Below are positions 1 through 64,000 of a stretch of DNA of 64,000 nt, in pieces. This DNA comes from Chakrabartia godavariana (lineage in GTDB: Bacteria; Pseudomonadota; Alphaproteobacteria; Sphingomonadales; Sphingomonadaceae), in the NCBI GenBank assembly GCA_005518185.1, contig RKSN01000001.1, positions 186,001 through 250,000 on the forward strand, read 5' to 3'. Position numbers and translations under genes: made by a program. The notes under the pieces are model-generated. The model was not told where the DNA came from and did no database searches. It saw only the letters and a list, made by a program, of their open reading frames with translations. Every line of letters begins with the position of its first letter. Position 1 is the first letter of the stretch.

Positions 1-2
1 CA

Positions 3-41
3 CCTGCGAGCATCGAGAAGGATATCGAAAAGCTGCTTTAG
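3..41 (+). CDS. 3' end of an unidentified protein-coding gene
   Basis: The window opens inside an open frame that reads PASIEKDIEKLL and stops at TAG (39-41). Only 12 residues are visible, so no function can be assigned. The ending loosely resembles the C-terminus of some glutathione peroxidases, but that is a guess. The gene runs in the same direction as dnaE. Confidence 0.4.
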   Translation, partial: PASIEKDIEKLL

Positions 42-51
42 GGGCCGCCCA

Positions 52-192
52 TATCCTCCCCCATCGGGGGAGGGGGACCGCGAAGCGGTGGAGGGGGCAA
101 CGGGGCAGGGTGCTATGCCCAGACGTAGGGCGTGCTCCCGGCTCCCCCTCCGTCAGCCCGGTGGGCTGCCACCTCCCCCGAGGGGGGAGGAT
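52..192. repeat. Compound palindromic intergenic repeat
   Basis: Three hairpins lie between the first gene and dnaE. They are CCTCCCCC/GGGGGAGG at 55-73, CAGCCC/GGGCTG at 154-168, and CCTCCCCC/GGGGGAGG again at 172-190. The outer hairpins are near copies of each other and enclose about 100 bp. This is the look of a REP-type element. A related G/C-rich palindrome recurs at 62132-62153. There is no open frame of interest and no T-run, so it is not a clear terminator. Confidence 0.6.
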
Positions 193-277
193 TTGATCTC
201 TTGCCCGCCCGACTTATCCCCAACTCCGTCGCCCGAATCTGTTAACATCCCCGCCCGCGCTGCCTACAGTTGCGGGC

Positions 278-3200
278 ATGGCGTTTTCCCCCTTTGTGCC
301 TTTGCGCGTGTTTTCGGCCTATACGATGCTCGAAGGGGCCATCGAGCCGAAGGCGATTGCCAAGCGCGCGAAAGAACTGGGCTTTCCGGCGGTTGCGGTG
401 TGTGATCGCAACGGGCTTTATGCCGCGCCGCAATTTTCGGACGGCTGTAAAGGCGCGGGTGTTCAGCCGATCATCGGCACGCTGCTGACGCTGCTTCGGC
501 CTGACCGTCCCGACGGGACCGCCCGCGTCTATGACTCGCTCGCGCTCTTTGCGCAGGATGAGGCGGGCTATGACAATCTGTGTGCGCTCGTTTCCGCCGC
601 CCACCTTGCGCGTCCGGTCGAAGAGCCGCCGCATGTCAGCTTCGACAAGCTGGCCGCGCACACGCAGGGGCTGATTGCCCTGACGGCGGGCGGAGAGGGC
701 GCGCTGTGCCGCCTGCTCGCCGATGGGCAGACCGCAGCTGCGGAAAGTTACGTGGCGCGGCTGGAGGCGCTGTTCCCCAATCGGCTCTACATCGAGGTCT
801 CGCGTCGTCTCGACCCGGTTGAGGGCGCATCGGAAGCCGCGCTGCTCGATCTCGCTTATGCGCACGATCTGCCGCTTGTCGCGACCAATCCGGCTAATTT
901 TGCCGAAGCCGATTTCCACGCCGCGCATGATGCCATGCTGTGCATCGCGGCGAGCGCCTATGTGGAGAGCGAGGACCGCGTCAGAAGCTCGCCTGATGCG
1001 TGGATGAAGCCCGCCAAGGAAATGCAGCGCCTGTTCGAGGACCTGCCCGAGGCGCTGGCCAACACGCTCGTCGTGGCAAAGCGTTGTGCGGTCATGGCGC
1101 CCAAGCGCGCGCCGATTCTGCCGACGGTGGGCGACAAGGCGGGTGAGGCGGACCAGCTGCGCGCCGACGCCTATGCCGGGCTGGAGCGGCGCCTTGCCGC
1201 CATCCCGGATGCCGACCGCGACGTCTATTTCAAGCGGCTGGACTTTGAGCTCGACGTCATCGTGCAGATGGGGTTCCCCGGCTACTTCCTGATCGTTGCC
1301 GACTTCATCAAATGGGCGAAGGACAATGGCATCGCGGTGGGGCCGGGTCGCGGCTCGGGTGCGGGCTCGGCGGTCGCCTGGGCGCTGACGATCACCGATC
1401 TCGATCCCATCAAGCTCGGCCTGCTGTTCGAACGCTTCCTGAACCCCGAGCGCGTGTCGATGCCCGACTTCGACATCGATTTCTGCGAAACGCGGCGCGG
1501 TGAGGTCATCCGCTACGTCCAGCAGAAATATGGCGCGGACCATGTGGCGCAGATCATCACCTTCGGAACGATGAAGGCGCGCGCCGTGCTCAAGGATACG
1601 GGGCGCGTGCTGCAGATGAGCTATGGTCAGGTTGACCGGCTGGCCAAGCTGATCCCGAACCTGCCCGCCGATCCTTGGACGCTGGACCGCGCGCTCAACG
1701 GCGTGTCGGAACTGGCCGCCGAATACAAGAATGACCGGCAGGTCCGGCAGCTGCTCGACCTTGCGATGAAGCTCGAAGGCCTGCCGCGCCACAGCTCCAC
1801 CCACGCGGCGGGCGTCGTCATCGGCGACCGTCCGCTCGACCAGCTCGTCCCGCTCTACCGCGATCCACGCTCCGACATGCCGGTCACGCAGTTCGACATG
1901 AAATATGTCGAAGGCGCGGGGCTGGTGAAGTTCGACTTTCTGGGTCTCAAGACGCTGTCGGTCATCCAGCGCGCGCTTGACCTGATCGAACGGCGCACCG
2001 GCACCCGGCCCGATCTCGACGGCCTCGGCTGGGACGATGAGGGCGTCTATACGCTTCTCCAGAAGGGCGACACGGTCGGCGTGTTCCAGCTGGAATCGGA
2101 AGGGATGCGCCGCACGCTGGCGGCCGTGCGCCCGTCCAACTTCGGGGACATCATCGCGCTCGTCTCGCTCTACCGTCCGGGCCCGATGGACAACATCCCG
2201 CTGTTCGGTGACCGCAAGAACGGGCGCGTGCCGATCGAATATCCGCATCCGCTGCTCGAAGGCATATTGTCCGAAACCTACGGCATCTTCGTCTATCAGG
2301 AACAGGTCATGCAGGCCGCGCAGATCCTGGCCGGCTATACGCTGGGCGGCGCAGACATGCTTCGCCGCGCGATGGGCAAGAAGATCCAGAAGGAGATGGA
2401 TGAGCAGCGCGCCATCTTCGTCAATGGATGTGCCGAGCATAATGGCATCGATGCGGCAAAGGCGAACGAACTGTTCGACTTGATCGACAAGTTTGCGGGC
2501 TATGGCTTCAACAAGTCCCACGCGGCGGCCTATGCGCTGCTCGCCTATCAGACCGCCTGGCTGAAGGCGCATTACACGGCGGAGTTCTTCGCCGGATCGA
2601 TGAGTTTCGATATCTCGAACACCGACAAGCTCTCAATCTTCATGGATGACATGCGCCGCCTCGGCGTGCCTGCGCTGCCGCCGTGCATCAACATCAGCGG
2701 CGCCGACTTTGAGGTCGAGCCGCAGGACGAGGTCGTGGGTGTCCGCTATGCGCTGGGCGCGCTGAAGGGCGTTGGCGAAGGCGCGATGGAGCAGGTCGTG
2801 GCCGAGCGGGCTGCCAATGGCCCGTTCCTCTCGCTCGATGATTTTGCCGACCGGATCAGCCCGCGCCTCGTCAACCGGCGGCAGCTGGAAAGTCTGGCGG
2901 CGGGCGGTGCCTTTGATGCGCTGGAGCCCAACCGGGCTGGCGTCCATGCGGTTGCCGAAACCATCCTCGCGGTTGCAGCCGAAGCGGAAAGCGCGCGGAC
3001 CAGCGGGCAGGGTGGCCTGTTCGGCGGCGAAGAGCACAAGGTCGTCGCGATCAAGCTGCCGCCCGCCGCGCACTGGTCGCTCGCCGACCGCATGGCGCAG
3101 GAGCGGGAGGCCTTCGGCTTCTACTTCTCGGCGCACCCGGTCGATCGCTATCGTCACGTCGCCTCGGCGCATGGCGCGCGCGATTATGCCGCTCTTTGTG

Positions 3201-3754
3201 CGCAGCCGGCCCCCGCCGATGGCGCGCGGACCGGGGCGGTCATGGCCGTGCTGATCGAGGACGTGCGCTGGCGGACATCGGCCCGCGGGCGGCGCTACGC
3301 CAATTGCGCGGTCTCGGATGCGACGGGCCAGTTCATCGCCAGTTGCTTCGACGAGATCACCGCAAAGGAGATGGAGGACGCCGCCAAGGAGAATGCGTGC
3401 GGCCTCCTGACCGTCGAGCTGGACCGGCAGGCGGGCGAGGAAACGCCGCGCATTACCGTCAAGCGCCTGCAGCGGCTTGAAGGTCTTGCCGCCAACAGCC
3501 GCCTGATGGCGGTCGTCTCGGTCACCGACGTCGCGGCGATCCCTGCGCTTGCGGCGCTGTTGCACGGCGAAAGCGGGGGGCGTGGCGAAGTTATCGTCGA
3601 GGCAGACCTTGGTGCAGGGTCCTCGGCGCGTGTGCGCCTGGGCCGCAGCTTCGCGCTCGATGCCGAACTTGCCGCGCGCATGGAGGCCCTGCCGGGCGTG
3701 ACCGGCGTGGTCTTGAGCGCCGCCGAAATGCCGCGTCTCGCGCTCGTTTCCTGA
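278..3754 (+). CDS. dnaE: DNA polymerase III subunit alpha
   Basis: Replicative polymerase catalytic subunit of 1158 residues, close to the usual 1160-1200. It has an N-terminal PHP domain, then the polymerase palm with GPGRGSGAGS near residue 355, the catalytic pair PDFDIDF (Asp397 and Asp399), and the third acid in KFDFLGLKTL (Asp553). These are followed by the fingers, a helix-hairpin-helix region and a C-terminal OB-fold. The PHP domain looks degenerate: the usual HSxY/DH metal motifs read FSAY and CDRN, so phosphoesterase activity is unlikely (inference). The ATG at 278 has only a weak Shine-Dalgarno, but the protein start LRVFSAYTMLEGA aligns with DnaE N-termini. A 776-codon frame on the opposite strand is a shadow. 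Confidence 0.98.
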   Translation: MAFSPFVPLRVFSAYTMLEGAIEPKAIAKRAKELGFPAVAVCDRNGLYAAPQFSDGCKGAGVQPIIGTLLTLLRPDRPDGTARVYDSLALFAQDEAGYDNLCALVSAAHLARPVEEPPHVSFDKLAAHTQGLIALTAGGEGALCRLLADGQTAAAESYVARLEALFPNRLYIEVSRRLDPVEGASEAALLDLAYAHDLPLVATNPANFAEADFHAAHDAMLCIAASAYVESEDRVRSSPDAWMKPAKEMQRLFEDLPEALANTLVVAKRCAVMAPKRAPILPTVGDKAGEADQLRADAYAGLERRLAAIPDADRDVYFKRLDFELDVIVQMGFPGYFLIVADFIKWAKDNGIAVGPGRGSGAGSAVAWALTITDLDPIKLGLLFERFLNPERVSMPDFDIDFCETRRGEVIRYVQQKYGADHVAQIITFGTMKARAVLKDTGRVLQMSYGQVDRLAKLIPNLPADPWTLDRALNGVSELAAEYKNDRQVRQLLDLAMKLEGLPRHSSTHAAGVVIGDRPLDQLVPLYRDPRSDMPVTQFDMKYVEGAGLVKFDFLGLKTLSVIQRALDLIERRTGTRPDLDGLGWDDEGVYTLLQKGDTVGVFQLESEGMRRTLAAVRPSNFGDIIALVSLYRPGPMDNIPLFGDRKNGRVPIEYPHPLLEGILSETYGIFVYQEQVMQAAQILAGYTLGGADMLRRAMGKKIQKEMDEQRAIFVNGCAEHNGIDAAKANELFDLIDKFAGYGFNKSHAAAYALLAYQTAWLKAHYTAEFFAGSMSFDISNTDKLSIFMDDMRRLGVPALPPCINISGADFEVEPQDEVVGVRYALGALKGVGEGAMEQVVAERAANGPFLSLDDFADRISPRLVNRRQLESLAAGGAFDALEPNRAGVHAVAETILAVAAEAESARTSGQGGLFGGEEHKVVAIKLPPAAHWSLADRMAQEREAFGFYFSAHPVDRYRHVASAHGARDYAALCAQPAPADGARTGAVMAVLIEDVRWRTSARGRRYANCAVSDATGQFIASCFDEITAKEMEDAAKENACGLLTVELDRQAGEETPRITVKRLQRLEGLAANSRLMAVVSVTDVAAIPALAALLHGESGGRGEVIVEADLGAGSSARVRLGRSFALDAELAARMEALPGVTGVVLSAAEMPRLALVS

Positions 3755-3892
3755 CCATCGCCCTTTGGGTGTCCCAATCTGGATCAGTGCGGCGCACTGA
3801 CCGCGTGACTCAAATTGGGCTTTGAGTTAAAGACGGCTTTACCAACGAAAAATCGCGTCGGGTCGCACTCGTTCACAAGAAGGAGAACCGAC

Positions 3893-4501
3893 ATGAAGAA
3901 ATTCGTCATCGCTCTGGCTGGCAGCACCATGTTCCTGGCCGCTCAAGCCAGCGCTGCCATCCCCGTCTATCCGACACCGGGTGTAATCAATCCCGTCGAC
4001 TATTCGTTCACCGCGGCGTCAACCGGCAATGTCGTTGCCTATTTCGCGCAGAACGGGGCCGGCTTTACCAACCTGCTCGGCCTGCTCGTCAATGGCGTCG
4101 ATACCGGCATTGAAGGTCTGAACAACCAGACGACGGCCCCCGGCACTTCGCTGGACTTCGGTCCGGTCAATGCGGGTGACGTGCTGACCTTCCGTCTGCG
4201 CGTGACCAACACCGGCGATCTTTTCTATTCGGAACGCGCGCGCAATACCGATGGCATCACGCACATCTACAGCACGGCCTATGCGGGCGGTGACTTCGGC
4301 ATTCCGGCAGGCACCTATGTGGCCTTTGAAGACCTTCGGGGCGGCGGTGACCGGGATTATGACGATCTCGGCTTCGTCTTCACGAACGTGCGTGCGGGCG
4401 TGCCTGAACCGGCGGCGTGGGCCTTGATGCTCGGTGGCTTCGGTCTGGTTGGCGCATCGATGCGTCGCCGCCGCAGCCAGGCGACCGTCACCTACGCCTG
4501 A
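3893..4501 (+). CDS. PEPxxWA-CTERM secreted protein with a DUF4114-like domain
   Basis: A 202-residue exported protein. It starts with a typical signal peptide (MKKFVIALAG to AQASA, cleavage near residue 19) and ends with VPEPAAWALMLGGFGLVG followed by RRRR. That ending is the sphingomonad PEPxxWA sorting signal recognised by an exosortase. The stretch FEDLRGGGDRDYDDLGFVF is typical of DUF4114, a domain found in surface proteins. The start is fixed by AAGGAGAA at 3880-3887; a longer frame from 3815 has no ribosome-binding site. No exosortase is encoded in this window. Function is unknown; a cell-surface or exopolymer role is likely by family. Confidence 0.85.
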   Translation: MKKFVIALAGSTMFLAAQASAAIPVYPTPGVINPVDYSFTAASTGNVVAYFAQNGAGFTNLLGLLVNGVDTGIEGLNNQTTAPGTSLDFGPVNAGDVLTFRLRVTNTGDLFYSERARNTDGITHIYSTAYAGGDFGIPAGTYVAFEDLRGGGDRDYDDLGFVFTNVRAGVPEPAAWALMLGGFGLVGASMRRRRSQATVTYA

Positions 4502-4525
4502 TCCCTTCTCGGGTTCCTCTTCCTT

Positions 4526-4557
4526 CGGCCGGCGCTTCCCTCGGGCAGCGTCGGCCG
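4526..4557 (+). terminator. Hairpin downstream of the PEP-CTERM gene
   Basis: The stem CGGCCGGCGCTTC pairs with GCAGCGTCGGCCG with two mismatches and starts 25 bp after the stop codon. No clear U-tract follows, so it may be a weak or Rho-assisted terminator. Confidence 0.45.
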
Positions 4558-4654
4558 TTGCCACTTGGCCGATTGCCTATTGACGGCTGACGCGACTTTG
4601 ATGCCATAGTGGCGCAGACCCAATTGGGGAGGTCGCAGCCACAGGATCGCGTTC

Positions 4655-5983
4655 ATGGCGAAGTCGGGGGACTTCCATCGTCTGGGTATAACCGAGCTTC
4701 ACGCCGCCTTCGCGCGAGGTGACGCGACGCCGTCTGGCGTGCTCGACCATTTCCTCCGCCGGATCGAGGCGCTGGACCCGGCGCTGCGCGCCTTTGTGGA
4801 GGTGGATGCGAAATCGGCGCGGGCCGCCGCCTTCCTCAGCGATGCGCGCTTTGCCGCAGACAGCCGCCGCCCGCTTGAGGGCATTCCCATCGCGATCAAG
4901 GCCAATCTCGCCGTGCGCGGGCTGGAGCTTGCCGCGGGCATGGAGGCGCGGCGCGGCATCGTAGCCGAAGAGGATTCGGTTGTCGTGCAGCGTCTGCGCG
5001 ATGCCGGGGCCATCATCATCGGCACGACCAACATGCACGAAGCCGCACTGGGGGCGACGACGGACAATCCGTTCTTCGGCCGCTGCGTCAATCCGCACGG
5101 CACGGCGCTATCCCCCGGCGGCTCGTCCGGCGGCAGCGCTGTGGCCGTGGCGGCGGGCCTGTGCGTGGCGGCAATCGGCACGGACACGCTCGGGTCGATC
5201 CGCATCCCGGCGGCGCTGTGCGGCATCTATGGCCTGAAGCCCACGCCTGGTACGATCCTGACAGCCGGGCTGGTGCCGCTGTCCCCCCGGTTTGACGCGA
5301 TCGGCCCCATGGCCCGGTCCATGGACGACATGGCGATCCTGACCAATGTGCTGTGCGCGCCCGATCTCGCAACGGCGATGCGCCGGTCCCATTTTTCGCT
5401 GCTGGCGGGCTTTGGCGGCACCGAATGCGATCCCGAAATTGCCGAGAAGATGGCGCTGATCCAGGCGGAGCTGCCCGACCGGCAGGGTGAGATTGTTGTC
5501 CGCCCCAATTGCGCTGCGGTCCGCAGGGCGACCTTCATTCTGTCCACGCGCGATCTGATCCCGACGCTGGTCGAGCTTGGTGAGGCGCGCTGCGCCCGCG
5601 TTTCGCCGGAGATTACCGCACTCCTCGAACGCGTCGTTGACCGTGATGAGGAAAGGCTGCGTCGCGACCGGACGCTCATTGATCAGGTCGCGCAGATGCT
5701 CCGCCGCGAAATCGGGAGCAACGGCATTCTTGTGACGCCGACGACGCCCGTCGCGGCCTTCCCGCATGACACGCCGATGCCGGAAACCATCGCCGACTTC
5801 ACGGTCCTCGCCAATGTCGCGGGCCTTCCGGCGATCACCATTCCGGCCGGCCGCAACAGCGCCGACCTGCCCATTGGGCTGCAGCTGATCGGTCCGGCCG
5901 GCGGGGAGGCGATGCTGATCGCGCAGGCGCGGATGCTCGATGACCGGATACGGGGTTATGCCGCCCCGGCGGGGTATGCGTAG
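4655..5983 (+). CDS. Amidase-signature family hydrolase
   Basis: A 442-residue amidase-signature enzyme that hydrolyses C-N amide bonds; the substrate cannot be told from sequence. The Ser-cisSer-Lys triad is complete: Lys82 in IPIAIKANL, cis-Ser157 in SPGGSSGGSA, and nucleophile Ser181 in GTDTLGSIRIPA. The 24-residue spacing between the serines is standard. There are no gatC or gatB genes nearby and the length is below most GatA proteins, so a stand-alone amidase is favoured over the tRNA amidotransferase. There is no signal peptide. It stands alone, convergent with the 2-oxoacid dehydrogenase operon. Confidence 0.9.
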   Translation: MAKSGDFHRLGITELHAAFARGDATPSGVLDHFLRRIEALDPALRAFVEVDAKSARAAAFLSDARFAADSRRPLEGIPIAIKANLAVRGLELAAGMEARRGIVAEEDSVVVQRLRDAGAIIIGTTNMHEAALGATTDNPFFGRCVNPHGTALSPGGSSGGSAVAVAAGLCVAAIGTDTLGSIRIPAALCGIYGLKPTPGTILTAGLVPLSPRFDAIGPMARSMDDMAILTNVLCAPDLATAMRRSHFSLLAGFGGTECDPEIAEKMALIQAELPDRQGEIVVRPNCAAVRRATFILSTRDLIPTLVELGEARCARVSPEITALLERVVDRDEERLRRDRTLIDQVAQMLRREIGSNGILVTPTTPVAAFPHDTPMPETIADFTVLANVAGLPAITIPAGRNSADLPIGLQLIGPAGGEAMLIAQARMLDDRIRGYAAPAGYA

Positions 5984-5987
5984 AGGC

Positions 5988-5999
5988 GGGGGGGGGGGG
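5988..5999. repeat. 12-bp poly-G tract
   Basis: An uninterrupted run of 12 G lies five bases after the amidase stop and about 60 bp before the stop of the convergent E2 gene. It is in no coding frame. It may be prone to slippage or to sequencing error. Confidence 0.9.
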
Positions 6000-6061
6000 C
6001 TCACAAGGCGCGGCTCATGCACACAGCGCTCGCCCGGAGCGGGTGGGAAATAAACGCCCCT

Positions 6062-7339
6062 TCAATCCGCGAACAGCAGGACCGGCGTTTCGAGCAGCTT
6101 CTTGACCGCCTGAACGAAGCTCGCCGCATCCCAGCCATCGACGACACGGTGGTCGCAGCTGATCGACAGGTTCATCAGCTTGGCACGCACGATGTCATCC
6201 CCCACAAAGATGGGGCGTTCCACGATCTTGTTCGGGCCGATGATCGCGACTTCGGGCCTGTTGATGACCGGCGTCGTCGCAATGCCGCCCAAGGGGCCGA
6301 GCGAGGTGATGGTGAGCGTGGAGCCGGAAAGTTCCTCTGACTTGGCCTTGCCGGATCGCGCCGCCTCCGCCAGCCGCGTGATCTCGCCTGCCAGCTGCCA
6401 GACATTCTTCGCCTGCGCGTCGCGGATGACGGGGACCATCAGGCCCGCATCGGTCTGCGTTGCCATGCCCAGATGGACGGCGCCGTGGCGCGTCACGACC
6501 CCCGCCTCATCGTCATAGCGCGCGTTGATCATCGGGAAGTCGGGCAGCGCCTTGCAGAGCGCGACGATCAAGAGCGGCAGCATGGTGAGCTTCGGGCGGT
6601 CGCCCCGGTTGGCGTTGAGATCGCCGCGCATCGCCTCCAGCGCGGTCACGTCGATTTCCTCGACATAGGTGAAGTGCGGAATGTGGCGCTTGGATGCGGC
6701 CATGTTTTCCGCGATGCGCCGCCGCATGCCGACCACCTTGATGGCTTCATCGGCGCGCGTGGCGCCCGCCGCGCGATAGCCCTGCCCGCCATTGTAGGAC
6801 AGGAAGGCGTCAAGGTCCGAATGCCGGATGCGGTCGCCTTCGCGGGGGCGCACCTGCGACAGGTCGATGCCGAGGTCCTTCGCGCGGGCCCGCACGGCCG
6901 GTGAGGCCAGCGCCTGTGCCGCAGGCTGCGGCACGCTGATCTCGGTCGCGTCTGGGTGCGGCGCGGGAATGAAATGGGCAGCGGGCGCTTCGGGCATATG
7001 CTGCTCGGGTGCGGCCTCCAGATCGGTGCCGGACAGCGCGTCCTCAACTGCCGCTTCGACTTTCGGCGCGGACACCTCCGCAGGCGCTTCCTCCTCACCC
7101 TCGGTTTCAATGACCAGCAGCGTCGAGCCGATCGGGATCATGTCGCCGACTTCGCCCGCAACTTCGATGACTGTGCCACTCACCGGCGACTCCATCTCCA
7201 CGGTCGCCTTGTCGGTCATCATGTCGGCCACGCCCTGATCTTCTGACACGGTGTCACCGACCTTCACGTGCCAGGCGACGATTTCCGCTTCGGCGATGCC
7301 TTCGCCAATGTCGGGCAGACGGAATTCAAAGCGGGCCAT
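6062..7339 (-). CDS. bkdB: Branched-chain 2-oxoacid dehydrogenase E2 (dihydrolipoyl acyltransferase)
   Basis: E2 core of a 2-oxoacid dehydrogenase complex; it transfers the acyl group from E1 to CoA through lipoyl-lysine. 425 residues with one N-terminal lipoyl domain (Lys44 in TDKATVEME), an acidic Ala/Pro linker, a peripheral-subunit-binding domain around 145-180, and the catalytic domain ending in DHRVVDGWDAA (His397, Asp401). A single lipoyl domain and the split E1 point to the branched-chain complex rather than E. coli-type pyruvate dehydrogenase. It is the last gene of a three-gene operon, two bases after the E1 beta stop. The E3 (lpd) subunit is not in the window. Confidence 0.93.
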   Translation of the reverse strand: MARFEFRLPDIGEGIAEAEIVAWHVKVGDTVSEDQGVADMMTDKATVEMESPVSGTVIEVAGEVGDMIPIGSTLLVIETEGEEEAPAEVSAPKVEAAVEDALSGTDLEAAPEQHMPEAPAAHFIPAPHPDATEISVPQPAAQALASPAVRARAKDLGIDLSQVRPREGDRIRHSDLDAFLSYNGGQGYRAAGATRADEAIKVVGMRRRIAENMAASKRHIPHFTYVEEIDVTALEAMRGDLNANRGDRPKLTMLPLLIVALCKALPDFPMINARYDDEAGVVTRHGAVHLGMATQTDAGLMVPVIRDAQAKNVWQLAGEITRLAEAARSGKAKSEELSGSTLTITSLGPLGGIATTPVINRPEVAIIGPNKIVERPIFVGDDIVRAKLMNLSISCDHRVVDGWDAASFVQAVKKLLETPVLLFAD

Positions 7340-7341
7340 CC

Positions 7342-8376
7342 TCAGTCCTTCATCACTTTTTCAATCGCCATCCCGATGCGGACGGGGCCGGGGAAATAGG
7401 CCCATTCCAGACTATGGGGATAGGGCGTGTCAAACCCGGTCACGCGCTCGATCGGCGCCTCAAGATGGTAAAAGCAGCGCTCCTGAATCTGGGCGGCAAG
7501 CTCCGCGCCAAAGCCCGAAGTGCGCGTCGCCTCATGGATGATGACGCAGCGACCGGTCTTCTTGACCGAGGCCTCGATGGTCTCAATGTCGAGCGGGATC
7601 AGCGTGCGCAGATCGATGACATCGGCATCGACGCCCAGTTCTTCGACAGCCGCCAAGCCCACATGCACCATCGTGCCATAGGTGATGACGGTCAGGTCCT
7701 GCCCTTCACGCACCAGCGCCGCCTTGCCGAGCGGGATGGTGTAATGGCCCTCCGGCACCTCGCTCGCCGGGTGCTTCGCCCAGGGCTGGACCGGCCGGTC
7801 ATAATGGCCATCGAACGGGCCATTGTAGATGCGCTTGGGTTCAAAGAAGATGACAGGGTCATTGTCCTCAATAGCCGCAAGCAGCAGTCCCTTGGCGTCA
7901 TAGGGGGTCGAGGGGATCACCGTCTTCAGGCCCGAGACATGCGTGAAAATGCCTTCGGGCGACTGGCTGTGCGTCTGCCCGCCAAAGATGCCGCCGCCAA
8001 AGGGGGACCGCACCGTGATCGGCATGTGCCATTGCCCCGCCGAGCGGTAGCGGATGCGCGCCGCTTCCGAGACGAGCTGGTCGAGTGCGGGGTAGATGTA
8101 ATCGGCGAACTGGATTTCGGGCACCGGGCGCAGGCCATAGGCCGCCATGCCGACGGCGACGCCGATGATGCCGCATTCGGTGATCGGCGTGTCAAAGCTG
8201 CGCGTCTTGCCGAACTCCTGCTGCAACCCGGCCGTCGCGCGGAAGACGCCACCGAAAAAGCCGACATCTTCGCCGAAGACGACGACATCGTCATCGCGCG
8301 CCATGGCGAGGCGCATGGCGTCGTTGATCGCCTCGATCATGTTCATGCGGCGGGTCGGGGCTGGGGCGTTGGACAT
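7342..8376 (-). CDS. bkdA2: Branched-chain 2-oxoacid dehydrogenase E1 beta subunit
   Basis: 344 residues. It pairs with E1 alpha to decarboxylate branched-chain 2-oxoacids with thiamine diphosphate. Family features are FGEDVGFFGGVFRAT near the start, the central SPFGGGIFGGQTHSQSPE, and a C-terminal transketolase domain with IDLRTLIPLD and HEATRTSGFG. The ATG at 8376 is chosen because it overlaps the E1 alpha stop as TGATG, a sign of translational coupling. An upstream in-frame ATG at 8406 would add ten residues inside the E1 alpha gene. Confidence 0.93.
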   Translation of the reverse strand: MSNAPAPTRRMNMIEAINDAMRLAMARDDDVVVFGEDVGFFGGVFRATAGLQQEFGKTRSFDTPITECGIIGVAVGMAAYGLRPVPEIQFADYIYPALDQLVSEAARIRYRSAGQWHMPITVRSPFGGGIFGGQTHSQSPEGIFTHVSGLKTVIPSTPYDAKGLLLAAIEDNDPVIFFEPKRIYNGPFDGHYDRPVQPWAKHPASEVPEGHYTIPLGKAALVREGQDLTVITYGTMVHVGLAAVEELGVDADVIDLRTLIPLDIETIEASVKKTGRCVIIHEATRTSGFGAELAAQIQERCFYHLEAPIERVTGFDTPYPHSLEWAYFPGPVRIGMAIEKVMKD

Positions 8377-9665
8377 CAGCGTGGCCCCTGACTGCCATCG
8401 GGCCATTTGCGCATCCGCTCCGCCAGCATCTGTGCCTGCTGCTCCTTCAGGTGCGGCGGCATCTCCTCAAACACATCCTCGAACATCGTTTCGAACGGCT
8501 GGTGCATCCCGTGGCCCAAAATGCCGTTCTTCTCGGCTTCCTTCTGCGCGGCCTTCACGCTTTCGGCGACCTCCAGGTCCATTGCGGCGTGGCGCGCGTC
8601 ATCCCATTCGCCGATGGCAACCAGATGTGCCTTAAGCCGCACGATCGGATCGCCGAGCGGCCATTTCACGCGCTCTTCGGCGGAGCGGTAGGCGCTGGGG
8701 TCATCGGACGTGCTGTGGCCTTCGGCGCGGTAGGTGAAGTGCTCAATCAATGTCGGGCCGTTGTTGGTCCGCGCGCGCTCGGCGGCCCAGGCGGTCGCGG
8801 CATAGACGGCGAGGGCATCGTTCCCGTCGACGCGCAGGCCCGCAATGCCATAGCCGATGGCACGCGCGGCAAAGGTCGTCGCTTCGCCGCCGGCAAAGCC
8901 CGCAAAGGAACTGATCGCCCACTGGTTGTTGACGACGTTGAAGATCACCGGTGCACGGTACACCGTCGCGAAGGTCATCGCGGCGTGGAAATCGCCTTCC
9001 GCCGTCGAGCCTTCGCCGCACCAGGCGGCCGCGATCCGGCTGTCGCCCTTGGACGCGCTCGCCATGGCCCAGCCCACCGCCTGCGGCAGTTGCGTCGTCA
9101 GATTGCCCGAGACGGTGAAGAAGCCATATTCAGGCGACGAATACATGATCGGCAGCTGCCGACCTTTCAGCGCATCGCCCTTGTTCGAATAGATCTGGTT
9201 CATCATCCCGACGAGCGGGTGACCGCGCGCGATGAGGATGCCCTGCTGCCGGTAGGAGGGGAAGCACATATCCTCCCGGTCCAGCGCATGGGCCTGCGCA
9301 ACGGCGACCGCCTCTTCGCCGGTGCACTTCATGTAGAAGCTGGTCTTGCCCTGCCGCTGCGCGCGGAACATGCGGTCATCAAAGGCGCGCGTCAGCGCCA
9401 TGTTGCGCAGGATCGCGCGCATCGCGTCCGCCGACAGGCGCGGGTTCCAGGGGCCGACGGCCTGCCCGTCATCGTCGAGCACGCGGACGAGGCCGAACGC
9501 GAGATCCCGCATACTGTGCGGCTCGGCAGAGCTGTCCGGCCGCGGCGTGACCCCGGCGGGCAGGACCTGAATGTCGGAAAAGTCCGCCTCTTCGCCCGGA
9601 CGGGCCGGGGGCTCCGGAATATGGAGCGAGAGCGGAGGGCGGTTGCTGCGACGCGAGTCGTTCAT
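8376..9665 (-). CDS. bkdA1: Branched-chain 2-oxoacid dehydrogenase E1 alpha subunit
   Basis: First gene of the operon, 429 residues. The thiamine-diphosphate motif reads WCGEGSTAEGDFH followed by NVVNNQWAISS. The GEG form (rather than GDG) and the regulatory-type loop YRAEGHSTSDDPSAYR are typical of branched-chain E1 alpha. The first 50 residues are Pro- and Arg-rich and probably a flexible lead-in. The ATG at 9665 has no clear Shine-Dalgarno; a downstream start near Met52 (MRDLAFG) is possible but would remove the lead-in. By pathway, the complex would degrade Leu, Ile and Val carbon skeletons. Confidence 0.93.
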   Translation of the reverse strand: MNDSRRSNRPPLSLHIPEPPARPGEEADFSDIQVLPAGVTPRPDSSAEPHSMRDLAFGLVRVLDDDGQAVGPWNPRLSADAMRAILRNMALTRAFDDRMFRAQRQGKTSFYMKCTGEEAVAVAQAHALDREDMCFPSYRQQGILIARGHPLVGMMNQIYSNKGDALKGRQLPIMYSSPEYGFFTVSGNLTTQLPQAVGWAMASASKGDSRIAAAWCGEGSTAEGDFHAAMTFATVYRAPVIFNVVNNQWAISSFAGFAGGEATTFAARAIGYGIAGLRVDGNDALAVYAATAWAAERARTNNGPTLIEHFTYRAEGHSTSDDPSAYRSAEERVKWPLGDPIVRLKAHLVAIGEWDDARHAAMDLEVAESVKAAQKEAEKNGILGHGMHQPFETMFEDVFEEMPPHLKEQQAQMLAERMRKWPDGSQGPR

Positions 9666-9754
9666 AACACAGCGTTGTAATAAAATTACGTGGACTTATC
9701 CAGAGTGGCTTTGATGCCCTTTCAGGCCGGTGATTTTCGGCTTAGGCTGCGGCC

Positions 9755-10459
9755 ATGATCCGCCGTTTCCTCGCCGCACTCCTGCTCGCTCAGCCGGGCA
9801 TAGCCTTCGCCCAGGCCCAAAGCTGCGTCGTGCCGGACAAGGTGCCTGAGCTGCGTCTGGAACGCGCTGCACCCGGCGAGGTGCGCAAGGTGCCGGTGCA
9901 GGGATATCTCCTGTCCCTGTCCTGGTCACCGCAATATTGCCGCGACAGGCGGGCGAGCGCCGCCGATGCCGGGCAGTGCGGGAAGGACGCGCGCTTCGGC
10001 TTCATCCTGCACGGGCTCTGGCCCGAAGGCAGCAACCAGAATGATCCCGCCTGGTGCGGCGATGCCAAGCTGATCGACAGCGACCTTGTGAAGCAGCATT
10101 TCTGCATGACGCCGTCGGCGCAGCTTCTCCAGCACGAATGGGCGAAACACGGCACGTGCATGACCGACCGGCCGGACCGCTATTTCCGTGCGGCGTCGAT
10201 CCTCTACCGCGCGGTGCGCTTTCCCGACATGAACGCCCTGTCCAGGCGCGGCGTGACGGTGGGCGCCTTTGCGGCCGAGTTTGCGCGCAGCAACCCGGGG
10301 CTGACGCCTGCAATGCTCAGCATCGGCACGACGCCGGGAAACTGGCTGAAGGAAGTGCGCATCTGCATGGACACCGCTTTCCGTCCGCGCACCTGCCCCC
10401 GCGGCGAGCCCACGGCCCCGACCAAGAAGCGGCTCAATATCTGGCGGGATGAGCGCTAG
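9755..10459 (+). CDS. Secreted ribonuclease T2
   Basis: RNase T2 family endoribonuclease, 234 residues, exported by an N-terminal signal peptide (MIRRFLAALLLAQPGIAFAQA). Both active-site signatures are present: CAS1 FILHGLWPE (His86) and CAS2 HEWAKHGTC (His127, Glu128, His132). Several cysteines could form the usual disulfides in the periplasm. By family it cleaves single-stranded RNA through a 2',3'-cyclic phosphate and probably scavenges nucleotides. It is a single gene, divergent from the dehydrogenase operon. Confidence 0.93.
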   Translation: MIRRFLAALLLAQPGIAFAQAQSCVVPDKVPELRLERAAPGEVRKVPVQGYLLSLSWSPQYCRDRRASAADAGQCGKDARFGFILHGLWPEGSNQNDPAWCGDAKLIDSDLVKQHFCMTPSAQLLQHEWAKHGTCMTDRPDRYFRAASILYRAVRFPDMNALSRRGVTVGAFAAEFARSNPGLTPAMLSIGTTPGNWLKEVRICMDTAFRPRTCPRGEPTAPTKKRLNIWRDER

Positions 10460-10524
10460 GTCGTCCTCCTGCCGTCCTCCCGAACGTGTTCCAGCATGAC
10501 GAGGTGGGTGGGTAAACCCCGACC

Positions 10525-10938
10525 CTATTGGTCGATCACTGCGGTTGCCGGATGGTGTCTGTCGAGGTGTTTCTTGATCAGCTTCAGGTTGCGCGTGTTC
10601 GACCGGAAGAAGAAGTCGGGGATGGCGCCGACCCACGGGATCGCGCCGAGCAGCGCGTCGACCCCGATATTTCCGGCCATGCGCACCAGCGTCCGCTTGG
10701 GCATGCCGAGGTTGCGCGATTCCCAGGCGAGGTAACTCCCCATCACTGCCGCGATCACTGACCCGCCGAACGGCAGAATGTCGAGCAGGACGTCCAGGCC
10801 GACCCGCTGCTTCGTGCCGGGGATGACGAACAGCCCTTCGAGCAGCCGCTCCAGCCCTTCGATGCGGCGACGCACCGCCGCTGGATGGCGCCCGGCCAGT
10901 TCTGCGGGATCAAACTTCATCTTGCGCGCGCCAGCCAT
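10525..10938 (-). CDS. DUF4112 domain protein
   Basis: A 137-residue protein, MAGARKMKFDPAEL onward. It has two hydrophobic stretches around LDILPFGGSVIAAVMGSYLA and VDALLGAIPWVGAIPDFFF, with the repeated G/P-rich turn typical of DUF4112. It is probably an inner-membrane protein; the function of the family is unknown. The start at 10938 has AAGGAG upstream; a longer in-frame extension runs into the neighbouring gene and lacks a ribosome site. It sits 46 bp downstream of the orphan binding protein on the same strand. Confidence 0.8.
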   Translation of the reverse strand: MAGARKMKFDPAELAGRHPAAVRRRIEGLERLLEGLFVIPGTKQRVGLDVLLDILPFGGSVIAAVMGSYLAWESRNLGMPKRTLVRMAGNIGVDALLGAIPWVGAIPDFFFRSNTRNLKLIKKHLDRHHPATAVIDQ

Positions 10939-10984
10939 GGGCAACTCCTTTGCCCAAGGAATATAGGCGGCGGCCGACGCGTTA

Positions 10985-12421
10985 CTAGTCCGCTGCGCGC
11001 TCCAGCCTATTGAGCGGGTGGATGCCGACCGCATTGTCGGCATAGCCCAGCAGGCGCGGGGCGACCAGCGACCAGCGCAGCGGCGTCGCAATCGGAATAT
11101 AAAGCTGGTCATCCGCCAGTGCCTGATCCGCCTCGGCAAGGAGGCGCGGGCGTTCCGCAGCTGTGGCGCGGCGCAGCAGCGTGAAGGTCGTCGTCACGTC
11201 CTGACTGCACATGGGCAGGCCCGGGCACTGGAAATGGCCCAGATACCAGGCGGCGAGCCGGACCGGGGCGACCGCGTCGATCAGGCGCAGGTCGGCAGTC
11301 TCTCGTGCACCTACCCGCACGGTGCGGACGCCGATCTGGCGCCAGTCGGCCGAAAGCTGCGCGAACAGGAGCCGCCCGCCCGGGCCGTCGGGAAGAGCAA
11401 GCCGGATGGTGGCCCCGTTGGCGCCGATCAGCCGCCGCGCCCGCGCCAGCCGTGCAGGCCGGTCCAGCGTCGTCCAGTCCGGCACGGCCTGAATGAAGTT
11501 GCCAATGGGGCCGGGCAGCAGCCCTTCGACCGGCGCCCATCCCGCCAGACCATAAAGCTGGACAAAGCCCTGCCGGTTGATCGCCATGGCGAGCGCGCGC
11601 CGCGTGTCACGATCCGCCAGTGGACCGTCGGCGCGGGCGGGCACCAGCCCGAGCAGGCCGGGCACCGGATCATGCCGGATCTGGCGCTGGTTCACGCCGC
11701 TCGCGCGCGCCAGCGGGTAGGAATTGAAGGTGCCCCCCAGAACGAGCGACGCATCGCCGCTGGCATAGCGGGCGACTGCGGTCGCGGCATCCTCGCCCCG
11801 CACGCGGCGCTCCATGCGGCGCAGCGTGTCCTCATCGGGCTCTTCCTCCATCTCTGGCAGGATCGGGCGCAGCACGGTGGAACGGGGCAGCGGCCGGAAG
11901 ACCCGATAGGGGCCGGTGCCGCGCCCGGCGCGCAGGATCGCCATTTCCGGCTGGGCGAGGAGCTGCAGCACATTGCCCTGCGGCTCGGCCAGCCGGATCT
12001 CGACGATGCTGTCGGTCATCGGCAGGATTTCGGTCACCGATGTGAACAGCGGCTTGAGCGGATTGCGGCTTTGCGGTGCCAGCGCGGTGCGCAGGCTCTT
12101 GGCAACTTGCGCGGCGGTCACCTCGCCGCCGTCGGACCATTTGGCCGACCGCAGGCGGAAGATGTAGCTGAGGCCGTCATCGGTCACGATCCAGCGTTCG
12201 GCAAGCGCGGGTTCGATCTGTCCTTGCGCATCGAACTGGACGAGGCCCTGCATCAGGGCGCCCGTCATGACCGCTGCGGGGGCATCAAGCGGTTGGGTCA
12301 CGGGGTTGCCCGCGCGCGCCGGCCCACCAATGACGCTGACATTGATCGCCGCATCGTCATTCCGCCCGCAACTGCACAGCAGTCCGGTCAGAAGCAAAGC
12401 GAAGGCGGCGCGGATCGACAT
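10985..12421 (-). CDS. Orphan family-5 (peptide-type) solute-binding lipoprotein
   Basis: 478 residues resembling the substrate-binding subunit of oligopeptide/nickel ABC transporters (SBP family 5). Seen: an N-terminal lipobox LLCSC placing the lipid on Cys18, LAERWIVTDDGLSYIFRLR, which is the family hallmark, and a C-terminal IPIATPLRWSLVAPRLLGY region. No permease or ATPase genes are adjacent, so either a distant transporter is shared or the protein has another role (inference). tRNA-Leu lies upstream and a DUF4112 gene downstream. Confidence 0.82.
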   Translation of the reverse strand: MSIRAAFALLLTGLLCSCGRNDDAAINVSVIGGPARAGNPVTQPLDAPAAVMTGALMQGLVQFDAQGQIEPALAERWIVTDDGLSYIFRLRSAKWSDGGEVTAAQVAKSLRTALAPQSRNPLKPLFTSVTEILPMTDSIVEIRLAEPQGNVLQLLAQPEMAILRAGRGTGPYRVFRPLPRSTVLRPILPEMEEEPDEDTLRRMERRVRGEDAATAVARYASGDASLVLGGTFNSYPLARASGVNQRQIRHDPVPGLLGLVPARADGPLADRDTRRALAMAINRQGFVQLYGLAGWAPVEGLLPGPIGNFIQAVPDWTTLDRPARLARARRLIGANGATIRLALPDGPGGRLLFAQLSADWRQIGVRTVRVGARETADLRLIDAVAPVRLAAWYLGHFQCPGLPMCSQDVTTTFTLLRRATAAERPRLLAEADQALADDQLYIPIATPLRWSLVAPRLLGYADNAVGIHPLNRLERAAD

Positions 12422-12475
12422 GGCTTCGGGTGATAGCGCGGCCGGGCCGTCAGGTCACGTGCCCCGCGCGGTCAT

Positions 12476-12561
12476 TGGTGCGGACGGCGGGACTCGAACC
12501 CGCACTCCCGGAGGGAAGCAGATTTTAAGTCTGCTGCGTCTACCGATTTCGCCACGTCCGC
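12476..12561 (-). tRNA. tRNA-Leu(UAA)
   Basis: Read on the minus strand, the acceptor GCGGACG pairs with CGTCCGC, followed by discriminator A and an encoded CCA (12476-12478). The anticodon stem GCAGA/TCTGC encloses loop CTTAAAA, giving anticodon UAA. A long variable arm (CTTCCCTCCGGGAG region) and the GGTTCGAGTC T-arm complete a class II leucine tRNA. Confidence 0.97.
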
Positions 12562-12624
12562 ACGCGCGCGGGCATCGGCGACGGGAGCCGCGCCGTCAAG
12601 CATCAATGGGCAAGGAGCGCGGGC

Positions 12625-12903
12625 TCAGACGTTGAGCTTGGCGCGCATTTCCTTGCCGGGCTTGAAATAGGGCACCTTCTTTGACGGAATGTCGACCGAT
12701 GCCCCGGTGCGCGGATTGCGGCCCTGTCGTGCGTCGCGCCCCCGCGTCGAAAACGCACCAAAGCCGCGAAGCTCCACACGGCCGCCTTCGGCCAGCTGCT
12801 TCGTGATTTCGTCAAAGAAGATAGTCACAATGGTGTCAATTTCCCGGTGGGACAGTCCGGGATTTTCTTGTGCCAGTACATCCACCAGCTCGGAACGTAT
12901 CAT
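12625..12903 (-). CDS. ihfB: Integration host factor subunit beta
   Basis: 92-residue DNA-bending nucleoid protein of the HU/IHF family. It shows the N-terminal [18 protein letters not shown] and the DNA-binding arm GFGAFSTR...GRNPRTG. The start at 12903 gives the standard IHF beta N-terminus and has a G-rich Shine-Dalgarno (GGGGG) eight bases upstream; longer in-frame ATGs at 12909 and 12960 are not needed. It lies downstream of rpsA on the same strand but is separated by a strong terminator and has its own promoter. Confidence 0.95.
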
Positions 12904-13057
12904 ACTCATACCCCCATGCTGTTGCACGTGCCTGCTCATGTTTTTCCCCTCGAAAAACATAGTCCGTCGTAACGCAATCCCCCGAGTTCAGCAGGATATT
13001 TGACGGACGCAACAGCTGTCGGAATAAATACTACCAATACGGTAACATGTGCAAGTA

Positions 13058-13087
13058 ATTATATCTTTACGGTAGGGTTAAGATCAA
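13058..13087 (-). promoter_or_regulatory. Sigma70-type promoter for ihfB
   Basis: On the minus strand a perfect TATAAT (13058-13063) lies 18 bp from TTGATC (13082-13087). It sits between the rpsA terminator and ihfB in an unusually AT-rich stretch. Transcription would start near 13050, leaving a leader of about 150 nt. Confidence 0.65.
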
Positions 13088-13133
13088 TTCTTCTAACGTG
13101 TTGATCTGCATCCGTTTTTCTAACGAATGATAC

Positions 13134-13170
13134 GAAAAGGGCCCGCCACACGCAACCGTGTGGCGGGCCC
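13134..13170 (-). terminator. Rho-independent terminator of the aroA-cmk-rpsA operon
   Basis: A perfect 14-bp stem (13139-13152 with 13157-13170) with a 4-base loop, followed on the minus strand by TTTT. It starts 22 bp after the rpsA stop. Confidence 0.93.
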
Positions 13171-13192
13171 AATGCGTTGAATTGAACCAATT

Positions 13193-14896
13193 TTACTTCT
13201 TGGTGTCGCGGGCCTTGAGCGCTTCGCCCAGAATGTCGCCCAGCGATGCGCCCGAATCGGACGAACCATATTGCGCAACAGCCTGCTTCTCTTCGGCGAT
13301 CTGCATCGCCTTGACCGAGAAGGTCGGGTTCTTCGAACGGTCGAAGCCGGTGACCATGGCGTCGAACTTCTGGCCGACCTGGAAGCGGTCGGGGCGCTGT
13401 TCGTCGCGGTCGCGGCCAAGGTCGGCACGCTTGATGAAGCCGATGACGCCATCGTCGCCGACCTGCACGTCGAGGCCGCCATCCTTGATGGCAACGACGG
13501 TGACGGTGACAACCGCGCTCTTGTTCAGGCCCGAAGCCGAACCAGCGGTCGAGGCGCCGCCCTTTTCAACCTGCTTGATGCCAAGCGAGATGCGCTCCTT
13601 CTCGACATCGACGTCGAGAACCACGGCCTTGACCATGTCGCCCTTGTTGTGGAGGGCCAGCGCTTCTTCGCCCGAAACGCCCCAGGCGATGTCGGACATG
13701 TGAACCATGCCGTCCACGTCGCCGTCGAGGCCAACGAACAGACCGAATTCGGTCGCGTTCTTGACTTCGCCTTCGACGATGGAGCCAACCGGATGGGCCG
13801 CGCTGAAGGCTTCCCACGGGTTCGACGCAGCCTGCTTGAGGCCGAGCGAGATGCGACGCTTTTCTTCGTCGACTTCGAGGACGACAACGTCGACTTCCTG
13901 GCTCGTCGAAACGATCTTGCCCGGGTGGACGTTCTTCTTGGTCCAGCTCATTTCAGAGACGTGGACCAGGCCTTCGATGCCGGCTTCGAGTTCAACGAAC
14001 GCACCATATTCGGTGATGTTCGTGACGCGGCCCGTCAGCTTGGCGCCGACCGGATACTTGGCGGCAACAGCTTCCCACGGATCGCTCTCAAGCTGCTTCA
14101 TGCCGAGCGAGATGCGCTGCGTGTCCTTGTTGATGCGGATGATCTGCACCTTCACGGTGTCACCGATGTTGATGACTTCCGACGGGTGGTTGACGCGCTT
14201 GTAGCTGATGTCGGTGACGTGCAGCAGGCCGTCAATGCCGCCGAGATCAACGAACGCACCGTAATCGGTGATGTTCTTCACGACGCCTTCGATCACCTGG
14301 CCTTCGGCGAGGTTCTGGATCAGGCCGGAACGGGCTTCCGCACGGCTTTCTTCGAGGATGGCGCGACGCGACACGACGATGTTGCCACGCTTGCGGTCCA
14401 TCTTGAGGATCTGGAAGGGCTGCGGAATGTCCATCAGCGGGGTGACGTCGCGCACGGGGCGGATATCGACCTGCGAGCCGGGCAGGAAGGCCACGGCACC
14501 GCCGAGGTCGACAGTGAAGCCGCCCTTGACGCGGCCGAAGATGACGCCTTCGACACGGGTCGACTTGCCGAATTCGGCTTCGAGTGCGTCCCAGGCGGCT
14601 TCGCGGCGTGCGCGGTCGCGCGACAGCACGGCTTCACCCTGGGCGTTCTCAACGCGGTCGACATAAACTTCGACGGTATCGCCAACGGCGAGTTCGGCCT
14701 TCTGGCCGGGGGCTGCGAATTCGCGGAGCGCGACGCGGCCTTCGGACTTGAGACCAACGTCGATGACAGCCATGTCGTTTTCGATGGCGGTCACGGTGCC
14801 CTTGACGACGCGGCCGTCAAGGCTTTCGGCGTTGCCGAGCGATTCTGAAAGGAGAGCCGCGAAATCGTCGCGGGTCGGGTTGGCGGATGTTGCCAT
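13193..14896 (-). CDS. rpsA: 30S ribosomal protein S1
   Basis: 567 residues with six S1 RNA-binding repeats, starting near residues 28, 112, 199, 284, 371 and 460. Each later repeat shows the DYGAFVDLGG / EYGAFVELEAG / EFGLFVGLDGD pattern followed by HVSD/EMSW-like strands. It binds mRNA leaders on the small ribosomal subunit. Gene order aroA-cmk-rpsA-ihfB is conserved in Proteobacteria. Codon use is strongly biased, as expected for a highly expressed gene. The long plus-strand frame across it is a shadow. Confidence 0.98.
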   Translation of the reverse strand: MATSANPTRDDFAALLSESLGNAESLDGRVVKGTVTAIENDMAVIDVGLKSEGRVALREFAAPGQKAELAVGDTVEVYVDRVENAQGEAVLSRDRARREAAWDALEAEFGKSTRVEGVIFGRVKGGFTVDLGGAVAFLPGSQVDIRPVRDVTPLMDIPQPFQILKMDRKRGNIVVSRRAILEESRAEARSGLIQNLAEGQVIEGVVKNITDYGAFVDLGGIDGLLHVTDISYKRVNHPSEVINIGDTVKVQIIRINKDTQRISLGMKQLESDPWEAVAAKYPVGAKLTGRVTNITEYGAFVELEAGIEGLVHVSEMSWTKKNVHPGKIVSTSQEVDVVVLEVDEEKRRISLGLKQAASNPWEAFSAAHPVGSIVEGEVKNATEFGLFVGLDGDVDGMVHMSDIAWGVSGEEALALHNKGDMVKAVVLDVDVEKERISLGIKQVEKGGASTAGSASGLNKSAVVTVTVVAIKDGGLDVQVGDDGVIGFIKRADLGRDRDEQRPDRFQVGQKFDAMVTGFDRSKNPTFSVKAMQIAEEKQAVAQYGSSDSGASLGDILGEALKARDTKK

Positions 14897-15048
14897 TGTT
14901 AGAGGTTTCCAATCGTCTTTGTTTTCCGGCCAAGCGGTTGGTTCCGCTGGTCTTTTGGCCAGACTGCCGCAGCCACCCCATGTGGATGCAGCATCCTTTG
15001 GACAATGGAACGTGGGGTCGAAAAAGGGAGGGTAGCTGTGAAAGCTGC

Positions 15049-15660
15049 TCAGCGCCGAATCCGGGCCTCCACGAGCGCAATCGCCCGCTGGACGGCCGCG
15101 CCTATAGTCATATCGGTCGTATCTAGCAAGTCCGCGTCGGCCGCCTGCCGCAGCGGGGCGGCGCTTCGGCCCGAGTCCCGTTCGTCACGCGCCTTGATGT
15201 CCGCCAATATGGCGTCGAAATCGGCATGGCTGTCTTCCAGCTGGCGGCGACGGGCGCGCTCCTCGGAAGACGCGGTGACGAAGAGCTTGGCATCTGCCTC
15301 AGGCGCGATCACCGTCCCGATATCCCGCCCGTCGAGCACGGCCCCGCCCGGCTGATTGGCAAAGGCCTGCTGATAGTCGAGCAGGGCCGCGCGCACGGCG
15401 GGATGGCGCGACACGCGGGAGGCGAGCGCGCCGGCCGCCTCGGACCGCAATTCGGGGTCGGCGAGCAGCGCGTCGTTAAACTGGCAGGCAAGGGCGGCAT
15501 CGGCTTCGCTGTCCGGATCCCGTCCGGCGCGCGCGGTCGCCACGCCGACGGCCCGATAGAGCAGACCCGTATCGAGATGCGGCAGGCCATAATGCGCGGC
15601 AAGTGCGCGCGCGATGGTGCCCTTGCCCGAAGCGGCGGGGCCGTCGACCGCGATGATCAT
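15049..15660 (-). CDS. cmk: Cytidylate kinase
   Basis: 203 residues; phosphorylates CMP and dCMP. The P-loop is GPAASGKGT (residues 7-15), followed by LDTGLLYRAVG and DGRDIGTVIAPEADAKLFVTA, all characteristic of Cmk. C-terminal ARDERDSGRSAAPL is the lid region. It overlaps the aroA stop by four bases (ATGA) and is therefore translated coupled to aroA. Confidence 0.97.
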   Translation of the reverse strand: MIIAVDGPAASGKGTIARALAAHYGLPHLDTGLLYRAVGVATARAGRDPDSEADAALACQFNDALLADPELRSEAAGALASRVSRHPAVRAALLDYQQAFANQPGGAVLDGRDIGTVIAPEADAKLFVTASSEERARRRQLEDSHADFDAILADIKARDERDSGRSAAPLRQAADADLLDTTDMTIGAAVQRAIALVEARIRR

Positions 15661-17000
15661 CGGGCGCCGAGGCTTTCCAGCATCGCCTCGAAGATCGGGA
15701 AGCTCGTCGCGACCGGGCTCATATCGTCGATGGAGACCGGCGCGGCGGACACAAGCCCGGCAATGGCAAAGCTCATGGCAATGCGGTGGTCGAGTTCGGC
15801 CGCGATCGTCGCGCCGCCAGCAAGTGGCGTCCCGCCGGAACCGTGGACAATCAGGCCGTCCTCCAGCTCCTCCACGCGCACGCCAATCGAGTCCAGCCCC
15901 TTGGCCATCACGCTGATGCGGTCCGATTCCTTGACGCGCAGTTCCTCAAGGCCGCGGAACACGCTGGTCCCTTCGGCAAGAGCGGCGGCCACGAACAGGA
16001 TCGGGAATTCATCGACCATGCTTGGCACGATGTCGGGGGAGGTCTCGAGGCCCTTGAGCGTGCTGTGCTTCACGATCAGGTCCGCGACCGGCTCGCCGCC
16101 GACGGTGCGCTCCGCGACCAGCGTGATGTCACCGCCCATGGCCTGCAGCACCTTGATCAGCCCGGCACGCGTCGGGTTGATGCCGACATTGTCGATGCGG
16201 ACTTCGGACCCGGGAACGAGCAGCGCAGCCACCATCGGGAAGGCAGCGGAGGAGGGGTCTCCCGGTACGACGACATGCTGGGGCGTCAGCTCGGCCTCGC
16301 CGTGAATCGAGATGACCCGCGCGCCATCGGCATCGGTCGAAATATCAAGCTTTGCGCCAAACCCGGCGAGCATCCGCTCGCTATGGTCGCGCGTCGGCAC
16401 GGGTTCGATGACCGTCGTGATCCCTGGCGTGTTGAGGCCGGCGAGAAGGATCGCCGACTTTACCTGCGCCGAGGCCATCGGCAGACGATAGGTGATCGGC
16501 ACGGCCGGGCAGGCCCCGCGCACCATGATCGGCAGATACTGGCTGCCCTTCTCCCCCGGCGAGCAGGTGAACACCGCGCCCATCGTGCCGAGCGGATCGG
16601 TGACGCGCGCCATCGGGCGCTTGGAGAGCGAGGCGTCGCCTGTGAAGGTCGCCGTGATCGCGTGGCTCGCGACCAGACCCATCAGCAGGCGGGTCGAAGT
16701 GCCGGAGTTGCCCATGTCGAGCGCCGACTCGGGCTGGAGCAGGCCGCCGACGCCTACGCCATGCACGCGCCACACCCTGTCTGCGCCGCGCGTGATCTGC
16801 GCGCCCATCGCCCGCATCGCGGCGGCCGTCGCCAGAACGTCTTCCCCTTCCAGCAGGCCTTCAATCACGCTTTCACCCACCGCGAGCGCGGACAGCATCA
16901 GGGATCGGTGGGAGATCGACTTGTCACCGGGAACGCGGACCGTGCCGGAGAGCGGACCGCTCCTGGTGAAGGATTTGGGAGAGGGAGAAGTGTGCGCCAT
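15657..17000 (-). CDS. aroA: 3-phosphoshikimate 1-carboxyvinyltransferase (EPSP synthase)
   Basis: 447 residues; sixth step of the shikimate pathway. Substrate-binding signatures include VPGDKSISHR near the N-terminus, LDMGNSGTSTRLLMG, and RVKESDRI near the C-terminus. It belongs by appearance to the class of alphaproteobacterial enzymes that carry DPSSAAFPMVAALL. It is the first gene of aroA-cmk-rpsA and is transcribed divergently from the FYDLN-acid gene, 111 bp away. Confidence 0.97.
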   Translation of the reverse strand: MAHTSPSPKSFTRSGPLSGTVRVPGDKSISHRSLMLSALAVGESVIEGLLEGEDVLATAAAMRAMGAQITRGADRVWRVHGVGVGGLLQPESALDMGNSGTSTRLLMGLVASHAITATFTGDASLSKRPMARVTDPLGTMGAVFTCSPGEKGSQYLPIMVRGACPAVPITYRLPMASAQVKSAILLAGLNTPGITTVIEPVPTRDHSERMLAGFGAKLDISTDADGARVISIHGEAELTPQHVVVPGDPSSAAFPMVAALLVPGSEVRIDNVGINPTRAGLIKVLQAMGGDITLVAERTVGGEPVADLIVKHSTLKGLETSPDIVPSMVDEFPILFVAAALAEGTSVFRGLEELRVKESDRISVMAKGLDSIGVRVEELEDGLIVHGSGGTPLAGGATIAAELDHRIAMSFAIAGLVSAAPVSIDDMSPVATSFPIFEAMLESLGAR

Positions 17001-17111
17001 TTCGCGGGCGTCTTTGACAGCGGCGCTTCGCTATGGCAAGGCGCGCGCCGATTCAGCCGGTTCTGTGGATCGGCGAAAAGCAATTCTGCTTGATTGAAAG
17101 GCTTAAGGCTC

Positions 17112-17429
17112 ATGGTGAAGCCTGAATGGGGCACCAAGCGTACGTGCCCGAAGTGCGCGACGCGTTTTTACGACCTGACGAAGGACGATCCGGTCACCTG
17201 CATTTCGTGCAGCTATGCCTGGATCCCGGAACCGGTCCTCAAGTCGAAGCAGCCGCTTCCGTTTGAAGCCGCGACAACCGACGCGCCCGTCACGCCCGAT
17301 GCCGATCTGAGCGCGGATCTGGATCTGGACGTTGACACCGAAAGCGAACCCTCGGCCGACGACGATGTCGATCTGGGCGGGGACGATGACCTCGGCGTCG
17401 ACACCGGCGAGACGAACGACGACAACTGA
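17112..17429 (+). CDS. TIGR02300-type FYDLN acid protein
   Basis: 105 residues. The N-terminal half is a four-cysteine zinc ribbon (CPKC and CISC) with the family hallmark TRFYDLTKDDP. The C-terminal half is almost wholly Asp/Glu, Ser and Gly. The family is alphaproteobacterial and uncharacterised. The start at MVKPEWGTKRTCPKC matches family members; an in-frame ATG six codons upstream is less likely. Divergent from aroA, an arrangement often seen in the order. Confidence 0.88.
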   Translation: MVKPEWGTKRTCPKCATRFYDLTKDDPVTCISCSYAWIPEPVLKSKQPLPFEAATTDAPVTPDADLSADLDLDVDTESEPSADDDVDLGGDDDLGVDTGETNDDN

Positions 17430-17433
17430 TCAC

Positions 17434-17491
17434 AAAAAACCCGCAACCTAAGGGTTGCAACAGAGGCGCGCCTGACATAAAGGCGCGCCTC
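17434..17491. terminator. Double hairpin between the FYDLN-acid gene and tRNA-Ala
   Basis: Hairpin 1 (GCAACC/GGTTGC, 17443-17458) is flanked by six A, so it reads as a terminator with a T6 tract on the minus strand, where it could stop antisense read-through from the amidohydrolase gene. Hairpin 2 is an 11-bp stem (17463-17473 with 17481-17491) without a U-tract, just before the tRNA. It could serve the plus-strand gene. Confidence 0.6.
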
Positions 17492-17496
17492 CGAAT

Positions 17497-17572
17497 GGGG
17501 CCTTAGCTCAGCTGGTAGAGCGCTACACTGGCAGTGTAGAGGTCAGGGGTTCGACTCCCCTAGGCTCCACCA
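17497..17572 (+). tRNA. tRNA-Ala(GGC)
   Basis: 76 bases including an encoded CCA. The acceptor GGGGCCT pairs with AGGCTCC (one G-U). The anticodon stem CTACA/TGTAG holds loop CTGGCAG, so the anticodon is GGC. The T-arm GGGGTTCGACTCCCC is perfect. Confidence 0.98.
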
Positions 17573-17620
17573 TTCCCCCTGACATCACGATCAAGCCGTC
17601 CGGCGGTACGGCACACCCAC

Positions 17621-19663
17621 TCATTTGGGCGCGCCGCTGAAGCCGCTGGCCTTGCGCAGTTCGGCGCCGTCCAGCCGGTATCCGTCGAGGAAGACCGTCT
17701 GGACATGGCGCAGATTGGAGAGGTCTTGCGAGGCATCGCCCTCCACCAGAATGAGGCTTGCGGTCTTGCCCGGCTGGATCGATCCCAGCCGATCGTCCAT
17801 GCCGGTGACCTGCGCGGGCAGGATGGTCGCCGTCTGCAGCGCCTCGGCATTGGTCAGCCCGGCCTTCTGGTAGAGTTCCAGTTCGCGCACCAGTTCCAGC
17901 CCCGATCCGTCGGTCCCGGCGAGGATGCGGACCCCGGCCTTTTGCAGCTTGCCGACCAGCCCGACCATCTTGGCAAAGCTCGCGCGGAAGTCCGCGCGCG
18001 TCAGCCCGTCGAACAGCGGATAGCCACCGATGCGCCAGCTGCGCGCGGCGGCCGGCGGTGCGATGTCGGCATAGGGCGCATAGGCCGGCGTGATCGCGCT
18101 GCCGTCCGAGGTCAGCGCCGGCTCCCACACCGACAGCGTCGGGTCGACGATCGTCTTGCGCTCCGACAGCTCCTTGTAGAACGCCTGCATCTCGGGTGAA
18201 TCGAGGTCGACATCCTTGCCATATTTGGCGGGCCCCTCGAGCCTGGCGGCGGTGTTGGCCTTGTCGACAATGGCCTGCGGCATCGCCTGCATCATGATGA
18301 AGTTGATGTGCGTGACTTCATCATAGCCCGCGCGCACGACATCGAGCGGGCGCATGCCGGCGGGGACATGGCCGTTGACATGCAGGCCCAGCCGGTGCGC
18401 TTCGGCCGCGGCCGGGGCGATCCACGCCGGGGTCATCGAGGTGTAGAACTTGGCGCCCCACAGCCCCGCGTCCTTGATCTTGCGGACGGCGGCAATCGCT
18501 TCCTGTTCCGAACTGACCGTGAGCGAACCCTGCGCGGCGAGCGGGTCCTTGCGGTCAATGATGACCGCGACCTTGCCGTCCGGGGCGAGCAGGTCGCCTG
18601 CGGCACGCCGCTTCATCAGGCTGAGCGCATCGGGAATTTCGGAGCCGGGGCTGCGGTAATTGGTGATGCCGGTGGCGACGTTCTGCAACAGGTTCCAGTC
18701 ATCGCCGCCGACATGCAGGTGCGAATCCCACAGGCCGGGCAGCAGCGTCTTGCCGCGTCCATCGATGACGGTCGTCCCGGCTTCGGGCTTCAGTTCTCCG
18801 GCGGCACCGACCGCCTTGATCTTGCCATCGGCGATCAGCACGGACCGGCCCGGCAGATAGGTGCCCGCAACCGAATCAAACAGGAGGACATTGTCCACCA
18901 GCGTTGGTGTGCGGTTGGTGGGGGCAAGGAAGCGATGCGCGACATCGCGGACCATCGCGGCAGTGGCCGCGTCCTGAATGTCCTTCAGCTTGGGCGCGGC
19001 CTTCTCATATCCGGCCGGGAGCAGCGACATGCCGCCCGCATTGCCGAAATAGCGGTTGTTTCCATCGAGCCAGACGGCCCAGGGCGAGAAGCCGACGCCG
19101 TTCACAAAGGCCAGCTTGACGGTTTTCGGGCCATTGGGGCCGTCGATCTGCGTTGCCTTGCCAATGGTCAGGCTGGCATGGCCACCGGGCAGCAGGTCAA
19201 TGCCTTTGGGGCCCGCCTTCACCAGCGCTGCGATATCCATTTCGCTGGCGAGCCAGGGGCCGCCATAGTTGCTGTAGCGCTTGGTGCCGATCGGGGCGCT
19301 GCCCTCATCGACAGCCGTCTTCCAGCGGGCCATGCCCTTGCCGTCGACGGTGAACTCCTCAGAGGCGTCGCCCTGATCGGTATAGCCGCGCACCTGGATC
19401 AGCGTGGGCCGACCGTCGGGGCCTATCCGCACCTGCTGGTCCGTCTCGGTGATCCAGCCGCGCAGCGACATCGACATGCGATAGGCAATCTTGCCGTCGG
19501 GCATCGTCCATGACCAGACGTCGCCATGTTTTCCGGCGGCCGAACTGATCGTGTAGTGGCGGGCCGTGGCCGGCGGCTGCAACAGCTGTTCCTTCTTCAG
19601 CGGCTCGGCGAGCGTGGCGGTCGAAACAGTGGCGCACAAAAGCGCGAGGAGTTGCAGGCGCAT
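17621..19663 (-). CDS. Secreted amidohydrolase-superfamily protein
   Basis: 680 residues with a signal peptide (MRLQLLALLCATVSTATLA). The first half is an Ala/Gly/Trp-rich beta region of unknown role. From about residue 270 an amidohydrolase domain follows: LLPGLWDSHLHVGG (metal ligands His315 and His317), GAKFYTS, HVNGHVP, EVTHINF and ILAGTDGSG (Asp585). The substrate is unknown; related exported enzymes act on imides, peptides or cyclic amides. The start at 19663 has GGGAGG upstream; the longer frame is rejected. It is the last gene of a P450-porin-amidohydrolase run. Confidence 0.88.
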   Translation of the reverse strand: MRLQLLALLCATVSTATLAEPLKKEQLLQPPATARHYTISSAAGKHGDVWSWTMPDGKIAYRMSMSLRGWITETDQQVRIGPDGRPTLIQVRGYTDQGDASEEFTVDGKGMARWKTAVDEGSAPIGTKRYSNYGGPWLASEMDIAALVKAGPKGIDLLPGGHASLTIGKATQIDGPNGPKTVKLAFVNGVGFSPWAVWLDGNNRYFGNAGGMSLLPAGYEKAAPKLKDIQDAATAAMVRDVAHRFLAPTNRTPTLVDNVLLFDSVAGTYLPGRSVLIADGKIKAVGAAGELKPEAGTTVIDGRGKTLLPGLWDSHLHVGGDDWNLLQNVATGITNYRSPGSEIPDALSLMKRRAAGDLLAPDGKVAVIIDRKDPLAAQGSLTVSSEQEAIAAVRKIKDAGLWGAKFYTSMTPAWIAPAAAEAHRLGLHVNGHVPAGMRPLDVVRAGYDEVTHINFIMMQAMPQAIVDKANTAARLEGPAKYGKDVDLDSPEMQAFYKELSERKTIVDPTLSVWEPALTSDGSAITPAYAPYADIAPPAAARSWRIGGYPLFDGLTRADFRASFAKMVGLVGKLQKAGVRILAGTDGSGLELVRELELYQKAGLTNAEALQTATILPAQVTGMDDRLGSIQPGKTASLILVEGDASQDLSNLRHVQTVFLDGYRLDGAELRKASGFSGAPK

Positions 19664-19759
19664 CGAAAAGTCCTCCCAGTAGATGCCCGGTCGAGTGCCG
19701 GTGCCGGAAGGACGGGAGTGAGCCACAGCCGCGCCGCTGATGCAAGCGCAGTGTTGCTG

Positions 19760-21130
19760 TCAGAAACTGACGGTGGCGTTGAACGAGTTGTAGAGCATGT
19801 CGCCCCGCGCCGTCACATTGGGGGCGCTTTCGAGGAAGCGGCCCTTGGCGATATAGGTTCCGTCCCATTCAAGCCGCAGGCGCTTGGGGATCAGCCAGTA
19901 GCGCACGCGCGCATCGAACTGGTGCCCGGCGAAATTGCCCGTGCTGCCGCTCGCATCCCGCGCGCCTGTGGTCGCAAAGGCATCGGTGCGCGAGGCGAGC
20001 CACATCGGGCGATAGGTCGCCAGCGCGTCGAGCCTTTTGGAGGGCGTGACCTCCCCCCGGATGGCGGGCGAGACGAAGTTGGTGCGCTGGATCGCGGAAA
20101 CGAGACCGGCCGGGGAAAAGTCGCCGCGCCTCTGCCCGAAGAGCGAATCGAAGCGGCCATATTTGCCGCCGGGCCGGTCTCCCGACGCATAGTCAAATTC
20201 CAGCGACACATGCGGTTCCCAAGGGCCCGTCCAGCTATATCCGGCCTTGGCGTGCGCAAACCATGCGGCGACGTTGACCTGTGCGGCGCCGGGGGCGAGC
20301 GAGGCGCTGACCGTGCCTGTCTGGGCATAGCCTTCCAGTTCGAAATCGGCCTTTCCCGGCGCCGGATCGCGGTAGAGCCGCCCGCCATAGGTGTCGAGCG
20401 ACCGGTCCCGCGTGGCGAGGTCCGCCCGGTCACGCTCCCCAAGATGGAAATAGGTGACGTCCAGCTTGGTGCCGTCGGACATGAGGCGCTGCGTCACAAG
20501 GCCACCCCACAGGACGAGGTCGAAGCTTTCCCGGTCGAGCTTTACGCGGTTCTTGACGATGTCCGCCCGACCATCCGGCAGGCGCACCTGCGGCATCGTG
20601 TAGATCAATGTCGTCGAGAGTGTCTTGGACAGCGTGGCATCCACCCGCACGCCGCTATAGCCGCTGGTCGTGTTGCGATAATCGTCAGCCGCGACCAGGC
20701 GGCGTGACCCGACATTGGTCAGAAAACGCCCGGCCTGAACGGTCAGCTTGGTGCCCCGGCCAAACGCATCGGGCGCCTCATAGGAAACAAACGCCTGGAC
20801 CGGCTCCAGCGTGTTGACCTCACCCGTCGTCACCGGGGTTCCGACATCCTCGGCATAGACCCGGCTGTCCCACAGTTCGGCGAAGAGGCGCAGCCCGCCC
20901 TTGCGATAGTCGGCGGCAAGCGTCGTGCGCAGATTGAGCAGGTCATCCGACGCGTTGAACCCGGTGCGCGGCTGCCCGTCGATCACCTCGTACCGGATGC
21001 GGCTGGTCCCGCTCAGCTGCAGCCCGTCTTCGGCCCGTGCCGACGTGCTGCCGACACCGGCCAGTGCGGGCAGCAGGAGGATGCGGACGGAGCGCGCAAG
21101 CGGGCGGTCGAACGAAGGCAGCAAAGACAT
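19760..21130 (-). CDS. Alginate-export-type outer-membrane porin
   Basis: 456 residues. A signal sequence ends at ARAEDG, followed by a beta-barrel with alternating hydrophobic strands and a C-terminal phenylalanine (NATVSF), the outer-membrane assembly signal. The pattern SGTSRIRYEVIDGQPRTGFNASDDLLNLRTTLAADY and FVSYEAPDAFGRGTKLTVQAGRF-like blocks match the AlgE/alginate_exp family (PF13372), which in sphingomonads usually forms uptake channels rather than exporting alginate. It lies 93 bp from the P450 gene and 96 bp from the amidohydrolase, on the same strand. Confidence 0.82.
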   Translation of the reverse strand: MSLLPSFDRPLARSVRILLLPALAGVGSTSARAEDGLQLSGTSRIRYEVIDGQPRTGFNASDDLLNLRTTLAADYRKGGLRLFAELWDSRVYAEDVGTPVTTGEVNTLEPVQAFVSYEAPDAFGRGTKLTVQAGRFLTNVGSRRLVAADDYRNTTSGYSGVRVDATLSKTLSTTLIYTMPQVRLPDGRADIVKNRVKLDRESFDLVLWGGLVTQRLMSDGTKLDVTYFHLGERDRADLATRDRSLDTYGGRLYRDPAPGKADFELEGYAQTGTVSASLAPGAAQVNVAAWFAHAKAGYSWTGPWEPHVSLEFDYASGDRPGGKYGRFDSLFGQRRGDFSPAGLVSAIQRTNFVSPAIRGEVTPSKRLDALATYRPMWLASRTDAFATTGARDASGSTGNFAGHQFDARVRYWLIPKRLRLEWDGTYIAKGRFLESAPNVTARGDMLYNSFNATVSF

Positions 21131-21223
21131 GCGCCATTCTATAGCGGTCCCGACCGGAGAGGGGACCCCTTTTTCCGTTTCACCCGCGCGGGTTGCGGCG
21201 CGGTCGTGGCGCCTCCGCTGCGT

Positions 21224-22465
21224 TCAGCCGCGCATCTGGTACCGGATCGGCAGGTGCTTGAGCCCGCCCGTGTGGTTGGTCTTCACCCATTCGGGCGTGC
21301 CCGCGAGCTCGATGCTGTCGATGCGCAGCGCAATCTCGCGGAACAGGGCTTCGAGTTCCATCTCGGCCAGGATGCGCCCGAGGCAATGGTGCGCGCCATA
21401 GCCGAAGGCGACATGGCGGTTGGGCGTGCGGTCGATGCGGAAGCTGTCCGGCGCGTCAAAGGCGGTTTCGTCGCGATTGCCCGACAGGTACATCAGGCAC
21501 ACGCTTTCCCCGGCCTTGATCGTCTGCCCGGCGAGTTCGGTGTCGACCGTGGCCGTGCGCAGGAAATGGCGGACCGGCGTTGCCCAGCGGAACATTTCCT
21601 GTGCGGCGAGCGATACGAGGTCCGGATTGGCTTTCAGCTTTTCGAACTCGGCCGGATTGCGGGCCAGCTCCATCATGCCGACGCCGACCGAGGAGCTGGT
21701 CGTGTCATGCCCGGCCGCTGCCAGCAGCATCCCGTAGGACAGCGTATCAATGTCGGGCAACGGCGCGCCATGGATCTGTGCATTGGCGACCACCGACATC
21801 AGGTCTTCCTTCGGCTCCTGCCGGCGTGCCTCCACGATGCTCGCCAGATAGCCAAAGAACTCCATCGTGACGTCCTGGCCATATTGGCCGCTGCGCTGCC
21901 GCTCCGGGTCCTGCGCGCCGAAGAGTTCCTGCGTCAGCCGCAGGACCAGCGGCGCGTCGCTGTCAGGCAGGCCAAGGATCGAGGTGATCATGATGAGTGG
22001 ATAGGGGACCGCTACCGCCTCGATGAAGTCGCATTCCCCGCCAAGACCGGCCAGCTTGTCGACATAGTCCTTGGCCAGCTGCGCCATGCGGTCGCGCAGC
22101 GCGTTCAGGAAGCGCGAATTGAACCAGCTCTGCGTGAGGTTGCGGTGATCGCGGTGATCCTCACCATCCATGTCGAGCAGCGTGCGCACAGGGCCTGTCC
22201 GGCGGCCCCATTGGGCAATGATCGCGTCTTCGATGTCCCGCGGGATCAGCGTCTGACGCGGTTCGGCAATCCAGGTCTTGCTGTCGCGTTCGACGGCCAT
22301 GATGTCGTCGCGGCGCAGCACCGCCCAGAACGGTCGATACGGGTCCTGTTCGATCCACAGAAGCGGCCCCGCGGCGCGCATCTCCTTGCATCGGCGCGCG
22401 ACCTCGACATCGTCGAGATAGGCTTCGGGCGAAAAGATATCGATCGAACTGGTCGGCTTGGACAC
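21224..22465 (-). CDS. Cytochrome P450
   Basis: Soluble bacterial P450 monooxygenase of 413 residues. Haem loop FGYGAHHCLG (ligand Cys361), I-helix oxygen motif AAAGHDTTSSS, K-helix ExxR in QEMFRWATPVRHFLR, and PDSFRIDR-type meander region are present. No transmembrane segment. No ferredoxin or reductase is adjacent, so the electron donors must be elsewhere. Substrate unknown; the neighbouring porin and secreted hydrolase suggest catabolism of an imported compound (inference). The divergent helix-turn-helix gene may regulate it. Confidence 0.93.
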   Translation of the reverse strand: MSKPTSSIDIFSPEAYLDDVEVARRCKEMRAAGPLLWIEQDPYRPFWAVLRRDDIMAVERDSKTWIAEPRQTLIPRDIEDAIIAQWGRRTGPVRTLLDMDGEDHRDHRNLTQSWFNSRFLNALRDRMAQLAKDYVDKLAGLGGECDFIEAVAVPYPLIMITSILGLPDSDAPLVLRLTQELFGAQDPERQRSGQYGQDVTMEFFGYLASIVEARRQEPKEDLMSVVANAQIHGAPLPDIDTLSYGMLLAAAGHDTTSSSVGVGMMELARNPAEFEKLKANPDLVSLAAQEMFRWATPVRHFLRTATVDTELAGQTIKAGESVCLMYLSGNRDETAFDAPDSFRIDRTPNRHVAFGYGAHHCLGRILAEMELEALFREIALRIDSIELAGTPEWVKTNHTGGLKHLPIRYQMRG

Positions 22466-22568
22466 GTGGCCTCTCCTCTGGCTTTGCAGCGCAGTCTAGC
22501 GTCTGGCTGTCCCCGGTGGATGGCGTCGTCGCCCATTTTGGGCGATAAGCGCGCAACTGGAGAATGCC

Positions 22569-23018
22569 GTGAACGCGCTTCGGGAAAATTTCGGTCGACT
22601 GCATGCACTCCACGTGCCCGCACTGGCGCGGCATCTGATCGCGTGCCGCGCGGTCTGCGACGGGGATCTCGATCTCTTCCTCGTGCTGACGATCATCGGG
22701 GAGCGCTGCTTCACGCCGCAGCATGCGCCCGAAACGATGAGCCACAGCGAATTCATCGAGCGCCCGGTCGCAACCGTCGCACCGGTCGCGATCAATGTGC
22801 AGTCGATCGCCGACTATAGCGGCATCCCGCGGGAAACGGTGCGCCGCAAGATCGACATCCTGATCGACAAGGGCTGGATCCGGCGCGATGCGCGCAAGTT
22901 CATCACCGTCACCGATGCAGCCAAGGACAATCTGTTCGACCTGACCGAAAGCGCGCTGCGCTACCTAGCGGACGTTGATGCCGCGATCCGCGCCAGTCGT
23001 CCGGCGGCGGGCGGATGA
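22569..23018 (+). CDS. Small helix-turn-helix protein, possible transcription factor
   Basis: 149 residues starting at GTG with GGAG six bases upstream; no usable ATG. Residues 77-107 (SIADYSGIPRETVRRKIDILIDKGWIRR) form a winged helix-turn-helix like MarR/GntR-type folds, and a short C-terminal helix ends in RASRPAAGG. The N-terminal half is helical. It is divergent from the P450, with 103 bp between start codons, so it may control that operon. No ligand domain is recognisable. Confidence 0.75.
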   Translation: MNALRENFGRLHALHVPALARHLIACRAVCDGDLDLFLVLTIIGERCFTPQHAPETMSHSEFIERPVATVAPVAINVQSIADYSGIPRETVRRKIDILIDKGWIRRDARKFITVTDAAKDNLFDLTESALRYLADVDAAIRASRPAAGG

Positions 23019-23028
23019 CGCGGGCGGT

Positions 23029-23589
23029 CTAGGAAGTCGTCCTGCGTGTTCGCCGCAGCGACAGAAGGAGGGCCAGCGGCATCAGGACGATCATGATCCC
23101 GGCGGCGTCGCCGACAACCACGGTGACGATCTGGAGCAATTCTCGCTGGACGCTTCCCGTCAGCGTCAGGACCAGGTTCAGCAGCGCGCTGTTCATGACC
23201 GCGCAACTGAGCGCCAGGCCGACAATGTCCGATGCGCGCAGGCCGTTTAGATCTTCGCGCAGGCCGGTGAGGCGGCGCCACATGCTCATCGCGAAAAGCG
23301 GCGCGAGACCGGAACTGACGGGAAGAGCAATGGCGTGAGGCAAGTAACCTGCGTCTTCCGGGCGGAGGGTAAACCAGGCGCCGAGAACCAGTCCGGCCGC
23401 GCCGCGCCAGCCCAACAGCATCACGGCGATGATCCGGACGGCGGCAGGTATGAAGATCCAATGGGTCCAGCGCGAATTCCGCGTCCCGTCAAAGAGCAGT
23501 TGGTTGAGCTTGAAGACGATCACCCAAGCCAGCGCGACGATCAGCACGGCCAGCATCGATCTTGCGACGCGAGCCAGATCGGGGGTCAT
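23029..23589 (-). CDS. Integral membrane protein resembling MASE1-type sensors
   Basis: 186 residues with about five hydrophobic segments. LNQLLFDGT, WIFIPAAVRIIAVMLLGWRGAAGLVLG and GLRASDIVGLAL resemble the MASE1 membrane sensory domain, but no signalling output domain follows. The gene overlaps the upstream winged-helix gene by four bases (ATGA), implying translational coupling and joint function. Function unknown. Confidence 0.65.
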   Translation of the reverse strand: MTPDLARVARSMLAVLIVALAWVIVFKLNQLLFDGTRNSRWTHWIFIPAAVRIIAVMLLGWRGAAGLVLGAWFTLRPEDAGYLPHAIALPVSSGLAPLFAMSMWRRLTGLREDLNGLRASDIVGLALSCAVMNSALLNLVLTLTGSVQRELLQIVTVVVGDAAGIMIVLMPLALLLSLRRTRRTTS

Positions 23590-23957
23590 GCGCGGTGCGC
23601 CTCCGGGAACAGATCGGCCAGGCCTTCCCCCATCCGGCGAACATATTCACGCGTCAGCGCGGTTGGCTCGACATAGCGGATGCGGCGGTCGTTGGGGTCT
23701 GTGTGCAGTTCGGCCAGCCCCTTGTCCAGCAGGCCGACGACGCGGCGATAGACCGTGCTGGGGGAGCTGGACGCGTCGTCATGCATGATATCGCTGATCG
23801 TGAACCGCGCCTGCCCATGCCAGCGCAGCACGAGCCGACCCAGCAACTGCTCTTCTTCGGGGGACAGCGCAGAAAAGGGCGACAGCTGCCGGATGCCGTC
23901 CAGCAGGTTAAACAGACGAAGTACAGAATGTGACGAAGGCAACAGTCTATCTGGCAT
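23586..23957 (-). CDS. MarR-like winged-helix protein
   Basis: 123 residues. Residues about 35-100 fit a MarR winged helix: SPEEEQLLGRLVLRW, FTISDIMHD, SSPSTVYRRVVGLLDKGLAEL, and the wing DPNDRRIRYVEPT. A short C-terminal helix follows. It is the first gene of a two-gene operon with the MASE1-like membrane protein, sharing an ATGA overlap. A sensor-regulator partnership is inferred from coupling only. Confidence 0.75.
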   Translation of the reverse strand: MPDRLLPSSHSVLRLFNLLDGIRQLSPFSALSPEEEQLLGRLVLRWHGQARFTISDIMHDDASSSPSTVYRRVVGLLDKGLAELHTDPNDRRIRYVEPTALTREYVRRMGEGLADLFPEAHRA

Positions 23958-24004
23958 GGTGGTCCTTCACATCGATCATGCAGCCATGCGGCTGCACGGT
24001 CTCA

Positions 24005-24175
24005 TCACCCATCCTGACTGCGTATGGCCCATTTTCCATTGGAATGCCGCTCCATTTCGATGCCGCAATGGCTGCACCGAGACCGGACAATATCGCCGTC
24101 ATGATAAGCAAGCCGTCGGCTGCGCTCGTGTCTCCCAAACAGGCAACTCACCCGCCCGACCAGTTTTGTCAGCAT
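24005..24175 (-). CDS. Small CxxC protein
   Basis: 56 residues, MLTKLVGRVSCLFGRHERSR onward, with a Cys-Phe-Gly-Arg-His segment and a CSHC knuckle in RSRCSHCGIEMERH. A possible metal-binding mini-domain. The ATG at 24175 has GAGGAG five bases upstream, which decides against a longer frame. Short proteins of this pattern are common in sphingomonads, without known function. Confidence 0.6.
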   Translation of the reverse strand: MLTKLVGRVSCLFGRHERSRRLAYHDGDIVRSRCSHCGIEMERHSNGKWAIRSQDG

Positions 24176-24215
24176 GGCTCCTCCCCATCCCCTTTTCGCC
24201 TGTAGCGCCAAAGGT

Positions 24216-24244
24216 GCAGGGGGCCGTCTCTTCCAGCCCCCTGC
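24216..24244. terminator. G/C hairpin between the small CxxC gene and trhO
   Basis: GCAGGGGGC (24216-24224) pairs perfectly with GCCCCCTGC (24236-24244), loop 11. On the plus strand TTTGTTT follows after three bases. No plus-strand gene precedes it, so it may instead limit minus-strand read-through from trhO. The rest of 24245-24436 is AT-rich with no gene. Confidence 0.35.
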
Positions 24245-24436
24245 CAGTTTGTTTGAGCGTCGCCGAAAAATTCCAAGAAAGCGAGGTTCAGAAGTGTTCG
24301 CGCGCGCCGAAAAAGGTAGATATTTTCAAAAATGAAACAATATCAAGATGGTGCGGAATTCCATCTTTCGCGGCCAACTTGGCTGCAACGGCCGGGGAAC
24401 TGACGATGCTGCCTCCCCGACGGCGCGACTCGGGCG

Positions 24437-25348
24437 TCAGGCGTCGGAGCGGGGTGTCCCTTCGGCCTTGCGGCGGGCGCGGTATCGGGCGCGTTGGGCG
24501 TCGCTGCGTTCGGCGTGGCAGGACGGGCAACTGACGCCATCCTCGAACAGGGGGGAGGACCGGTCCGACTCCCCGACGGGGCGGTTGCACACGGCGCAGA
24601 GGCGTGCGCTGCCGAGGGCGAGGCCGTGGCCGACGCTGACCCGTTCATCGAAGACGAAGCATTCGCCATCCCAGAGCGACTGATCAGCGGGGACGTCTTC
24701 CAGATATTTGAGGATGCCGCCCTTCAGGTGATAGACCGCATCGATCCCTTCGGCCTTCAGAAAGACAGTCGATTTCTCGCAGCGGATGCCGCCGGTGCAG
24801 AACATGGCGACGCGCTTGGCGCCGCCGCCGAGGAGCGCGTCCCGGTGTTCGCGGAACCAGCCGGGAAACTCGCGGAAGCTGCGCGTGCCGGGGTCAATCG
24901 CGCCGCGAAAGGTGCCGAGCGCGACTTCATAATCGTTGCGCGTGTCGATGAGGATCGTGTCCGGATCGGCGATCAGCTCGTTCCAGGCGTCGGGCGTGAC
25001 ATAATGGCCGACCTTGTCGAGCGGGTCGATATCCGGCTCCCCCATGGTCACGATTTCGGCCTTCAGGCGCACCTTCATGCGCTTGAACGGCATGGCGGCA
25101 GCGCGCGACAGCTTGTGGTCGACGTCCGCACAGCCGGGCAGCGCTGCGATGTCGGCGAGGATGCGGGCGATACCCTCATCGCTGCCCGCAATGGTGCCAT
25201 TCAGTCCTTCGCGCGCGACGAGCAGCGTGCCCTTGATCCCATGTGTGGTGCAGGCCTTGACCAGCGCGGCGCGGATTGCGTCGGGCGCGTCAAAGCGGGT
25301 GAAATGATAAAGCGCGGCAACGCAGATGGGGAGGTCTGGGGCAGACAT
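24437..25348 (-). CDS. trhO: tRNA uridine(34) hydroxylase, rhodanese-related
   Basis: 303 residues of the YceA/TrhO family, which makes 5-hydroxyuridine at tRNA position 34. N-terminal acylphosphatase-like domain (GLNGTIAGS), then a rhodanese domain with IDTRNDYEVALGTFRGAI and active-site Cys184 in MFCTGGIRCEKS. The C-terminal extension carries CAVCNRP and CPSC, a likely zinc site. Single gene. Confidence 0.93.
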   Translation of the reverse strand: MSAPDLPICVAALYHFTRFDAPDAIRAALVKACTTHGIKGTLLVAREGLNGTIAGSDEGIARILADIAALPGCADVDHKLSRAAAMPFKRMKVRLKAEIVTMGEPDIDPLDKVGHYVTPDAWNELIADPDTILIDTRNDYEVALGTFRGAIDPGTRSFREFPGWFREHRDALLGGGAKRVAMFCTGGIRCEKSTVFLKAEGIDAVYHLKGGILKYLEDVPADQSLWDGECFVFDERVSVGHGLALGSARLCAVCNRPVGESDRSSPLFEDGVSCPSCHAERSDAQRARYRARRKAEGTPRSDA

Positions 25349-25542
25349 GGGGCCTGATATGATGCGAGTCCGGGGCGCCGCCCGTTTAGCGCGGCCGGGC
25401 GCAGATGCCAGCGCGAAGATCGGCCCGTCTTGCCAAGCAGCCCGCCACCCGCCAAGGCGCGCGCAGAGGCATCCATGTTAATGTGCCAGCAGGCTTGGTG
25501 CGTCTATGGTCATGTGCGCACGGGTGCGCGAAAGGAAGATGA

Positions 25543-26454
25543 GTGGCGGTTTCGGGATTTACGACGGCGTTGATGCTGACGGCGATGCAGGCCAACCCGG
25601 AAGCGGCCGCGCCTAGTGTAGACACTCCGGCCGCCGCGCCTGCCGTCCCTTCCACCCCGATACCCGTTGCCACGCTGCCGACAGCGCCCGTCCCCACCGC
25701 GAAGGCGGGCGACGTGGTGGAGGACATCGTCGTGACGGCGCAGCCCGCGCCCAAGGAAGATCCGCTCAAAGAGGTCAACAAGGCGACCTATGAGGTTGTC
25801 CAGAAGGTCGACGACGCCGTCGTCGGTCCTGCGGCCATGGCCTATCAGGAACAGCTCCCCCGTCCGATCCGCAAGGGGCTGCACAACTTCCTTTACAATA
25901 TCGGGGAGCCGGTTGTTGCGGTCAATTTCCTGCTCCAGCTGAAGGTGGGCAAGGCGTTTGAGACGGTTGGCCGCTTTGCGATCAATTCCACCATCGGCAT
26001 CGCGGGTGTGCTCGATGTCGCGAAGAAGAAGCCGTTCAACCTGCCACACCGCGTCAATGGCTTTGCCTATACGATGGGCTTTTACGGCGTGAAGCCGGGC
26101 GCCTATCTCTATCTGCCGCTGATCGGCGCCACGACCGTGCGCGACGTGACGGGCCGCCTGATGGACCTGGCCTTCCTGCCGACCTTGGTCGGTGCGCCGT
26201 TCAACGATCCGTTCTACACGCTGCCATCTGGCGTCATCTACGGCCTGGATGACCGCGCGGCGTTCGACACCAAGCTCAAGGAATTCCGCAATGGTGACCG
26301 CGATCCCTATGCGGCGCTGCGCGAATATTATCTGACCAAGCGGCAGGCGGAGATTGACGAACTGCGTGGCAAGAAGCCGGTCGTCGAAACGCCGCCCGTG
26401 GTGCCGACAGTCCCGTCGGCACCCGACGCGCCGGTTACTTCACCGCAAAATTGA
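25543..26454 (+). CDS. mlaA: MlaA-family phospholipid-transport protein
   Basis: 303 residues of the MlaA/VacJ family, the outer-membrane component that removes misplaced phospholipids from the outer leaflet. Signatures: DPLKEVNKATYEV, RPIRKGLHNFLYNIGEPV, FAINSTIGIAGVLDVA, YGVKPGAYLYLPLIGATTVRDVTG. The start is GTG at 25543 behind AAGGAAG; an overlapping ATG at 25539 is out of frame. No lipobox cysteine is visible, unlike classical MlaA. The acidic Pro/Ala tail (residues 270-303) is not part of the core. The last 20 bp overlap the convergent copC gene. The other mla genes are not here. Confidence 0.88.
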   Translation: MAVSGFTTALMLTAMQANPEAAAPSVDTPAAAPAVPSTPIPVATLPTAPVPTAKAGDVVEDIVVTAQPAPKEDPLKEVNKATYEVVQKVDDAVVGPAAMAYQEQLPRPIRKGLHNFLYNIGEPVVAVNFLLQLKVGKAFETVGRFAINSTIGIAGVLDVAKKKPFNLPHRVNGFAYTMGFYGVKPGAYLYLPLIGATTVRDVTGRLMDLAFLPTLVGAPFNDPFYTLPSGVIYGLDDRAAFDTKLKEFRNGDRDPYAALREYYLTKRQAEIDELRGKKPVVETPPVVPTVPSAPDAPVTSPQN

Positions 26455-26812
26455 TCTTGCCGGTGGCGGCCACGCCATCGCTGCCCGTCGCGCGCCAGTT
26501 GACGACATAGGTGCCCACCGGCAGCGGACGCGGCAGCTTGGCGAGCAGCGTCTTGCCATCGGCGGCGATGCTGGTCGTGAAGCCCGAAATCTTCATCGGC
26601 GGATGGTCCTTCATGCCGGGCATGGTGAGCATGACGATGTCCATCCCGGCCGCGGCGGCAATCTTGTCGGAAAAGGTGAGGCTGACCGCCATGGGCTTGG
26701 CGGCGGCCTTGTTGGCGGCGGGGGCCGAGGCGACCAGCTTGACCTGCGCGACGGCGGGGGATGCCAGCGCGAGGGCGGCGCCAAAAGCGATCAGGGACAG
26801 GGGCTTGTTCAT
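26435..26812 (-). CDS. copC: CopC-type copper-resistance domain protein
   Basis: 125 residues with a signal peptide (MNKPLSLIAFGAALALASPAVA). Mature part is a CopC-like immunoglobulin fold: LVASAPAANKAAAKPMAVSLTFSDKI, a Met-rich MLTMPGMKDHPPMKI and a terminal GTYVVNWRATGSDG. The histidine that normally follows the signal cleavage site and binds Cu(II) is missing (the mature end starts Gln-Val-Lys), so a Met-based Cu(I) site is more likely (inference). The start has GGAGG upstream. Divergent from copA, 99 bp away. Confidence 0.82.
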   Translation of the reverse strand: MNKPLSLIAFGAALALASPAVAQVKLVASAPAANKAAAKPMAVSLTFSDKIAAAAGMDIVMLTMPGMKDHPPMKISGFTTSIAADGKTLLAKLPRPLPVGTYVVNWRATGSDGVAATGKINFAVK

Positions 26813-26911
26813 GGGATGGACCTCCGTGAGTGCCCCAAAGGGCAAAAGAAACTGTTGTCGGACCTCGATATAGGGATGAATTCCCGATACGCACCCCTAA
26901 CTGTACGGAAC

Positions 26912-28621
26912 ATGATGAACCACCTCAGCTTTGATCGCCGGACCCTGCTGCGCGCGGCCAGTGCCTCGGCGCTGCTGCCGCTCTTCCCCGCCTGGGCCCA
27001 GAGCGTGTCGCACGGGCGTGGCACGGGCGTGGACACCTTGTCGGGCGACGACATCCGCCTGACCGTTGGCCATGCGAGCTTCACGACGGGTGGAAAGACC
27101 GGCCATGCCTTTACCGTCAACGGAACCGTGCCCGCCCCGCTGATCCGGCTGAAGGAGGGGCAGACGGTCCGCCTCCACGTGACCAACACGCTCGATGAGG
27201 ATACCTCGATCCACTGGCATGGACTTCTGGTGCCGTTCCAGTTCGATGGCGTGCCCGGCGTCAGCTTCCCCGGCATCCGCGCCGGAGAGACCTTCACCTA
27301 TGAATTCCCGATCCGGCAGGCGGGCACCTATTGGTATCACAGCCATTCGAACATGCAGGAGGCGATGGGCCAGTTCGGGCCGATCATCATCGACCCGGCA
27401 GGCGCGGACCCGGTCGCCTATGACCGCGAACACGTCCTCATCCTCTCCGACTGGAGCTTCATCCACCCGCACAAATTGATGACCCGCCTCAAGCAGGCGG
27501 GCGGCTATTTCAACCGGCAGAAGCAGACGGTGGGCGGCCTCCTTTCGGGCAAGGACCAGTCGCTCAAGGAACGGCTGGAATGGGCCCAGATGAACATGGA
27601 CCCGACCGACATTTCGGACGTGACAGCCTCGGTCTATCGCTACCTCATCAACGGGCATGGCACGCAGGAGAACTGGACCGGCCTGTTCAAGGCGGGCGAG
27701 CGCGTGCGGCTGCGCATCATCAATGCGTCGGCGATGACCAACTTCAACCTGCGCATTCCCGGCCTCGCCATGACCGTGGTGCAGGCGGACGGGGTCAACG
27801 TGAAGCCGGTCGAGGTGGACGAATTCCAGATCGCGATTGCCGAGACCTATGACGTGGTCGTCACGCCGACGGAGGACAGCGCGTACAGCGTCATCGCCGA
27901 GGCGATTGACCGCTCCGGCCTTGTCCGCGCCACGCTTGCGCCGCGCGCCGGGATGACGGGCGAGGTGCCGCAGTTACGCGAACGCCCGCTGCTCACGATG
28001 CGCGACATGGGCATGGACCACAGCATGCCGATGGAGCTCGACCTGTCCAAGCCCGACGTCCCGATCATGGACCACAGCGCCATGAACATGCGCGACTTCT
28101 CAGGTGCGCCGCAGGTGAAGAAGAACGCAGGCGTCGCCTCGCTTTCCCCTATGCCCGCCGAACGCATCGGCGATGCGCCGACGGGGCTGGAGGATGTCGA
28201 CCACCGCGTGCTGCGCTACACCGATCTGAAGGCGCTGAACGCCTATGACGCCCCCGCGCCGACGCGGACGATCCAGATGCACCTGACCGCCAATATGGAA
28301 CGCTATATGTGGTCCTTCGATGGCGAGCGGATGAGCGAGCGGACCGAACCGATCATGTTCCGCCATAATGAGCGCGTGCGCATCACCCTCATCAACGACA
28401 CGATGATGCCGCACCCCATCCACATCCACGGCCACTTCTTTGAGCTGGTCAACGGTGCCGCGCCCGGCGAACAGCCGTGGAAGCACACGGTCAACGTCCT
28501 GCCCGGCGGCAAGCTCTCGCTCGACATGACGGCGGATGCGCTGGGCGACTGGGCGATGCACTGCCACATGATGTTCCACATGGACACGGGCATGTTCCGC
28601 ATCATCAAGGTGCGTCACTGA
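26912..28621 (+). CDS. copA: Copper-resistance multicopper oxidase CopA
   Basis: 569 residues, a periplasmic multicopper oxidase exported folded by a twin-arginine signal (FDRRTLLRAASASALLPL). All copper motifs are present: HWHG (101-104), WYHSHS (141-146), HPIHIHGHFF (501-510) and HCHMMFHMDTGM (550-561). A Met/His-rich insert MDHSMPMELD...IMDHSAMNMRD is typical of PcoA/CopA rather than laccases and binds Cu(I). The start is uncertain: 26912, 26915 or 26876 are all in frame with weak ribosome sites. The gene overlaps copB (TGATG). Confidence 0.93.
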   Translation: MMNHLSFDRRTLLRAASASALLPLFPAWAQSVSHGRGTGVDTLSGDDIRLTVGHASFTTGGKTGHAFTVNGTVPAPLIRLKEGQTVRLHVTNTLDEDTSIHWHGLLVPFQFDGVPGVSFPGIRAGETFTYEFPIRQAGTYWYHSHSNMQEAMGQFGPIIIDPAGADPVAYDREHVLILSDWSFIHPHKLMTRLKQAGGYFNRQKQTVGGLLSGKDQSLKERLEWAQMNMDPTDISDVTASVYRYLINGHGTQENWTGLFKAGERVRLRIINASAMTNFNLRIPGLAMTVVQADGVNVKPVEVDEFQIAIAETYDVVVTPTEDSAYSVIAEAIDRSGLVRATLAPRAGMTGEVPQLRERPLLTMRDMGMDHSMPMELDLSKPDVPIMDHSAMNMRDFSGAPQVKKNAGVASLSPMPAERIGDAPTGLEDVDHRVLRYTDLKALNAYDAPAPTRTIQMHLTANMERYMWSFDGERMSERTEPIMFRHNERVRITLINDTMMPHPIHIHGHFFELVNGAAPGEQPWKHTVNVLPGGKLSLDMTADALGDWAMHCHMMFHMDTGMFRIIKVRH

Positions 28622-29463
28622 TGCGCGCACTGATCCTCGCCACCGCCCTGCTGGTGTCCGTCCCCGCGCTGGCGCAGGACCACAGCCATATGGGGCACGC
28701 GATGCCCGCGGCCCCGGCAGCACCGGACACACAGACCGCCCCGCCGCCCGTCGCGACCGACTGGGCCGCTGATGCGCTCCATGACCCGAAAGCAATGGCC
28801 GAGGCCCGCGCCGCTTTGTTCCGCGCCACGCGGGACAGCCGCGCCTCGCTCGTCCGGCTCGATCAGCTCGAATGGCGGATGCACGACGGGAAGGACGGCC
28901 TCGCCTGGCAGGGCCGCGCCTGGACCGGCGGCGATCTCGACCGCTTCCTCCTCCGCTCCGAAGGCGCGATGGAAGGCGGCACGGTGGAGCATGGCGAGGT
29001 CCGCGCCTTGTGGAGCCACGCCATCGGCCCCTATGCCAATCTGGAAACCGGCGTAAGGCAGGACTTCGGCCACGGCCCGTCGCGCACCCACGCCACCCTC
29101 GGTGTGGACGCAATGCTGCCTTACTGGATCGAGGCGGAAGGCGCCGTCTTCCTCTCCCACAAGGGCGATGTGACCGCGCGGGTGGAACTGACGCACGACA
29201 TGCGCCTCACCAACCGCCTGATCCTCCAGCCGCGCCTGGAGGCAGACCTCTCCGCACAGGACGTGCCTGAGCTGGGGCTTGGCAGCGGCATTTCCGAAAT
29301 GTCCGGCGGCCTGCGCCTGCGCTACGCCATCAAGCCGAGGTTCGCGCCTTATGTCGGCGTGCATCGGGAGCGGAAGTTCGGCGATACGGCGCGGTTCGCG
29401 CGGGCGGCTGGTGAGGGGACTGCGGCGACCAGTTTTGTGGCGGGGATGTTTTTCTTTTTTTGA
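28621..29463 (+). CDS. copB: Copper-resistance outer-membrane protein CopB
   Basis: 280 residues. Signal peptide MRALILATALLVSVPALA, then a Met/His stretch DHSHMGHAMP, then a CopB/PcoB beta-barrel with QLEWRMHDGKDGLAWQGRAWTGGDLDR, FLLRSEGAMEGG, ALWSHAIGPYANLETGVRQDFG and FAPYVGVHRERKFGDTA. It ends in four phenylalanines, suited to outer-membrane insertion. Translationally coupled to copA. No copRS regulators are adjacent. Confidence 0.93.
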   Translation: MRALILATALLVSVPALAQDHSHMGHAMPAAPAAPDTQTAPPPVATDWAADALHDPKAMAEARAALFRATRDSRASLVRLDQLEWRMHDGKDGLAWQGRAWTGGDLDRFLLRSEGAMEGGTVEHGEVRALWSHAIGPYANLETGVRQDFGHGPSRTHATLGVDAMLPYWIEAEGAVFLSHKGDVTARVELTHDMRLTNRLILQPRLEADLSAQDVPELGLGSGISEMSGGLRLRYAIKPRFAPYVGVHRERKFGDTARFARAAGEGTAATSFVAGMFFFF

Positions 29464-29499
29464 GGGGGGCGGTTCGACACCTCGCCCCAAACCCTTCTA

Positions 29500-29533
29500 C
29501 GTCGCCCCGTGCTCGACACGGGGCTTGGCTTTT
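29500..29533 (+). repeat. Palindromic repeat, copy A
   Basis: Core CCCCGTG-ctcga-CACGGGG, a 7-bp perfect hairpin, followed by CTTGGCTTTT. First of four copies in 630 bp; pairs as an inverted repeat with copy B 50 bp away and shares its CTCGA loop. The 29464-29771 gap otherwise holds no gene. Confidence 0.85.
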
Positions 29534-29580
29534 ATTGCGCGGGTGTCCGGCAAGCGGGGCACTGATACCGGACGAAGGTT

Positions 29581-29615
29581 AGCCTAGCCCCGTGTCGAGC
29601 ACGGGGCGACGTGGG
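29581..29615 (-). repeat. Palindromic repeat, copy B (inverted)
   Basis: Inverted copy of the same element: AGCCTAGCCCCGTGTCGAGC onward, ending ACGTGGG. Same CTCGA loop variant as copy A. Confidence 0.85.
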
Positions 29616-29706
29616 TGAGAATGCGAAGGGCGCCAGCTTCGAACTTTGCGACACGGACGCACGTTCCCCGCTGATGAAAGACCGGCACAAAGCCCACGTC
29701 CTTCCC

Positions 29707-29740
29707 CGTCGCCCCGTGCTTGACACGGGGCTTGGCTTTT
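29707..29740 (+). repeat. Palindromic repeat, copy C, upstream of GIY-YIG gene
   Basis: Core CCCCGTG-cttga-CACGGGG followed by CTTGGCTTTT. The loop carries TTGA rather than TCGA, the same variant as copy D. It lies 31 bp before the GIY-YIG start codon. Confidence 0.88.
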
Positions 29741-29771
29741 CTTGTACCGCTCCCTTCGGCATCATGCCCGA

Positions 29772-30095
29772 ATGGAAAAGGGCGGCTGGGTTTACATCAT
29801 GGCAAACCGCTATCGCGGTGGGATGTATGTGGGCGTGACCGCGGACCTGGCCCGGCGCGTGGGACAGCACCGCGAGGGCATCGGTTCGACCCACGTTGTG
29901 GATTTCGACAAGCGGCGGCTCGTCTATGCCGAGCGCCATGAGGACATCGACGCGGCGATCGCCCGCGAAAAGCTGGTCAAGAAGTGGCGCCGCGAGTGGA
30001 AGTTTGCCCTGATCGAGGCGGATAACCCCGAATGGGTGGACCTTTGGGAGCAATGGTATCCGACCAGTGAGGGGCCGAAACCCGACGGCGCTTAG
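29772..30095 (+). CDS. GIY-YIG nuclease-domain protein
   Basis: 107 residues. The GIY-YIG fold is shown by GWVYIMANRYRGGMYVGVT with ADLARRVGQHREG after it, and the acidic metal residue lies in AIAREKLVKKWRREWK; the tail LIEADNPEW is standard for this small, single-domain subfamily. By family it would be a DNA-cutting domain, but the role of these stand-alone members is unknown. The ATG at 29772 opens the domain; a longer upstream frame is not supported. It is boxed by inverted palindromic repeats C and D. Confidence 0.88.
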   Translation: MEKGGWVYIMANRYRGGMYVGVTADLARRVGQHREGIGSTHVVDFDKRRLVYAERHEDIDAAIAREKLVKKWRREWKFALIEADNPEWVDLWEQWYPTSEGPKPDGA

Positions 30096-30127
30096 CCAAG
30101 CCCCGTGTCAAGCACGGGGCGACGTGG
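30094..30127 (-). repeat. Palindromic repeat, copy D (inverted), downstream of GIY-YIG gene
   Basis: Inverted copy with the TTGA loop, matching copy C. It overlaps the last two bases of the GIY-YIG stop codon. Copies C and D thus form an inverted pair around the gene. Confidence 0.88.
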
Positions 30128-30240
30128 GTTTGAGTGCAAGATTCCACAATGGCGACAAAATGCACTCAATATGGCACGATCTCCGTCGTTACCCTCCCTG
30201 CGGCCCCGTGCCGCGCTCGCGACAACAAGGGAGACTCCAG

Positions 30241-30843
30241 ATGCATCTCACCAAGAAGGAACGGCTGTCGTTCATTTATCAGCTTCGCCTGCTCGAAGCG
30301 CTCTATCCCGATGACAATGCGGGTTATGCGCAGATGCGCGATGCGCTCGAGAACGGGTTTGCGAGCGAATATTGCGGCACGCTGTTTGCGCTGCCCGATA
30401 CGCTCGATATCGAAGAATGCGACCGCGTGACCGAGGTGCTGGAAATGTACCGCGCCATCCACCTCGCCCTGCGCGATGTTGGCCCCGCGCATCCTTTTGC
30501 GCAGCATCGCCTTGCGCGCTTTGGCGGCTTCGATCCGGTATTCGAGGGGCGGCATGGCGCCTTTGCCGAACATCTCGTCCAGCGCGGCCTCTATCGTGAG
30601 CTGAGCGAGGTCGCGGGCGCGCGGGCGCTGCGTCCGATGCTGCCCGTCTATGAGGCGATGGTGCGCGCCTGGTCCCGCCTCATGCGGCGCTATCAGCTTG
30701 ATCTCATGCAGGTCGCGACCTTGCTCGATGTCGCCAATGACTATCTGGTCGAGGCGCAGCCCGCCGACATGGGCGCGGAAGACGATATGGAGGCGCTGAT
30801 GGGGGAGGTGCTGTCTTTCCGGCAGGCGCGGCCGGGGGCGTGA
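30241..30843 (+). CDS. YfbU-family protein
   Basis: 200 residues. The N-terminal 120 residues follow E. coli YfbU: KKERLSFIYQLRLLEALYPDD, MRDALENGFASEY, VTEVLEMYRAIHLALRDVG and FGGFDPVFEGR. YfbU has no established biochemical function. The C-terminal 60 residues are helical and less conserved. The ATG at 30241 follows AGGGAGA; the longer frame from 30067 runs through the upstream repeat and is rejected. Confidence 0.78.
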   Translation: MHLTKKERLSFIYQLRLLEALYPDDNAGYAQMRDALENGFASEYCGTLFALPDTLDIEECDRVTEVLEMYRAIHLALRDVGPAHPFAQHRLARFGGFDPVFEGRHGAFAEHLVQRGLYRELSEVAGARALRPMLPVYEAMVRAWSRLMRRYQLDLMQVATLLDVANDYLVEAQPADMGAEDDMEALMGEVLSFRQARPGA

Positions 30844-30854
30844 TCCGGAATAGA

Positions 30855-30884
30855 AAAGGGGCACCGGTTTCCCGACGCCCCTTT
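30855..30884. terminator. Bidirectional terminator between convergent genes
   Basis: AAAGGGGC (30855-30862) pairs with GCCCCTTT (30877-30884). A's on the left and T's on the right make it usable from both strands, ending the YfbU gene and the convergent PEP-CTERM gene. Confidence 0.7.
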
Positions 30885-30906
30885 CAATTTCCGATTTCGC
30901 TTAGTC

Positions 30907-31581
30907 TCAGGCGAAACGAACCGAGACCTGTTCGCGGCGGCGCAGGGCCAGGCCGAGCAGGCCGAACCCTGCCAGCATCATCGCCCAGGCCGACGGCTCG
31001 GGAACACCTGCGGTGCCGGTCAGGCTGAAGGCAAGGTCAGCGTTCAGTTTGCCCCGACCGCCCAGGAAGTCCTGATATGACCCGCCATCGCCGCCGGTGC
31101 CTTGCGCCCAGCCCCATTGCGGCGGGAAGTTCAGGTCCGGAACGACCGACAGCCAATAGCTGGTTCCCGCCGTCGCAACGAAGTTCGTCGCGATGCTGTA
31201 GCTGCAGACCGGGAAACCTGCGACGGATGCACAGCCCGTTTCACCGCCATTTCCGGCAACAGACGTCGAATAGACGGCCGCACCCGGCTGCCCGGCATTG
31301 TCGGCGTAGACCTTCAGGCTGAAGCCGGTGATGTTCCCGGCATTCGGCGGATTGAAGAAGCCGCCGACAAAGGTCACGCCAGTGACCTGGCTGGTGGTTG
31401 CGAGATTGAAATTGTCATAGACCGTGGCGAAATTGCCGTTTCCGCCCGGATCGTTCTGGCTCGCCCACATGTTCGCGGTGCCATTCCAGCCCTGCGCGTA
31501 GAGTGTTGCCGCGGCCTGAGCGGTGGTGCCGGAGGCCAGCGCCATTGATGCGGCGGTCGCAAATAAGGTGAAATTCTTCAT
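30907..31581 (-). CDS. PEPxxWA-CTERM secreted protein
   Basis: 224 residues, signal peptide MKNFTLFATAASMALASGTTAQA, then a Gly/Asn/Ser-rich beta domain with ATLYAQGWNGTANMWASQ and two cysteines (ETGCAS and FPVCSY), ending in VPEPSAWAMMLAGFGLLG plus an LRRRE tail. The tail is the exosortase sorting signal. Start chosen at 31581 by AGGGGAT upstream and the signal peptide. Unrelated in its middle to the protein at 3893-4501. Function unknown. Confidence 0.85.
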   Translation of the reverse strand: MKNFTLFATAASMALASGTTAQAAATLYAQGWNGTANMWASQNDPGGNGNFATVYDNFNLATTSQVTGVTFVGGFFNPPNAGNITGFSLKVYADNAGQPGAAVYSTSVAGNGGETGCASVAGFPVCSYSIATNFVATAGTSYWLSVVPDLNFPPQWGWAQGTGGDGGSYQDFLGGRGKLNADLAFSLTGTAGVPEPSAWAMMLAGFGLLGLALRRREQVSVRFA

Positions 31582-31797
31582 GTCCAGATCCCCTGTTAAG
31601 GCGTGCGGTGACCCGGCGAACCGGGTCATATATAACGCGACTCGGACCCTCATTTATGTTCTTGACGCGAGGTTAAGCAGAGTTGGGGGCAAAGCAAACA
31701 GGCCATTTTCCGCGGCTTTGACCCAAATTGGGACGGGGAGGGAACGCAAGTGGCCTTTCCCGCATTTCAAATCGGTCCATGATCTCGTGCATGGCAT

Positions 31798-31827
31798 TTG
31801 ACTCCCGCCCCCCGCTCACAATATAGT
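31798..31827 (+). promoter_or_regulatory. Sigma70-type promoter for hppD
   Basis: TTGACT (31798-31803) and TATAGT (31822-31827) separated by 18 bp. The expected start site is near 31834, on top of the upstream ATG at 31833, which supports the GTG at 31866 as the true hppD start. Confidence 0.6.
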
Positions 31828-31865
31828 TACAAATGAAACTAAATGGCGTGCGACCGGAGAGTGCT

Positions 31866-32969
31866 GTGACCGACCTGTTTGACAATCCGCTGGGCCTCGA
31901 CGGGTTCGAGTTCATCGAATTCTGCGCGCCCGAAAAGGGCGTGCTGGAGCCGGTCTTTGCAGCGATGGGCTTCACGCAGGTGGCGCGGCACCGGTCCAAG
32001 GATGTCGATCTGTGGCGGCAGGGGGAGATCAACCTGATCGCCAATTATGAACCCAAAAGCCCTGCGGCCTATTTCGCCGCCGAACATGGCCCGTCGGCCT
32101 GCGGCATGGGCTTTCGTGTGCGCAATGCGCGGATGGCCTATGATCTGGCGCTAGAACGCGGGGCGGAACCGGTTGAGACGCGCACCGGCCCGATGGAGCT
32201 GCGGTTGCCCGCCATCCGCGGCATTGGCGGGGCGATCATCTATCTGATCGACCGGTATGCGACGGCCGACACGCCCGATGCGCTGTCCATCTATGACATC
32301 GATTTTGACTGGCTGCCCGGCGTGGACCGCCATCCCGTCGGCACCGGCCTGCTGCGCATCGATCACCTGACGCACAATGTCTATGGCGGGCGGATGGACC
32401 ATTGGGCGAAGTTCTATGAACGCGTCTTCAACTTCCGCGAGATCCGCTACTTCGACATCAAGGGCGAATATACCGGCCTGACCTCCCGCGCGATGACCGC
32501 GCCTGATGGCAAGATCCGCATCCCGCTCAACGAGGAAGGCCGCTCCGGCGGCGGGCAGATCGAGGAGTTTCTGCGCCAGTATAATGGCGAGGGCATCCAG
32601 CATATCGCCTTCATCTGTGACGATCTGATCGGCGTCTGGGACAAGCTCAAGGCGCGCGGCACGCCCTTCATGTCGCCGCCGCCTGCGACCTATTATGAAA
32701 TGCTGGAAGAGCGCCTGCCCGGCCATGGTGAACCGGTCGCCGAACTGCAGCAGCGCGGCATCCTGCTTGATGGCTCGACGGAGGAAGGCGACCCGCGCCT
32801 CCTCCTCCAGATTTTCGGCCAGACCGTGATCGGCCCGGTGTTCTTTGAATTCATCCAGCGCAAGAAGGATGAGGGTTTTGGCGAAGGCAACTTCACCGCG
32901 CTGTTCAAGTCGATGGAGCGGGACCAGATGCGTCGCGGCGCGCTTGAGGTGGAAGGGGCGGACGCATGA
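31866..32969 (+). CDS. hppD: 4-hydroxyphenylpyruvate dioxygenase
   Basis: 367 residues of the two-domain vicinal-oxygen-chelate fold; converts 4-hydroxyphenylpyruvate to homogentisate in tyrosine catabolism. Iron ligands are His167 (RIDHLTH), His246 (GIQHIAF) and Glu328 (FFEFIQRK), each six residues on from the Pseudomonas enzyme, and the C-terminal FGEGNF gate helix is present. I place the start at GTG 31866 ([16 protein letters not shown]) because GGAG lies upstream and the promoter maps just before it. It overlaps the following VOC gene by ATGA. Confidence 0.95.
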
Positions 32970-33526
32970 CCAGCCCCGTCAAGCCCTCTCCTGTTAAGCT
33001 GAGCCGCATCCACCATGTCGCCTATCGCTGCCGCGACGCGAAGGAGACGGTCGACTGGTATCACCGCGTGCTCGGCATGGAATACACGACCGCCTTTGCC
33101 GAAGATCATGTGCCCTCCACGGGCGAATATGACCCGTACATGCACATCTTCCTCGATGCGGGCGGCGGCAATGTGCTCGCCTTCTTTGAACTCCCCAACC
33201 AGCCGGAGATGGGCCGCGATGCCAATACCCCCGCGTGGGTGCAGCATCTGGCGTTCGAAGTGCCGGACATGGACGCGCTCCTCGCCGCAAAAGCGCATAT
33301 CGAGGCGCAGGGCGTGGAGGTGCTTGGTCCCACCTATCACGGCATCTTCCGCTCCATCTATTTCTTCGACCCCAATGGCCACCGGCTGGAGCTTGCCTGC
33401 AATATCGGCACGGCGGAACAGCATGCCGAACTGAAGCGCGTCGCGCCTCTGATGCTGGACGAATGGAGCCGGACCAAGACGGCCCCGCGCCATGCCGACT
33501 GGCTCCACAAGGAACCTGTGGACTAA
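32966..33526 (+). CDS. VOC-family (glyoxalase-like) protein
   Basis: 186 residues, one VOC module: [81 protein letters not shown]. His17, His98 and the terminal Glu of HRLEL fit a metal site. Coupled to hppD by an ATGA overlap, so it probably works in the tyrosine/homogentisate pathway or on a related aromatic. Exact reaction unknown. Confidence 0.85.
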
Positions 33527-33537
33527 ACCGCTTGCGC

Positions 33538-33579
33538 CTCAGGCCCTTGTCCCGCCACAAGGGAAAAAAGAGCCCTGAG
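33538..33579 (+). other. Nested hairpin in the leader of the MFS gene
   Basis: Outer stem CTCAGG/CCTGAG (33538-33543 with 33574-33579) and inner stem CCCTTGT/ACAAGGG (33544-33563). The outer right arm overlaps the GAGGAG ribosome site of the MFS gene, so folding could limit its translation. Could also be a weak terminator of the hppD pair. Confidence 0.35.
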
Positions 33580-33587
33580 GAGAGTTC

Positions 33588-34880
33588 ATGTCCCGATTGA
33601 CCGCGCTGCGACGGACGTCGCCACGTCTCGCGCTCGTCCTGCTGACGTCGATCGCCATTGTCGGCTTTATCGACCGCATCATCATGAATGTGCTGGTCGA
33701 GCCCATCAAGGCGGACTTCGGCCTGTCAGACACGCAGATCGGGCTGGTCAACGGGCTGGCCTTTGCGGTGCTCAACGTCGTCCTCGGCCTGGCCATGGCC
33801 CGTGTGGCGGAGCGGCGGCGGCGGCTGACGCTCATTTCGTTCGGTACCTTCTTCTGGTCGATCGCAACGGCGGCGACAGGCCTTGCGACCAACTTTGCAC
33901 AACTGCTCACCGCGCGCATCGGCGTCGGCGTGGGGGAGGCGGTGGGCCTGCCGTCCACGTCCTCCGTGATCTCCGACTATTTCCCGCCGGACAAGCGCGC
34001 TTCGGCGATCTCGGTCACGATGCTGTCGCCACCACTCGGCGCGTTCATCGGGGCGGCTGGCGGGTCGCTGATCGCGCACAGCTATGGCTGGCAGATGGCA
34101 CTCTATTGCGCGGCCATTCCGGGCTTTCTCCTCGCGATCGCGCTGCATCTCTTCGTCGAGGAACCGACACGCGGCCAGCATGATGCGGTCGACGCCACCG
34201 ACGATGTGCCGCCCATGCTGCGCGTCATCGCCCGCTATTTCAGCTGGCCGACGATGCGGCACATGCTGATCGGCTCGGCGGTCGCATCGCTCGTCGGCTT
34301 TGGTCTCAATGCCTTCATGGCTTCGTTCTTCATGCGCAAGTTCGGCTTCACGCTGGTGGAGGCAGGCCTGACCTCGGGCCTTGTCGCGGCCCTGCCGGCA
34401 GCGGTGAGCGTCGTCGGCGCAGGCCTCCTCGCCGACCGCTGGGGCAAGACCGACCGGCGCAGCTATGCGCTCGTCCCCGCGATCACACTGACGCTCTCGA
34501 CGCCGCTCTTCCTGCTCGCTGTCTCCCGCGACAGCGCAATGATGGCGATCCTCCTCATCGGCCTCTCGGCGCTCGCCCAATATTGCTATCTCGGCCCCAC
34601 ATTCGGCACATTTCAGAACATGCTCCACCCCCGCATGCGCGCGACGGGGTCTGCCTTCACCAACATGGTCTACTCGCTCGTCGGCGGCGGCATCGGGCCG
34701 GTCATCCTCGGCGCGCTCAGCGACCGCTTCACAAAGGGCGCGGCGACGCCCGGTGACGGCCTCGTCCTCGCAATGGGCGTGCTGTCCTGCTTCTATCTCT
34801 GGGCGGCGCTTCACTATTGGCTGGCGGCGCGCCATATCCGGGCTGACCTGCAACGCCCGATCGGACTGGGGCCCGCATGA
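33588..34880 (+). CDS. Major facilitator superfamily transporter
   Basis: 430 residues with about 12 hydrophobic segments in two halves. MFS signatures: DRIIMNVLVEPIKADFGLSDTQIGLVNGLAF and LGLAMARVAERRRR in the first loop, GVGVGEAVGLPSTSSVISDYFPPDKRASAISV, and a second-half LLADRWGKTDRRSY loop. It resembles sphingomonad aromatic-acid or dipeptide carriers. Overlaps the GST gene by ATGA; follows the hppD pair by 61 bp, so it may transport an aromatic. Confidence 0.88.
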   Translation: MSRLTALRRTSPRLALVLLTSIAIVGFIDRIIMNVLVEPIKADFGLSDTQIGLVNGLAFAVLNVVLGLAMARVAERRRRLTLISFGTFFWSIATAATGLATNFAQLLTARIGVGVGEAVGLPSTSSVISDYFPPDKRASAISVTMLSPPLGAFIGAAGGSLIAHSYGWQMALYCAAIPGFLLAIALHLFVEEPTRGQHDAVDATDDVPPMLRVIARYFSWPTMRHMLIGSAVASLVGFGLNAFMASFFMRKFGFTLVEAGLTSGLVAALPAAVSVVGAGLLADRWGKTDRRSYALVPAITLTLSTPLFLLAVSRDSAMMAILLIGLSALAQYCYLGPTFGTFQNMLHPRMRATGSAFTNMVYSLVGGGIGPVILGALSDRFTKGAATPGDGLVLAMGVLSCFYLWAALHYWLAARHIRADLQRPIGLGPA

Positions 34881-35563
34881 CCTACACCCTGATCACCGCC
34901 AACCGGAATTATTCCAGCTGGTCGCTGCGGCCCTGGCTGCTGATGAAGGGGCTGGGCCTATCGTTTGAGGATCGGCTGGAACCCTTTACCAAGCCAAGCA
35001 ATTATGAAGAATTCCGCAGCTTCTCCCCCACGGGGCAGGTGCCCGTTCTGCTGCATGAAGGGCGGACGATCTATGACTCGCTCGGCATCGCGCTTTATCT
35101 GGCGGACCGCCATGACGGCGTCTGGCCGACCGATCCCGACGCGCGGACATGGGCGCAGTGCGCTGTCGTCGAAATGCATTCGGGCTTCTCCGCGCTCCGC
35201 CACGACTGCACGATGAACGTCGGCGTCCGGGTGAAGCCCAAGCCGATGTCGGACGCGCTCAAGGCCAATATCGCGCGCATTGCCGAACTCTTCGCCGAAG
35301 GGCTGTCGCGTTTTGGCGGGCCTTATCTTGCGGGCGCAGACTTCAGCGCGGCCGACGCCTTTTTCGCGCCTGTTGCCTATCGCGTGCGGACCTATGGGCT
35401 GGATGTCGGCACCGCCGGGCAGGCCTGGGTCGACCAAATCCTCGCCCACCCGGCCATGCAGCAATGGGAAGCCGAGGCGCTCGCCGAGACGTGGCGCGAA
35501 GCCGGCCATGAGGCCGAACTCCGCGCCGCCGGGGTGATCATTGCGGATTACCGGACGGGGTAG
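34877..35563 (+). CDS. Glutathione S-transferase family protein
   Basis: 228 residues. The N-terminal thioredoxin-like domain has NYSSWSLRPWLLMKGLGLSFE and the glutathione-binding TGQVPVLLHEGRTIYDSLGIALYLADR; the C-terminal helical domain has PYLAGADFSAADAFFAPVAYR. It sits with hppD, where maleylacetoacetate isomerase (a zeta GST) would fit, but the typical zeta SSCSxR motif is absent, so that role is not supported. Translationally coupled to the MFS gene. Confidence 0.85.
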   Translation: MTYTLITANRNYSSWSLRPWLLMKGLGLSFEDRLEPFTKPSNYEEFRSFSPTGQVPVLLHEGRTIYDSLGIALYLADRHDGVWPTDPDARTWAQCAVVEMHSGFSALRHDCTMNVGVRVKPKPMSDALKANIARIAELFAEGLSRFGGPYLAGADFSAADAFFAPVAYRVRTYGLDVGTAGQAWVDQILAHPAMQQWEAEALAETWREAGHEAELRAAGVIIADYRTG

Positions 35564-35580
35564 GAGTCCAACGTCGCCCA

Positions 35581-35670
35581 CCCGCGCTCGCCCTGAGCCT
35601 GTCGAAGGGCCGCATTTCCCTGCTCACCAAAGTAAACGGACCACCCTTCGACAGGCTCAGGGTGAGCGGG
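35581..35670. repeat. Inverted palindromic repeat between convergent genes
   Basis: Arms of about 27 bp (35581-35609 and 35644-35670) share CCTGAGCCTGTCGAAGGG and enclose 34 bp. It lies between the GST stop and the convergent pirin stop. The repeat is of the widespread sphingomonad type that gives artefactual peptides such as ARPEPVEG and LRQAQGER. It could serve as a two-way terminator. Confidence 0.85.
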
Positions 35671-35681
35671 ATCGGGCGGCC

Positions 35682-36377
35682 CTAGCGCGCGTCCACCAGC
35701 ACCAGTTCCGCTTCGTCCTCAGCCTCAATCACCAGTCGCGCTTCACCGGTGATGGCTACCCCATCACGGGCATTCGCAGGCACACCGTTGACGGTGATCT
35801 TTCCCGTCGCAGGCACCAGATAGATGTGCCGCGCCGGGTCCGCGTCATAGGTGATCTTCTCGCCCGCCTTGACCGTCGCGCCCAGCACCTGTGCATGGGC
35901 GCGGATGGGCAGGGCGTCACCGTCTTCCTCGCCGCTCGCCAGCGTCACCCATTGGCCCGCGCGGTCCGCCTTGGGGAAGGCGCGCTGGCCCCAGCCGGGG
36001 GTGCCGCCGGGCGCATCGGGGAGGATCCAGATCTGGAACAGCGTCGTCAGCGCCTCTTCCAGATTATATTCGGCATGCTGGATGCCGGTGCCCGCGCTCA
36101 TCACCTGCACGTCGCCAGCCGGTGTCCGGCCCTCATTGCCCAGGCTGTCGCGGTGGCTGATCGCGCCGGTGCGGACATAGGTCACGATTTCCATGTCGGC
36201 ATGGCCGTGCGGCGGAAAGCCGGTCTTCGCGCCGATCTCGTCATCATTCCAGACGCGGATCGCGCCCCAGCCCATGCGGGCGGGATCGTAATAATTGGCA
36301 AAGCTGAAATGGTGGCGCGCGTTGAGCCAGCCATGGTCCGCATGGCCAAGGCCACCAAAGGGTCGAACGTCAATCAT
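35682..36377 (-). CDS. Pirin-family cupin (YhhW-type)
   Basis: 231 residues, bicupin fold. The metal ligands match E. coli YhhW position for position: His57, His59, His101 and Glu103 (FPPHGHADMEIVTY, GTGIQHAEYN). YhhW has quercetin 2,3-dioxygenase activity in vitro; the natural substrate is unknown. Single gene. Confidence 0.9.
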   Translation of the reverse strand: MIDVRPFGGLGHADHGWLNARHHFSFANYYDPARMGWGAIRVWNDDEIGAKTGFPPHGHADMEIVTYVRTGAISHRDSLGNEGRTPAGDVQVMSAGTGIQHAEYNLEEALTTLFQIWILPDAPGGTPGWGQRAFPKADRAGQWVTLASGEEDGDALPIRAHAQVLGATVKAGEKITYDADPARHIYLVPATGKITVNGVPANARDGVAITGEARLVIEAEDEAELVLVDAR

Positions 36378-36445
36378 GGGGTCTTCTCACCTCGGCGGGG
36401 TGTTGCCGCCGGTATGCGGCTTAGATGGGGGTGGACGCCGTCCGT

Positions 36446-36931
36446 TCAACCCCTGCGCGCGGCCATGGCCGACAGGGCGTCACCTTCCAGCCGGAAGCCG
36501 GTCCATTCATCGAGCGCCTTTGCCCCCAGCGTCTTGTAAAAGCCGATCGACGGTTCGTTCCAGTCAAGCACCGACCAGTCGAGCCGCGCGCAGTCGCGCT
36601 CGACCGCCAGCCGTGCCAGTTTGGCAAGCAGCGCCGTGCCAAGGCCGGAGCCGCGTGCCTCAGGGGTCACGAACAGGTCTTCCAGATAGATGCCGGGCCT
36701 GCCCTCGAACGTCGAAAAATTGTGGAAGAACAAGGCGAAGCCTTCGGGCTTTGCGTCAATCTCCCCGATCAGCACTTCGGCATAGGGGCGCGCGCCAAAG
36801 AGTTTGTCCGCCAGCACCGCCTCGTTAAAGCGCACTTCGTGAAGCAGCTTTTCATAGTCGGCGAGCGCGCGGATGAACTGCGCAATCAGGCCAATATCGT
36901 CGCGCGTCGCGGTGCGGATGGAAAGCGTCAT
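36446..36931 (-). CDS. GNAT N-acetyltransferase (diamine-type)
   Basis: 161 residues. GNAT fold with IYLEDLFVTPEARGSGLGTALLAKLARLAVE (acetyl-CoA pyrophosphate loop) and DWNEPSIGFYKTLGAKALDEW. The pattern is closest to spermidine/spermine acetyltransferase-like enzymes. The start at 36931 overlaps the stop of the transporter gene (ATGA); a longer frame would run into that gene. Confidence 0.85.
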   Translation of the reverse strand: MTLSIRTATRDDIGLIAQFIRALADYEKLLHEVRFNEAVLADKLFGARPYAEVLIGEIDAKPEGFALFFHNFSTFEGRPGIYLEDLFVTPEARGSGLGTALLAKLARLAVERDCARLDWSVLDWNEPSIGFYKTLGAKALDEWTGFRLEGDALSAMAARRG

Positions 36932-37821
36932 ATCTTCAACCTCTGTTTGATCCTTGGCCACAACATGCCGACCGAAAGGCCGCCCATGACGAGCGCAAAG
37001 GCGGTGAGTTTCCAGGGCTGCATCGGCTCACCCAAGAGCAGGGCGGAGGCGCCCATGCCGAAGACGGGCACCATCAGCGCCATTGGCGCGACGGTTGCGG
37101 CCGGGTGACGGTTGAGCAGCCAGCCCCATGCGGCATAGCCGAACATGGTATTGCCAACCGACTGCCACAGGACGGCCCCCCATGTCGTCGCATCGGCGGC
37201 GCGGATGCCCTCGATCATCCGGGTCGGCCCTTCCAGCAGCAGCGCAAAGACGAGCAGCGGCGGCACGGCAAAGATGCTCGACCAGACGACATAGGCCAGC
37301 ATGTTCTGCGGCCCCGCCTGGCGCGACACCATGTTCCCGCTCGACCAGCTGAACGCCGCGATCAGCACGAGGACAAGTCCGAGCGGCGTTGCTGTCCCAT
37401 CTGTGTGGAGCGCGATGGTGGCAAGGCCCGTTCCGGCGATCAGCATCGCCACAATCTGGTATGGCGCGACCCGCTCTCCTGTCAGCCGCATCGACAGGAA
37501 GATCGTGAAGAACACCTGCGTCTGCACGACAAGGCTGGCGAGCCCCGGCGTGATGTCCGCGCGCATGGCGGTGAACAGCACGCCGAACTGCCCCGCCCCG
37601 ATCAGCGCGCCATAGGCTGCGAGATTGCCCCAGCCGACCTTGGGCCGCGGCAGGAACAAGGCGAGCGGGAAGAAGGCCAGTGTGAACCGCAACAGCGCCA
37701 AGGTCAGCGGCGGCAGATGCGCGAGCGCGAATTTGATGACGACAAAGTTCGTCCCCCACACCGCCATGATAAGGACGGCGAGCAGCAGGTGGGCAGGGGG
37801 AAGATTGGCGCGGGAGGGCAT
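36928..37821 (-). CDS. EamA/DMT-superfamily transporter
   Basis: 297 residues with ten hydrophobic segments in two EamA repeats (AVWGTNFVVIKFALAHLPPLTLALLRF and SWSSGNMVSRQAG). Resembles RhaT/YdcZ-type amino-acid or metabolite exporters. Starts at the VapC stop (TAATG) and overlaps the GNAT gene, so vapB-vapC-DMT-GNAT may share one transcript. An export plus acetylation pair is a possible joint role (inference). Confidence 0.88.
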   Translation of the reverse strand: MPSRANLPPAHLLLAVLIMAVWGTNFVVIKFALAHLPPLTLALLRFTLAFFPLALFLPRPKVGWGNLAAYGALIGAGQFGVLFTAMRADITPGLASLVVQTQVFFTIFLSMRLTGERVAPYQIVAMLIAGTGLATIALHTDGTATPLGLVLVLIAAFSWSSGNMVSRQAGPQNMLAYVVWSSIFAVPPLLVFALLLEGPTRMIEGIRAADATTWGAVLWQSVGNTMFGYAAWGWLLNRHPAATVAPMALMVPVFGMGASALLLGEPMQPWKLTAFALVMGGLSVGMLWPRIKQRLKI

Positions 37822-38213
37822 TAAAGGGCTGACTTAACGTCGGTTTTCGAGAAGTCATCCCCTTTGAAGAGCAGCGGTGAATCCAGAGACTTGGCAAGCG
37901 CATAGGCCATGCAATCGCCGAAATTCAGGTTCGCCGGATGACGGCCCTTGCCGAAGTCAAACTCTGCTTTGACGGCGAGCATCGTCAGTGCATCATCCCA
38001 TGGCACAACCTTCGCGCCAATCGTCCCCAGCAGGCTGACGGCTAGGTCAACCGCAGGCTTTTGACGCCATCTGGCCATGACCATCAGCAATTCGAACTTT
38101 GTAGGTGCCCCGATCATGACCTCAGCTGCTTCACTGAGTTTGATCTGGAAAGTTTCTGCATCCGGCTCCCGCTTGAGAATTGCGACGACAGCCGAACTAT
38201 CGAGGACGATCAA
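37821..38213 (-). CDS. vapC: VapC-type PIN-domain ribonuclease toxin
   Basis: 130 residues. PIN-domain acids: Asp5 (MIVLDSSAVVAIL), Glu41 (PTKFELLMV), Asp100 (NFGDCMAYALAK) and Asp119/120 (FKGDDF). By family it is an RNase that cuts tRNA or rRNA when free of its antitoxin. Downstream of vapB with an ATGA overlap. Adjacent to the conserved gene ispG. Confidence 0.9.
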   Translation of the reverse strand: MIVLDSSAVVAILKREPDAETFQIKLSEAAEVMIGAPTKFELLMVMARWRQKPAVDLAVSLLGTIGAKVVPWDDALTMLAVKAEFDFGKGRHPANLNFGDCMAYALAKSLDSPLLFKGDDFSKTDVKSAL

Positions 38214-38464
38214 TGGGGAAGACCATTTTCGTCATAGAGCCAGTCGTCCATCTCTTTCATGGATGGCATCGGACCAAGAGCCGCGACGCGCGCCTGAATT
38301 TCCGCAACCGCTTTAAGAATTTCCTCGCGGCTCTTTTTCGGTGGCGTTTTTTCCAGCTCATTGCTGACCGCCAGCCGGATCGCCGTCGTCACCCCCACAC
38401 CCTTGCGCCGGGCGAGTTCACGCACCAGCCGCTCGGTCTCTTCATTCTTGATGCTGAGGCCCAT
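38210..38464 (-). CDS. vapB: VapB-type antitoxin (Rv0623/PSK family)
   Basis: 84 residues. MGLSIKNEETERLVRELARRKGVGVTTAIRLAVSNEL is the PF07704-type DNA-binding N-terminus; the C-terminal WLYDENGLPH would wrap the toxin. ATGA overlap with vapC. Preceded by a perfect palindrome that is the likely autoregulation site. Confidence 0.9.
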   Translation of the reverse strand: MGLSIKNEETERLVRELARRKGVGVTTAIRLAVSNELEKTPPKKSREEILKAVAEIQARVAALGPMPSMKEMDDWLYDENGLPH

Positions 38465-38476
38465 GGGAGGCGCTCC

Positions 38477-38507
38477 TTTCTAGAATTTGTTAGCAGAATT
38501 CTAGAAA
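38477..38507. promoter_or_regulatory. Palindromic operator of vapBC
   Basis: Perfect 11-bp arms TTTCTAGAATT and AATTCTAGAAA separated by nine bases, only 12 bp upstream of the vapB ATG and five bases from the ispG stop. Location and symmetry fit VapB self-repression. Reads as an AT-rich island. Confidence 0.75.
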
Positions 38508-38511
38508 AGGC

Positions 38512-39651
38512 TCAAGCCGCCTTCCCGTGCAGCGTGTCCATGCTGACCGACGTGCCGGCGTCGATCTCAGCGGCCTTGGCTTCGACCAGCTTCACGATGT
38601 GTCCGATCATGTCGGCATCTTCGACATGGTGGTCGGTCACGCCCGAGAGGTAGACCATGTGCTTGCCATTGCCGCCGCCGGTGATGCCGATGTCGGTCTC
38701 GCGGGCTTCGCCGGGGCCGTTGACGACGCAGCCAAGGACGGAGAGGCTCATCGGCGTCTTGATGTGCTGGAGCGCATCCTCAAGCTTCTGGACGGTGCGG
38801 ATCACGTCAAAGCCCTGCCGCGCGCAGCTGGGGCAGGAGACGACGCGAACGCCGCGCGTGCGCAGGCCAAGGCTCTTCAGGATTTCGTAGCCGACGCGGA
38901 CTTCCTCTTCGGGCTCGGCAGAAAGCGAGACGCGGATCGTGTCACCGACGCCCGCCCAGAGCAGATTGCCGATGCCGATGGCCGATTTGACCGTCCCGCC
39001 GATCAGGCCGCCTGCTTCGGTGATGCCGAGGTGCAGCGGACAATCGACCGCGTCGGCAAGGCCCATATAGGCCGCGACCGCGAGGAAGACGTCGGACGCC
39101 TTCACGGCGACCTTATATTCGTGGAAATCGCGGTCCTGCAGCAGCTTGATATGGTCGAGCGCGGACTCGATCAGTGCTTCGGGGCAGGGCTCGCCATATT
39201 TTTCGAGCAGGTCCTTCTCAAGGCTGCCCGCATTGACGCCGATGCGGATCGCGCAGCCATTGGCCTTGGCCGCATTGACGACCTCGTTCACGCGTTCGGC
39301 TGACCCGATATTGCCCGGATTGATGCGCAGGCACGCAGCCCCGGCATCGGCGGCTTCGAGAGCGCGCTTATAATGGAAATGGATGTCCGCGACGATCGGC
39401 ACGCGGGCGGCGCGGACGATCTCCTTCAGCGCGGCGGTCGACTCCACATCGGGGCAGGAGACGCGGATGATGTCGGCGCCAGCATCTTCGCAGCGGCGGA
39501 TCTGGTCGATCGTCGCCTTGGCGTCGGACGTCAGCGTGTTGGTCATGGTCTGGACGGTGATCGGCGCACCGCCACCGACGGGGACGTTGCCGACCATGAT
39601 CTGGCGGGACTGGCGGCGCGCAATGTCGCGCCATGGACGAATGGAAGACAT
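38512..39651 (-). CDS. ispG: (E)-4-hydroxy-3-methylbut-2-enyl-diphosphate synthase
   Basis: 379 residues; penultimate step of the MEP isoprenoid pathway. TIM-barrel part with [36 protein letters not shown], and C-terminal [4Fe-4S] ligands in [13 protein letters not shown] and [11 protein letters not shown]. Start at 39651 ([15 protein letters not shown]); a 17-codon extension is rejected. Carotenoid genes 1.3 kb away consume its product. Confidence 0.96.
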
Positions 39652-39761
39652 GGCCGCGCCTATACAGGCAGGCATGCCGTGAGGCAAAGCCGCAAAGCGC
39701 ATCCATCGGGCCTTAAATCAATCTTCAACCCTGCGGCGTAAAGGGGCCGGCGTGTGCAGGC

Positions 39762-40970
39762 ATGACACAAGGGCGCTGTTGCAACGTGCAGGGGGAAGCT
39801 GAGACCGGGCGCATCGGGCGTCATTACGGGCTGGACTGGCTCCGCATCGGCGCCTTCGCGCTCCTCATTCTCTATCATATCGGCCTCTATTTCGCGCCCG
39901 GCCATTGGCTGGTGAAATCGGCGCATATCGAGGACTGGGTCGCTTATCCGATTGCCGCAATTTCGCCCTGGCGGCTGATGGTCATCTTCGCCGTGTCGGG
40001 CTTTGCGACCGCCGCGATGCTGCAACGCTTTGCCTCGGTCGGCGCCTTCTTTCGCGAACGCAGCCGCCGCCTGCTCATCCCGCTTATTTTCGGCGCGCTG
40101 GTCCTCGTGCCGCCGCAAGGCTGGGTGCGCATGGAAATGGCGGGCCATCACGAGACGCCGATGCACTTCTTGGTGCATGAAGAATTCGCCTTTGCGCGGA
40201 TCGCGGGGCAGTTCTTCCCCAATTGGGAGCATCTGTGGTTTCTCGGCTATCTCTGGGCCTATACCGGGCTGCTCGCCGCCGTGCTGATCCTATGGCCCGA
40301 CTGGAAGGCGAAAGCAGCGCCGATCGCGACATGGCTGAGCCAGGGCGCGCGTCTCCTGATCGTGCCACTGGTCGTGCTGGCCACGGCGCGCCTCGCGCTG
40401 ATGGCGATGCATCTCGATGATGCCAGCCGCTATTCGGACCTTGTCGGCGACGTGCATTATGTCCCCGCTTTCCTGCTGGGGTTCGGGCTCGCGCACTATC
40501 CCGCCATCTGGGCCGCCGTCCGCCGCGTCTGGCGGGTGTCGCTGGTGCTGGGCCTTGTCTGCCTTGCGATCCTGATGGCCGACGTCGCCGCGCCGGTGGA
40601 GAACCCGTCGCGCCTGCGGCTGATCATCGATGTGGCCGCTGACACCGGCATGGCGTGGGCGATGCTGCCTGTTGCGCTCCAACTGGCGGACACTGCCCTC
40701 AACCGCGAGCATGCGTGGCGGCAGCCGCTCGCGCTCGCCATCTTTCCGGCCTACATTGTCCACCAGACGGTCATCGTGCTGGCGGGCTGGGGGCTACGCG
40801 AGGCGCGCATTGTCGGCCTCCCGGCCTTTGCGGTGCTTGTGGTGCTCGTTGTCGCAAGCTGCGCGGCAGCCTATGCACTGGCCCGGACGGTCCCGCTCAT
40901 GGGAGAGTTGCTCGGCATGCCGCACAAGCGGCTGAAGGCGGAAACCGCTGCCGACCTCAGTCCCGCCTGA
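39762..40970 (+). CDS. Acyltransferase-3 family membrane protein
   Basis: 402 residues with about ten hydrophobic helices. GLDWLRIGAFALLILYHIGLYF with a conserved His, ISPWRLMVIFAVSGFATAAML, and RERSRRLLIPLIFGALVLVPPQGW are the acyltransferase-3/OpgC pattern, enzymes that acylate exported glycans or glycolipids. The last 14 bp overlap the convergent crtB gene. Substrate unknown. Confidence 0.85.
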   Translation: MTQGRCCNVQGEAETGRIGRHYGLDWLRIGAFALLILYHIGLYFAPGHWLVKSAHIEDWVAYPIAAISPWRLMVIFAVSGFATAAMLQRFASVGAFFRERSRRLLIPLIFGALVLVPPQGWVRMEMAGHHETPMHFLVHEEFAFARIAGQFFPNWEHLWFLGYLWAYTGLLAAVLILWPDWKAKAAPIATWLSQGARLLIVPLVVLATARLALMAMHLDDASRYSDLVGDVHYVPAFLLGFGLAHYPAIWAAVRRVWRVSLVLGLVCLAILMADVAAPVENPSRLRLIIDVAADTGMAWAMLPVALQLADTALNREHAWRQPLALAIFPAYIVHQTVIVLAGWGLREARIVGLPAFAVLVVLVVASCAAAYALARTVPLMGELLGMPHKRLKAETAADLSPA

Positions 40971-41841
40971 CCGAAGCTTCGACAAAAGCCCACGCGACCC
41001 AGCCCGCTTTGGCCGGCTTCGACGTGACCACGCGCTGATCCCACGCCGCCGCGCCGCGCCGCGCAACCTCGCGCGCGATATCGCCATAGATGCCCGCTGC
41101 CGACAGCACGGCCCAGCGCGACCGGAAGGGCAGCCGCTGCGCGCCGATCCGCGCGCTCGCCTCATAGCCTGAGGACAGGCTGGCGAGGCGCTGCGCAATG
41201 ACGGCCATCGCCTTGCGGTGTTGCGGCTGCATATGCGCGCCCGCCGGGATGTCCGCCTCCGCCAGCCAGTCGGCGGGGATGTAGCAGCGCCCGGCATCGG
41301 CATCCTCGCGGATGTCGCGCGCGATATTGGCGAGCTGGAACGCCAGACCCAGATCATTGGCGCGCTGGAGCGTGTCCTCATCGTCCGGCGACACGCCCAT
41401 GATGACGGCCATCATCAGGCCGACGACGCCCGCCACGTGATAGCAATAGGTCAGCAGCTCCGCCTCGGTGCGCGGGGAGAAGTCGGCCGCGTCCATGGCG
41501 AAGCCCTGAATGAGGTCGCGCGGCCATGCGGCGGGCAGGGCGCATTCCCTTGCCACCAGCCCCAGCGCGTCGAACGCCGGATCACCGGTCGTCTCGCCGG
41601 CCAGCGCGCGTTCGGTCATGTCGCGCAGGAAGGCGAGACGCTCTTCAGGGTTGTCGACACGGGACAGCGCGCCGCCATGGTCCTGCCCGTCGGCGATGTC
41701 GTCGCACTTGCGGCACCAGCTGTAGAGCAGCCACGCCCGTTCCCGCACATCGGGCGCGAACAGCTTGGAGGCGAGCGCGAAGGATTTGGAGCCCTTGGCG
41801 ATGCTGTCGCGCGCCGTCTCCACCAGCGCGGCGCGGTCCAT
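40957..41841 (-). CDS. crtB: Phytoene synthase
   Basis: 294 residues; condenses two geranylgeranyl diphosphates. Aspartate-rich motifs CRKCDDIAD (Asp47, Asp48, Asp51) and ANIARDIREDADAGRCYIP (Asp176, Asp180) coordinate magnesium. Last gene of a crtY-crtI-LOG-crtB run. It starts two bases after the LOG stop, so the two are probably co-translated. crtE is not in the window. Confidence 0.94.
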   Translation of the reverse strand: MDRAALVETARDSIAKGSKSFALASKLFAPDVRERAWLLYSWCRKCDDIADGQDHGGALSRVDNPEERLAFLRDMTERALAGETTGDPAFDALGLVARECALPAAWPRDLIQGFAMDAADFSPRTEAELLTYCYHVAGVVGLMMAVIMGVSPDDEDTLQRANDLGLAFQLANIARDIREDADAGRCYIPADWLAEADIPAGAHMQPQHRKAMAVIAQRLASLSSGYEASARIGAQRLPFRSRWAVLSAAGIYGDIAREVARRGAAAWDQRVVTSKPAKAGWVAWAFVEASVRRD

Positions 41842-41843
41842 GC

Positions 41844-42425
41844 TCAGAGGTCTTCTGCCGTCATCGAAAAGATCGGCTGGTGCGGCTCATACATCGCCAT
41901 GCGCGTCAGCAGCCGGTCCAGCTGATCATCGGCGATCAGGATGCCCTTATGCTGCTCCCGGATGAAGCCGACCGAAATCATGTGTTCGTTGAACTCGATG
42001 AGCTTGTCATAAAAGCCCGCCGCATTGAGCACGCCGACCGGCTTGGCATGATAACCCAGCTGCGCCCAGCTGATCGCTTCCCACAATTCGTCCATCGTGC
42101 CGACGCCGCCGGGGATGGTGAGGAAGCCGTCCGACAGGTCAGTGAACATGCGCTTGCGTTCATGCATGCCGGGCACGACGTGCAGCTCGGTGCAGCCCTT
42201 ATGCGCGACTTCGCTGCCGACGAGCGCTTCGGGAATGACGCCGATGACTTCGCCGCCTGCTTCGAGCGCGCTGTCGGCCACCGCGCCCATCAGGCCGAGG
42301 CGTCCGCCGCCATAGACGACGCCAATGCCCTTTTCGGCGAGCGTGCGGCCGACGCGGCGCGCGGTTTCGATATAGACGGGGTCAGCGGGCGTCGCCGATC
42401 CGCAATAGACTGCAATGCGTTTCAT
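41844..42425 (-). CDS. LOG-family nucleotide 5'-phosphate phosphoribohydrolase
   Basis: 193 residues (TIGR00730). Signatures: VYCGSATPADPVYIE, VVYGGGRLGLMGAVAD and the catalytic FLTIPGGVGTMDELWEA. The family hydrolyses nucleotide monophosphates, including cytokinin ribotides. Strong GGGAGG upstream. It lies between crtI and crtB. Confidence 0.9.
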   Translation of the reverse strand: MKRIAVYCGSATPADPVYIETARRVGRTLAEKGIGVVYGGGRLGLMGAVADSALEAGGEVIGVIPEALVGSEVAHKGCTELHVVPGMHERKRMFTDLSDGFLTIPGGVGTMDELWEAISWAQLGYHAKPVGVLNAAGFYDKLIEFNEHMISVGFIREQHKGILIADDQLDRLLTRMAMYEPHQPIFSMTAEDL

Positions 42426-42459
42426 GGGCCTCCCTGGCCTTCAATTCTCGCCATCCGGT

Positions 42460-42533
42460 TCCGTTTGTCCCGAGCGAAGTCGAGGGACGTGGTCTCGGCG
42501 CTGCGTGTCTCGACTTCGCTCGACACGAACGGA
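42460..42533. repeat. Inverted palindromic repeat inside the crt cluster
   Basis: Left arm (42460-42487) and right arm (42508-42533) share GAGCGAAGTCGAG with flanks TCCGTT; near-perfect inversion around 20 bp. It occupies the 169-bp gap between crtI and LOG genes and may mark a transcript boundary within the cluster. Confidence 0.8.
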
Positions 42534-42594
42534 TCATGGCGTGACGATGCGTACTGCTGTCGCTCTAGCCGCTCGTGCCCCGCAAAGTCGAGCC

Positions 42595-44076
42595 TCAGCC
42601 CAAATCCTCAAGCATCAGCGCTGCCGTCGCCTTCGCGCTGCCGACGACGCCGGGGATGCCGGCGCCGGGGTGTGTGCCCGCGCCAACGAAGTAGAGATTG
42701 TCGATCACGTCATCGCGGTTGTGGGCGCGGAACCAGGCGCTCTGCCACAGGACGGGCTCAAGGCTGAACGCGCTGCCAAGGTGCGCGGACAGGTCACGAC
42801 CGAAATCGGTCGGCGCATAATGGAACTGCGTGACGATCCGCTCTTTCAGGTCGGGCATCAGGCGCTGGGCGACCTCATCCAGAATGCGGTCGGCAAACTG
42901 CTTGCCGAAGTCGCCATCCCAGTCGACCTTCGCCTTGCCGAGGTGCGCGACGGGCGCGAGCACGTAGAAGGTCGAGTGCCCCTCGGGCGCGACCGACGGA
43001 TCGGTGACGCTCGGGTGGTGGAGGTACAGCGAAAAGTCCTCGGGCACGCGGCCATTCTTGTAGATGTCGTCGAGCAGCCCTTTGTAGCGCGGGCCAAACA
43101 GGATCATGTGATGCGGGATGTCGGGGAAGGTGCCCTTCACCCCGAAATGCACGACGAAGAGCGAGGGCGACCAGCGCTTGTGCTTCAGTGACCTGGCCGC
43201 GCGCTGCCCGCGCGGATGGTCGGCGAGGAGCTTGCCATAGCTGTGCATCAGATCGCCATTGGTGGCGACGGCGTCGGCTGACTGCTGCCAGCCGGAGGCC
43301 GTGCGCACGCCGGTCACGCGATTGCCCTCCGTCTCGATGGCCTCAACCGGGTCCCCCAGCCGTAGCGTGCCGCCCAGCCGTTCGAACAGGGCGACCATGC
43401 CGGAAACAAGCTTGTTGGTGCCGCCGCGCGCGAACCAGACGCCGCCGCGCTTTTCGATGGTGTGGATGAGCGCGTAGATCGAACTGGTCGTCATCGGATT
43501 GCCGCCCACAAGGAGCGTCTGGAACGACAGCGCCTGCCGCAGCTTGTCGTTCTTCACATATTTGGACGCGATGGAATAAACCGACCGCCACGCCTGATAG
43601 CGCGCGAGCGCGGGCGCGGCCTTCAGCATCGAGAGGATCGACAGGAACGCGACCGAGCCGAGCTTCTGATAGCCCTCCCGCTCCACGCCGCGGGAATATT
43701 CCTGAAACTTTTCATAGCCTTCAAGGTCATCGGGCGCGATCTTGCGGATCTCCTCGCGCAGGGCTTCCTCGTCATTGGCGTAATCGTAATTGGTGCCGTC
43801 GGGCCAGTTCAGGCGGTAAAAGGGCCTGACCGGCATCAGGTCGACATCGTCGGACACCGTGCCGCCCGACAGTGCCCAAAGCTCTTCCAGACAGGGCGGA
43901 TCGGTGATGACTGTCGGCCCCGCATCGAAGGTGAAGCCGTCGCGCTGCCAATGATAGCCGCGCCCGCCCGGCTTGTCGCGAGCCTCGACGATGGTTGTCT
44001 GGATGCCCGCGGACTGGAGCCGGATACCGAGCGCCAGGCCGCCAAAGCCTGCGCCGATCACGATTGCCTTCTTCAT
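42595..44076 (-). CDS. crtI: Phytoene desaturase
   Basis: 493 residues; converts phytoene to lycopene using FAD. Dinucleotide-binding GAGFGGLALG at 8-17, GGRGYHWQRDGFTFDAGPTVI, and the C-terminal carotenoid-oxidase signature GAGTHPGAGIPGVVGSAKATA. Overlaps crtY by ATGA. Confidence 0.96.
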   Translation of the reverse strand: MKKAIVIGAGFGGLALGIRLQSAGIQTTIVEARDKPGGRGYHWQRDGFTFDAGPTVITDPPCLEELWALSGGTVSDDVDLMPVRPFYRLNWPDGTNYDYANDEEALREEIRKIAPDDLEGYEKFQEYSRGVEREGYQKLGSVAFLSILSMLKAAPALARYQAWRSVYSIASKYVKNDKLRQALSFQTLLVGGNPMTTSSIYALIHTIEKRGGVWFARGGTNKLVSGMVALFERLGGTLRLGDPVEAIETEGNRVTGVRTASGWQQSADAVATNGDLMHSYGKLLADHPRGQRAARSLKHKRWSPSLFVVHFGVKGTFPDIPHHMILFGPRYKGLLDDIYKNGRVPEDFSLYLHHPSVTDPSVAPEGHSTFYVLAPVAHLGKAKVDWDGDFGKQFADRILDEVAQRLMPDLKERIVTQFHYAPTDFGRDLSAHLGSAFSLEPVLWQSAWFRAHNRDDVIDNLYFVGAGTHPGAGIPGVVGSAKATAALMLEDLG

Positions 44077-45224
44077 TTTCTCAATCCCCAGATGGCGCGA
44101 ATGGCCCGGCCGATCGGCACAGGCGGCTTGCCTGTCAGGATGCGTGCCTTGTCGATGAGCGTCGATTGACCCGCATAGAAGCGATCGATCAACATGGCCG
44201 AAAGGCCGTAAAACCGTTCAAAGATGCGATAACGCCGGTCGGGCTCGGCCGCACCGAACAGCATCGCGTCGAGCATCCGGTAATAGCCGCGCGCCTGCCA
44301 GTGTGTGCGCGCCATCGCCTCGAACTGCGCAGGCGTCAGGTCCGGATCGGTGGCGAGCCGTGACGCGAGCCGCACGGCGTCGGGCAAAGTATAGCCCGTC
44401 GTCGGCTGGCACATGCCCGATCGTATGCCTGCCTTCGCCGTGCCGGTGCCGGTCGAGCGCCAATAGGCGTCGAAATCGCCGCCGACGATGACGGGCAGCA
44501 CGCCCGTTTCCTCATGCCCGCCGCCATTGGTCTGCCAGCCCTTGGCGGCGGCATAGGCGATGATCCGTTCGCGGATCGCGGTCACGTCGAGATCGGGCGC
44601 GTCGCTGTAATAGGTGTCCTCAATGAACACGGTCTCCGCATCGAAGGGCAGGCAGTAGACGAAGCGATAGCCGTCAATCTGTTCGACCGTCGCATCCATC
44701 ACGATCGGGCGTGTCAGGCCATGGCCGCCCGGCACGCGGACGCGCTGCCCCACAAACTTCTGCCAGCCGAGCTTGAGCGTTGACAGGTCGCCCGGCCCGC
44801 GTGCGTCGATCACGCGTCGTGCGGTGATGGCGCCGCCACCTGCCAGCACGATCTGCTCTGGCGTCACCTCCAGCACCTCGGCGCGCAGGATCCGTTCGGG
44901 CGGCAGAACGGCCCGCACATGCGCGTCGAGCCGGTCGGACGTGATGCTGTTATACCCCGCGTCGAGCGTGCGGCTGAACTTGGGGAAGTGCACGTCATAG
45001 CCCGCCCAGTGGTGGACGATCAGCGGCGCGACGATCCAGCGGTCGGCTTCTGCCACGTCGCTGTCAAAGAACGACCAGACGTGATTGCCGCCCAGCGTCG
45101 CGCCCGTCTCCACGATCCGGACGTCAAGCTGCGGCTGCTGCGCGGCGAGCGCCAGCGCGATCAGGCACCCGGCCAGGCCGCCGCCAGCAATTGCGATATC
45201 ACATTGGACAGTAGCGTCAGGCAC
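44073..45224 (-). CDS. crtY: Lycopene beta-cyclase
   Basis: 383 residues, bacterial CrtY type. FAD motif IAGGGLAGCLIALAL, then GGNHVWSFFDSDV, the active-site FVYCLPFDAETVFIEDTYYSD and a C-terminal FYGLSAMLIDRFYAGQ. It makes beta-carotene from lycopene. First gene of the cluster, divergent from the thioesterase gene 44 bp away. Confidence 0.95.
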   Translation of the reverse strand: MPDATVQCDIAIAGGGLAGCLIALALAAQQPQLDVRIVETGATLGGNHVWSFFDSDVAEADRWIVAPLIVHHWAGYDVHFPKFSRTLDAGYNSITSDRLDAHVRAVLPPERILRAEVLEVTPEQIVLAGGGAITARRVIDARGPGDLSTLKLGWQKFVGQRVRVPGGHGLTRPIVMDATVEQIDGYRFVYCLPFDAETVFIEDTYYSDAPDLDVTAIRERIIAYAAAKGWQTNGGGHEETGVLPVIVGGDFDAYWRSTGTGTAKAGIRSGMCQPTTGYTLPDAVRLASRLATDPDLTPAQFEAMARTHWQARGYYRMLDAMLFGAAEPDRRYRIFERFYGLSAMLIDRFYAGQSTLIDKARILTGKPPVPIGRAIRAIWGLRK

Positions 45225-45268
45225 AGACGCGCTCTAATGGTCCGGCCCGAAAAGAGAAAGGGGCACGC

Positions 45269-46057
45269 ATGACACCGCTGGGGCAACTGATCGGCAGCAT
45301 TGTGGAGGCAGGCGATGGGCGTTTCACCGTCAATGCAAGCGACGACTGGCGGCAGGGCCGCACGCTCTATGGCGGCGCCTCGGCGGGGCTCTGCTACGCC
45401 GCGTGCGAACGGATGGTGCCTGATCTGCCGCCGCTCCGTTCGGCGCAGATCGCCTTTATCGGCCCTTCGGGGGGCGAAGCGACGCTCGTCCCGACCGTGC
45501 TGCGGCGGGGCAAGTCGGTCACTTTCATGGCGTGCGACCTTCTGGCCGATGGCGTGGTCGCCACGCGCACGCTCTTTGCCTTCGGGGGCGAGCGGGAGTC
45601 CGCCTTCGCGGTCGAGGCGCCCGCCGCACCCGTTGTGCCGCGGCCCGAAGACTGCCCGCCGCTGTTCCGCCAATGGGCGCCGACCTTCGCGCAGCATTTC
45701 GACATGCGCTATGCGGGCGGCGGCTACCCCGTGACCGGCGCCGATGATGGCGACATGATCGTGTGGGTCCGCCACAAGGATGACGATGCACCTTCCGGGC
45801 TCGCCTCCCTTGTGACCTTGGGGGATGCCCTGCCGCCCGCGTCGATGCCGCGCCTTTCGGGTCCGGCCGCGATCAGTTCGATGACCTGGAATTTCGACAT
45901 GGCCGACCCGACCCGCTTCGACGCAAAGGGCTGGCTCCTGCTGCGCTCAAAGGACGACGCCGTCGGCCATGGCTATGCCGGACAGACGATGGGCATGTGG
46001 GATGAGGGCGGCCGCCCGATCCTGCTGGGGCGTCAGAACATCACGATCTTTGCGTGA
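45269..46057 (+). CDS. Double-hotdog acyl-CoA thioesterase family protein
   Basis: 262 residues of the TesB-like double-hotdog fold: DWRQGRTLYGGASAGLCYAACERM, AQIAFIGPSGGEATLVPTVLRRGKSVTFMACDLLADG and a second hotdog with AGQTMGMWDEGGRPILLGRQNITIF. Substrate unknown. Divergent from crtY. Confidence 0.85.
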   Translation: MTPLGQLIGSIVEAGDGRFTVNASDDWRQGRTLYGGASAGLCYAACERMVPDLPPLRSAQIAFIGPSGGEATLVPTVLRRGKSVTFMACDLLADGVVATRTLFAFGGERESAFAVEAPAAPVVPRPEDCPPLFRQWAPTFAQHFDMRYAGGGYPVTGADDGDMIVWVRHKDDDAPSGLASLVTLGDALPPASMPRLSGPAAISSMTWNFDMADPTRFDAKGWLLLRSKDDAVGHGYAGQTMGMWDEGGRPILLGRQNITIFA

Positions 46058-46099
46058 GCTGGCTTTGCGTGATGCGGTGGGATCGGCCATAGTCGCTTC

Positions 46100-46834
46100 A
46101 TGACCCCGCTCCCCGCCATCCTGCTCTCTGCGCTTGCCATGACGGTTATTGTCGGCGTGCGCTATCTGATCACCAGCGGCGCCTTTGCGTGGGCGACGCG
46201 GATCAAGCATCGCGGGCTTTATGCGGGGCTCGGGCGGCAGATGCGGCGCGAGATCGGGTGGAGCCTTGCGTCCGCTGCCATCTACGGCGTGCCGGCGGGG
46301 ATTGTCGCCTGGGGCTGGCAGGCGCACGGCTGGACGAAGATCTATACCGATGTGAATGCCTACCCGCTCTGGGTTCTGCCGTTCTCGGTGCTCGCCTTCC
46401 TCGCGCTGCACGACACGTGGTTCTACTGGACCCACCGCTGGATGCACCGGCCCCGGCTGTTCCGCATCGCTCATGCCGTCCATCATGAAAGCCGCCCGCC
46501 CACCGCCTGGGCTGCGATGAGTTTTCACCCCTGGGAAGCGGTGACGGGTGCGGTTGTCATCCCGGCGCTGGTCTTCCTCATCCCCATCCACGTGGCCGCG
46601 CTCGGCACCGTCCTTGCGATCATGACAATCATGGGCGTCGGCAATCACATGGGGTGGGAGATGTTTCCGCGCTGGCTTGTTCATGGGCCAGCAGGGAAGT
46701 GGCTGATAACGGCAACGCATCACCAGAAGCACCATGAGGCGTATAGGGGGAATTATGGGCTCTATTTCCGTGTTTGGGACAGGCTGTGCGGCACTGACCT
46801 TGGCCTTGGCCGCTTTTCCGTTGAGGGCCGCTGA
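46100..46834 (+). CDS. Sterol-desaturase/fatty-acid-hydroxylase family protein, possible carotenoid hydroxylase
   Basis: 244 residues with four hydrophobic helices and the full set of diiron histidine boxes: HDTWFYWTHRWMH, HAVHHES, FHPWEAV, GNHMGW and THHQKHH. Longer than typical CrtZ. Context (crtYIB, 900 bp away) suggests hydroxylation of beta-carotene rings, for instance CrtZ- or CrtG-like, but this is inference. Its 3' 80 bp overlap the DUF2141 gene in another frame. Confidence 0.8.
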   Translation: MTPLPAILLSALAMTVIVGVRYLITSGAFAWATRIKHRGLYAGLGRQMRREIGWSLASAAIYGVPAGIVAWGWQAHGWTKIYTDVNAYPLWVLPFSVLAFLALHDTWFYWTHRWMHRPRLFRIAHAVHHESRPPTAWAAMSFHPWEAVTGAVVIPALVFLIPIHVAALGTVLAIMTIMGVGNHMGWEMFPRWLVHGPAGKWLITATHHQKHHEAYRGNYGLYFRVWDRLCGTDLGLGRFSVEGR

Positions 46835-47219
46835 GGCGCCGACGCCGCTTGCCACGGTCGAAGCCGCAATCACCGGCGTCCGCAATGCCAAAGGCAATGT
46901 CCTTGTCTGCATGACCGCCAATGCCAAGGCCTATCCCGATTGCGGGAAAGACCCCAAGAGTCGCAAGCTGTCACTGCCCGCGCGATCCTCCATGACGGCG
47001 CGGTTCGAGGACGTCCCGCCCGGCACCTATGCCATTGCGCTCATCCATGACGAGAATGGCAACAACAAGATGGACCTTGCCGTCTTCATACCAAAGGAAG
47101 GCTTCGGCATGTCGCGCAACCCGAAGATCGGCATGGGCCCGCCGAGCTTCAAAAGCGCCGCCTTTGCGGTGGGTGCGGCCGGGGTGAAGCTGCCGATCAC
47201 GATGAAGTACATGTTCTAG
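46755..47219 (+). CDS. DUF2141 secreted protein
   Basis: 154 residues. Signal peptide MGSISVFGTGCAALTLALAA ending near LRAAEA, then a DUF2141 domain: ITGVRNAKGNVLVCMTANAKAYPDC, ARFEDVPPGTYAIALIHDENGNNKMD, KEGFGMSRNP. The start at 46755 has GGGGGA upstream and lies 80 bp inside the hydroxylase gene, so the signal peptide is encoded by overlapping frames. DUF2141 genes commonly follow such hydroxylases in sphingomonads. Function unknown. Confidence 0.85.
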   Translation: MGSISVFGTGCAALTLALAAFPLRAAEAPTPLATVEAAITGVRNAKGNVLVCMTANAKAYPDCGKDPKSRKLSLPARSSMTARFEDVPPGTYAIALIHDENGNNKMDLAVFIPKEGFGMSRNPKIGMGPPSFKSAAFAVGAAGVKLPITMKYMF

Positions 47220-47224
47220 GCGCG

Positions 47225-47593
47225 TCAGCGCGTGCGCCATCCTTGAACCAGCCATGCGATGCCGAAAAGTGTCGCGGCCAACGCGGCCTGAAGCAGCGGC
47301 GCGATGAGGACGGCGAGGCCACCCTGCGGGTCCGGGTGCCACAGCACCACATCCGCCAGATAGAGCAACCCGGCGACGGACATCACGGCAGCGATCAAGG
47401 GAAGGTGCCGCCCGGGGCGCATCTTGGCGACGCGGCTCAGCGCCAGCCCGCCCAGCACGAAGTGGGGCGCTGTCATCCAGAGTGCCCAGAAGACAAAGGC
47501 GCCCGTGCTCACGGGTTTGAGCGCGACGACAAAGGCGATGCTGCCCACAGCGGACAGGATCGTCACCAGAAGGGGCAGCACTGCCCGGCTCAT
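47225..47593 (-). CDS. Small four-helix membrane protein
   Basis: 122 residues with four hydrophobic stretches; AFVFWALWMTAPHFVLGGLAL and LLYLADVVLWHPDPQGGLAVL contain polar clusters. Start at 47593 overlaps the upstream gene stop (ATGA). Not recognised. Convergent with the DUF2141 gene. Confidence 0.7.
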   Translation of the reverse strand: MSRAVLPLLVTILSAVGSIAFVVALKPVSTGAFVFWALWMTAPHFVLGGLALSRVAKMRPGRHLPLIAAVMSVAGLLYLADVVLWHPDPQGGLAVLIAPLLQAALAATLFGIAWLVQGWRTR

Positions 47594-48126
47594 AGGCTGC
47601 GCCTTTGCCGGTGCCATCTGAAAATGAGCCAGAGCCAGTAGGTGGCACTCAAGAGGAGCGCGACCGTCATCGTGGAAGCATCGCCGCGGCGCAGAAAATA
47701 GCGTTCGCCATCCGGTGCGCGCCGCACGCGGATCGTCTCGCCAACCAGCAGCTGATAGGCCTGCGCCGTGCGGTCGATCGTGGACCAGTCCATGACCATC
47801 AGCGGAAAATCGCCGGGTGCAATGTCGCCCGTTTCGTAGGTCTGGCCCCGTTGGGCATCGAAGAGCTGGAACCGCCACACCGGCGGGCCCTTGCCGAAGG
47901 GCGGGCGTTTGCGCGCCACGGCGTCCAGACGAACGGGCACCTCCGGCCATGTCGCGACCTGCCCGACCAGCCAGAGCTCATAGGTGGCGGCAGAGGGCAT
48001 GACGCAGGCCAGCAGGAAGCCGCACAGGCTTATGAAAGACACCGCGATCCGGCGCACGCCGCCGCTCTTTACCACCTCATTCGGAGATTGGATCGGGTCG
48101 ACGGCCTGTGTCATGCCGCCGGTCAT
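47590..48126 (-). CDS. Membrane protein with two hydrophobic helices flanking a beta-type domain
   Basis: 178 residues. Helix near 25-45 (RRIAVSFISLCGFLLACVMPSA), a soluble part with RQPF-like beta segments (WRFQLFDAQRGQTYETGDIAPGDFPL), and a terminal helix (TVALLLSATYWLWLIFRW). The layout resembles DUF3592-type proteins but is not a confident match. Coupled by ATGA to the membrane protein at 47225-47593. Confidence 0.65.
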   Translation of the reverse strand: MTGGMTQAVDPIQSPNEVVKSGGVRRIAVSFISLCGFLLACVMPSAATYELWLVGQVATWPEVPVRLDAVARKRPPFGKGPPVWRFQLFDAQRGQTYETGDIAPGDFPLMVMDWSTIDRTAQAYQLLVGETIRVRRAPDGERYFLRRGDASTMTVALLLSATYWLWLIFRWHRQRRSL

Positions 48127-48181
48127 AGGACAAAGAGGTTAAGGCGCGATGGCGCGTGCCGGACGGGCCTGAGGCCCGGCC

Positions 48182-49252
48182 TCAGGCAGGGACGCCCGGC
48201 CGGAACCAGCGCCGTTCGAACCACAGCGCCAGATTGACCAGCGCGATCAGCGCGGGCACCTCGATCAGCGGACCGATGACGGCGGCAAAGGCGACGGGGG
48301 ACGCAAGGCCGAAGGCCGCGATGGCAACCGCAATGGCGAGTTCGAAATTGTTCGAGGCCGCCGTGAACGACAGGGCCGCCGTGCGCGGATAGTCGGCGCC
48401 AATGGCCCGGCCGCAGGCAAAGGCCAGCACGAACATCACGACGAAGAACAGCGCGAGCGGGATGCCGATACGCACCGCATCCATTGGCAGCGCGAGGATT
48501 TCGCCGCCCTTCAGGCTGAACATCGCAACGATGGTGAACAGCAGCGCGACCAGCGTCATCGGGCTGATCATCGGCAGGAAGCGCCCTTCATACCAGTCCG
48601 CCCCGCGCGCCTTGATGAGCGTGCGGCGGACGAGGAACCCGGCGAGGAAGGGCACGCCGAGATAGGTCAGCACCGCCTTCGCAATCGTCGAAAAATCAAT
48701 GTCGACGACATGCGCGTCGAGCCCGAACACCGGCGGCAGCACCGTCAGATAGAACCAGGCATAGGGTACGTAGAAGAAGATCTGGAACAGCGAGTTGAAG
48801 GCGACGAGGCCGGTCACATATTCGGGGCTGCCCTTGGCCAGCTGGTTCCAGACGAGCACCATCGCGATGCACGGTGCGATGCCGATCAGGATGAGGCCGG
48901 TGAAATATTCGGGCTTGTCGGGCAGCAGCAGCGCAGCCAGCGCGAACATGAAGGCGGGCGCCACGATCCAGCACAGCACGAACGACAGCGCGAGCACCTT
49001 GCGGTCGCGAAACACCTGCCCAAGTTCCTCATAGCGGACCTTGGCGAGCGGCGGGAACATCATCAGGATCAGCCCGATCGCAATCGGCACACTGGTCGAA
49101 CCGACCGACATGGCATTGAGCGCCGCCGGCACGGCGGGCACGAGCGACCCGAGCGCGATCCCGACTGCCATCGCTGCGAAGATCCAGACGGTCAGATAGC
49201 GGTCCAGAAAGGACAGCCGGGCGGCGGGGGCATTCAGGGCAAGCGTGGCCAT
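48182..49252 (-). CDS. acr3: ACR3-family arsenite efflux permease
   Basis: 356 residues with ten hydrophobic segments. Catalytic Cys128 in [24 protein letters not shown] and the conserved glutamate in [18 protein letters not shown] are present. Exports As(III). Starts on the arsC stop (TGATG), so ars genes are translationally coupled. Confidence 0.95.
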
Positions 49253-49758
49253 CAGGCGGCTCCTTCCATCTGCCCGATGCGGGCAAGTGCGGCGGCGAGG
49301 GCCGCGCGGTCCATGGTTTCAAACGGCAGGTCGAGCAGCGCGCGCACGCGCATCTCAAGCCAGTGCCACGTCTGGTCAAAGGCGGCATCGACCGTGGCGT
49401 CATCGCCGGTCACATCCGCCGGGTCGGGCAGGCCCCAATGCGCCTTGATCGGGGCGCCGAGGAAAATCGGGCAGGTCTCGCCCGCCGCATTGCCGCACAC
49501 GGTGATGGCGAGATCAATGGGCGGCGCGTCCGGGCCGGTGAATTCGTCCCAGCTCTTGGACCGGAAAGCGGCAGTCGCAATGCCCTTGCGCGCGAGCAGG
49601 CGCAGCGCGCCGGGATGCGGCACGCCCTTGGGCCTGCTCCCCGCGCTATGGGCGGTGATGCGGCCTGCGCCGCGCGTGGCCAGCATCGCTTCCCCCAGGA
49701 TCGAGCGGGCGGAATTGCCGGTGCACAGCACAAGGATGCCGAAAGGACGCTGCGTCAT
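49252..49758 (-). CDS. arsC: Arsenate reductase, low-molecular-weight phosphatase type
   Basis: 168 residues. Active-site loop [10 protein letters not shown] (Cys12, Arg18), plus Cys88 and Cys96 in [13 protein letters not shown] as the resolving pair of the thioredoxin-dependent class. Reduces As(V) to As(III) for ACR3. Start at [11 protein letters not shown]; a 17-codon extension lacks support. Confidence 0.93.
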
Positions 49759-49765
49759 TTTTGGT

Positions 49766-50098
49766 TCACCCGCATGCGGATTGGGAGGCGATGGCGAGGG
49801 ACGGGGCACATTCGTCCCCGTCGCAGCAATTCTCCATCAGATAGGCGATGAGGCCGTTCATCGCGGCATAGTCCGCCGCATAGATGATCGACCGGCTCTG
49901 CCGCCGCTGTGTGACGAGGCCCGCATGGGCGAGTTGCGCCAGATGAAAGCTCATCGAAGACCCCGGTACGCCGACGGCCTCTGCAAGCGCGCCCGCAGGC
50001 ATCCCGTCCGGCCCGGCCTGAACAAGCAGGCGGAACGCGGCGAGGCGGTGTTCCTGCGCCAGCGCGCCGAGCGCGCGGATGATCGGACCGGCTTTCAT
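49766..50098 (-). CDS. arsR: ArsR-family arsenic repressor
   Basis: 110 residues, winged helix with MPAGALAEAVGVPGSSMSFHLAQLAHAGLVTQRRQSRSIIYA. The arsenite-binding cysteines are at the C-terminus (LMENCCDGDECAP), not in the recognition helix as in E. coli ArsR. The start at 50098 has a weak ribosome site; an in-frame extension to 50185 covers the promoter and is rejected. First gene of arsR-arsC-acr3. Confidence 0.9.
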   Translation of the reverse strand: MKAGPIIRALGALAQEHRLAAFRLLVQAGPDGMPAGALAEAVGVPGSSMSFHLAQLAHAGLVTQRRQSRSIIYAADYAAMNGLIAYLMENCCDGDECAPSLAIASQSACG

Positions 50099-50127
50099 GC
50101 TCTCATTCCCATGATTCAATAAATGTG

Positions 50128-50155
50128 GAAATATCGATATATGACGCCGTGTCAA
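50128..50155 (-). promoter_or_regulatory. ars promoter with ArsR operator
   Basis: On the minus strand a perfect -35 TTGACA (50150-50155) and a weak -10 TATTTC (50128-50133), 16 bp apart. The perfect palindrome ATATCGATAT (50131-50140) lies across the spacer and the -10 edge, where a repressor would block RNA polymerase. Confidence 0.6.
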
Positions 50156-50311
50156 GCGTGGGCGCTGCGGCCTTGTCCCCTCCATTCACCCCGTGCCGCG
50201 CACAAACCATCCCCCAAAACAAGGCGTTCGCCGGACACATTCATCGGGGAGCAATGTCCGCTTGAACAGGAGGGCACCGGTTTCTAGGGGGCAGCTCAAG
50301 GGAGAATTAAC

Positions 50312-51163
50312 ATGCGTGCCATCTCAAATCGTACTGCCGCCCCGGTCCTTCTGGCGCTGCTCGCCGTGTCGGGCGTGGCGTCTGCACAGGACCAGGATAC
50401 GTCCAACCCCAATATCATCGTCAATGGACAGGAAGCCGCGCCGGATGCAGCGGCCATGGCCAAGGGCCCGGAGATCAAGGGGATTGTGACCGCCCGCAAG
50501 GGGGACCGCATCCGCGTAACCGCGGCGGACGGCACGATGTCCGACATTTCGATTGTCGAGACGACAAAGATCAAGGGCTCGGGCAAGAACCCGACCAAGG
50601 CCGACATTCTGAACGGCCTTCCGGTCACCGTGAAGACGATGCAGGCCGGCACCGGGCTTGTCGCCAGCCAGATCAGCTTCAAGGGCCGCGACTTCAAGAC
50701 CGCGAGCATGATCCGCACCGGCACCGCGCAGCAGTTCGCCGAAGTCGACGCCAAGGCCGAAGCGCTGCGCAGCCGCATGGGCGACATCGACAAGTACAAT
50801 ATCAAGGGCACGACCAACGTCTATTTCGACACGGGCAAGTGGACCCTGTCGGAACAGGCGAAGCAGGAACTCTGCTCGACCGCGCAGCAGGCCGAAGCGA
50901 CCGACAATGCGCTGATGCTCGTCGTCGGCTATACGGACTCGGTCGGCAGCGAGGAATATAATCAGGTGCTCAGCGAAAAGCGCGCCAGCCGCGTGATCAA
51001 CTATCTGCAGCAGGCCTGCCACTGGAAGCCGTACCGGATGCTGACGCCGACCGGCATGGCAGAATCCGATCCGCTCGCCAGCAACGACACCGAAGAAGGC
51101 AAGCGCCAGAACCGCCGCGTGTCGGTGAACATCCTGGTGAGCAAGAGCGTCGACGGCCTCTGA
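50312..51163 (+). CDS. OmpA-family outer-membrane protein
   Basis: 283 residues. Signal peptide ending GVASAQD, an N-terminal beta domain with GIVTARKGDRIRVTAADGTM (OB/DUF5666-like), and a C-terminal OmpA peptidoglycan-binding domain: VYFDTGKWTLSEQAKQEL, VVGYTDSVGSEEYNQVLSEKRASRV, EGKRQNRRVSV. No N-terminal beta-barrel. Preceded by AAGGGAGA. Divergent from arsR, convergent with kup. Confidence 0.9.
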   Translation: MRAISNRTAAPVLLALLAVSGVASAQDQDTSNPNIIVNGQEAAPDAAAMAKGPEIKGIVTARKGDRIRVTAADGTMSDISIVETTKIKGSGKNPTKADILNGLPVTVKTMQAGTGLVASQISFKGRDFKTASMIRTGTAQQFAEVDAKAEALRSRMGDIDKYNIKGTTNVYFDTGKWTLSEQAKQELCSTAQQAEATDNALMLVVGYTDSVGSEEYNQVLSEKRASRVINYLQQACHWKPYRMLTPTGMAESDPLASNDTEEGKRQNRRVSVNILVSKSVDGL

Positions 51164-51179
51164 GGCCCGGCGGTCCTCC

Positions 51180-51224
51180 CGTCATCCCGGCACGCGGCCC
51201 GTCATGGGCCTTCGCCGGATGACG
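51180..51224. terminator. Hairpin between convergent ompA-type gene and kup
   Basis: CGTCATCCCGGC (51180-51191) pairs with GCCGGATGACG (51214-51224) with one bulge. No U-tract; it may act for both strands. Confidence 0.5.
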
Positions 51225-51249
51225 GGCGAGGACGTCCGATTGCGCCGCT

Positions 51250-53169
51250 TCAGATGCGCAATTGGCTGCCCAGTTCCACCACGCGGTTGGTCGGCAGCTT
51301 GAAGAAATCCATCGCCGATTCCGACGTCTTGAGCATCCACGCGAAGAGGTGCTCGCGCCACAGCGCCATGCCCGCCACTTCCTGCGCCGCAATCAACTTC
51401 TGCCGCCCGAGGAAATAGCTGGTGCGCATCGGATCGATCGGGCCGCCCGCTGCTGCGTCGAGCAGCAGGTCGCGCGGCACGTCGACATCCTCCATGAACC
51501 CGTAGCGCAGGAGAACGCGGTAGAATCCGTGACCAGCGGCGTCGGCCTTCAGCCGCTTGGCCGCGTCAACATAGGGCGTTTCCTCAAACTGGATCGTCAG
51601 GATGATCACGCGTTCATGCAGAACCTGATTGTGCTTCAGATTGTGCAACAGGGCGGAAGGAACGCCGTCGGGGGTGACCGACAGGAAGATGGACGTGCCG
51701 CTCACCCGATGTGCGGACCCGGCGGCGGACCGGATGAAAATGTCCATCGGCACGCTTTCCTTGGCCAGTTGCGCGCGCATTAGCGACCGGCCCTTGGCCC
51801 ATGTGGTCAGCACGATGAAGATCGCGCCAGCAACGAGCAGCGGGAACCAGCCGCCATCGGCCACCTTGGTGACGTTCGACAGGAAGAAGGTGACATCGAC
51901 AATTGAGAACAGGGCGATCGTCGCGGTCGCGGCCCAGCGGTTCCAGCGCCAGACCTTGAATAGAAGGAAGGCGAGCATCGCTGTCGTGATGATCATCGTT
52001 CCGACCACCGAAATGCCATAGGCGGATGCGAGGCGGGTCGATTCCCGGAAGCCGAGGACGAGCACCAGCACCATGATCAGCAGGCCCCAGTTGACGGCGG
52101 GCATATAGATCTGCCCGGCGGCGCGCTCGCTGGTGTGGAGGATCTTGAACCGCGGCAGGAAGCCGAGCTGGATCGCCTGATGGGTGACCGAGAAGGCGCC
52201 GGAAATGACCGCCTGACTGGCGATCACCGTCGCGCAGGTGGCGAGCAGCACCAGCGGCAGCCGGGCCCAGTCCGGCGCCATCATGAAGAAGGGGTTCTCG
52301 ACCGCTGCCGGGCTGCCGAGCAGGAGCGCGCCCTGTCCCATATAGTTGAGCATGAGGCACGGATAGACGAGCCCCAGCCAGCCAAGGCCGATGGCCTTCC
52401 GGCCGAAATGCCCCATGTCGGCGTAGAGCGTTTCCGCGCCCGTCACCGCAAGGAAGACGGAGCCCATGGCGAGGAAGGCGAGCTTCATGTCGTACCGGAA
52501 AAACTCGACGGCCCACCATGGATTGATGATGCCGAGGATTTCGGGATGGCGGATGATGTTCGTCACCCCGAGCACCGCGAGCGCGATGAAATAGACGAGC
52601 ACGATCGGGCCAAAGAGCTTGCCGACTTTCGCGGTGCCGCGTGACTGGATCAGGAACAGGGCGCCGAGGATGAGCACCGCGATCGGGATCACCAGCGGCT
52701 CAAGCTGTGATTCCACGATGGTCAGCCCCTCGACCGCCGAAAGCACGGAAATGGCCGGGGTGAGCATCGCATCGCCATAGAAGAGCGCGGCTGCCAGCAC
52801 GCCGAGCACCGCGAGCGACGCGGCCCAGCGTTTGTCCTCCAGATGGCGGGAAATCAGGGCCAGCAGCGCAAAGGAACCACCTTCGCCCCGGTTGTCGGCG
52901 CGCATCGCGACAAAGACGTATTTGACGGTCACGATCAGCATCAGCGACCAGAAGATCAGGCTCAGCACGCCAAAGATGTGGAGCCGGTCCACCGCCAGCG
53001 GATGCGGGCCGATAAAGGCCTCCTTCATCGCATAAAGCGGCGACGTGCCGATATCGCCATAGACGACGCCGACTGCGCCGAGCATGAGCACGGGAAGGCT
53101 GTCCGTCTTGGCGGCGGCGTCGCCAGCCGCAGCGGTGCCGTCCTGCGGCGCGGATATGGACATGTTCAT
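51250..53169 (-). CDS. kup: Kup-family potassium uptake protein
   Basis: 639 residues with 12 hydrophobic helices and a cytoplasmic C-terminal domain. LGAVGVVYGDIGTSPLYAMKEAF is the KUP signature, followed by DNRGEGGSFALLALISR, GDAMLTPAISVLSAVEG and FLSVTPDGVPSALLHNLKHNQVLHERV. A proton-coupled K+ importer. Start at 53169 or 53163 (MNMSISAPQ); a longer frame is rejected. It is divergent from the KdpD/KdpE-like fusion gene. Confidence 0.96.
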   Translation of the reverse strand: MNMSISAPQDGTAAAGDAAAKTDSLPVLMLGAVGVVYGDIGTSPLYAMKEAFIGPHPLAVDRLHIFGVLSLIFWSLMLIVTVKYVFVAMRADNRGEGGSFALLALISRHLEDKRWAASLAVLGVLAAALFYGDAMLTPAISVLSAVEGLTIVESQLEPLVIPIAVLILGALFLIQSRGTAKVGKLFGPIVLVYFIALAVLGVTNIIRHPEILGIINPWWAVEFFRYDMKLAFLAMGSVFLAVTGAETLYADMGHFGRKAIGLGWLGLVYPCLMLNYMGQGALLLGSPAAVENPFFMMAPDWARLPLVLLATCATVIASQAVISGAFSVTHQAIQLGFLPRFKILHTSERAAGQIYMPAVNWGLLIMVLVLVLGFRESTRLASAYGISVVGTMIITTAMLAFLLFKVWRWNRWAATATIALFSIVDVTFFLSNVTKVADGGWFPLLVAGAIFIVLTTWAKGRSLMRAQLAKESVPMDIFIRSAAGSAHRVSGTSIFLSVTPDGVPSALLHNLKHNQVLHERVIILTIQFEETPYVDAAKRLKADAAGHGFYRVLLRYGFMEDVDVPRDLLLDAAAGGPIDPMRTSYFLGRQKLIAAQEVAGMALWREHLFAWMLKTSESAMDFFKLPTNRVVELGSQLRI

Positions 53170-53198
53170 GTCTTCACACTGGGCCGGAACCGCATAAA

Positions 53199-53216
53199 GA
53201 TTCCATGTGGATTTCC
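53199..53216. promoter_or_regulatory. Possible tandem-repeat regulator site between kup and the KdpD/E fusion
   Basis: GATTCC (53199-53204) repeats as GATTTCC (53210-53216) with an 11-bp step. OmpR/KdpE-type winged helices bind such 11-bp direct repeats. It lies 30 bp upstream of the kup start. Weak evidence; the repeats are short. Confidence 0.25.
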
Positions 53217-53272
53217 GCCTGTCGGGCTTTGTCCCTCTCGACGGACGCGCCGCTCGGGCGCATCTTGTCCGC

Positions 53273-54622
53273 ATGGATGCAAGCAGTCTATTTTCACGTG
53301 ATCGCGCGCCGTCGGTCGCCATCGGTCTTGCCGGTCATGTCGGCGCGCTGCTTCTCGTCGCCGTGTCAACGCTCGTCGGCCTGCTCGTTGCATCCCGATG
53401 GGGCAGTTCGGACGTCGTGCTTCTCTATCTGCCGGCGGTTCTGGCCGCCGCGATCTATGCGGGACTGCGGCCGGGCCTGCTGGCGGCGCTCGCCTCGACG
53501 CTGGCATATAATTTCTACTTCACCGCCCCTTATCGGACCTTCCTCATTCACAGTCCGGCGGATGTTGTCACCGTCCTGATCCTGTTTCTGGTGGCGGTCG
53601 TGACGAGCCAGCTTGCAGCCTCGGTGCGTCAGCAGGCGCGGCTCGCCTCCGCGCACGCATCGCGCAACGCGACGATCGCCGGCTTCGCCCGCCGCCTGCT
53701 CGCGGCGAATGAAGAAGATGGCGTGGCGGGGGAAACGGTGCGTGAACTGGCGGAGTTGTTCGCCTGTCAGGCGGTCCTTCTGGTCGGCCCGGAGGCGCGG
53801 CTGATCGCGGCCGCACCGCACCGGCCGGAGCTCAACCCCAGCGATGTCACCGCTGCTGCCGTGTCGCTCCAATCGGGGACGGCGACGGGCCGCAGGCGCG
53901 CGCTGGTGCGGGAATCCGATTGGCAATTCTATCCCGTGCGCGTGCAGGACCAGACGATTGCAACCGTTGGCCTCGCGCGGGAGGACGGGGCCATGCCCGT
54001 GGGGGCCGAGCACGCGCAGCTTCTGGACAGCCTTCTCGATCAGACGGCGCTCGCGCTGGAACGTGTCCGTCTCGACCGGGAAGCGCGTGACGCGCTGGCC
54101 CTGCGCAAGCTGGACCACCTGCGCGCGGCGCTGCTCGCGTCTATCGGCACCGATGTGAAGCCGCGCCTGAACGCCATCCAGGCCGATTTGCGGACACTGC
54201 GGCGCGACGGCACGGCAGACCGAGCCATCCTTGCCCAGCTGACAGCGGAGGCAGGCAAGCTGGATCGCTATATCGACAATCTGGTCGATCTCGGCCCCGG
54301 CGAGGATCAGGCGGCCCTGGCCTTTGGCGATGTGGTCTTCGATCTGCGGCGCCGTTCGGTCCTGAAGGGCGGGGTGGCCGTTCATCTGACGCCCAAGGAG
54401 TTTGCCGTGTTTGCGGAACTCGCCAAGCATGCCGGTCGCGTCCTGACCCATGGGCAGCTGCTGCGATCCGTCTGGGGCCCGGCGCAGCAGGACCAGATCG
54501 ACTATCTGCGCGTGGCGATAAGGGCGCTCCGGCAGAAGCTGGAACAGGATCCCGCCCGGCCGGAACTCATCGTCAATGAACCCGGCGTCGGCTACCGTCT
54601 GGTGTCGACGCCCGCCGCCTGA
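53273..54622 (+). CDS. KdpD-sensor/KdpE-DNA-binding fusion, membrane-bound regulator
   Basis: 449 residues, and an unusual build. Residues 15-115 are a KdpD-type four-helix DUF4118 (YLPAVLAAAIYAGLRPGLLAAL, YNFYFTAPYRTF). Residues 130-270 are a KdpD-type GAF domain. Residues 280-340 align with the KdpD dimerisation helix, but the phosphoacceptor SHDLRTPL reads GTDVKPRL, so the histidine is Thr293. The ATPase domain is absent. Residues 351-446 are a KdpE-type winged helix (VHLTPKEFAVF, QLLRSVWGP, LRQKLEQDPARP, NEPGVGYRLV). No receiver domain and no KdpD N-terminal USP part. The start (ATG 53273, or GTG 53207) is uncertain. A single-component K+ regulator is inferred. Confidence 0.85.
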   Translation: MDASSLFSRDRAPSVAIGLAGHVGALLLVAVSTLVGLLVASRWGSSDVVLLYLPAVLAAAIYAGLRPGLLAALASTLAYNFYFTAPYRTFLIHSPADVVTVLILFLVAVVTSQLAASVRQQARLASAHASRNATIAGFARRLLAANEEDGVAGETVRELAELFACQAVLLVGPEARLIAAAPHRPELNPSDVTAAAVSLQSGTATGRRRALVRESDWQFYPVRVQDQTIATVGLAREDGAMPVGAEHAQLLDSLLDQTALALERVRLDREARDALALRKLDHLRAALLASIGTDVKPRLNAIQADLRTLRRDGTADRAILAQLTAEAGKLDRYIDNLVDLGPGEDQAALAFGDVVFDLRRRSVLKGGVAVHLTPKEFAVFAELAKHAGRVLTHGQLLRSVWGPAQQDQIDYLRVAIRALRQKLEQDPARPELIVNEPGVGYRLVSTPAA

Positions 54623-54631
54623 CCGCCCGCT

Positions 54632-56686
54632 TCAGCTGCCGATCAGCTGTTCCATGTGGCGGAACGGACCTTCGGGGCGTTCGATCAGCAGGGCTGCGGC
54701 ATCCTCTTCGGTCAGCGGCTTGCTGAACAGATAGCCCTGGCCATATTCGCAGCCAAAGGCCGTCAGCTCCTCGCGCTGGAATTCGGTTTCCAGCCCCTCC
54801 ACGACGACGCGCAGCTGAAGCGCATGGGCAAGGTCGAGCATCGCCTTCACCACGCTCCATTGCGCATTGGTCCGCGTCTGGGTGCGCACGAAGCTCTGGT
54901 CGATCTTGATGTTGTCGATGGGGATTGTCTGCAACCGGCTCAGCGAGGAATAGCCCGTCCCGAAATCATCAAGGCCGACCTGAATGTTGAGCGCGCGAAG
55001 TTCCTCGAGCACGCGGGCGGTGTGGTGCGGCTTGGTGATCGCGGCGCCTTCGGTGATCTCGATGCCGATCCAGCGCGGGTCGGCCCCGGTTTCTTCCAGA
55101 ATTTCGCGCACCTGCTGCACGAAGGTCGGCTGCAGGAACTGGCGCGGCGCGACGTTGATGCTGATGCGCAGCGGCGGCTCCCGGCCGGGGACGAGCTGGT
55201 GCCAGCGCACCGCCGTCTTGCAGGCCTCACGCATCACCCATTGGCCGAGCAGCGTGATGACGCCGCTCTCTTCGGCCGCCGCGATGAAGTCGGACGGCGG
55301 CACAATCACGCCCGCACGCTTCCAGCGGACAAGCGCCTCAAAGCCGACCAGCTCTTCGGTGTCGAGCGCGAGGATCGGCTGGTAATGGAGGATGAAGTCG
55401 CCATTCTCGCAGGCCGTGCGCAGATCGTTGACGAGCGTCAGGCGCGACTGGAGATTGTTGCGCATCTTCTGGTCGAAGATGACGGTACGTTCGGACCCGA
55501 GCGACTTCGCCTCATACATGGCAAGGTCGGCATCGCGCAGCATGTCGCTGACGGTCGTATATTGGCCATCGTCATGCGCCACGCCGATGCTGGCGGTGAC
55601 GCGCACGGGGTTTTGTTCAAGCCATTGTGGCTGGCGCAGCGACAGGTGGATCTCCGCGGCAAAGCGCTCGGCGAGCGCCGCCCGGTCCGGCCCGTCGACG
55701 ATCAGCGTGAACTCGTCACCCGCCAGTCGGGCGAGCTGGACGTTGGAGGCGGCCGGGTTCTCATCCTCAAAGGCGTTGGCGTTGGCAACCAGCGTGCGCA
55801 GCTTGGCCGCCATATCGACGAGCAGCTGATCACCCGCCTGATGGCCCAGCGTGTCGTTGACGAGCTTGAACCCGTCCAGATCGATAAACAGCAGCGAGGG
55901 CGCGGGCTCATCGGCCGCGCGACGCTCGCGGAAGCAGCGCTCGATATTCTGGGCAAAGGCGGCGCGGTTGGGCAGGCCCGTCAGCGGGTCGGTCAGCGCG
56001 CTCTCCCGCAGGCGGTCGGCATGGTGGCGGCGACGGAAGACGCCCCCGATCTGGATGCCCGCCTGCAGCAGCACGTCGAGCAGCTCAAGCTCGGGCTCGC
56101 GCAGGTCCATTGAGAAGAATTCAAGGACCGCCTCGACATCGCGGCCGCTGAGGACAGGCACGGTCAGCATCGCCTTGAAGCTCGCCAGCCGGGCGAGGCG
56201 GGCGCGGTCAAAGCTCTCCAGCGTGTCGATATGCGGCGTCCAGACGGGCACCTGCTGCATCAGCGGCTGTTCGTCATCGTCGGCCCCGGCCGGGATCACG
56301 ACCTCGTGCGAGGCCTTGATGAAGGGCTGGGCGCTGTCGCAGGTGCGGGCAAAGCTGATGCCGGCCGCGCGCATCGCTCCGGGCGCATCGGGGTCCGCGA
56401 TCAGGACATTGCCGAACGGAAAGCCGAGCGTGGTGCAGATCTCGCGCACCGCCAGCCGCAGCACCTCCATCGGATCGTCCGATTCATTGGCGCGGACGGA
56501 AATGCCGTTCAAAAGCTCGATGCGCGCGCGGCTGACATAGAGGTCGCGCAGGCCGCTTTCGGCGAGGCGCTCGGCCTCCTGCCGTGCACGGCGCTCCCGT
56601 TCCAGGCGGCGCTCCAGCTGGGCGATGCGTTCGTCGGCCGGGCTTTCGGGGAAAGGCCAGCTTGCGTTCTTGCCGAGCTGGTTCAT
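54632..56686 (-). CDS. GAF-GGDEF-EAL cyclic-di-GMP protein
   Basis: 684 residues. A short N-terminal coiled coil (DERIAQLERRLERERRARQEAERL), a GAF domain (about 60-220), a GGDEF domain whose signature reads LARLAGDEFTLIV, and an EAL domain with the intact GFEALVRWK, SINVAPRQF, EITEGAAI, DDFGTGYSS and KIDQSFV. Phosphodiesterase activity is expected. The cyclase motif has Ala for the first Gly, so activity may be reduced or the domain regulatory. Start at 56686 overlaps the H-NOX stop (ATGA), so it is coupled to a gas sensor. Confidence 0.93.
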   Translation of the reverse strand: MNQLGKNASWPFPESPADERIAQLERRLERERRARQEAERLAESGLRDLYVSRARIELLNGISVRANESDDPMEVLRLAVREICTTLGFPFGNVLIADPDAPGAMRAAGISFARTCDSAQPFIKASHEVVIPAGADDDEQPLMQQVPVWTPHIDTLESFDRARLARLASFKAMLTVPVLSGRDVEAVLEFFSMDLREPELELLDVLLQAGIQIGGVFRRRHHADRLRESALTDPLTGLPNRAAFAQNIERCFRERRAADEPAPSLLFIDLDGFKLVNDTLGHQAGDQLLVDMAAKLRTLVANANAFEDENPAASNVQLARLAGDEFTLIVDGPDRAALAERFAAEIHLSLRQPQWLEQNPVRVTASIGVAHDDGQYTTVSDMLRDADLAMYEAKSLGSERTVIFDQKMRNNLQSRLTLVNDLRTACENGDFILHYQPILALDTEELVGFEALVRWKRAGVIVPPSDFIAAAEESGVITLLGQWVMREACKTAVRWHQLVPGREPPLRISINVAPRQFLQPTFVQQVREILEETGADPRWIGIEITEGAAITKPHHTARVLEELRALNIQVGLDDFGTGYSSLSRLQTIPIDNIKIDQSFVRTQTRTNAQWSVVKAMLDLAHALQLRVVVEGLETEFQREELTAFGCEYGQGYLFSKPLTEEDAAALLIERPEGPFRHMEQLIGS

Positions 56687-57219
56687 GCCGCCCACCGCAC
56701 GTCGAGGCGGCACGCCTCCGCCCCATGATGCAGGCATTCGGGATGGCTCACGTCGCCATTCTCTCCGAAATGGGCCAGCGCACCGCGCGCCAGACCCTGC
56801 GCAATGTCGCAGAAGCGGCGGCGCGAGTGATAGGTAATCTGCACGACGTCATCGCCAATCGCATATTTGAAGTGCGGGCAGGCGGCGCCTGCGAAGATCT
56901 TGCGGATTTCGGGGTGGATCGACGAATTGAGCGAGAGCAGGAAGGTGCGGGTGTCGGACACGCCCTCCATGAACGCGGGAAAGCGGCTGACCATGATCGG
57001 CAGCGCGGACTCGCCAAAGGCCTGCAGCACCTCGGCGGCGGTCTGCCCGGTCAGCGCGGCGGTCGCTTCGGCAATCGCGTGAAACTCATTGTCGGAATAG
57101 GTGCCCAGTGACGAATAGGCGCCCTCCGCCCCGGACATGCACAACAGGCTGTCCCAGGCTTCCGGCCCGTACGCGTCGGTCACTACCTCTTCGAGGACGT
57201 TGAACATCAAACCTTTCAC
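56683..57219 (-). CDS. H-NOX haem nitric-oxide/oxygen sensor
   Basis: 178 residues. The H-NOX haem residues sit exactly at the canonical positions: His102 (SSIHPEIRK), Pro115, and the propionate-binding YxSxR as Tyr130-Ser132-Arg134 (ITYHSRRRF). The C-terminus carries HPECLHH and CRLDV, a possible zinc site. H-NOX proteins signal by changing activity of a partner. Here the partner is the coupled GGDEF/EAL protein, so NO (or O2) would alter cyclic-di-GMP. Confidence 0.9.
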   Translation of the reverse strand: MKGLMFNVLEEVVTDAYGPEAWDSLLCMSGAEGAYSSLGTYSDNEFHAIAEATAALTGQTAAEVLQAFGESALPIMVSRFPAFMEGVSDTRTFLLSLNSSIHPEIRKIFAGAACPHFKYAIGDDVVQITYHSRRRFCDIAQGLARGALAHFGENGDVSHPECLHHGAEACRLDVRWAA

Positions 57220-57482
57220 ATCGACCCCACCGTTGATGCTGTGCGCAGGGGCTCCTGCACGTCTCTGTCAACGGCAGCGCGCGCTGCTTCTTTATGGGGG
57301 CGAGTGTAAATGTGATATTGTTTCCCCGTAGTATCGCCACCGAAATGGATGCGATGGCGGGATCGGCGCGGCGTTCCAACTGCGCGTCGGCGCCCGGGCG
57401 CCGGGGCGGCCTGCGGCTGGACTCCGGGAAAGCGCTGCGATACGCCATGCACGGTCGTACGCGACCTGGCGGGGGAGAGGCC

Positions 57483-57983
57483 ATGCTCACAGAAGGGCGA
57501 CGCGGTCTACTGGTGTTCAACGGGATCGGGCTCATCGCCACGGCGGTCCTGTCAGGCTGGCTCTATTTCTTCTTCACGCTTGGCGCGATCGATCTCTGGC
57601 CGTTCGTGACGGACGTGCCCTTCAGCATCGGCGGTGACCGGCGGGCGTGGAACATGGCCCATCTGGAAGGCATCACCAACGGCACGATGCTGATCGCGAT
57701 CGGTGCGGCGGGCAGCTACATCCGGCTTGGGGAGCGCGCGCAGACCGTTCTCTTCTGGTCGTGCCTGGCCTTTGGCTGGCTGTTCACTCTGCCCGCCATT
57801 GCGAACGCGCTGTTCGGGACACGCGGGCTGGAGTTTGGCGGCGGGCCCTTCCCCGGCGATGTCACGATCAACAACATCATCTTCCTCGCCGGCTGGCCCG
57901 CGATGATCGGCGTGCATCTGGCCGTGGCGCTGCTGCTGTGGGGCGGCTGGCAGCATGTCCGCCATGCGCGGCGCGGCGCATGA
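57483..57983 (+). CDS. Four-helix membrane protein, possibly StyC-like isomerase
   Basis: 166 residues with four hydrophobic helices. The segment AWNMAHLEGITNGTMLIAIGAAG and a later FLAGWPAMIGVHLAVALLLWGG recall the StyC family of haem-containing epoxide isomerases, but the match is by eye only. Start at 57483 behind GGGGGAGAG. Overlaps the next gene by ATGA. The 263-bp gap upstream (57220-57482) holds no other gene. Confidence 0.55.
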   Translation: MLTEGRRGLLVFNGIGLIATAVLSGWLYFFFTLGAIDLWPFVTDVPFSIGGDRRAWNMAHLEGITNGTMLIAIGAAGSYIRLGERAQTVLFWSCLAFGWLFTLPAIANALFGTRGLEFGGGPFPGDVTINNIIFLAGWPAMIGVHLAVALLLWGGWQHVRHARRGA

Positions 57984-58837
57984 GCGGCCCGGCGATCCTC
58001 GTCCGCCGCATCCCCTTCGCCTTTGACGAAGGGATCAAACCGGTCTGGCATCCGGACCGCCCCGAATGGAGCCACATGGTCAACGGCGCGTCGCTCGCCA
58101 TGCCCTATCTTGAGCCGTTCCTGATCAAGACGGTGACCGAGGCGCTGAAACAGGTGAAGGACCCGGCGCTCAAGGCCGATGTCCATGCCTTTATCGGGCA
58201 GGAGGGCGTCCATTTTCAGAGCCACCGGCGCTACAATGAGATCCTCAAGCGATCCTACCCGGAACTGGCCGGTGTCGAGGCCGATATGGAGGCGGATTAC
58301 CGCCGCTTCCAGAAGCGCAGCCTGCGGTGGCGGCTCGCCTATACCGCCGGGTTCGAGACGATGACGATGGGCATCACCGAATGGCTGATCCGCAGCCGGC
58401 GACAGCTCTTTGCGGGATCGGACAGCGCGATTGCCTCGCTGGTGCTGTGGCACATGGTCGAGGAGACCGAGCACAAGAACGTCGCATGGGACCTGTACGA
58501 CCATCTTTATGGCGATTGGCGCGGCCGGGCCTGGGGCCTGTTGTGCGGGACGATCCACGTCGCCTTGTGCAGCCGCAAGGCCTATGTCCGGATGCTCAGG
58601 CGCGACGGGCGCTGGCATGATCTGCACAGCCGGATGCGTCTTTGGACGATGGTCGCGCGCTTCCTGCTCCACACCTCTCCGGCCATGCTGCGCTCGCTTC
58701 TGCCGGGATATCACCCGTCAAAAGTCCGCGATCCGGCCTGGGTGGCGCATTGGGCCACGGCCTATGCGGGCCTCCCCGAAGGCCGCATCCCCCTGCTCGA
58801 CACGGCCGACCCGGAAATTCCCGCCCGCTTCGCCTGA
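57980..58837 (+). CDS. PF10118-type metal-dependent hydrolase
   Basis: 285 residues. Ferritin-like helical pattern with GQEGVHFQSH and VEETEHKNVAWDLYDHL, which together supply Glu/His ligands of the 'predicted metal-dependent hydrolase' family. ILVRRIPFAFDEGIKPVWHP and HMVNGASLAMPYLEPFLIKTV are also family-typical. Function unknown; the ATGA overlap with the StyC-like gene suggests a shared pathway. Confidence 0.82.
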   Translation: MSGPAILVRRIPFAFDEGIKPVWHPDRPEWSHMVNGASLAMPYLEPFLIKTVTEALKQVKDPALKADVHAFIGQEGVHFQSHRRYNEILKRSYPELAGVEADMEADYRRFQKRSLRWRLAYTAGFETMTMGITEWLIRSRRQLFAGSDSAIASLVLWHMVEETEHKNVAWDLYDHLYGDWRGRAWGLLCGTIHVALCSRKAYVRMLRRDGRWHDLHSRMRLWTMVARFLLHTSPAMLRSLLPGYHPSKVRDPAWVAHWATAYAGLPEGRIPLLDTADPEIPARFA

Positions 58838-58876
58838 CGCTGGACGCATGTCGTTGAGACGCCTAAGGTCTTCTTC

Positions 58877-60865
<1,989 letters not shown>

Positions 60866-60873
60866 GGGGACCG

Positions 60874-61545
60874 ATGCGTGATCGCAGAAGGACAACTGGC
60901 ACTGTTCATGTGCTGCAGCGACTGGTGATCCTGTCCCTGCTGTTGGTACCCATCCAGCTGGCCGGTGACGGTCCGGCTGGCTTGCGCGGACTGGCGCCCG
61001 GCGCGGCCGCGCAGGCGGAATCCGGCTTGCCAAAGTGCCGGCCTCAGAAATCCTTCGAGCTGGGCAACAGCCCTGACACGATCATCGTGCGGGCGGTCAA
61101 GCCGACGATCCTGCCGCAGCCGCCAATAGCCATCGATGATTTGTCAGCCGTGGTCTCTGTGCCGACCAACGGCGTCCTCGACGTGACGATGAAGCTGGAG
61201 GCCAAGCATAGAGGCGATGGTTTCAGTGATGTCGTGGGTATCGGCGCCTACATGAGCTATCAATATGCGAAGACCCGGGATGCCCTCGACGCGGCGCCGG
61301 TGATCGCTCCCCTGGGCTGGGTCGGCGGGACGAATATCCGCGATCTTCGCGATCACTATGGCCAGATCAACATTGTCGGCGCCTTGGCCGTCAAGCCGGG
61401 TTTTTATCGTTTCTGCGTCTTTGCATCGGCGCACAGTGCGCTGACGCCGTCCAACAGTATCGCCGAAGTTCTTGTCGAAGGCGGCGGAAGCCCACTCAAC
61501 GCGCTGCGCCTTTCCTACAAGCCGGGCGGAAGACTACTGGACTGA
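60874..61545 (+). CDS. Exported protein of unknown function
   Basis: 223 residues. Signal-type N-terminus (LQRLVILSLLLVPIQLAG), then a beta-rich domain with KSFELGNSPDTIIVRAVKPTILPQPP, VPTNGVLDVTMKLEAKH and GALAVKPGFYRFCVFASAHS. Start at ATG 60874 behind GAGGGGA, nine bases after thiC. No family recognised; not obviously linked to thiamine. Confidence 0.7.
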   Translation: MRDRRRTTGTVHVLQRLVILSLLLVPIQLAGDGPAGLRGLAPGAAAQAESGLPKCRPQKSFELGNSPDTIIVRAVKPTILPQPPIAIDDLSAVVSVPTNGVLDVTMKLEAKHRGDGFSDVVGIGAYMSYQYAKTRDALDAAPVIAPLGWVGGTNIRDLRDHYGQINIVGALAVKPGFYRFCVFASAHSALTPSNSIAEVLVEGGGSPLNALRLSYKPGGRLLD

Positions 61546-61587
61546 CGACTGGGCGTGGCGCAGAGGACATTTGCGCGCTTGCCCCTC

Positions 61588-62061
61588 TCACCCCAACCTA
61601 ACCAAAGCCTCATCCAGCGCCTGTAAAAACCTCGACCGATCCGCCTTCGAAAACGGCGCCGGTCCGCCGCCCACCCCGTCCATCCCGACGCGCAGGTCGG
61701 CCATGATGGCGCGGGTGGCGATGGCGCTGCCGATGGAGGCGGCGGAGAAGGGGCGGCCATTGTTGCCGATCACGGTCGCGCCCGCCTTCAGGCATCGGTC
61801 GGCGAGGAGGATGTCGGCGGTGATCACGATGCTGCGCGGTCCCGCTTCTCCTGCGATCCAGTCATCCGCCGCGTCGAAGCTGTCCGAGACGATCTGCCGC
61901 GTAATGAGCGGATGGTCGGGGATGCGGAGGCGCGCATTGCTGACGAGCACGACGGCGACATTGCGGCGCCAGGCGACCTTGTAGATCTCCTCCTTCACCG
62001 GACAGGCATCGGCATCGACGAGGATGCGGGGGTTGGCGGGCGGGGCAGGGGCAGGGTCCAT
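61588..62061 (-). CDS. YaiI/YqxD-family protein (DUF188)
   Basis: 157 residues. RILVDADACPVKEEIYKVAWRRN, VIVTADI-like ITADILLADRCLKAGATVIGNNGRPF and a C-terminal GGGPAPFSKADRSRFLQALDEAL are the DUF188 pattern, a PIN-related fold with unknown role. Start at MDPAPAPPANP; longer frames are rejected. Confidence 0.9.
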   Translation of the reverse strand: MDPAPAPPANPRILVDADACPVKEEIYKVAWRRNVAVVLVSNARLRIPDHPLITRQIVSDSFDAADDWIAGEAGPRSIVITADILLADRCLKAGATVIGNNGRPFSAASIGSAIATRAIMADLRVGMDGVGGGPAPFSKADRSRFLQALDEALVRLG

Positions 62062-62131
62062 GCCGCGCCTCTTGCCCGATTGCGCGCGGCCTTGCATCAA
62101 AATCTGGCGGGCGGCGCTTGCCCTCCCCCAG

Positions 62132-62153
62132 CCCCTCCCGCCTGCGGGAGGGG
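62132..62153. repeat. G/C palindrome
   Basis: CCCCTCCCGC (62132-62141) pairs with GCGGGAGGGG (62144-62153). Similar to the repeat at 52-192. Lies in the 204-bp divergent gap. Confidence 0.65.
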
Positions 62154-62265
62154 AGATGCGCCCAAAGCCCCATCCGCCATGCGGGCGGGGCTGCCACGCC
62201 CCGCAAACCACGCTATGACGGTGCCGGAGCGCGCGGGCAGGCATCCGCGCGGGAGGGTGCGTGCC

Positions 62266-62670
62266 ATGTCGCAAGCCGAGATCTTCAACCTGATCCAGCA
62301 GGTGCAGGATCAATATGCCGCGCTGTTTGCGCAGGTCATAACGATCAACTTCGCGATGATTGTCGCGGTCTTCTACTTCCTGCACCGCACCTCGCTGCGC
62401 TTCCGGATGGCGGCGTTCCTGTTCTATATCACGGGGATGCTGGCGCTGGTCGGCATGATGCTCCACGCCGCCAATGTGAAGGCCTTCGCGCTCGCCGCGC
62501 TGTCCGCCATTCCCGCGGGGAACCGGGGCAGCGTGGTCGCCGCCTATCTCGCCTTTCAGGACAGCTGGCTGGCCAAGGCGAGCGCGCTGTTTCAGAACGC
62601 CTCGGTCTGGCTGCTCCTCGGGGTGGTTTTCTACATGCTCTTTGTCTGGCGCAATCCGGAGGCCCAATGA
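62266..62670 (+). CDS. Three-helix membrane protein of unknown function
   Basis: 134 residues. MSQAEIFNLIQQVQDQYAALFAQVITINFAMIVAVFYFL, then helices at AAFLFYITGMLALVGMMLH and ASVWLLLGVVFYMLFVW. ATG at 62266 behind GGGAGG. Overlaps the next gene by ATGA. Not recognised. Confidence 0.7.
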   Translation: MSQAEIFNLIQQVQDQYAALFAQVITINFAMIVAVFYFLHRTSLRFRMAAFLFYITGMLALVGMMLHAANVKAFALAALSAIPAGNRGSVVAAYLAFQDSWLAKASALFQNASVWLLLGVVFYMLFVWRNPEAQ

Positions 62671-63017
62671 CCAACGCGACCCGCTTGAGCGCCCTCTGGC
62701 GCCCCTTTTTCGGCCTTGCCGCCGCCTATAATCTCGTCATCGGCGGCGCGGCGCTCGCCCATGCCGCCGCCCCCGTCAATGACCGCATTGTCGGGCTGCT
62801 CGTCGCCTGTTTCGGGATTGTCTATGCGCTCGTCGGCTGGCGGCCGGATCGGTTCGGGCCGGTGCTCTGGGCGGGGATCGCGGGCAAGCTCGGCATTGTC
62901 GCGCTGCTGCTGCCTGCGGTGATTGCGGGCGCGGCGCCGGCGGGGACGGGCGTGATCCTTGGCGGCGATGCGCTCTTTACGGCGGGCTTTCTGCTGTTCC
63001 TCTTCCGGCGGCGCTGA
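62667..63017 (+). CDS. Small four-helix membrane protein
   Basis: 116 residues with four hydrophobic stretches and VGWRPDRFGPVLWAGIAGKLG in the middle. Coupled to the upstream membrane protein. Probably a subunit or partner; unknown function. Confidence 0.68.
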   Translation: MTNATRLSALWRPFFGLAAAYNLVIGGAALAHAAAPVNDRIVGLLVACFGIVYALVGWRPDRFGPVLWAGIAGKLGIVALLLPAVIAGAAPAGTGVILGGDALFTAGFLLFLFRRR

Positions 63018-63032
63018 TCGGCGGGCGGGGGG

Positions 63033-63701
63033 CTAGAGCACCTTCCCCAGAATCCTGCCGGGATTGGCGCGCAGCGCGGCTTCCTCATTGCCCATATAGC
63101 TGAAGATGCCGCGCATCGCCTGTGCGGTCACATGGTCGGTGAGCCCGTCGCCTGTCAGGCCGAGGCCGCCGAGCAGTCGCCCCGCGCTGCCCAGCCTGGC
63201 GAGCTGATCGAACGCGCCGACCTTGGTGAGCGCGGACGCGATCAGCGGGCGGACCTTGGTCCCCAGCTCCACACCCGCCGTCCGCTCCAGAAAGCTGGTG
63301 CCGCCACGCCGGTCGGTGACAAGGCCGGGCACATCGGTGATCTTCAGGCCGGAGATCGCGCTGCGGAAGACGGGCTTGGCCTCGCCCGCGGCCAGGCTCG
63401 CCGCATCGTTGAGCGAGCGGGTGAGCTTGGTCGTCAGGCCAAGCCTGTCGCCCCCGTCGAGCAGCTTGCGCGCCAGCTTCCCATTTGTGCCGGGCAGGAG
63501 GATGCGGATCGCCACGTCGCGGTTAAAGCCGTCGGGCGCGGCGAGCTTGGTCAGCGCGCTGTCGGACGCATTGCCGAGCAGCCGGGTCAGCCCCAGCCCG
63601 TCGAGCAGCCCGGCCGCCGTGCCCCGCCCCGGAAGGAGCATCCCGGCCCCCAGCAGAAGCCCGCCCGTCACCGCTGCGCGTCGTGTGAAATCGTCCGTCA
63701 T
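63033..63701 (-). CDS. DUF4197 protein
   Basis: 222 residues. Signal- or anchor-type N-terminus with DDFTRRAAVTGGLLLGAGMLL, followed by LLPGTNGKLARKLLDGGD, LTRSLNDAASLA and QAMRGIFSYMGNEEAALRANP, typical of DUF4197, a family of exported proteins without known function. The TRR sequence resembles a twin-arginine signal. Confidence 0.82.
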   Translation of the reverse strand: MTDDFTRRAAVTGGLLLGAGMLLPGRGTAAGLLDGLGLTRLLGNASDSALTKLAAPDGFNRDVAIRILLPGTNGKLARKLLDGGDRLGLTTKLTRSLNDAASLAAGEAKPVFRSAISGLKITDVPGLVTDRRGGTSFLERTAGVELGTKVRPLIASALTKVGAFDQLARLGSAGRLLGGLGLTGDGLTDHVTAQAMRGIFSYMGNEEAALRANPGRILGKVL

Positions 63702-63805
63702 CCCGCTCTCCCGCTCAAGTCGCGGGGCGATGCTATGCCGCAGAAATCTGCCGTGCAACGCCGCTGCGTCAAGCCTCTGAAGGCGAACGAAAAGCCCTGA
63801 TCGGA

Positions 63806-63837
63806 AAAGCCCCGCCGGGCGGACCAGGCGGGGCTTT
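63806..63837 (-). terminator. Rho-independent terminator
   Basis: AAAGCCCCGCC (63806-63816) pairs perfectly with GGCGGGGCTTT (63827-63837). On the minus strand T's follow, so it ends the gene at the right edge. Confidence 0.8.
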
Positions 63838-63896
63838 GCGTGTCCGGCGGCAGGGACACTGGGAGAGGACCCCCCGCCGCCGGAAGGGAGGCTGGC

Positions 63897-64000
63897 TTAG
63901 CGCGCGGCGACTTCGACGATGCCCGTGATCGGCTTCACTTCGGACAGCCTGAAGGCGACCGGCTGATTGTTGAAATGGCCCTCGACCATGTACTTCGACA
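63897..64000 (-). CDS. 3' part of an unidentified gene at the window edge
   Basis: The minus-strand frame reads YMVEGHFNNQPVAFRLSEV, then KPITGIVEVAAR, and stops at TAA (63897-63899). Beginning is outside the window. A terminator follows 60 bp downstream. Not recognised. Confidence 0.5.
   Translation of the reverse strand, partial: SKYMVEGHFNNQPVAFRLSEVKPITGIVEVAAR

Follow-up and report, generated by a model that had tools for sequence, protein, structure and literature searches.

A single-domain GIY-YIG nuclease gene enclosed by CGTC-tagged REPs in Chakrabartia godavariana, a candidate partner for a large family of bacterial repeats

Introduction

The closest described systems are those that join REPs to a RAYT transposase (REPtrons; REPINs). 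A REPtron is recognized by a HuH/Y1 transposase gene (PF01797), by REPs that carry a GTAG tag and by the position of the gene between two inverted REPs; enzyme-REP co-evolution together with a correlation of abundance is a RAYT criterion of the 2010 RAYT paper (PMC2817692). The CGTC REPs surveyed by Di Nocera and colleagues in 2013 are defined by an unpaired CGTC (or TGTC/CCTC) tag, a stem of 8-9 bp, a loop of 4-5 nt and a CCA-like tail; they are described there as not associated with transposase genes and as elements that “apparently lack a dedicated transposase”, and the survey suggested that the CGTC enzyme is extinct or was replaced (PMC3733652). The same survey states that REPs inside hypothetical ORFs of <120 aa were omitted from the intragenic set (PMC3733652), and this may be one reason, in our own view, why a nuclease gene that usually encodes 95-115 aa went unnoticed.

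A literature search for a link between GIY-YIG proteins and REPs, with subscription papers and preprints lying outside it, returned nothing relevant. By word search of the accessible text, “GIY-YIG” is absent from the 2025 RepRanger paper and from the 2010 RAYT paper (PMC2817692), and “palindrom” is absent from the 2006 GIY-YIG phylogenomics paper (PMC1564403).

A GIY-YIG gene between inverted REPs

The stretch analyzed here (the window) comprises 64,000 nucleotides of the C. godavariana genome. A sequence-only reading of it had described four palindromes (A to D), with C and D head-to-head around a GIY-YIG gene and A and B as a second inverted pair just upstream. All four were located in the sequence with the loop variants it had given, TTGA in C and D and TCGA in A and B, and the orientation of both pairs was as described; the claim that A and B are a separate pair did not stand, as they are a deleted copy of the same unit. 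The features, by position in the window, are as follows:

29500..29530, plus strand: REP A, left end of a miniature (internally deleted) unit, TCGA loop
29542..29580, plus strand: 3' remnant of a GIY-YIG unit, enclosed in the A/B miniature; the match continues through REP B to 29619
29581..29611, minus strand: REP B, right end of the miniature unit, TCGA loop
29707..29737, plus strand: REP C, left end of the intact unit; CGTC tag, stem-loop GCCCCGTG-CTTGA-CACGGGGC, tail TTGGCT
29767..29775, plus strand: CCCGAATGG, 5' copy of a 9-nt direct repeat, deletion point of the common miniature form
29772..30095, plus strand: single-domain GIY-YIG nuclease gene, 107 aa (PF01541, E 1.5e-13; alignment with relatives)
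30027..30035, plus strand: CCCGAATGG, 3' copy of the 9-nt direct repeat, 260 bp from the 5' copy
30094..30124, minus strand: REP D, which closes the intact unit on the right in the orientation opposite to C and shares 2 nt with the nuclease stop codon

The stop codon of the nuclease gene (TAG, 30093-30095) thus contains the first nucleotides of REP D, and at the level of sequence the structure of the unit is established. The palindromes have the common form CGTC[stem-loop]CCA-like tail; those of the window read CGTC[GCCCCGTGCTTGACACGGGGC]TTGGCT, so that tag and hairpin fit the CGTC superfamily while the tail deviates from CCA. Like the members of that superfamily, they occur mainly as head-to-head dimers, dispersed and in many copies. 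The window palindromes are CGTC-tagged REPs. With CGTC-1 to -4, including Neisseria dRS3 and Rickettsia RPE-4/RPE-6, the elements described here share the CGTC tag, a stem of 7-9 bp, a loop of 4-5 nt, the CCA-like tail, the head-to-head dimers and a mainly alphaproteobacterial distribution, as the survey describes it (PMC3733652). Whereas the survey gives no dedicated enzyme, a candidate partner gene is identified here.

Pattern counts over the 3.17-Mb genome gave 37 exact copies of the core CCCCGTGYYYGACACGGG(G) and none of the reversed control pattern, and the window palindromes are therefore not due to chance. Chance palindromes were rejected on this control and on a position control of 0.16% (see below); simple terminator pairs were also considered and rejected. 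Most copies form head-to-head (plus, then minus) pairs with 75-130 bp from core to core, and the pair around the window nuclease gene is spaced by 389 bp. The same genome holds nine GIY-YIG hits, one of which is UvrC; six of the eight short genes lie between inverted palindrome pairs of different REP families, and the remaining two have palindromes on the downstream side only. The window also contains two geneless head-to-head pairs of other REP types, a type IV pair, CTGAGC..TGTCGAAG, at 35593/35646 (35593-35660) and a type V pair, CGAGCG.AGTCGAG, at 42471/42509 (42471-42522).

In comparison with REP-RAYT systems, the window unit likewise has a short gene enclosed by an inverted REP pair, but its tag is CGTC, not GTAG, and its gene encodes no HuH/Y1 transposase, the GIY-YIG enzyme being unrelated to Y1/HuH in sequence. 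The C. godavariana genome gave no hit to the RAYT/Y1 transposase (PF01797); such a transposase was seen in 13 of 59 genomes of the family, and most of the GIY-YIG-rich ones gave no hit. A RAYT acting in trans was rejected on these grounds.

The GIY-YIG enzyme

The window protein has PF01541 as its sole Pfam hit (51.2 bits against a cut-off of 22.6, E 1.5e-13) and displays the GIY and YIG motifs together with the Tyr, Arg and Glu, plus His and usually Asn, that characterize the GIY-YIG superfamily, as Y8, Y19, R29, H33, E66 and N85. The first five of these active-site residues are conserved in 111-112 of 112 aligned REP-flanked proteins; N85 is kept in 85 of 108 proteins and replaced in 23, mostly by W, in type IV/V lineages. 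We take the conserved residues of the REP-linked enzymes to correspond to the catalytic residues of I-TevI. GIY-YIG homing endonucleases of the I-TevI type have the same catalytic domain but reside in an intron, an intein or a phage intergenic site and carry C-terminal DNA-binding NUMODs, whereas the window enzyme is a chromosomal 107-aa single domain, located between REPs, with no DNA-binding tail or NUMOD and no intron or intein, and its element has REP ends and miniature derivatives. A group I intron or homing setting was rejected, the window protein matching PF01541 only and consisting of a single domain.

The closest solved structures by sequence are the UPF0213 proteins 1ZG2 and 1YWL (E 2.6e-10 and 7.4e-7). 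While these UPF0213/YhbQ-like proteins also consist of a single GIY-YIG domain, the REP-linked clade gives much higher scores with a profile built for it and ends in a conserved NPxWxDL, and weakly matching beta- and gammaproteobacterial relatives have no flanking REPs.

Bracketing across genomes

Bracketing was scored by local alignment of the region upstream of a gene with its reverse-complemented downstream region, with a cut-off of at least 18. The family set consists of all 107 non-UvrC loci among the matches listed in 59 genomes of the family, UvrC-like loci (open frame of about 620 aa or more) being excluded; one of the 107 (L031) was scored for this count in a wrong-strand reading (22.5). 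A score of at least 18 was reached at 81 of these 107 loci and at 14 of the 8603 controls, which were taken by sliding along these stretches and are positions rather than genes; the rates are 76% and 0.16%. Outside the family, in 150 genomes of the phylum, 30 of 41 strong profile matches were bracketed against 0 of 780 control positions, and three of 23 weak matches (all three alphaproteobacterial) against 0 of 809; this sample of 41 strong and 23 weak rows excludes one locus cut by a contig end and several fragments. The recurrence of the arrangement lies far above chance. GIY-YIG genes thus lie near the palindromes more often than chance allows, as the sequence-only reading had wanted checked, and an even spread of palindromes with no link to GIY-YIG genes, for which the same data were tested, was not what was found. 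Many of the loci below the cut-off (26 of 107 in the family, 11 of 41 outside) retain one REP.

Among named records, scored against control positions within each locus, 10 of 12 loci were bracketed, and they span alpha-, beta- and gammaproteobacteria, a cyanobacterium and a Bacteroidota. They include a locus on Novosphingobium aromaticivorans pNL2 whose REP is identical to that of the window, loci of Azospirillum lipoferum, Rhizobium, Shinella and Aeromonas, a locus of Neisseria gonorrhoeae with dRS3-like REPs and, more weakly, loci of Planktothrix and Spirosoma (scores 16 and 14). The two that were not bracketed belong to Rhizobium tumorigenes and Photobacterium.

Since CGTC REPs are common and intergenic (PMC3733652), it could be argued that REPs simply accumulate downstream of genes and that the nuclease gene is merely one that has a REP on each side. 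Such a coincidental insertion preference is hardly credible given how rarely control positions along these stretches reach the cut-off. Bracketing is not seen at other GIY-YIG genes, the count being 0 of 18 for the weakly matching beta- and gammaproteobacterial loci, single-domain relatives outside the REP-linked clade that we take to be UPF0213/YhbQ-like; REP type follows the protein lineage over unrelated loci, and the miniatures carry the 3' end of the nuclease gene, as described in the next sections.

Three further loci were observed. On a Planktothrix plasmid (L175, about 4000), a REP-flanked GIY-YIG gene has a type IIL restriction enzyme (MmeI) on one side and the DISARM helicase drmA on the other. 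Another REP-flanked gene (L215:1247-1486) is annotated “excinuclease ABC subunit C”, and the “REP-decorated” repair genes of the 2013 survey may include misnamed GIY-YIG genes (PMC3733652). A decayed GIY-YIG copy with an internal stop and without the start of the domain (L168, G000:C3:158787-158963) is still flanked by double type IV/V-like palindromes.

Enzyme lineage, REP type and copy number

Over 85 loci, six REP types were distinguished by analyst-defined patterns, and both arms were of the same type in all 79 loci in which both could be typed. Types IV and V (L110, L291, L292 and others) have stems with tandem G-A mismatches (GTCCTGAGCTTGTCGAAGGAC) and are paired with a divergent enzyme clade, often without the C-terminal Asn (W in its place); in comparison with the CGTC REPs described so far, these two types and a GTGCTCC subtype enlarge the set.

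On the protein tree, from which the decayed copy L168 is excluded, the six types require 10 changes against a shuffled mean of 49.2. An earlier tree that included unflanked loci gave 27 changes against 67.8; it contains the wrong-strand reading of L031, while the 10-change tree contains the right one. When each protein was compared with its nearest neighbor from a different genome, the REP types matched in 77 of 84 cases, whereas 2000 shuffles gave a mean of 17 and a maximum of 33. Flanks were similar in 31 of these 84 pairs and unrelated in 51, and 44 of the 51 pairs without flank similarity shared the REP type, so that the match is not merely due to vertical inheritance of the locus; paralogues of the same genome had a common REP type in just 13 of 93 pairs. 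By these comparisons gene and REP co-segregate across loci and genera, and REP type follows the enzyme lineage rather than the host or the locus, much as gene and REP types co-vary in REP-RAYT systems.

The window's REP occurs in four of the 59 family genomes, with 37, 8, 1 and 1 copies, and all three family genomes with the window's enzyme clade carry it. Within the genus it is present in all four genomes with a close orthologue (40, 44, 6 and 7 copies) and in two of nine in which none was seen; G066 and G067, drafts of 96% and 91% completeness in which no close orthologue was seen, hold 22 and 15 REPs. Family genomes in which the matching gene was seen have more REPs of type I (p=4e-7) and, likewise, of type IV (p=3e-4); the cross-correlation between the two types is weaker (p=0.016 and 0.077). 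Of the 47 genomes that lack a typed type IV gene, 29 also hold copies of the type IV REP. As in REP-RAYT systems, gene presence thus predicts REP copy number, and the present system shares both this correlation and the co-evolution of enzyme and REP with them.

These data also bear on the idea of a host-serving nuclease that trims REP hairpins in replication, as a processing or repair enzyme, and is kept by REPs because it is expressed or preserved there. The strictly conserved active site, the 31 of 84 nearest-neighbor pairs with similar flanks (stable vertical inheritance) and the lack of flanking REPs at all 18 beta- and gammaproteobacterial single-domain relatives outside the REP-linked clade are in line with it. 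It is nonetheless improbable: the patchy presence, the decayed copies with stops and the many unrelated sites (51 of 84 pairs) look selfish, and each paralogue in a genome owns a different REP.

Miniature units

Head-to-head cores of five REP types show a bimodal spacing, with 322-434 bp and one case of 554 for gene-bearing pairs (n=45) and 29-125 bp and one case of 188 for geneless pairs (n=38). Dispersed miniature head-to-head pairs are a further likeness to REP-RAYT systems. Miniatures of the window's REP, about 165 bp long, occur in four congeneric genomes; in them the unit's 5' end runs straight into the final ~60 nt of the nuclease gene, which the right REP follows, and the break points share the 9-nt CCCGAATGG. 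In a non-random set of 15 dispersed pairs (similarity-search hits and some own-genome pairs, with L223, L224 and L239 left out of the alignment), the 3' end of the nuclease gene is retained in 11, and the coding remnant exceeded all 200 shuffles; in the own-genome pairs (L230-L234, L238) such a remnant was found in three of six. In the window itself, the full unit of the congeneric genome G065 has a match to its 3' end at 29542-29619 (83% over 78 nt, E 3e-18).

As judged from these alignments, the A/B pair is an internally deleted copy of a unit of the C-GIY-YIG-D type, and the dispersed REP pairs likewise represent internally deleted units. They correspond in this respect to MITEs, non-autonomous copies that share their ends with a gene-bearing copy and derive from it by internal deletion.

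Orthologous sites and junctions

Near the window locus, one of two genomes has a gene-bearing unit and the other a deleted unit at the same site. At the orthologous place, an independent deletion has left G065 with a unit that retains both gene ends, and G066 has no REP between the same flanks. In A. lipoferum 4B, a unit with REP pairs lies between sufB and sufC, a site without REP in four Azospirillum relatives; empty sites, which the sequence-only reading had proposed to compare in related strains, do exist. At the fnrL site of Sphingobium megaplasmids, a unit is present in two of the strains shown, absent from two and represented in two by one palindrome tagged at both ends. In the latter two strains, TomTYG74 and TomTYG64 (L211, L212), a single palindrome with a CGTC tag at either end (CGTCACCCCGGGTCAAGCCCGGGGTGACG) occupies the place of the full unit seen in relatives, and it may be an excision scar, a slippage deletion between the CCCCGGG stems or a pre-insertion target.

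Shared flanking words of five or more nucleotides, taken as target-site duplications, were found at none of 60 loci against 2.4 expected, and this is a likeness to REP-RAYT systems. Four Sphingobium megaplasmid stretches gave no clean insertion junction other than the known fnrL site and a type IV pair whose junction is uncertain, and very close strains showed no new insertion relative to each other. The presence and absence of units at orthologous sites, itself established by comparison, fits a putatively mobile unit.

GIY-YIG domains are classic homing nucleases (PMC1564403), which raises the question as to whether the nuclease cuts REP-bearing or REP-free alleles and gene conversion then copies the unit, the REPs being targets and not transposon ends. 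The site near the window that bears the gene in one genome and a deleted unit in another, and the absence of target duplications, speak for such a homing-type element. We consider it possible but rather unlikely, because the sufB-sufC site occupied in A. lipoferum is REP-free in the four relatives, because the deleted copy of G065, with both gene ends kept, is an in-place deletion and not a converted miniature, and because homing alone would not produce hundreds of miniature pairs.

A proposed mobile element and its meaning

The reading that we prefer, and hold to be quite probable, is that the C-GIY-YIG-D unit is an autonomous short mobile element whose enzyme would mobilize itself and its deleted derivatives via cognate REPs. 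The two head-to-head CGTC-tagged REPs would be the ends of the element and the single-domain GIY-YIG nuclease its sole gene. The enzyme most likely recognizes the REP cognate to it in the form of a hairpin (single strand) or a cruciform and nicks or cuts near the CGTC tag; the freed unit, or the break, could then be copied to a new place with host repair enzymes, and internally deleted derivatives (REP pairs, REPINs) would be copied or moved in trans. Movement might proceed by cut-and-paste, by single-strand peel-and-paste or by break-induced copying. Both that the enzyme cuts REPs and that cutting drives their dispersal are what we infer from sequence comparisons.

The sequence-only reading had likened the locus to REPs bracketing a RAYT transposase, with a GIY-YIG nuclease instead, and had thought it a mobile or repeat-maintaining unit. 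Enrichment, co-segregation of REP type and enzyme, copy-number correlation, miniatures and empty sites all support the likeness, and the genome-wide and cross-genome tests argue for a mobile or repeat-maintaining unit, with mobility and an action of the enzyme on REPs as its putative properties. The system is most likely a RAYT-like autonomous/miniature one run by an unrelated nuclease, in which cleavage and transposition are presumed.

REPs are among the commonest bacterial repeats, and half of the known REP superfamilies were without an enzyme. Of the two great families of bacterial repeats, one has long lacked a partner that spreads or maintains it, and the GIY-YIG nuclease probably fills that place. 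On balance, and with chances only somewhat better than even, the unit may represent a new class of bacterial mobile element in which a lone GIY-YIG domain, without transposase or recombinase, recognizes and mobilizes the hairpin ends cognate to it, and the enzyme may be the one that the CGTC REP superfamily lacks throughout, Neisseria dRS3 as well as the alphaproteobacterial REPINs. If this is true, REPIN-type genome parasites, or REP systems, arose at least twice, on unrelated nucleases. One specific, cloneable nuclease for each REP type makes the question of the CGTC enzyme directly testable, and the finding offers a hypothesis of function for many small genes that bear no annotation beyond “GIY-YIG nuclease family protein”, “hypothetical protein” or “excinuclease ABC subunit C”.

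Follow-up and report, generated by a model that had tools for sequence, protein, structure and literature searches.

The gene at positions 53273 to 54622 (forward strand) of the analysed window, a 64,000-nucleotide stretch of Chakrabartia godavariana DNA, encodes in one intact reading frame a 449-aa protein that joins the KdpD-type membrane, GAF and DHp-like parts of a sensor kinase to the winged helix of KdpE, and this fusion is likely to be a membrane-tethered one-component transcription factor derived from KdpD/KdpE by a single deletion and acting on the neighbouring K+ importer gene kup2. In Pfam searches, DUF4118 with its four KdpD-type transmembrane helices was found at residues 25-126 (53345-53650; 1.4e-26), while a Trans_reg_C match at residues 369-443 (6e-21) falls within the KdpE-type winged helix at residues 346-444 (54308-54604). 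The GAF domain (residues 149-264; 53717-54064) is assigned from a GAF_3 match of 1.2e-4, below the cut-off, together with an alpha/beta fold in the structural model and the alignment to KdpD. It is followed by a DHp-like helical hairpin (residues 263-340; 54059-54292), a HisKA remnant recognised from the model helices and from its alignment with the HisKA of KdpD. No match to HisKA, HATPase_c or Response_reg was obtained in the fusion protein with Pfam, and the KdpD (PF02702) and Usp N-terminal domains are absent as well. According to NCBIfam, residues 18-321 align to positions 398-701 of the 895 in KdpD and residues 346-444 to positions 126-224 of the 225 in KdpE, so the aligned parts are what remains of the two proteins once the KdpD N-terminus, the ATPase and the receiver are taken away. 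The first-pass annotation had described KdpD membrane and GAF parts and a KdpE winged helix in one chain with the ATPase and receiver gone, and the domain searches and structure prediction run on 53273-54622 uphold this fused build without a phosphorelay.

The AlphaFold2 monomer model, computed from a shallow alignment of six sequences, is of moderate confidence (pLDDT 74, pTM 0.45). It contains membrane helices at residues 15-39, 49-63, 65-84 and 95-144, a GAF-like fold, a long helix (245-312) that pairs with another helix (317-339) to form the DHp-like hairpin, a joint modelled with low confidence (340-345) and then the winged helix at 349-443. The winged helix of the fusion matches the DNA-binding domain of Escherichia coli KdpE (3zq7) at 2e-25, and its model superposes on that structure with a TM-score of 0.93 by target length and 1.4 A; moreover, R413 and R420 correspond, with the numbering matched by hand, to two functionally important arginines of the E. 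coli KdpE recognition helix. Predicted membrane segments and a DNA-binding domain are thus present in one chain without a phosphorelay, as in transmembrane one-component regulators. The former phospho-acceptor His position is occupied by Thr293 (codon 54149-54151), as had been noticed from the sequence, and across the 22 orthologues it holds E (10), Q (7), D (2), T, A or R and never His. The DHp hairpin itself is kept in the fusion, and its loss is limited to this His.

The fusion is conserved and under purifying selection. Full-length orthologues are present in 19 of 299 family genomes, the window's own included, from at least 13 genera, and three further loci, found by a single-sequence pattern scan of genome contigs that reaches close relatives only, bring the orthologue set to 22. 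Tsuneonella troitsensis and Altererythrobacter segetis are among the sphingomonads that have the fusion. Orthologue identity is 53-70%, and dN/dS in close pairs is about 0.09-0.18 for the whole fusion gene; for the DHp-like hairpin, it is 0.06-0.11 in four of six close pairs, 0.38 in one and not computable in one. No second full-length fusion was found elsewhere in the source genome (G000), a survey of 385 genomes of the class at E <= 1e-60 detected none outside the family, and the listed matches from 299 genomes of the phylum, where they lay outside the family, were separate KdpD or KdpE genes. A frameshift hiding a normal ATPase domain, or homologues fused only by misassembly, had been named as findings that would refute this reading; both are excluded because orthologues of this divergence occur in independent assemblies and show such dN/dS values. 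The identical join recurs in 22 loci of separate assemblies from at least 13 genera, the sequence at this point contains nothing of an ATPase or a receiver, and the chance that an ordinary KdpD/KdpE pair is concealed here is negligible. A pseudogene is likewise rejected by dN/dS.

A related build has been reported in Neisseria gonorrhoeae, whose Rsp combines the PilS receptor and the PilR DNA-binding domain in one protein (PMC10269533; PMC6528607). As in the present fusion, the membrane part of a sensor kinase and the DNA-binding domain of the cognate response regulator make up one chain, although Rsp belongs to the PilS/PilR, RpoN-type families and the protein studied here to KdpD/KdpE (NCBIfam). 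The earlier statement that no such build had been described is, therefore, too broad, since Rsp is of the same kind. Among open-access papers searched, none was found that describes a fusion of KdpD with KdpE, or a sphingomonad kup adjoining KdpDE. Rsp is called the remnant of a system in the title of Carrick et al. 2000 (cited in PMC6528607), and the present gene might by the same token be a decaying, functionless relic; this is very improbable, however, in view of 22 intact orthologues, their dN/dS and an operator box conserved along with the gene. Whereas Rsp was reported from one species, the KdpD-KdpE fusion is a conserved, selected system of 13 genera with its own putative operator, a predicted target and an intact sister.

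The predicted target, the K+ importer gene kup2 (51250-53169, reverse strand), is divergent from the fusion in 22/22 loci. Its start is probably 53169, so the 690-aa call for the kup reading frame is too long. The fusion had been placed beside kup instead of kdpFABC with a call for a survey of kup linkage in other genomes, and the arrangement recurred throughout: kup adjoins the fusion at every locus. No kdpA match was found in the source genome. Of the 299 family genomes, 78 carry kdpA, and among the 19 fusion genomes a single one does (Fisher p = 0.03, relatedness ignored). All 19 fusion genomes have exactly two kup copies, while most of 30 fusion-less relatives have one; in several fusion-less relatives with two, the second kup adjoins a KdpD/KdpE pair. 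The fusion-linked kup genes form one clade (SH-aLRT 98), save one divergent, long-branched copy in G205 (L009/L121), which is 50% identical to the window's kup and still keeps both box and fusion beside it. Elsewhere in the window, consecutive ACR3-like, ArsC-like and ArsR-like genes at 48182-50185 (reverse strand) were recognised from their translations as a probable arsenic resistance cluster.

In a tree of the sensor and winged-helix parts, the fusions are monophyletic (100/100), and their sister, with support of 98/92, is a single sequence, L078 of G003. This locus, divergent from kup, encodes a short KdpD that has HisKA and HATPase_c but no KdpD/Usp N-terminus and whose gene overlaps that of a complete KdpE. 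Since the sister is an intact short KdpD-KdpE pair that is also divergent from kup, a single origin of the fusion, by deletion from a kup-linked KdpD-KdpE pair, is most likely. A second intact short pair divergent from kup is L079 of G029. Besides these two (L078:1317-5509 and L079:2331-6735), short pairs lie co-directionally with kup at L080, L081 and L082, and the pairs of L078-L082 look like kup-dedicated two-component systems. HATPase_c is present in the sensors of L078-L083, and the canonical KdpD of L083 also retains the KdpD/Usp N-terminus. The kup-linked short pairs thus share with the fusion the sensor without the KdpD/Usp N-terminus and the position beside kup, but they keep HisKA, HATPase_c and the receiver, are split over two genes and do not have the exact 22-bp operator box described below; a related tandem site, TTTACG-N5-CTTATG, lies on the kup strand of the kup/kdpD intergenic region of L078. 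The history would then run from canonical kdpDE, through a short kdpD-kdpE beside an extra kup, to an in-frame deletion, which would have removed everything between the DHp hairpin of KdpD and the winged helix of KdpE, the ATPase and the receiver included, from a parent whose KdpD presumably had already lost its N-terminal domains. This order is suggested by the tree together with the improbability of regaining both ATPase and receiver. Another kinase-less form, a truncated KdpD of 421-442 aa, was seen at L084:3749-5050, L085:2859-4124 and L086:3034-4362; L084 and L085, which were domain-scanned, have a Usp domain, DUF4118 and a GAF-like end.

Between the fusion and kup2 lies a putative operator box, AATCCACATGG/AATCTTTATGC (53192-53213, reverse strand), which was found in the intergenic alignment and consists of two head-to-tail 11-bp repeats reading towards kup. 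The 22-bp box is nearly invariant, with a mean conservation of 0.96 inside it vs 0.61 outside, its two repeats agree at 7 of 11 positions, and it lies 21-23 bp from the kup ATG in 22/22 loci. In a 3-mismatch search, it was found once in 17 of the 19 fusion genomes, the source genome among them, and twice in one (G243); the box of G201 is too diverged for this search. The box is absent from 30 fusion-less genomes and from the surroundings of their kup genes. A wide regulon is rejected, as a relaxed scan of the source genome gave no perfect site other than the one at kup, and only one of the 19 fusion genomes has a second near-match. That near-copy in G243 (L120:4383, 2 mismatches) lies at the start codon of a CoA-lyase-like reading frame and is taken as chance. 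The first half-site (CACATG) deviates from the usual KdpE half-site; the second, TTTATGC, is of the type seen in tandem before the kdp operons of relatives. The kdp promoters of these relatives carry YTTAYG-N5-YTTAYG (7 of 20 regions at >= 10/12 vs 0.1% of shuffled regions), which corresponds to the half-sites of E. coli KdpE, TTTATA-N5-TTTACA (PMC3264566). A KdpE-like pair of tandem half-sites 11 bp apart is conserved beside the fusion gene as its candidate site. In several relatives (L123-L142), the region before kdpF has a KdpE-type tandem site, 19-20 bp, CTCGA, about 17 bp and CCTAAT, which is likely the Kdp promoter layout of the family.

The fusion is probably an activator of kup2. PhoB-type activators cover the -35 region, and if kup were leaderless, the box would lie over its -35 region in just this position; with a short kup leader it would lie over the -10 instead. 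The closeness of the box to the kup start also allows for repression, in which the fusion would bind the box at sufficient K+ and release it when K+ falls, and overlap with the -10 under a short leader would suit this, as would the description of the related Rsp as a repressor (PMC10269533). We regard repression as unlikely, given that KdpE, the DNA-binding ancestor of the fusion, is an activator (PMC9239096) and that kup has no good conserved -35, as expected of an activator-dependent promoter. The spacing between the box and the fusion's own promoter also suits activation, at that promoter. A conserved -35-like element, CTCGAC (53237-53242, forward strand), lies 30-31 bp before the fusion ATG in 19 of 22 loci, as for the -35 of a leaderless promoter, and a poorly conserved -10-like element, CATCTT (53261-53266, forward strand), would be compatible with transcription starting leaderless at the ATG. 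CTCGAC lies 12, 22-24, 33 or 44-47 bp from the box, in steps close to whole helical turns; this clustering has a P of about 0.03 when the spacings are treated as four independent ones, and the helical phasing is therefore suggestive only. The pattern is a hint of autoregulation by the fusion as well.

Conserved in at least 13 genera beside a K+ importer gene with a matching DNA site, the fusion looks like a working one-part switch. We infer for it a membrane location, dimerisation through the hairpin, activation of kup2 and an input by K+ (or by PtsN via the GAF domain). The four-helix membrane domain and the GAF domain would sense low K+ and/or cell state, the signal would pass along the long helix into the dimeric DHp-like hairpin, and movement of the hairpin might set two winged helices on the two 11-bp half-sites, by which kup2, and probably the fusion gene as well, would be switched on. 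Homology to KdpD is what points to K+ as the signal. The one-component regulator might instead respond to another input, such as turgor or EIIA-Ntr (PtsN) bound to the GAF domain. The KdpD of Sinorhizobium fredii is bound at its GAF domain by PtsN1 in the unphosphorylated state (PMC9239096); the fusion retains this domain, and a PtsN-like protein is encoded in the source genome. Such an input seems possible but doubtful, as the GAF domain varies more than any other part of the fusion (0.52 mean pairwise identity) and the target is a K+ importer.

With canonical KdpD/KdpE, the fusion has in common DUF4118, GAF, the DHp hairpin, the winged helix, the type of tandem half-site and K+ import as target, but it is without the KdpD/Usp N-terminus, the phospho-acceptor His, the ATPase and the receiver, and it adjoins kup instead of kdpFABC. 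Like ToxR and CadC, it would be a membrane-bound one-component regulator with an OmpR-type winged helix; in those regulators, however, the winged helix is N-terminal and there is a single membrane pass, whereas the fusion carries it at the C-terminus, after four membrane helices, GAF and the DHp-like hairpin. The hybrid transmembrane regulators of Bacteroides (PMC10269533) also unite sensor, kinase-type and DNA-binding domains in one chain, but they keep two-component core domains (receiver, HATPase_c and/or HisKA), of which the catalytic ones are deleted in the fusion.

On balance, we lean towards the locus being a functioning conversion of a two-component into a one-component system by a single deletion, with ancestor-like pairs still extant, in which the DHp hairpin would serve as a phosphate-free mechanical link from a K+-sensing membrane domain to winged helices on a tandem operator. 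The usual view is that one-component systems gave rise to two-component ones, and this locus points the opposite way. As fusion, operator and intact sister pair all lend themselves to comparison, a direct test is opened of whether a DHp hairpin can signal to a DNA-binding domain through movement alone, and KdpD sensing, a long-debated point, could be tested without kinase and phosphatase activities. For the genomes that carry the fusion, which are mostly without KdpFABC, the finding suggests that K+ shortage may be met by the second Kup.
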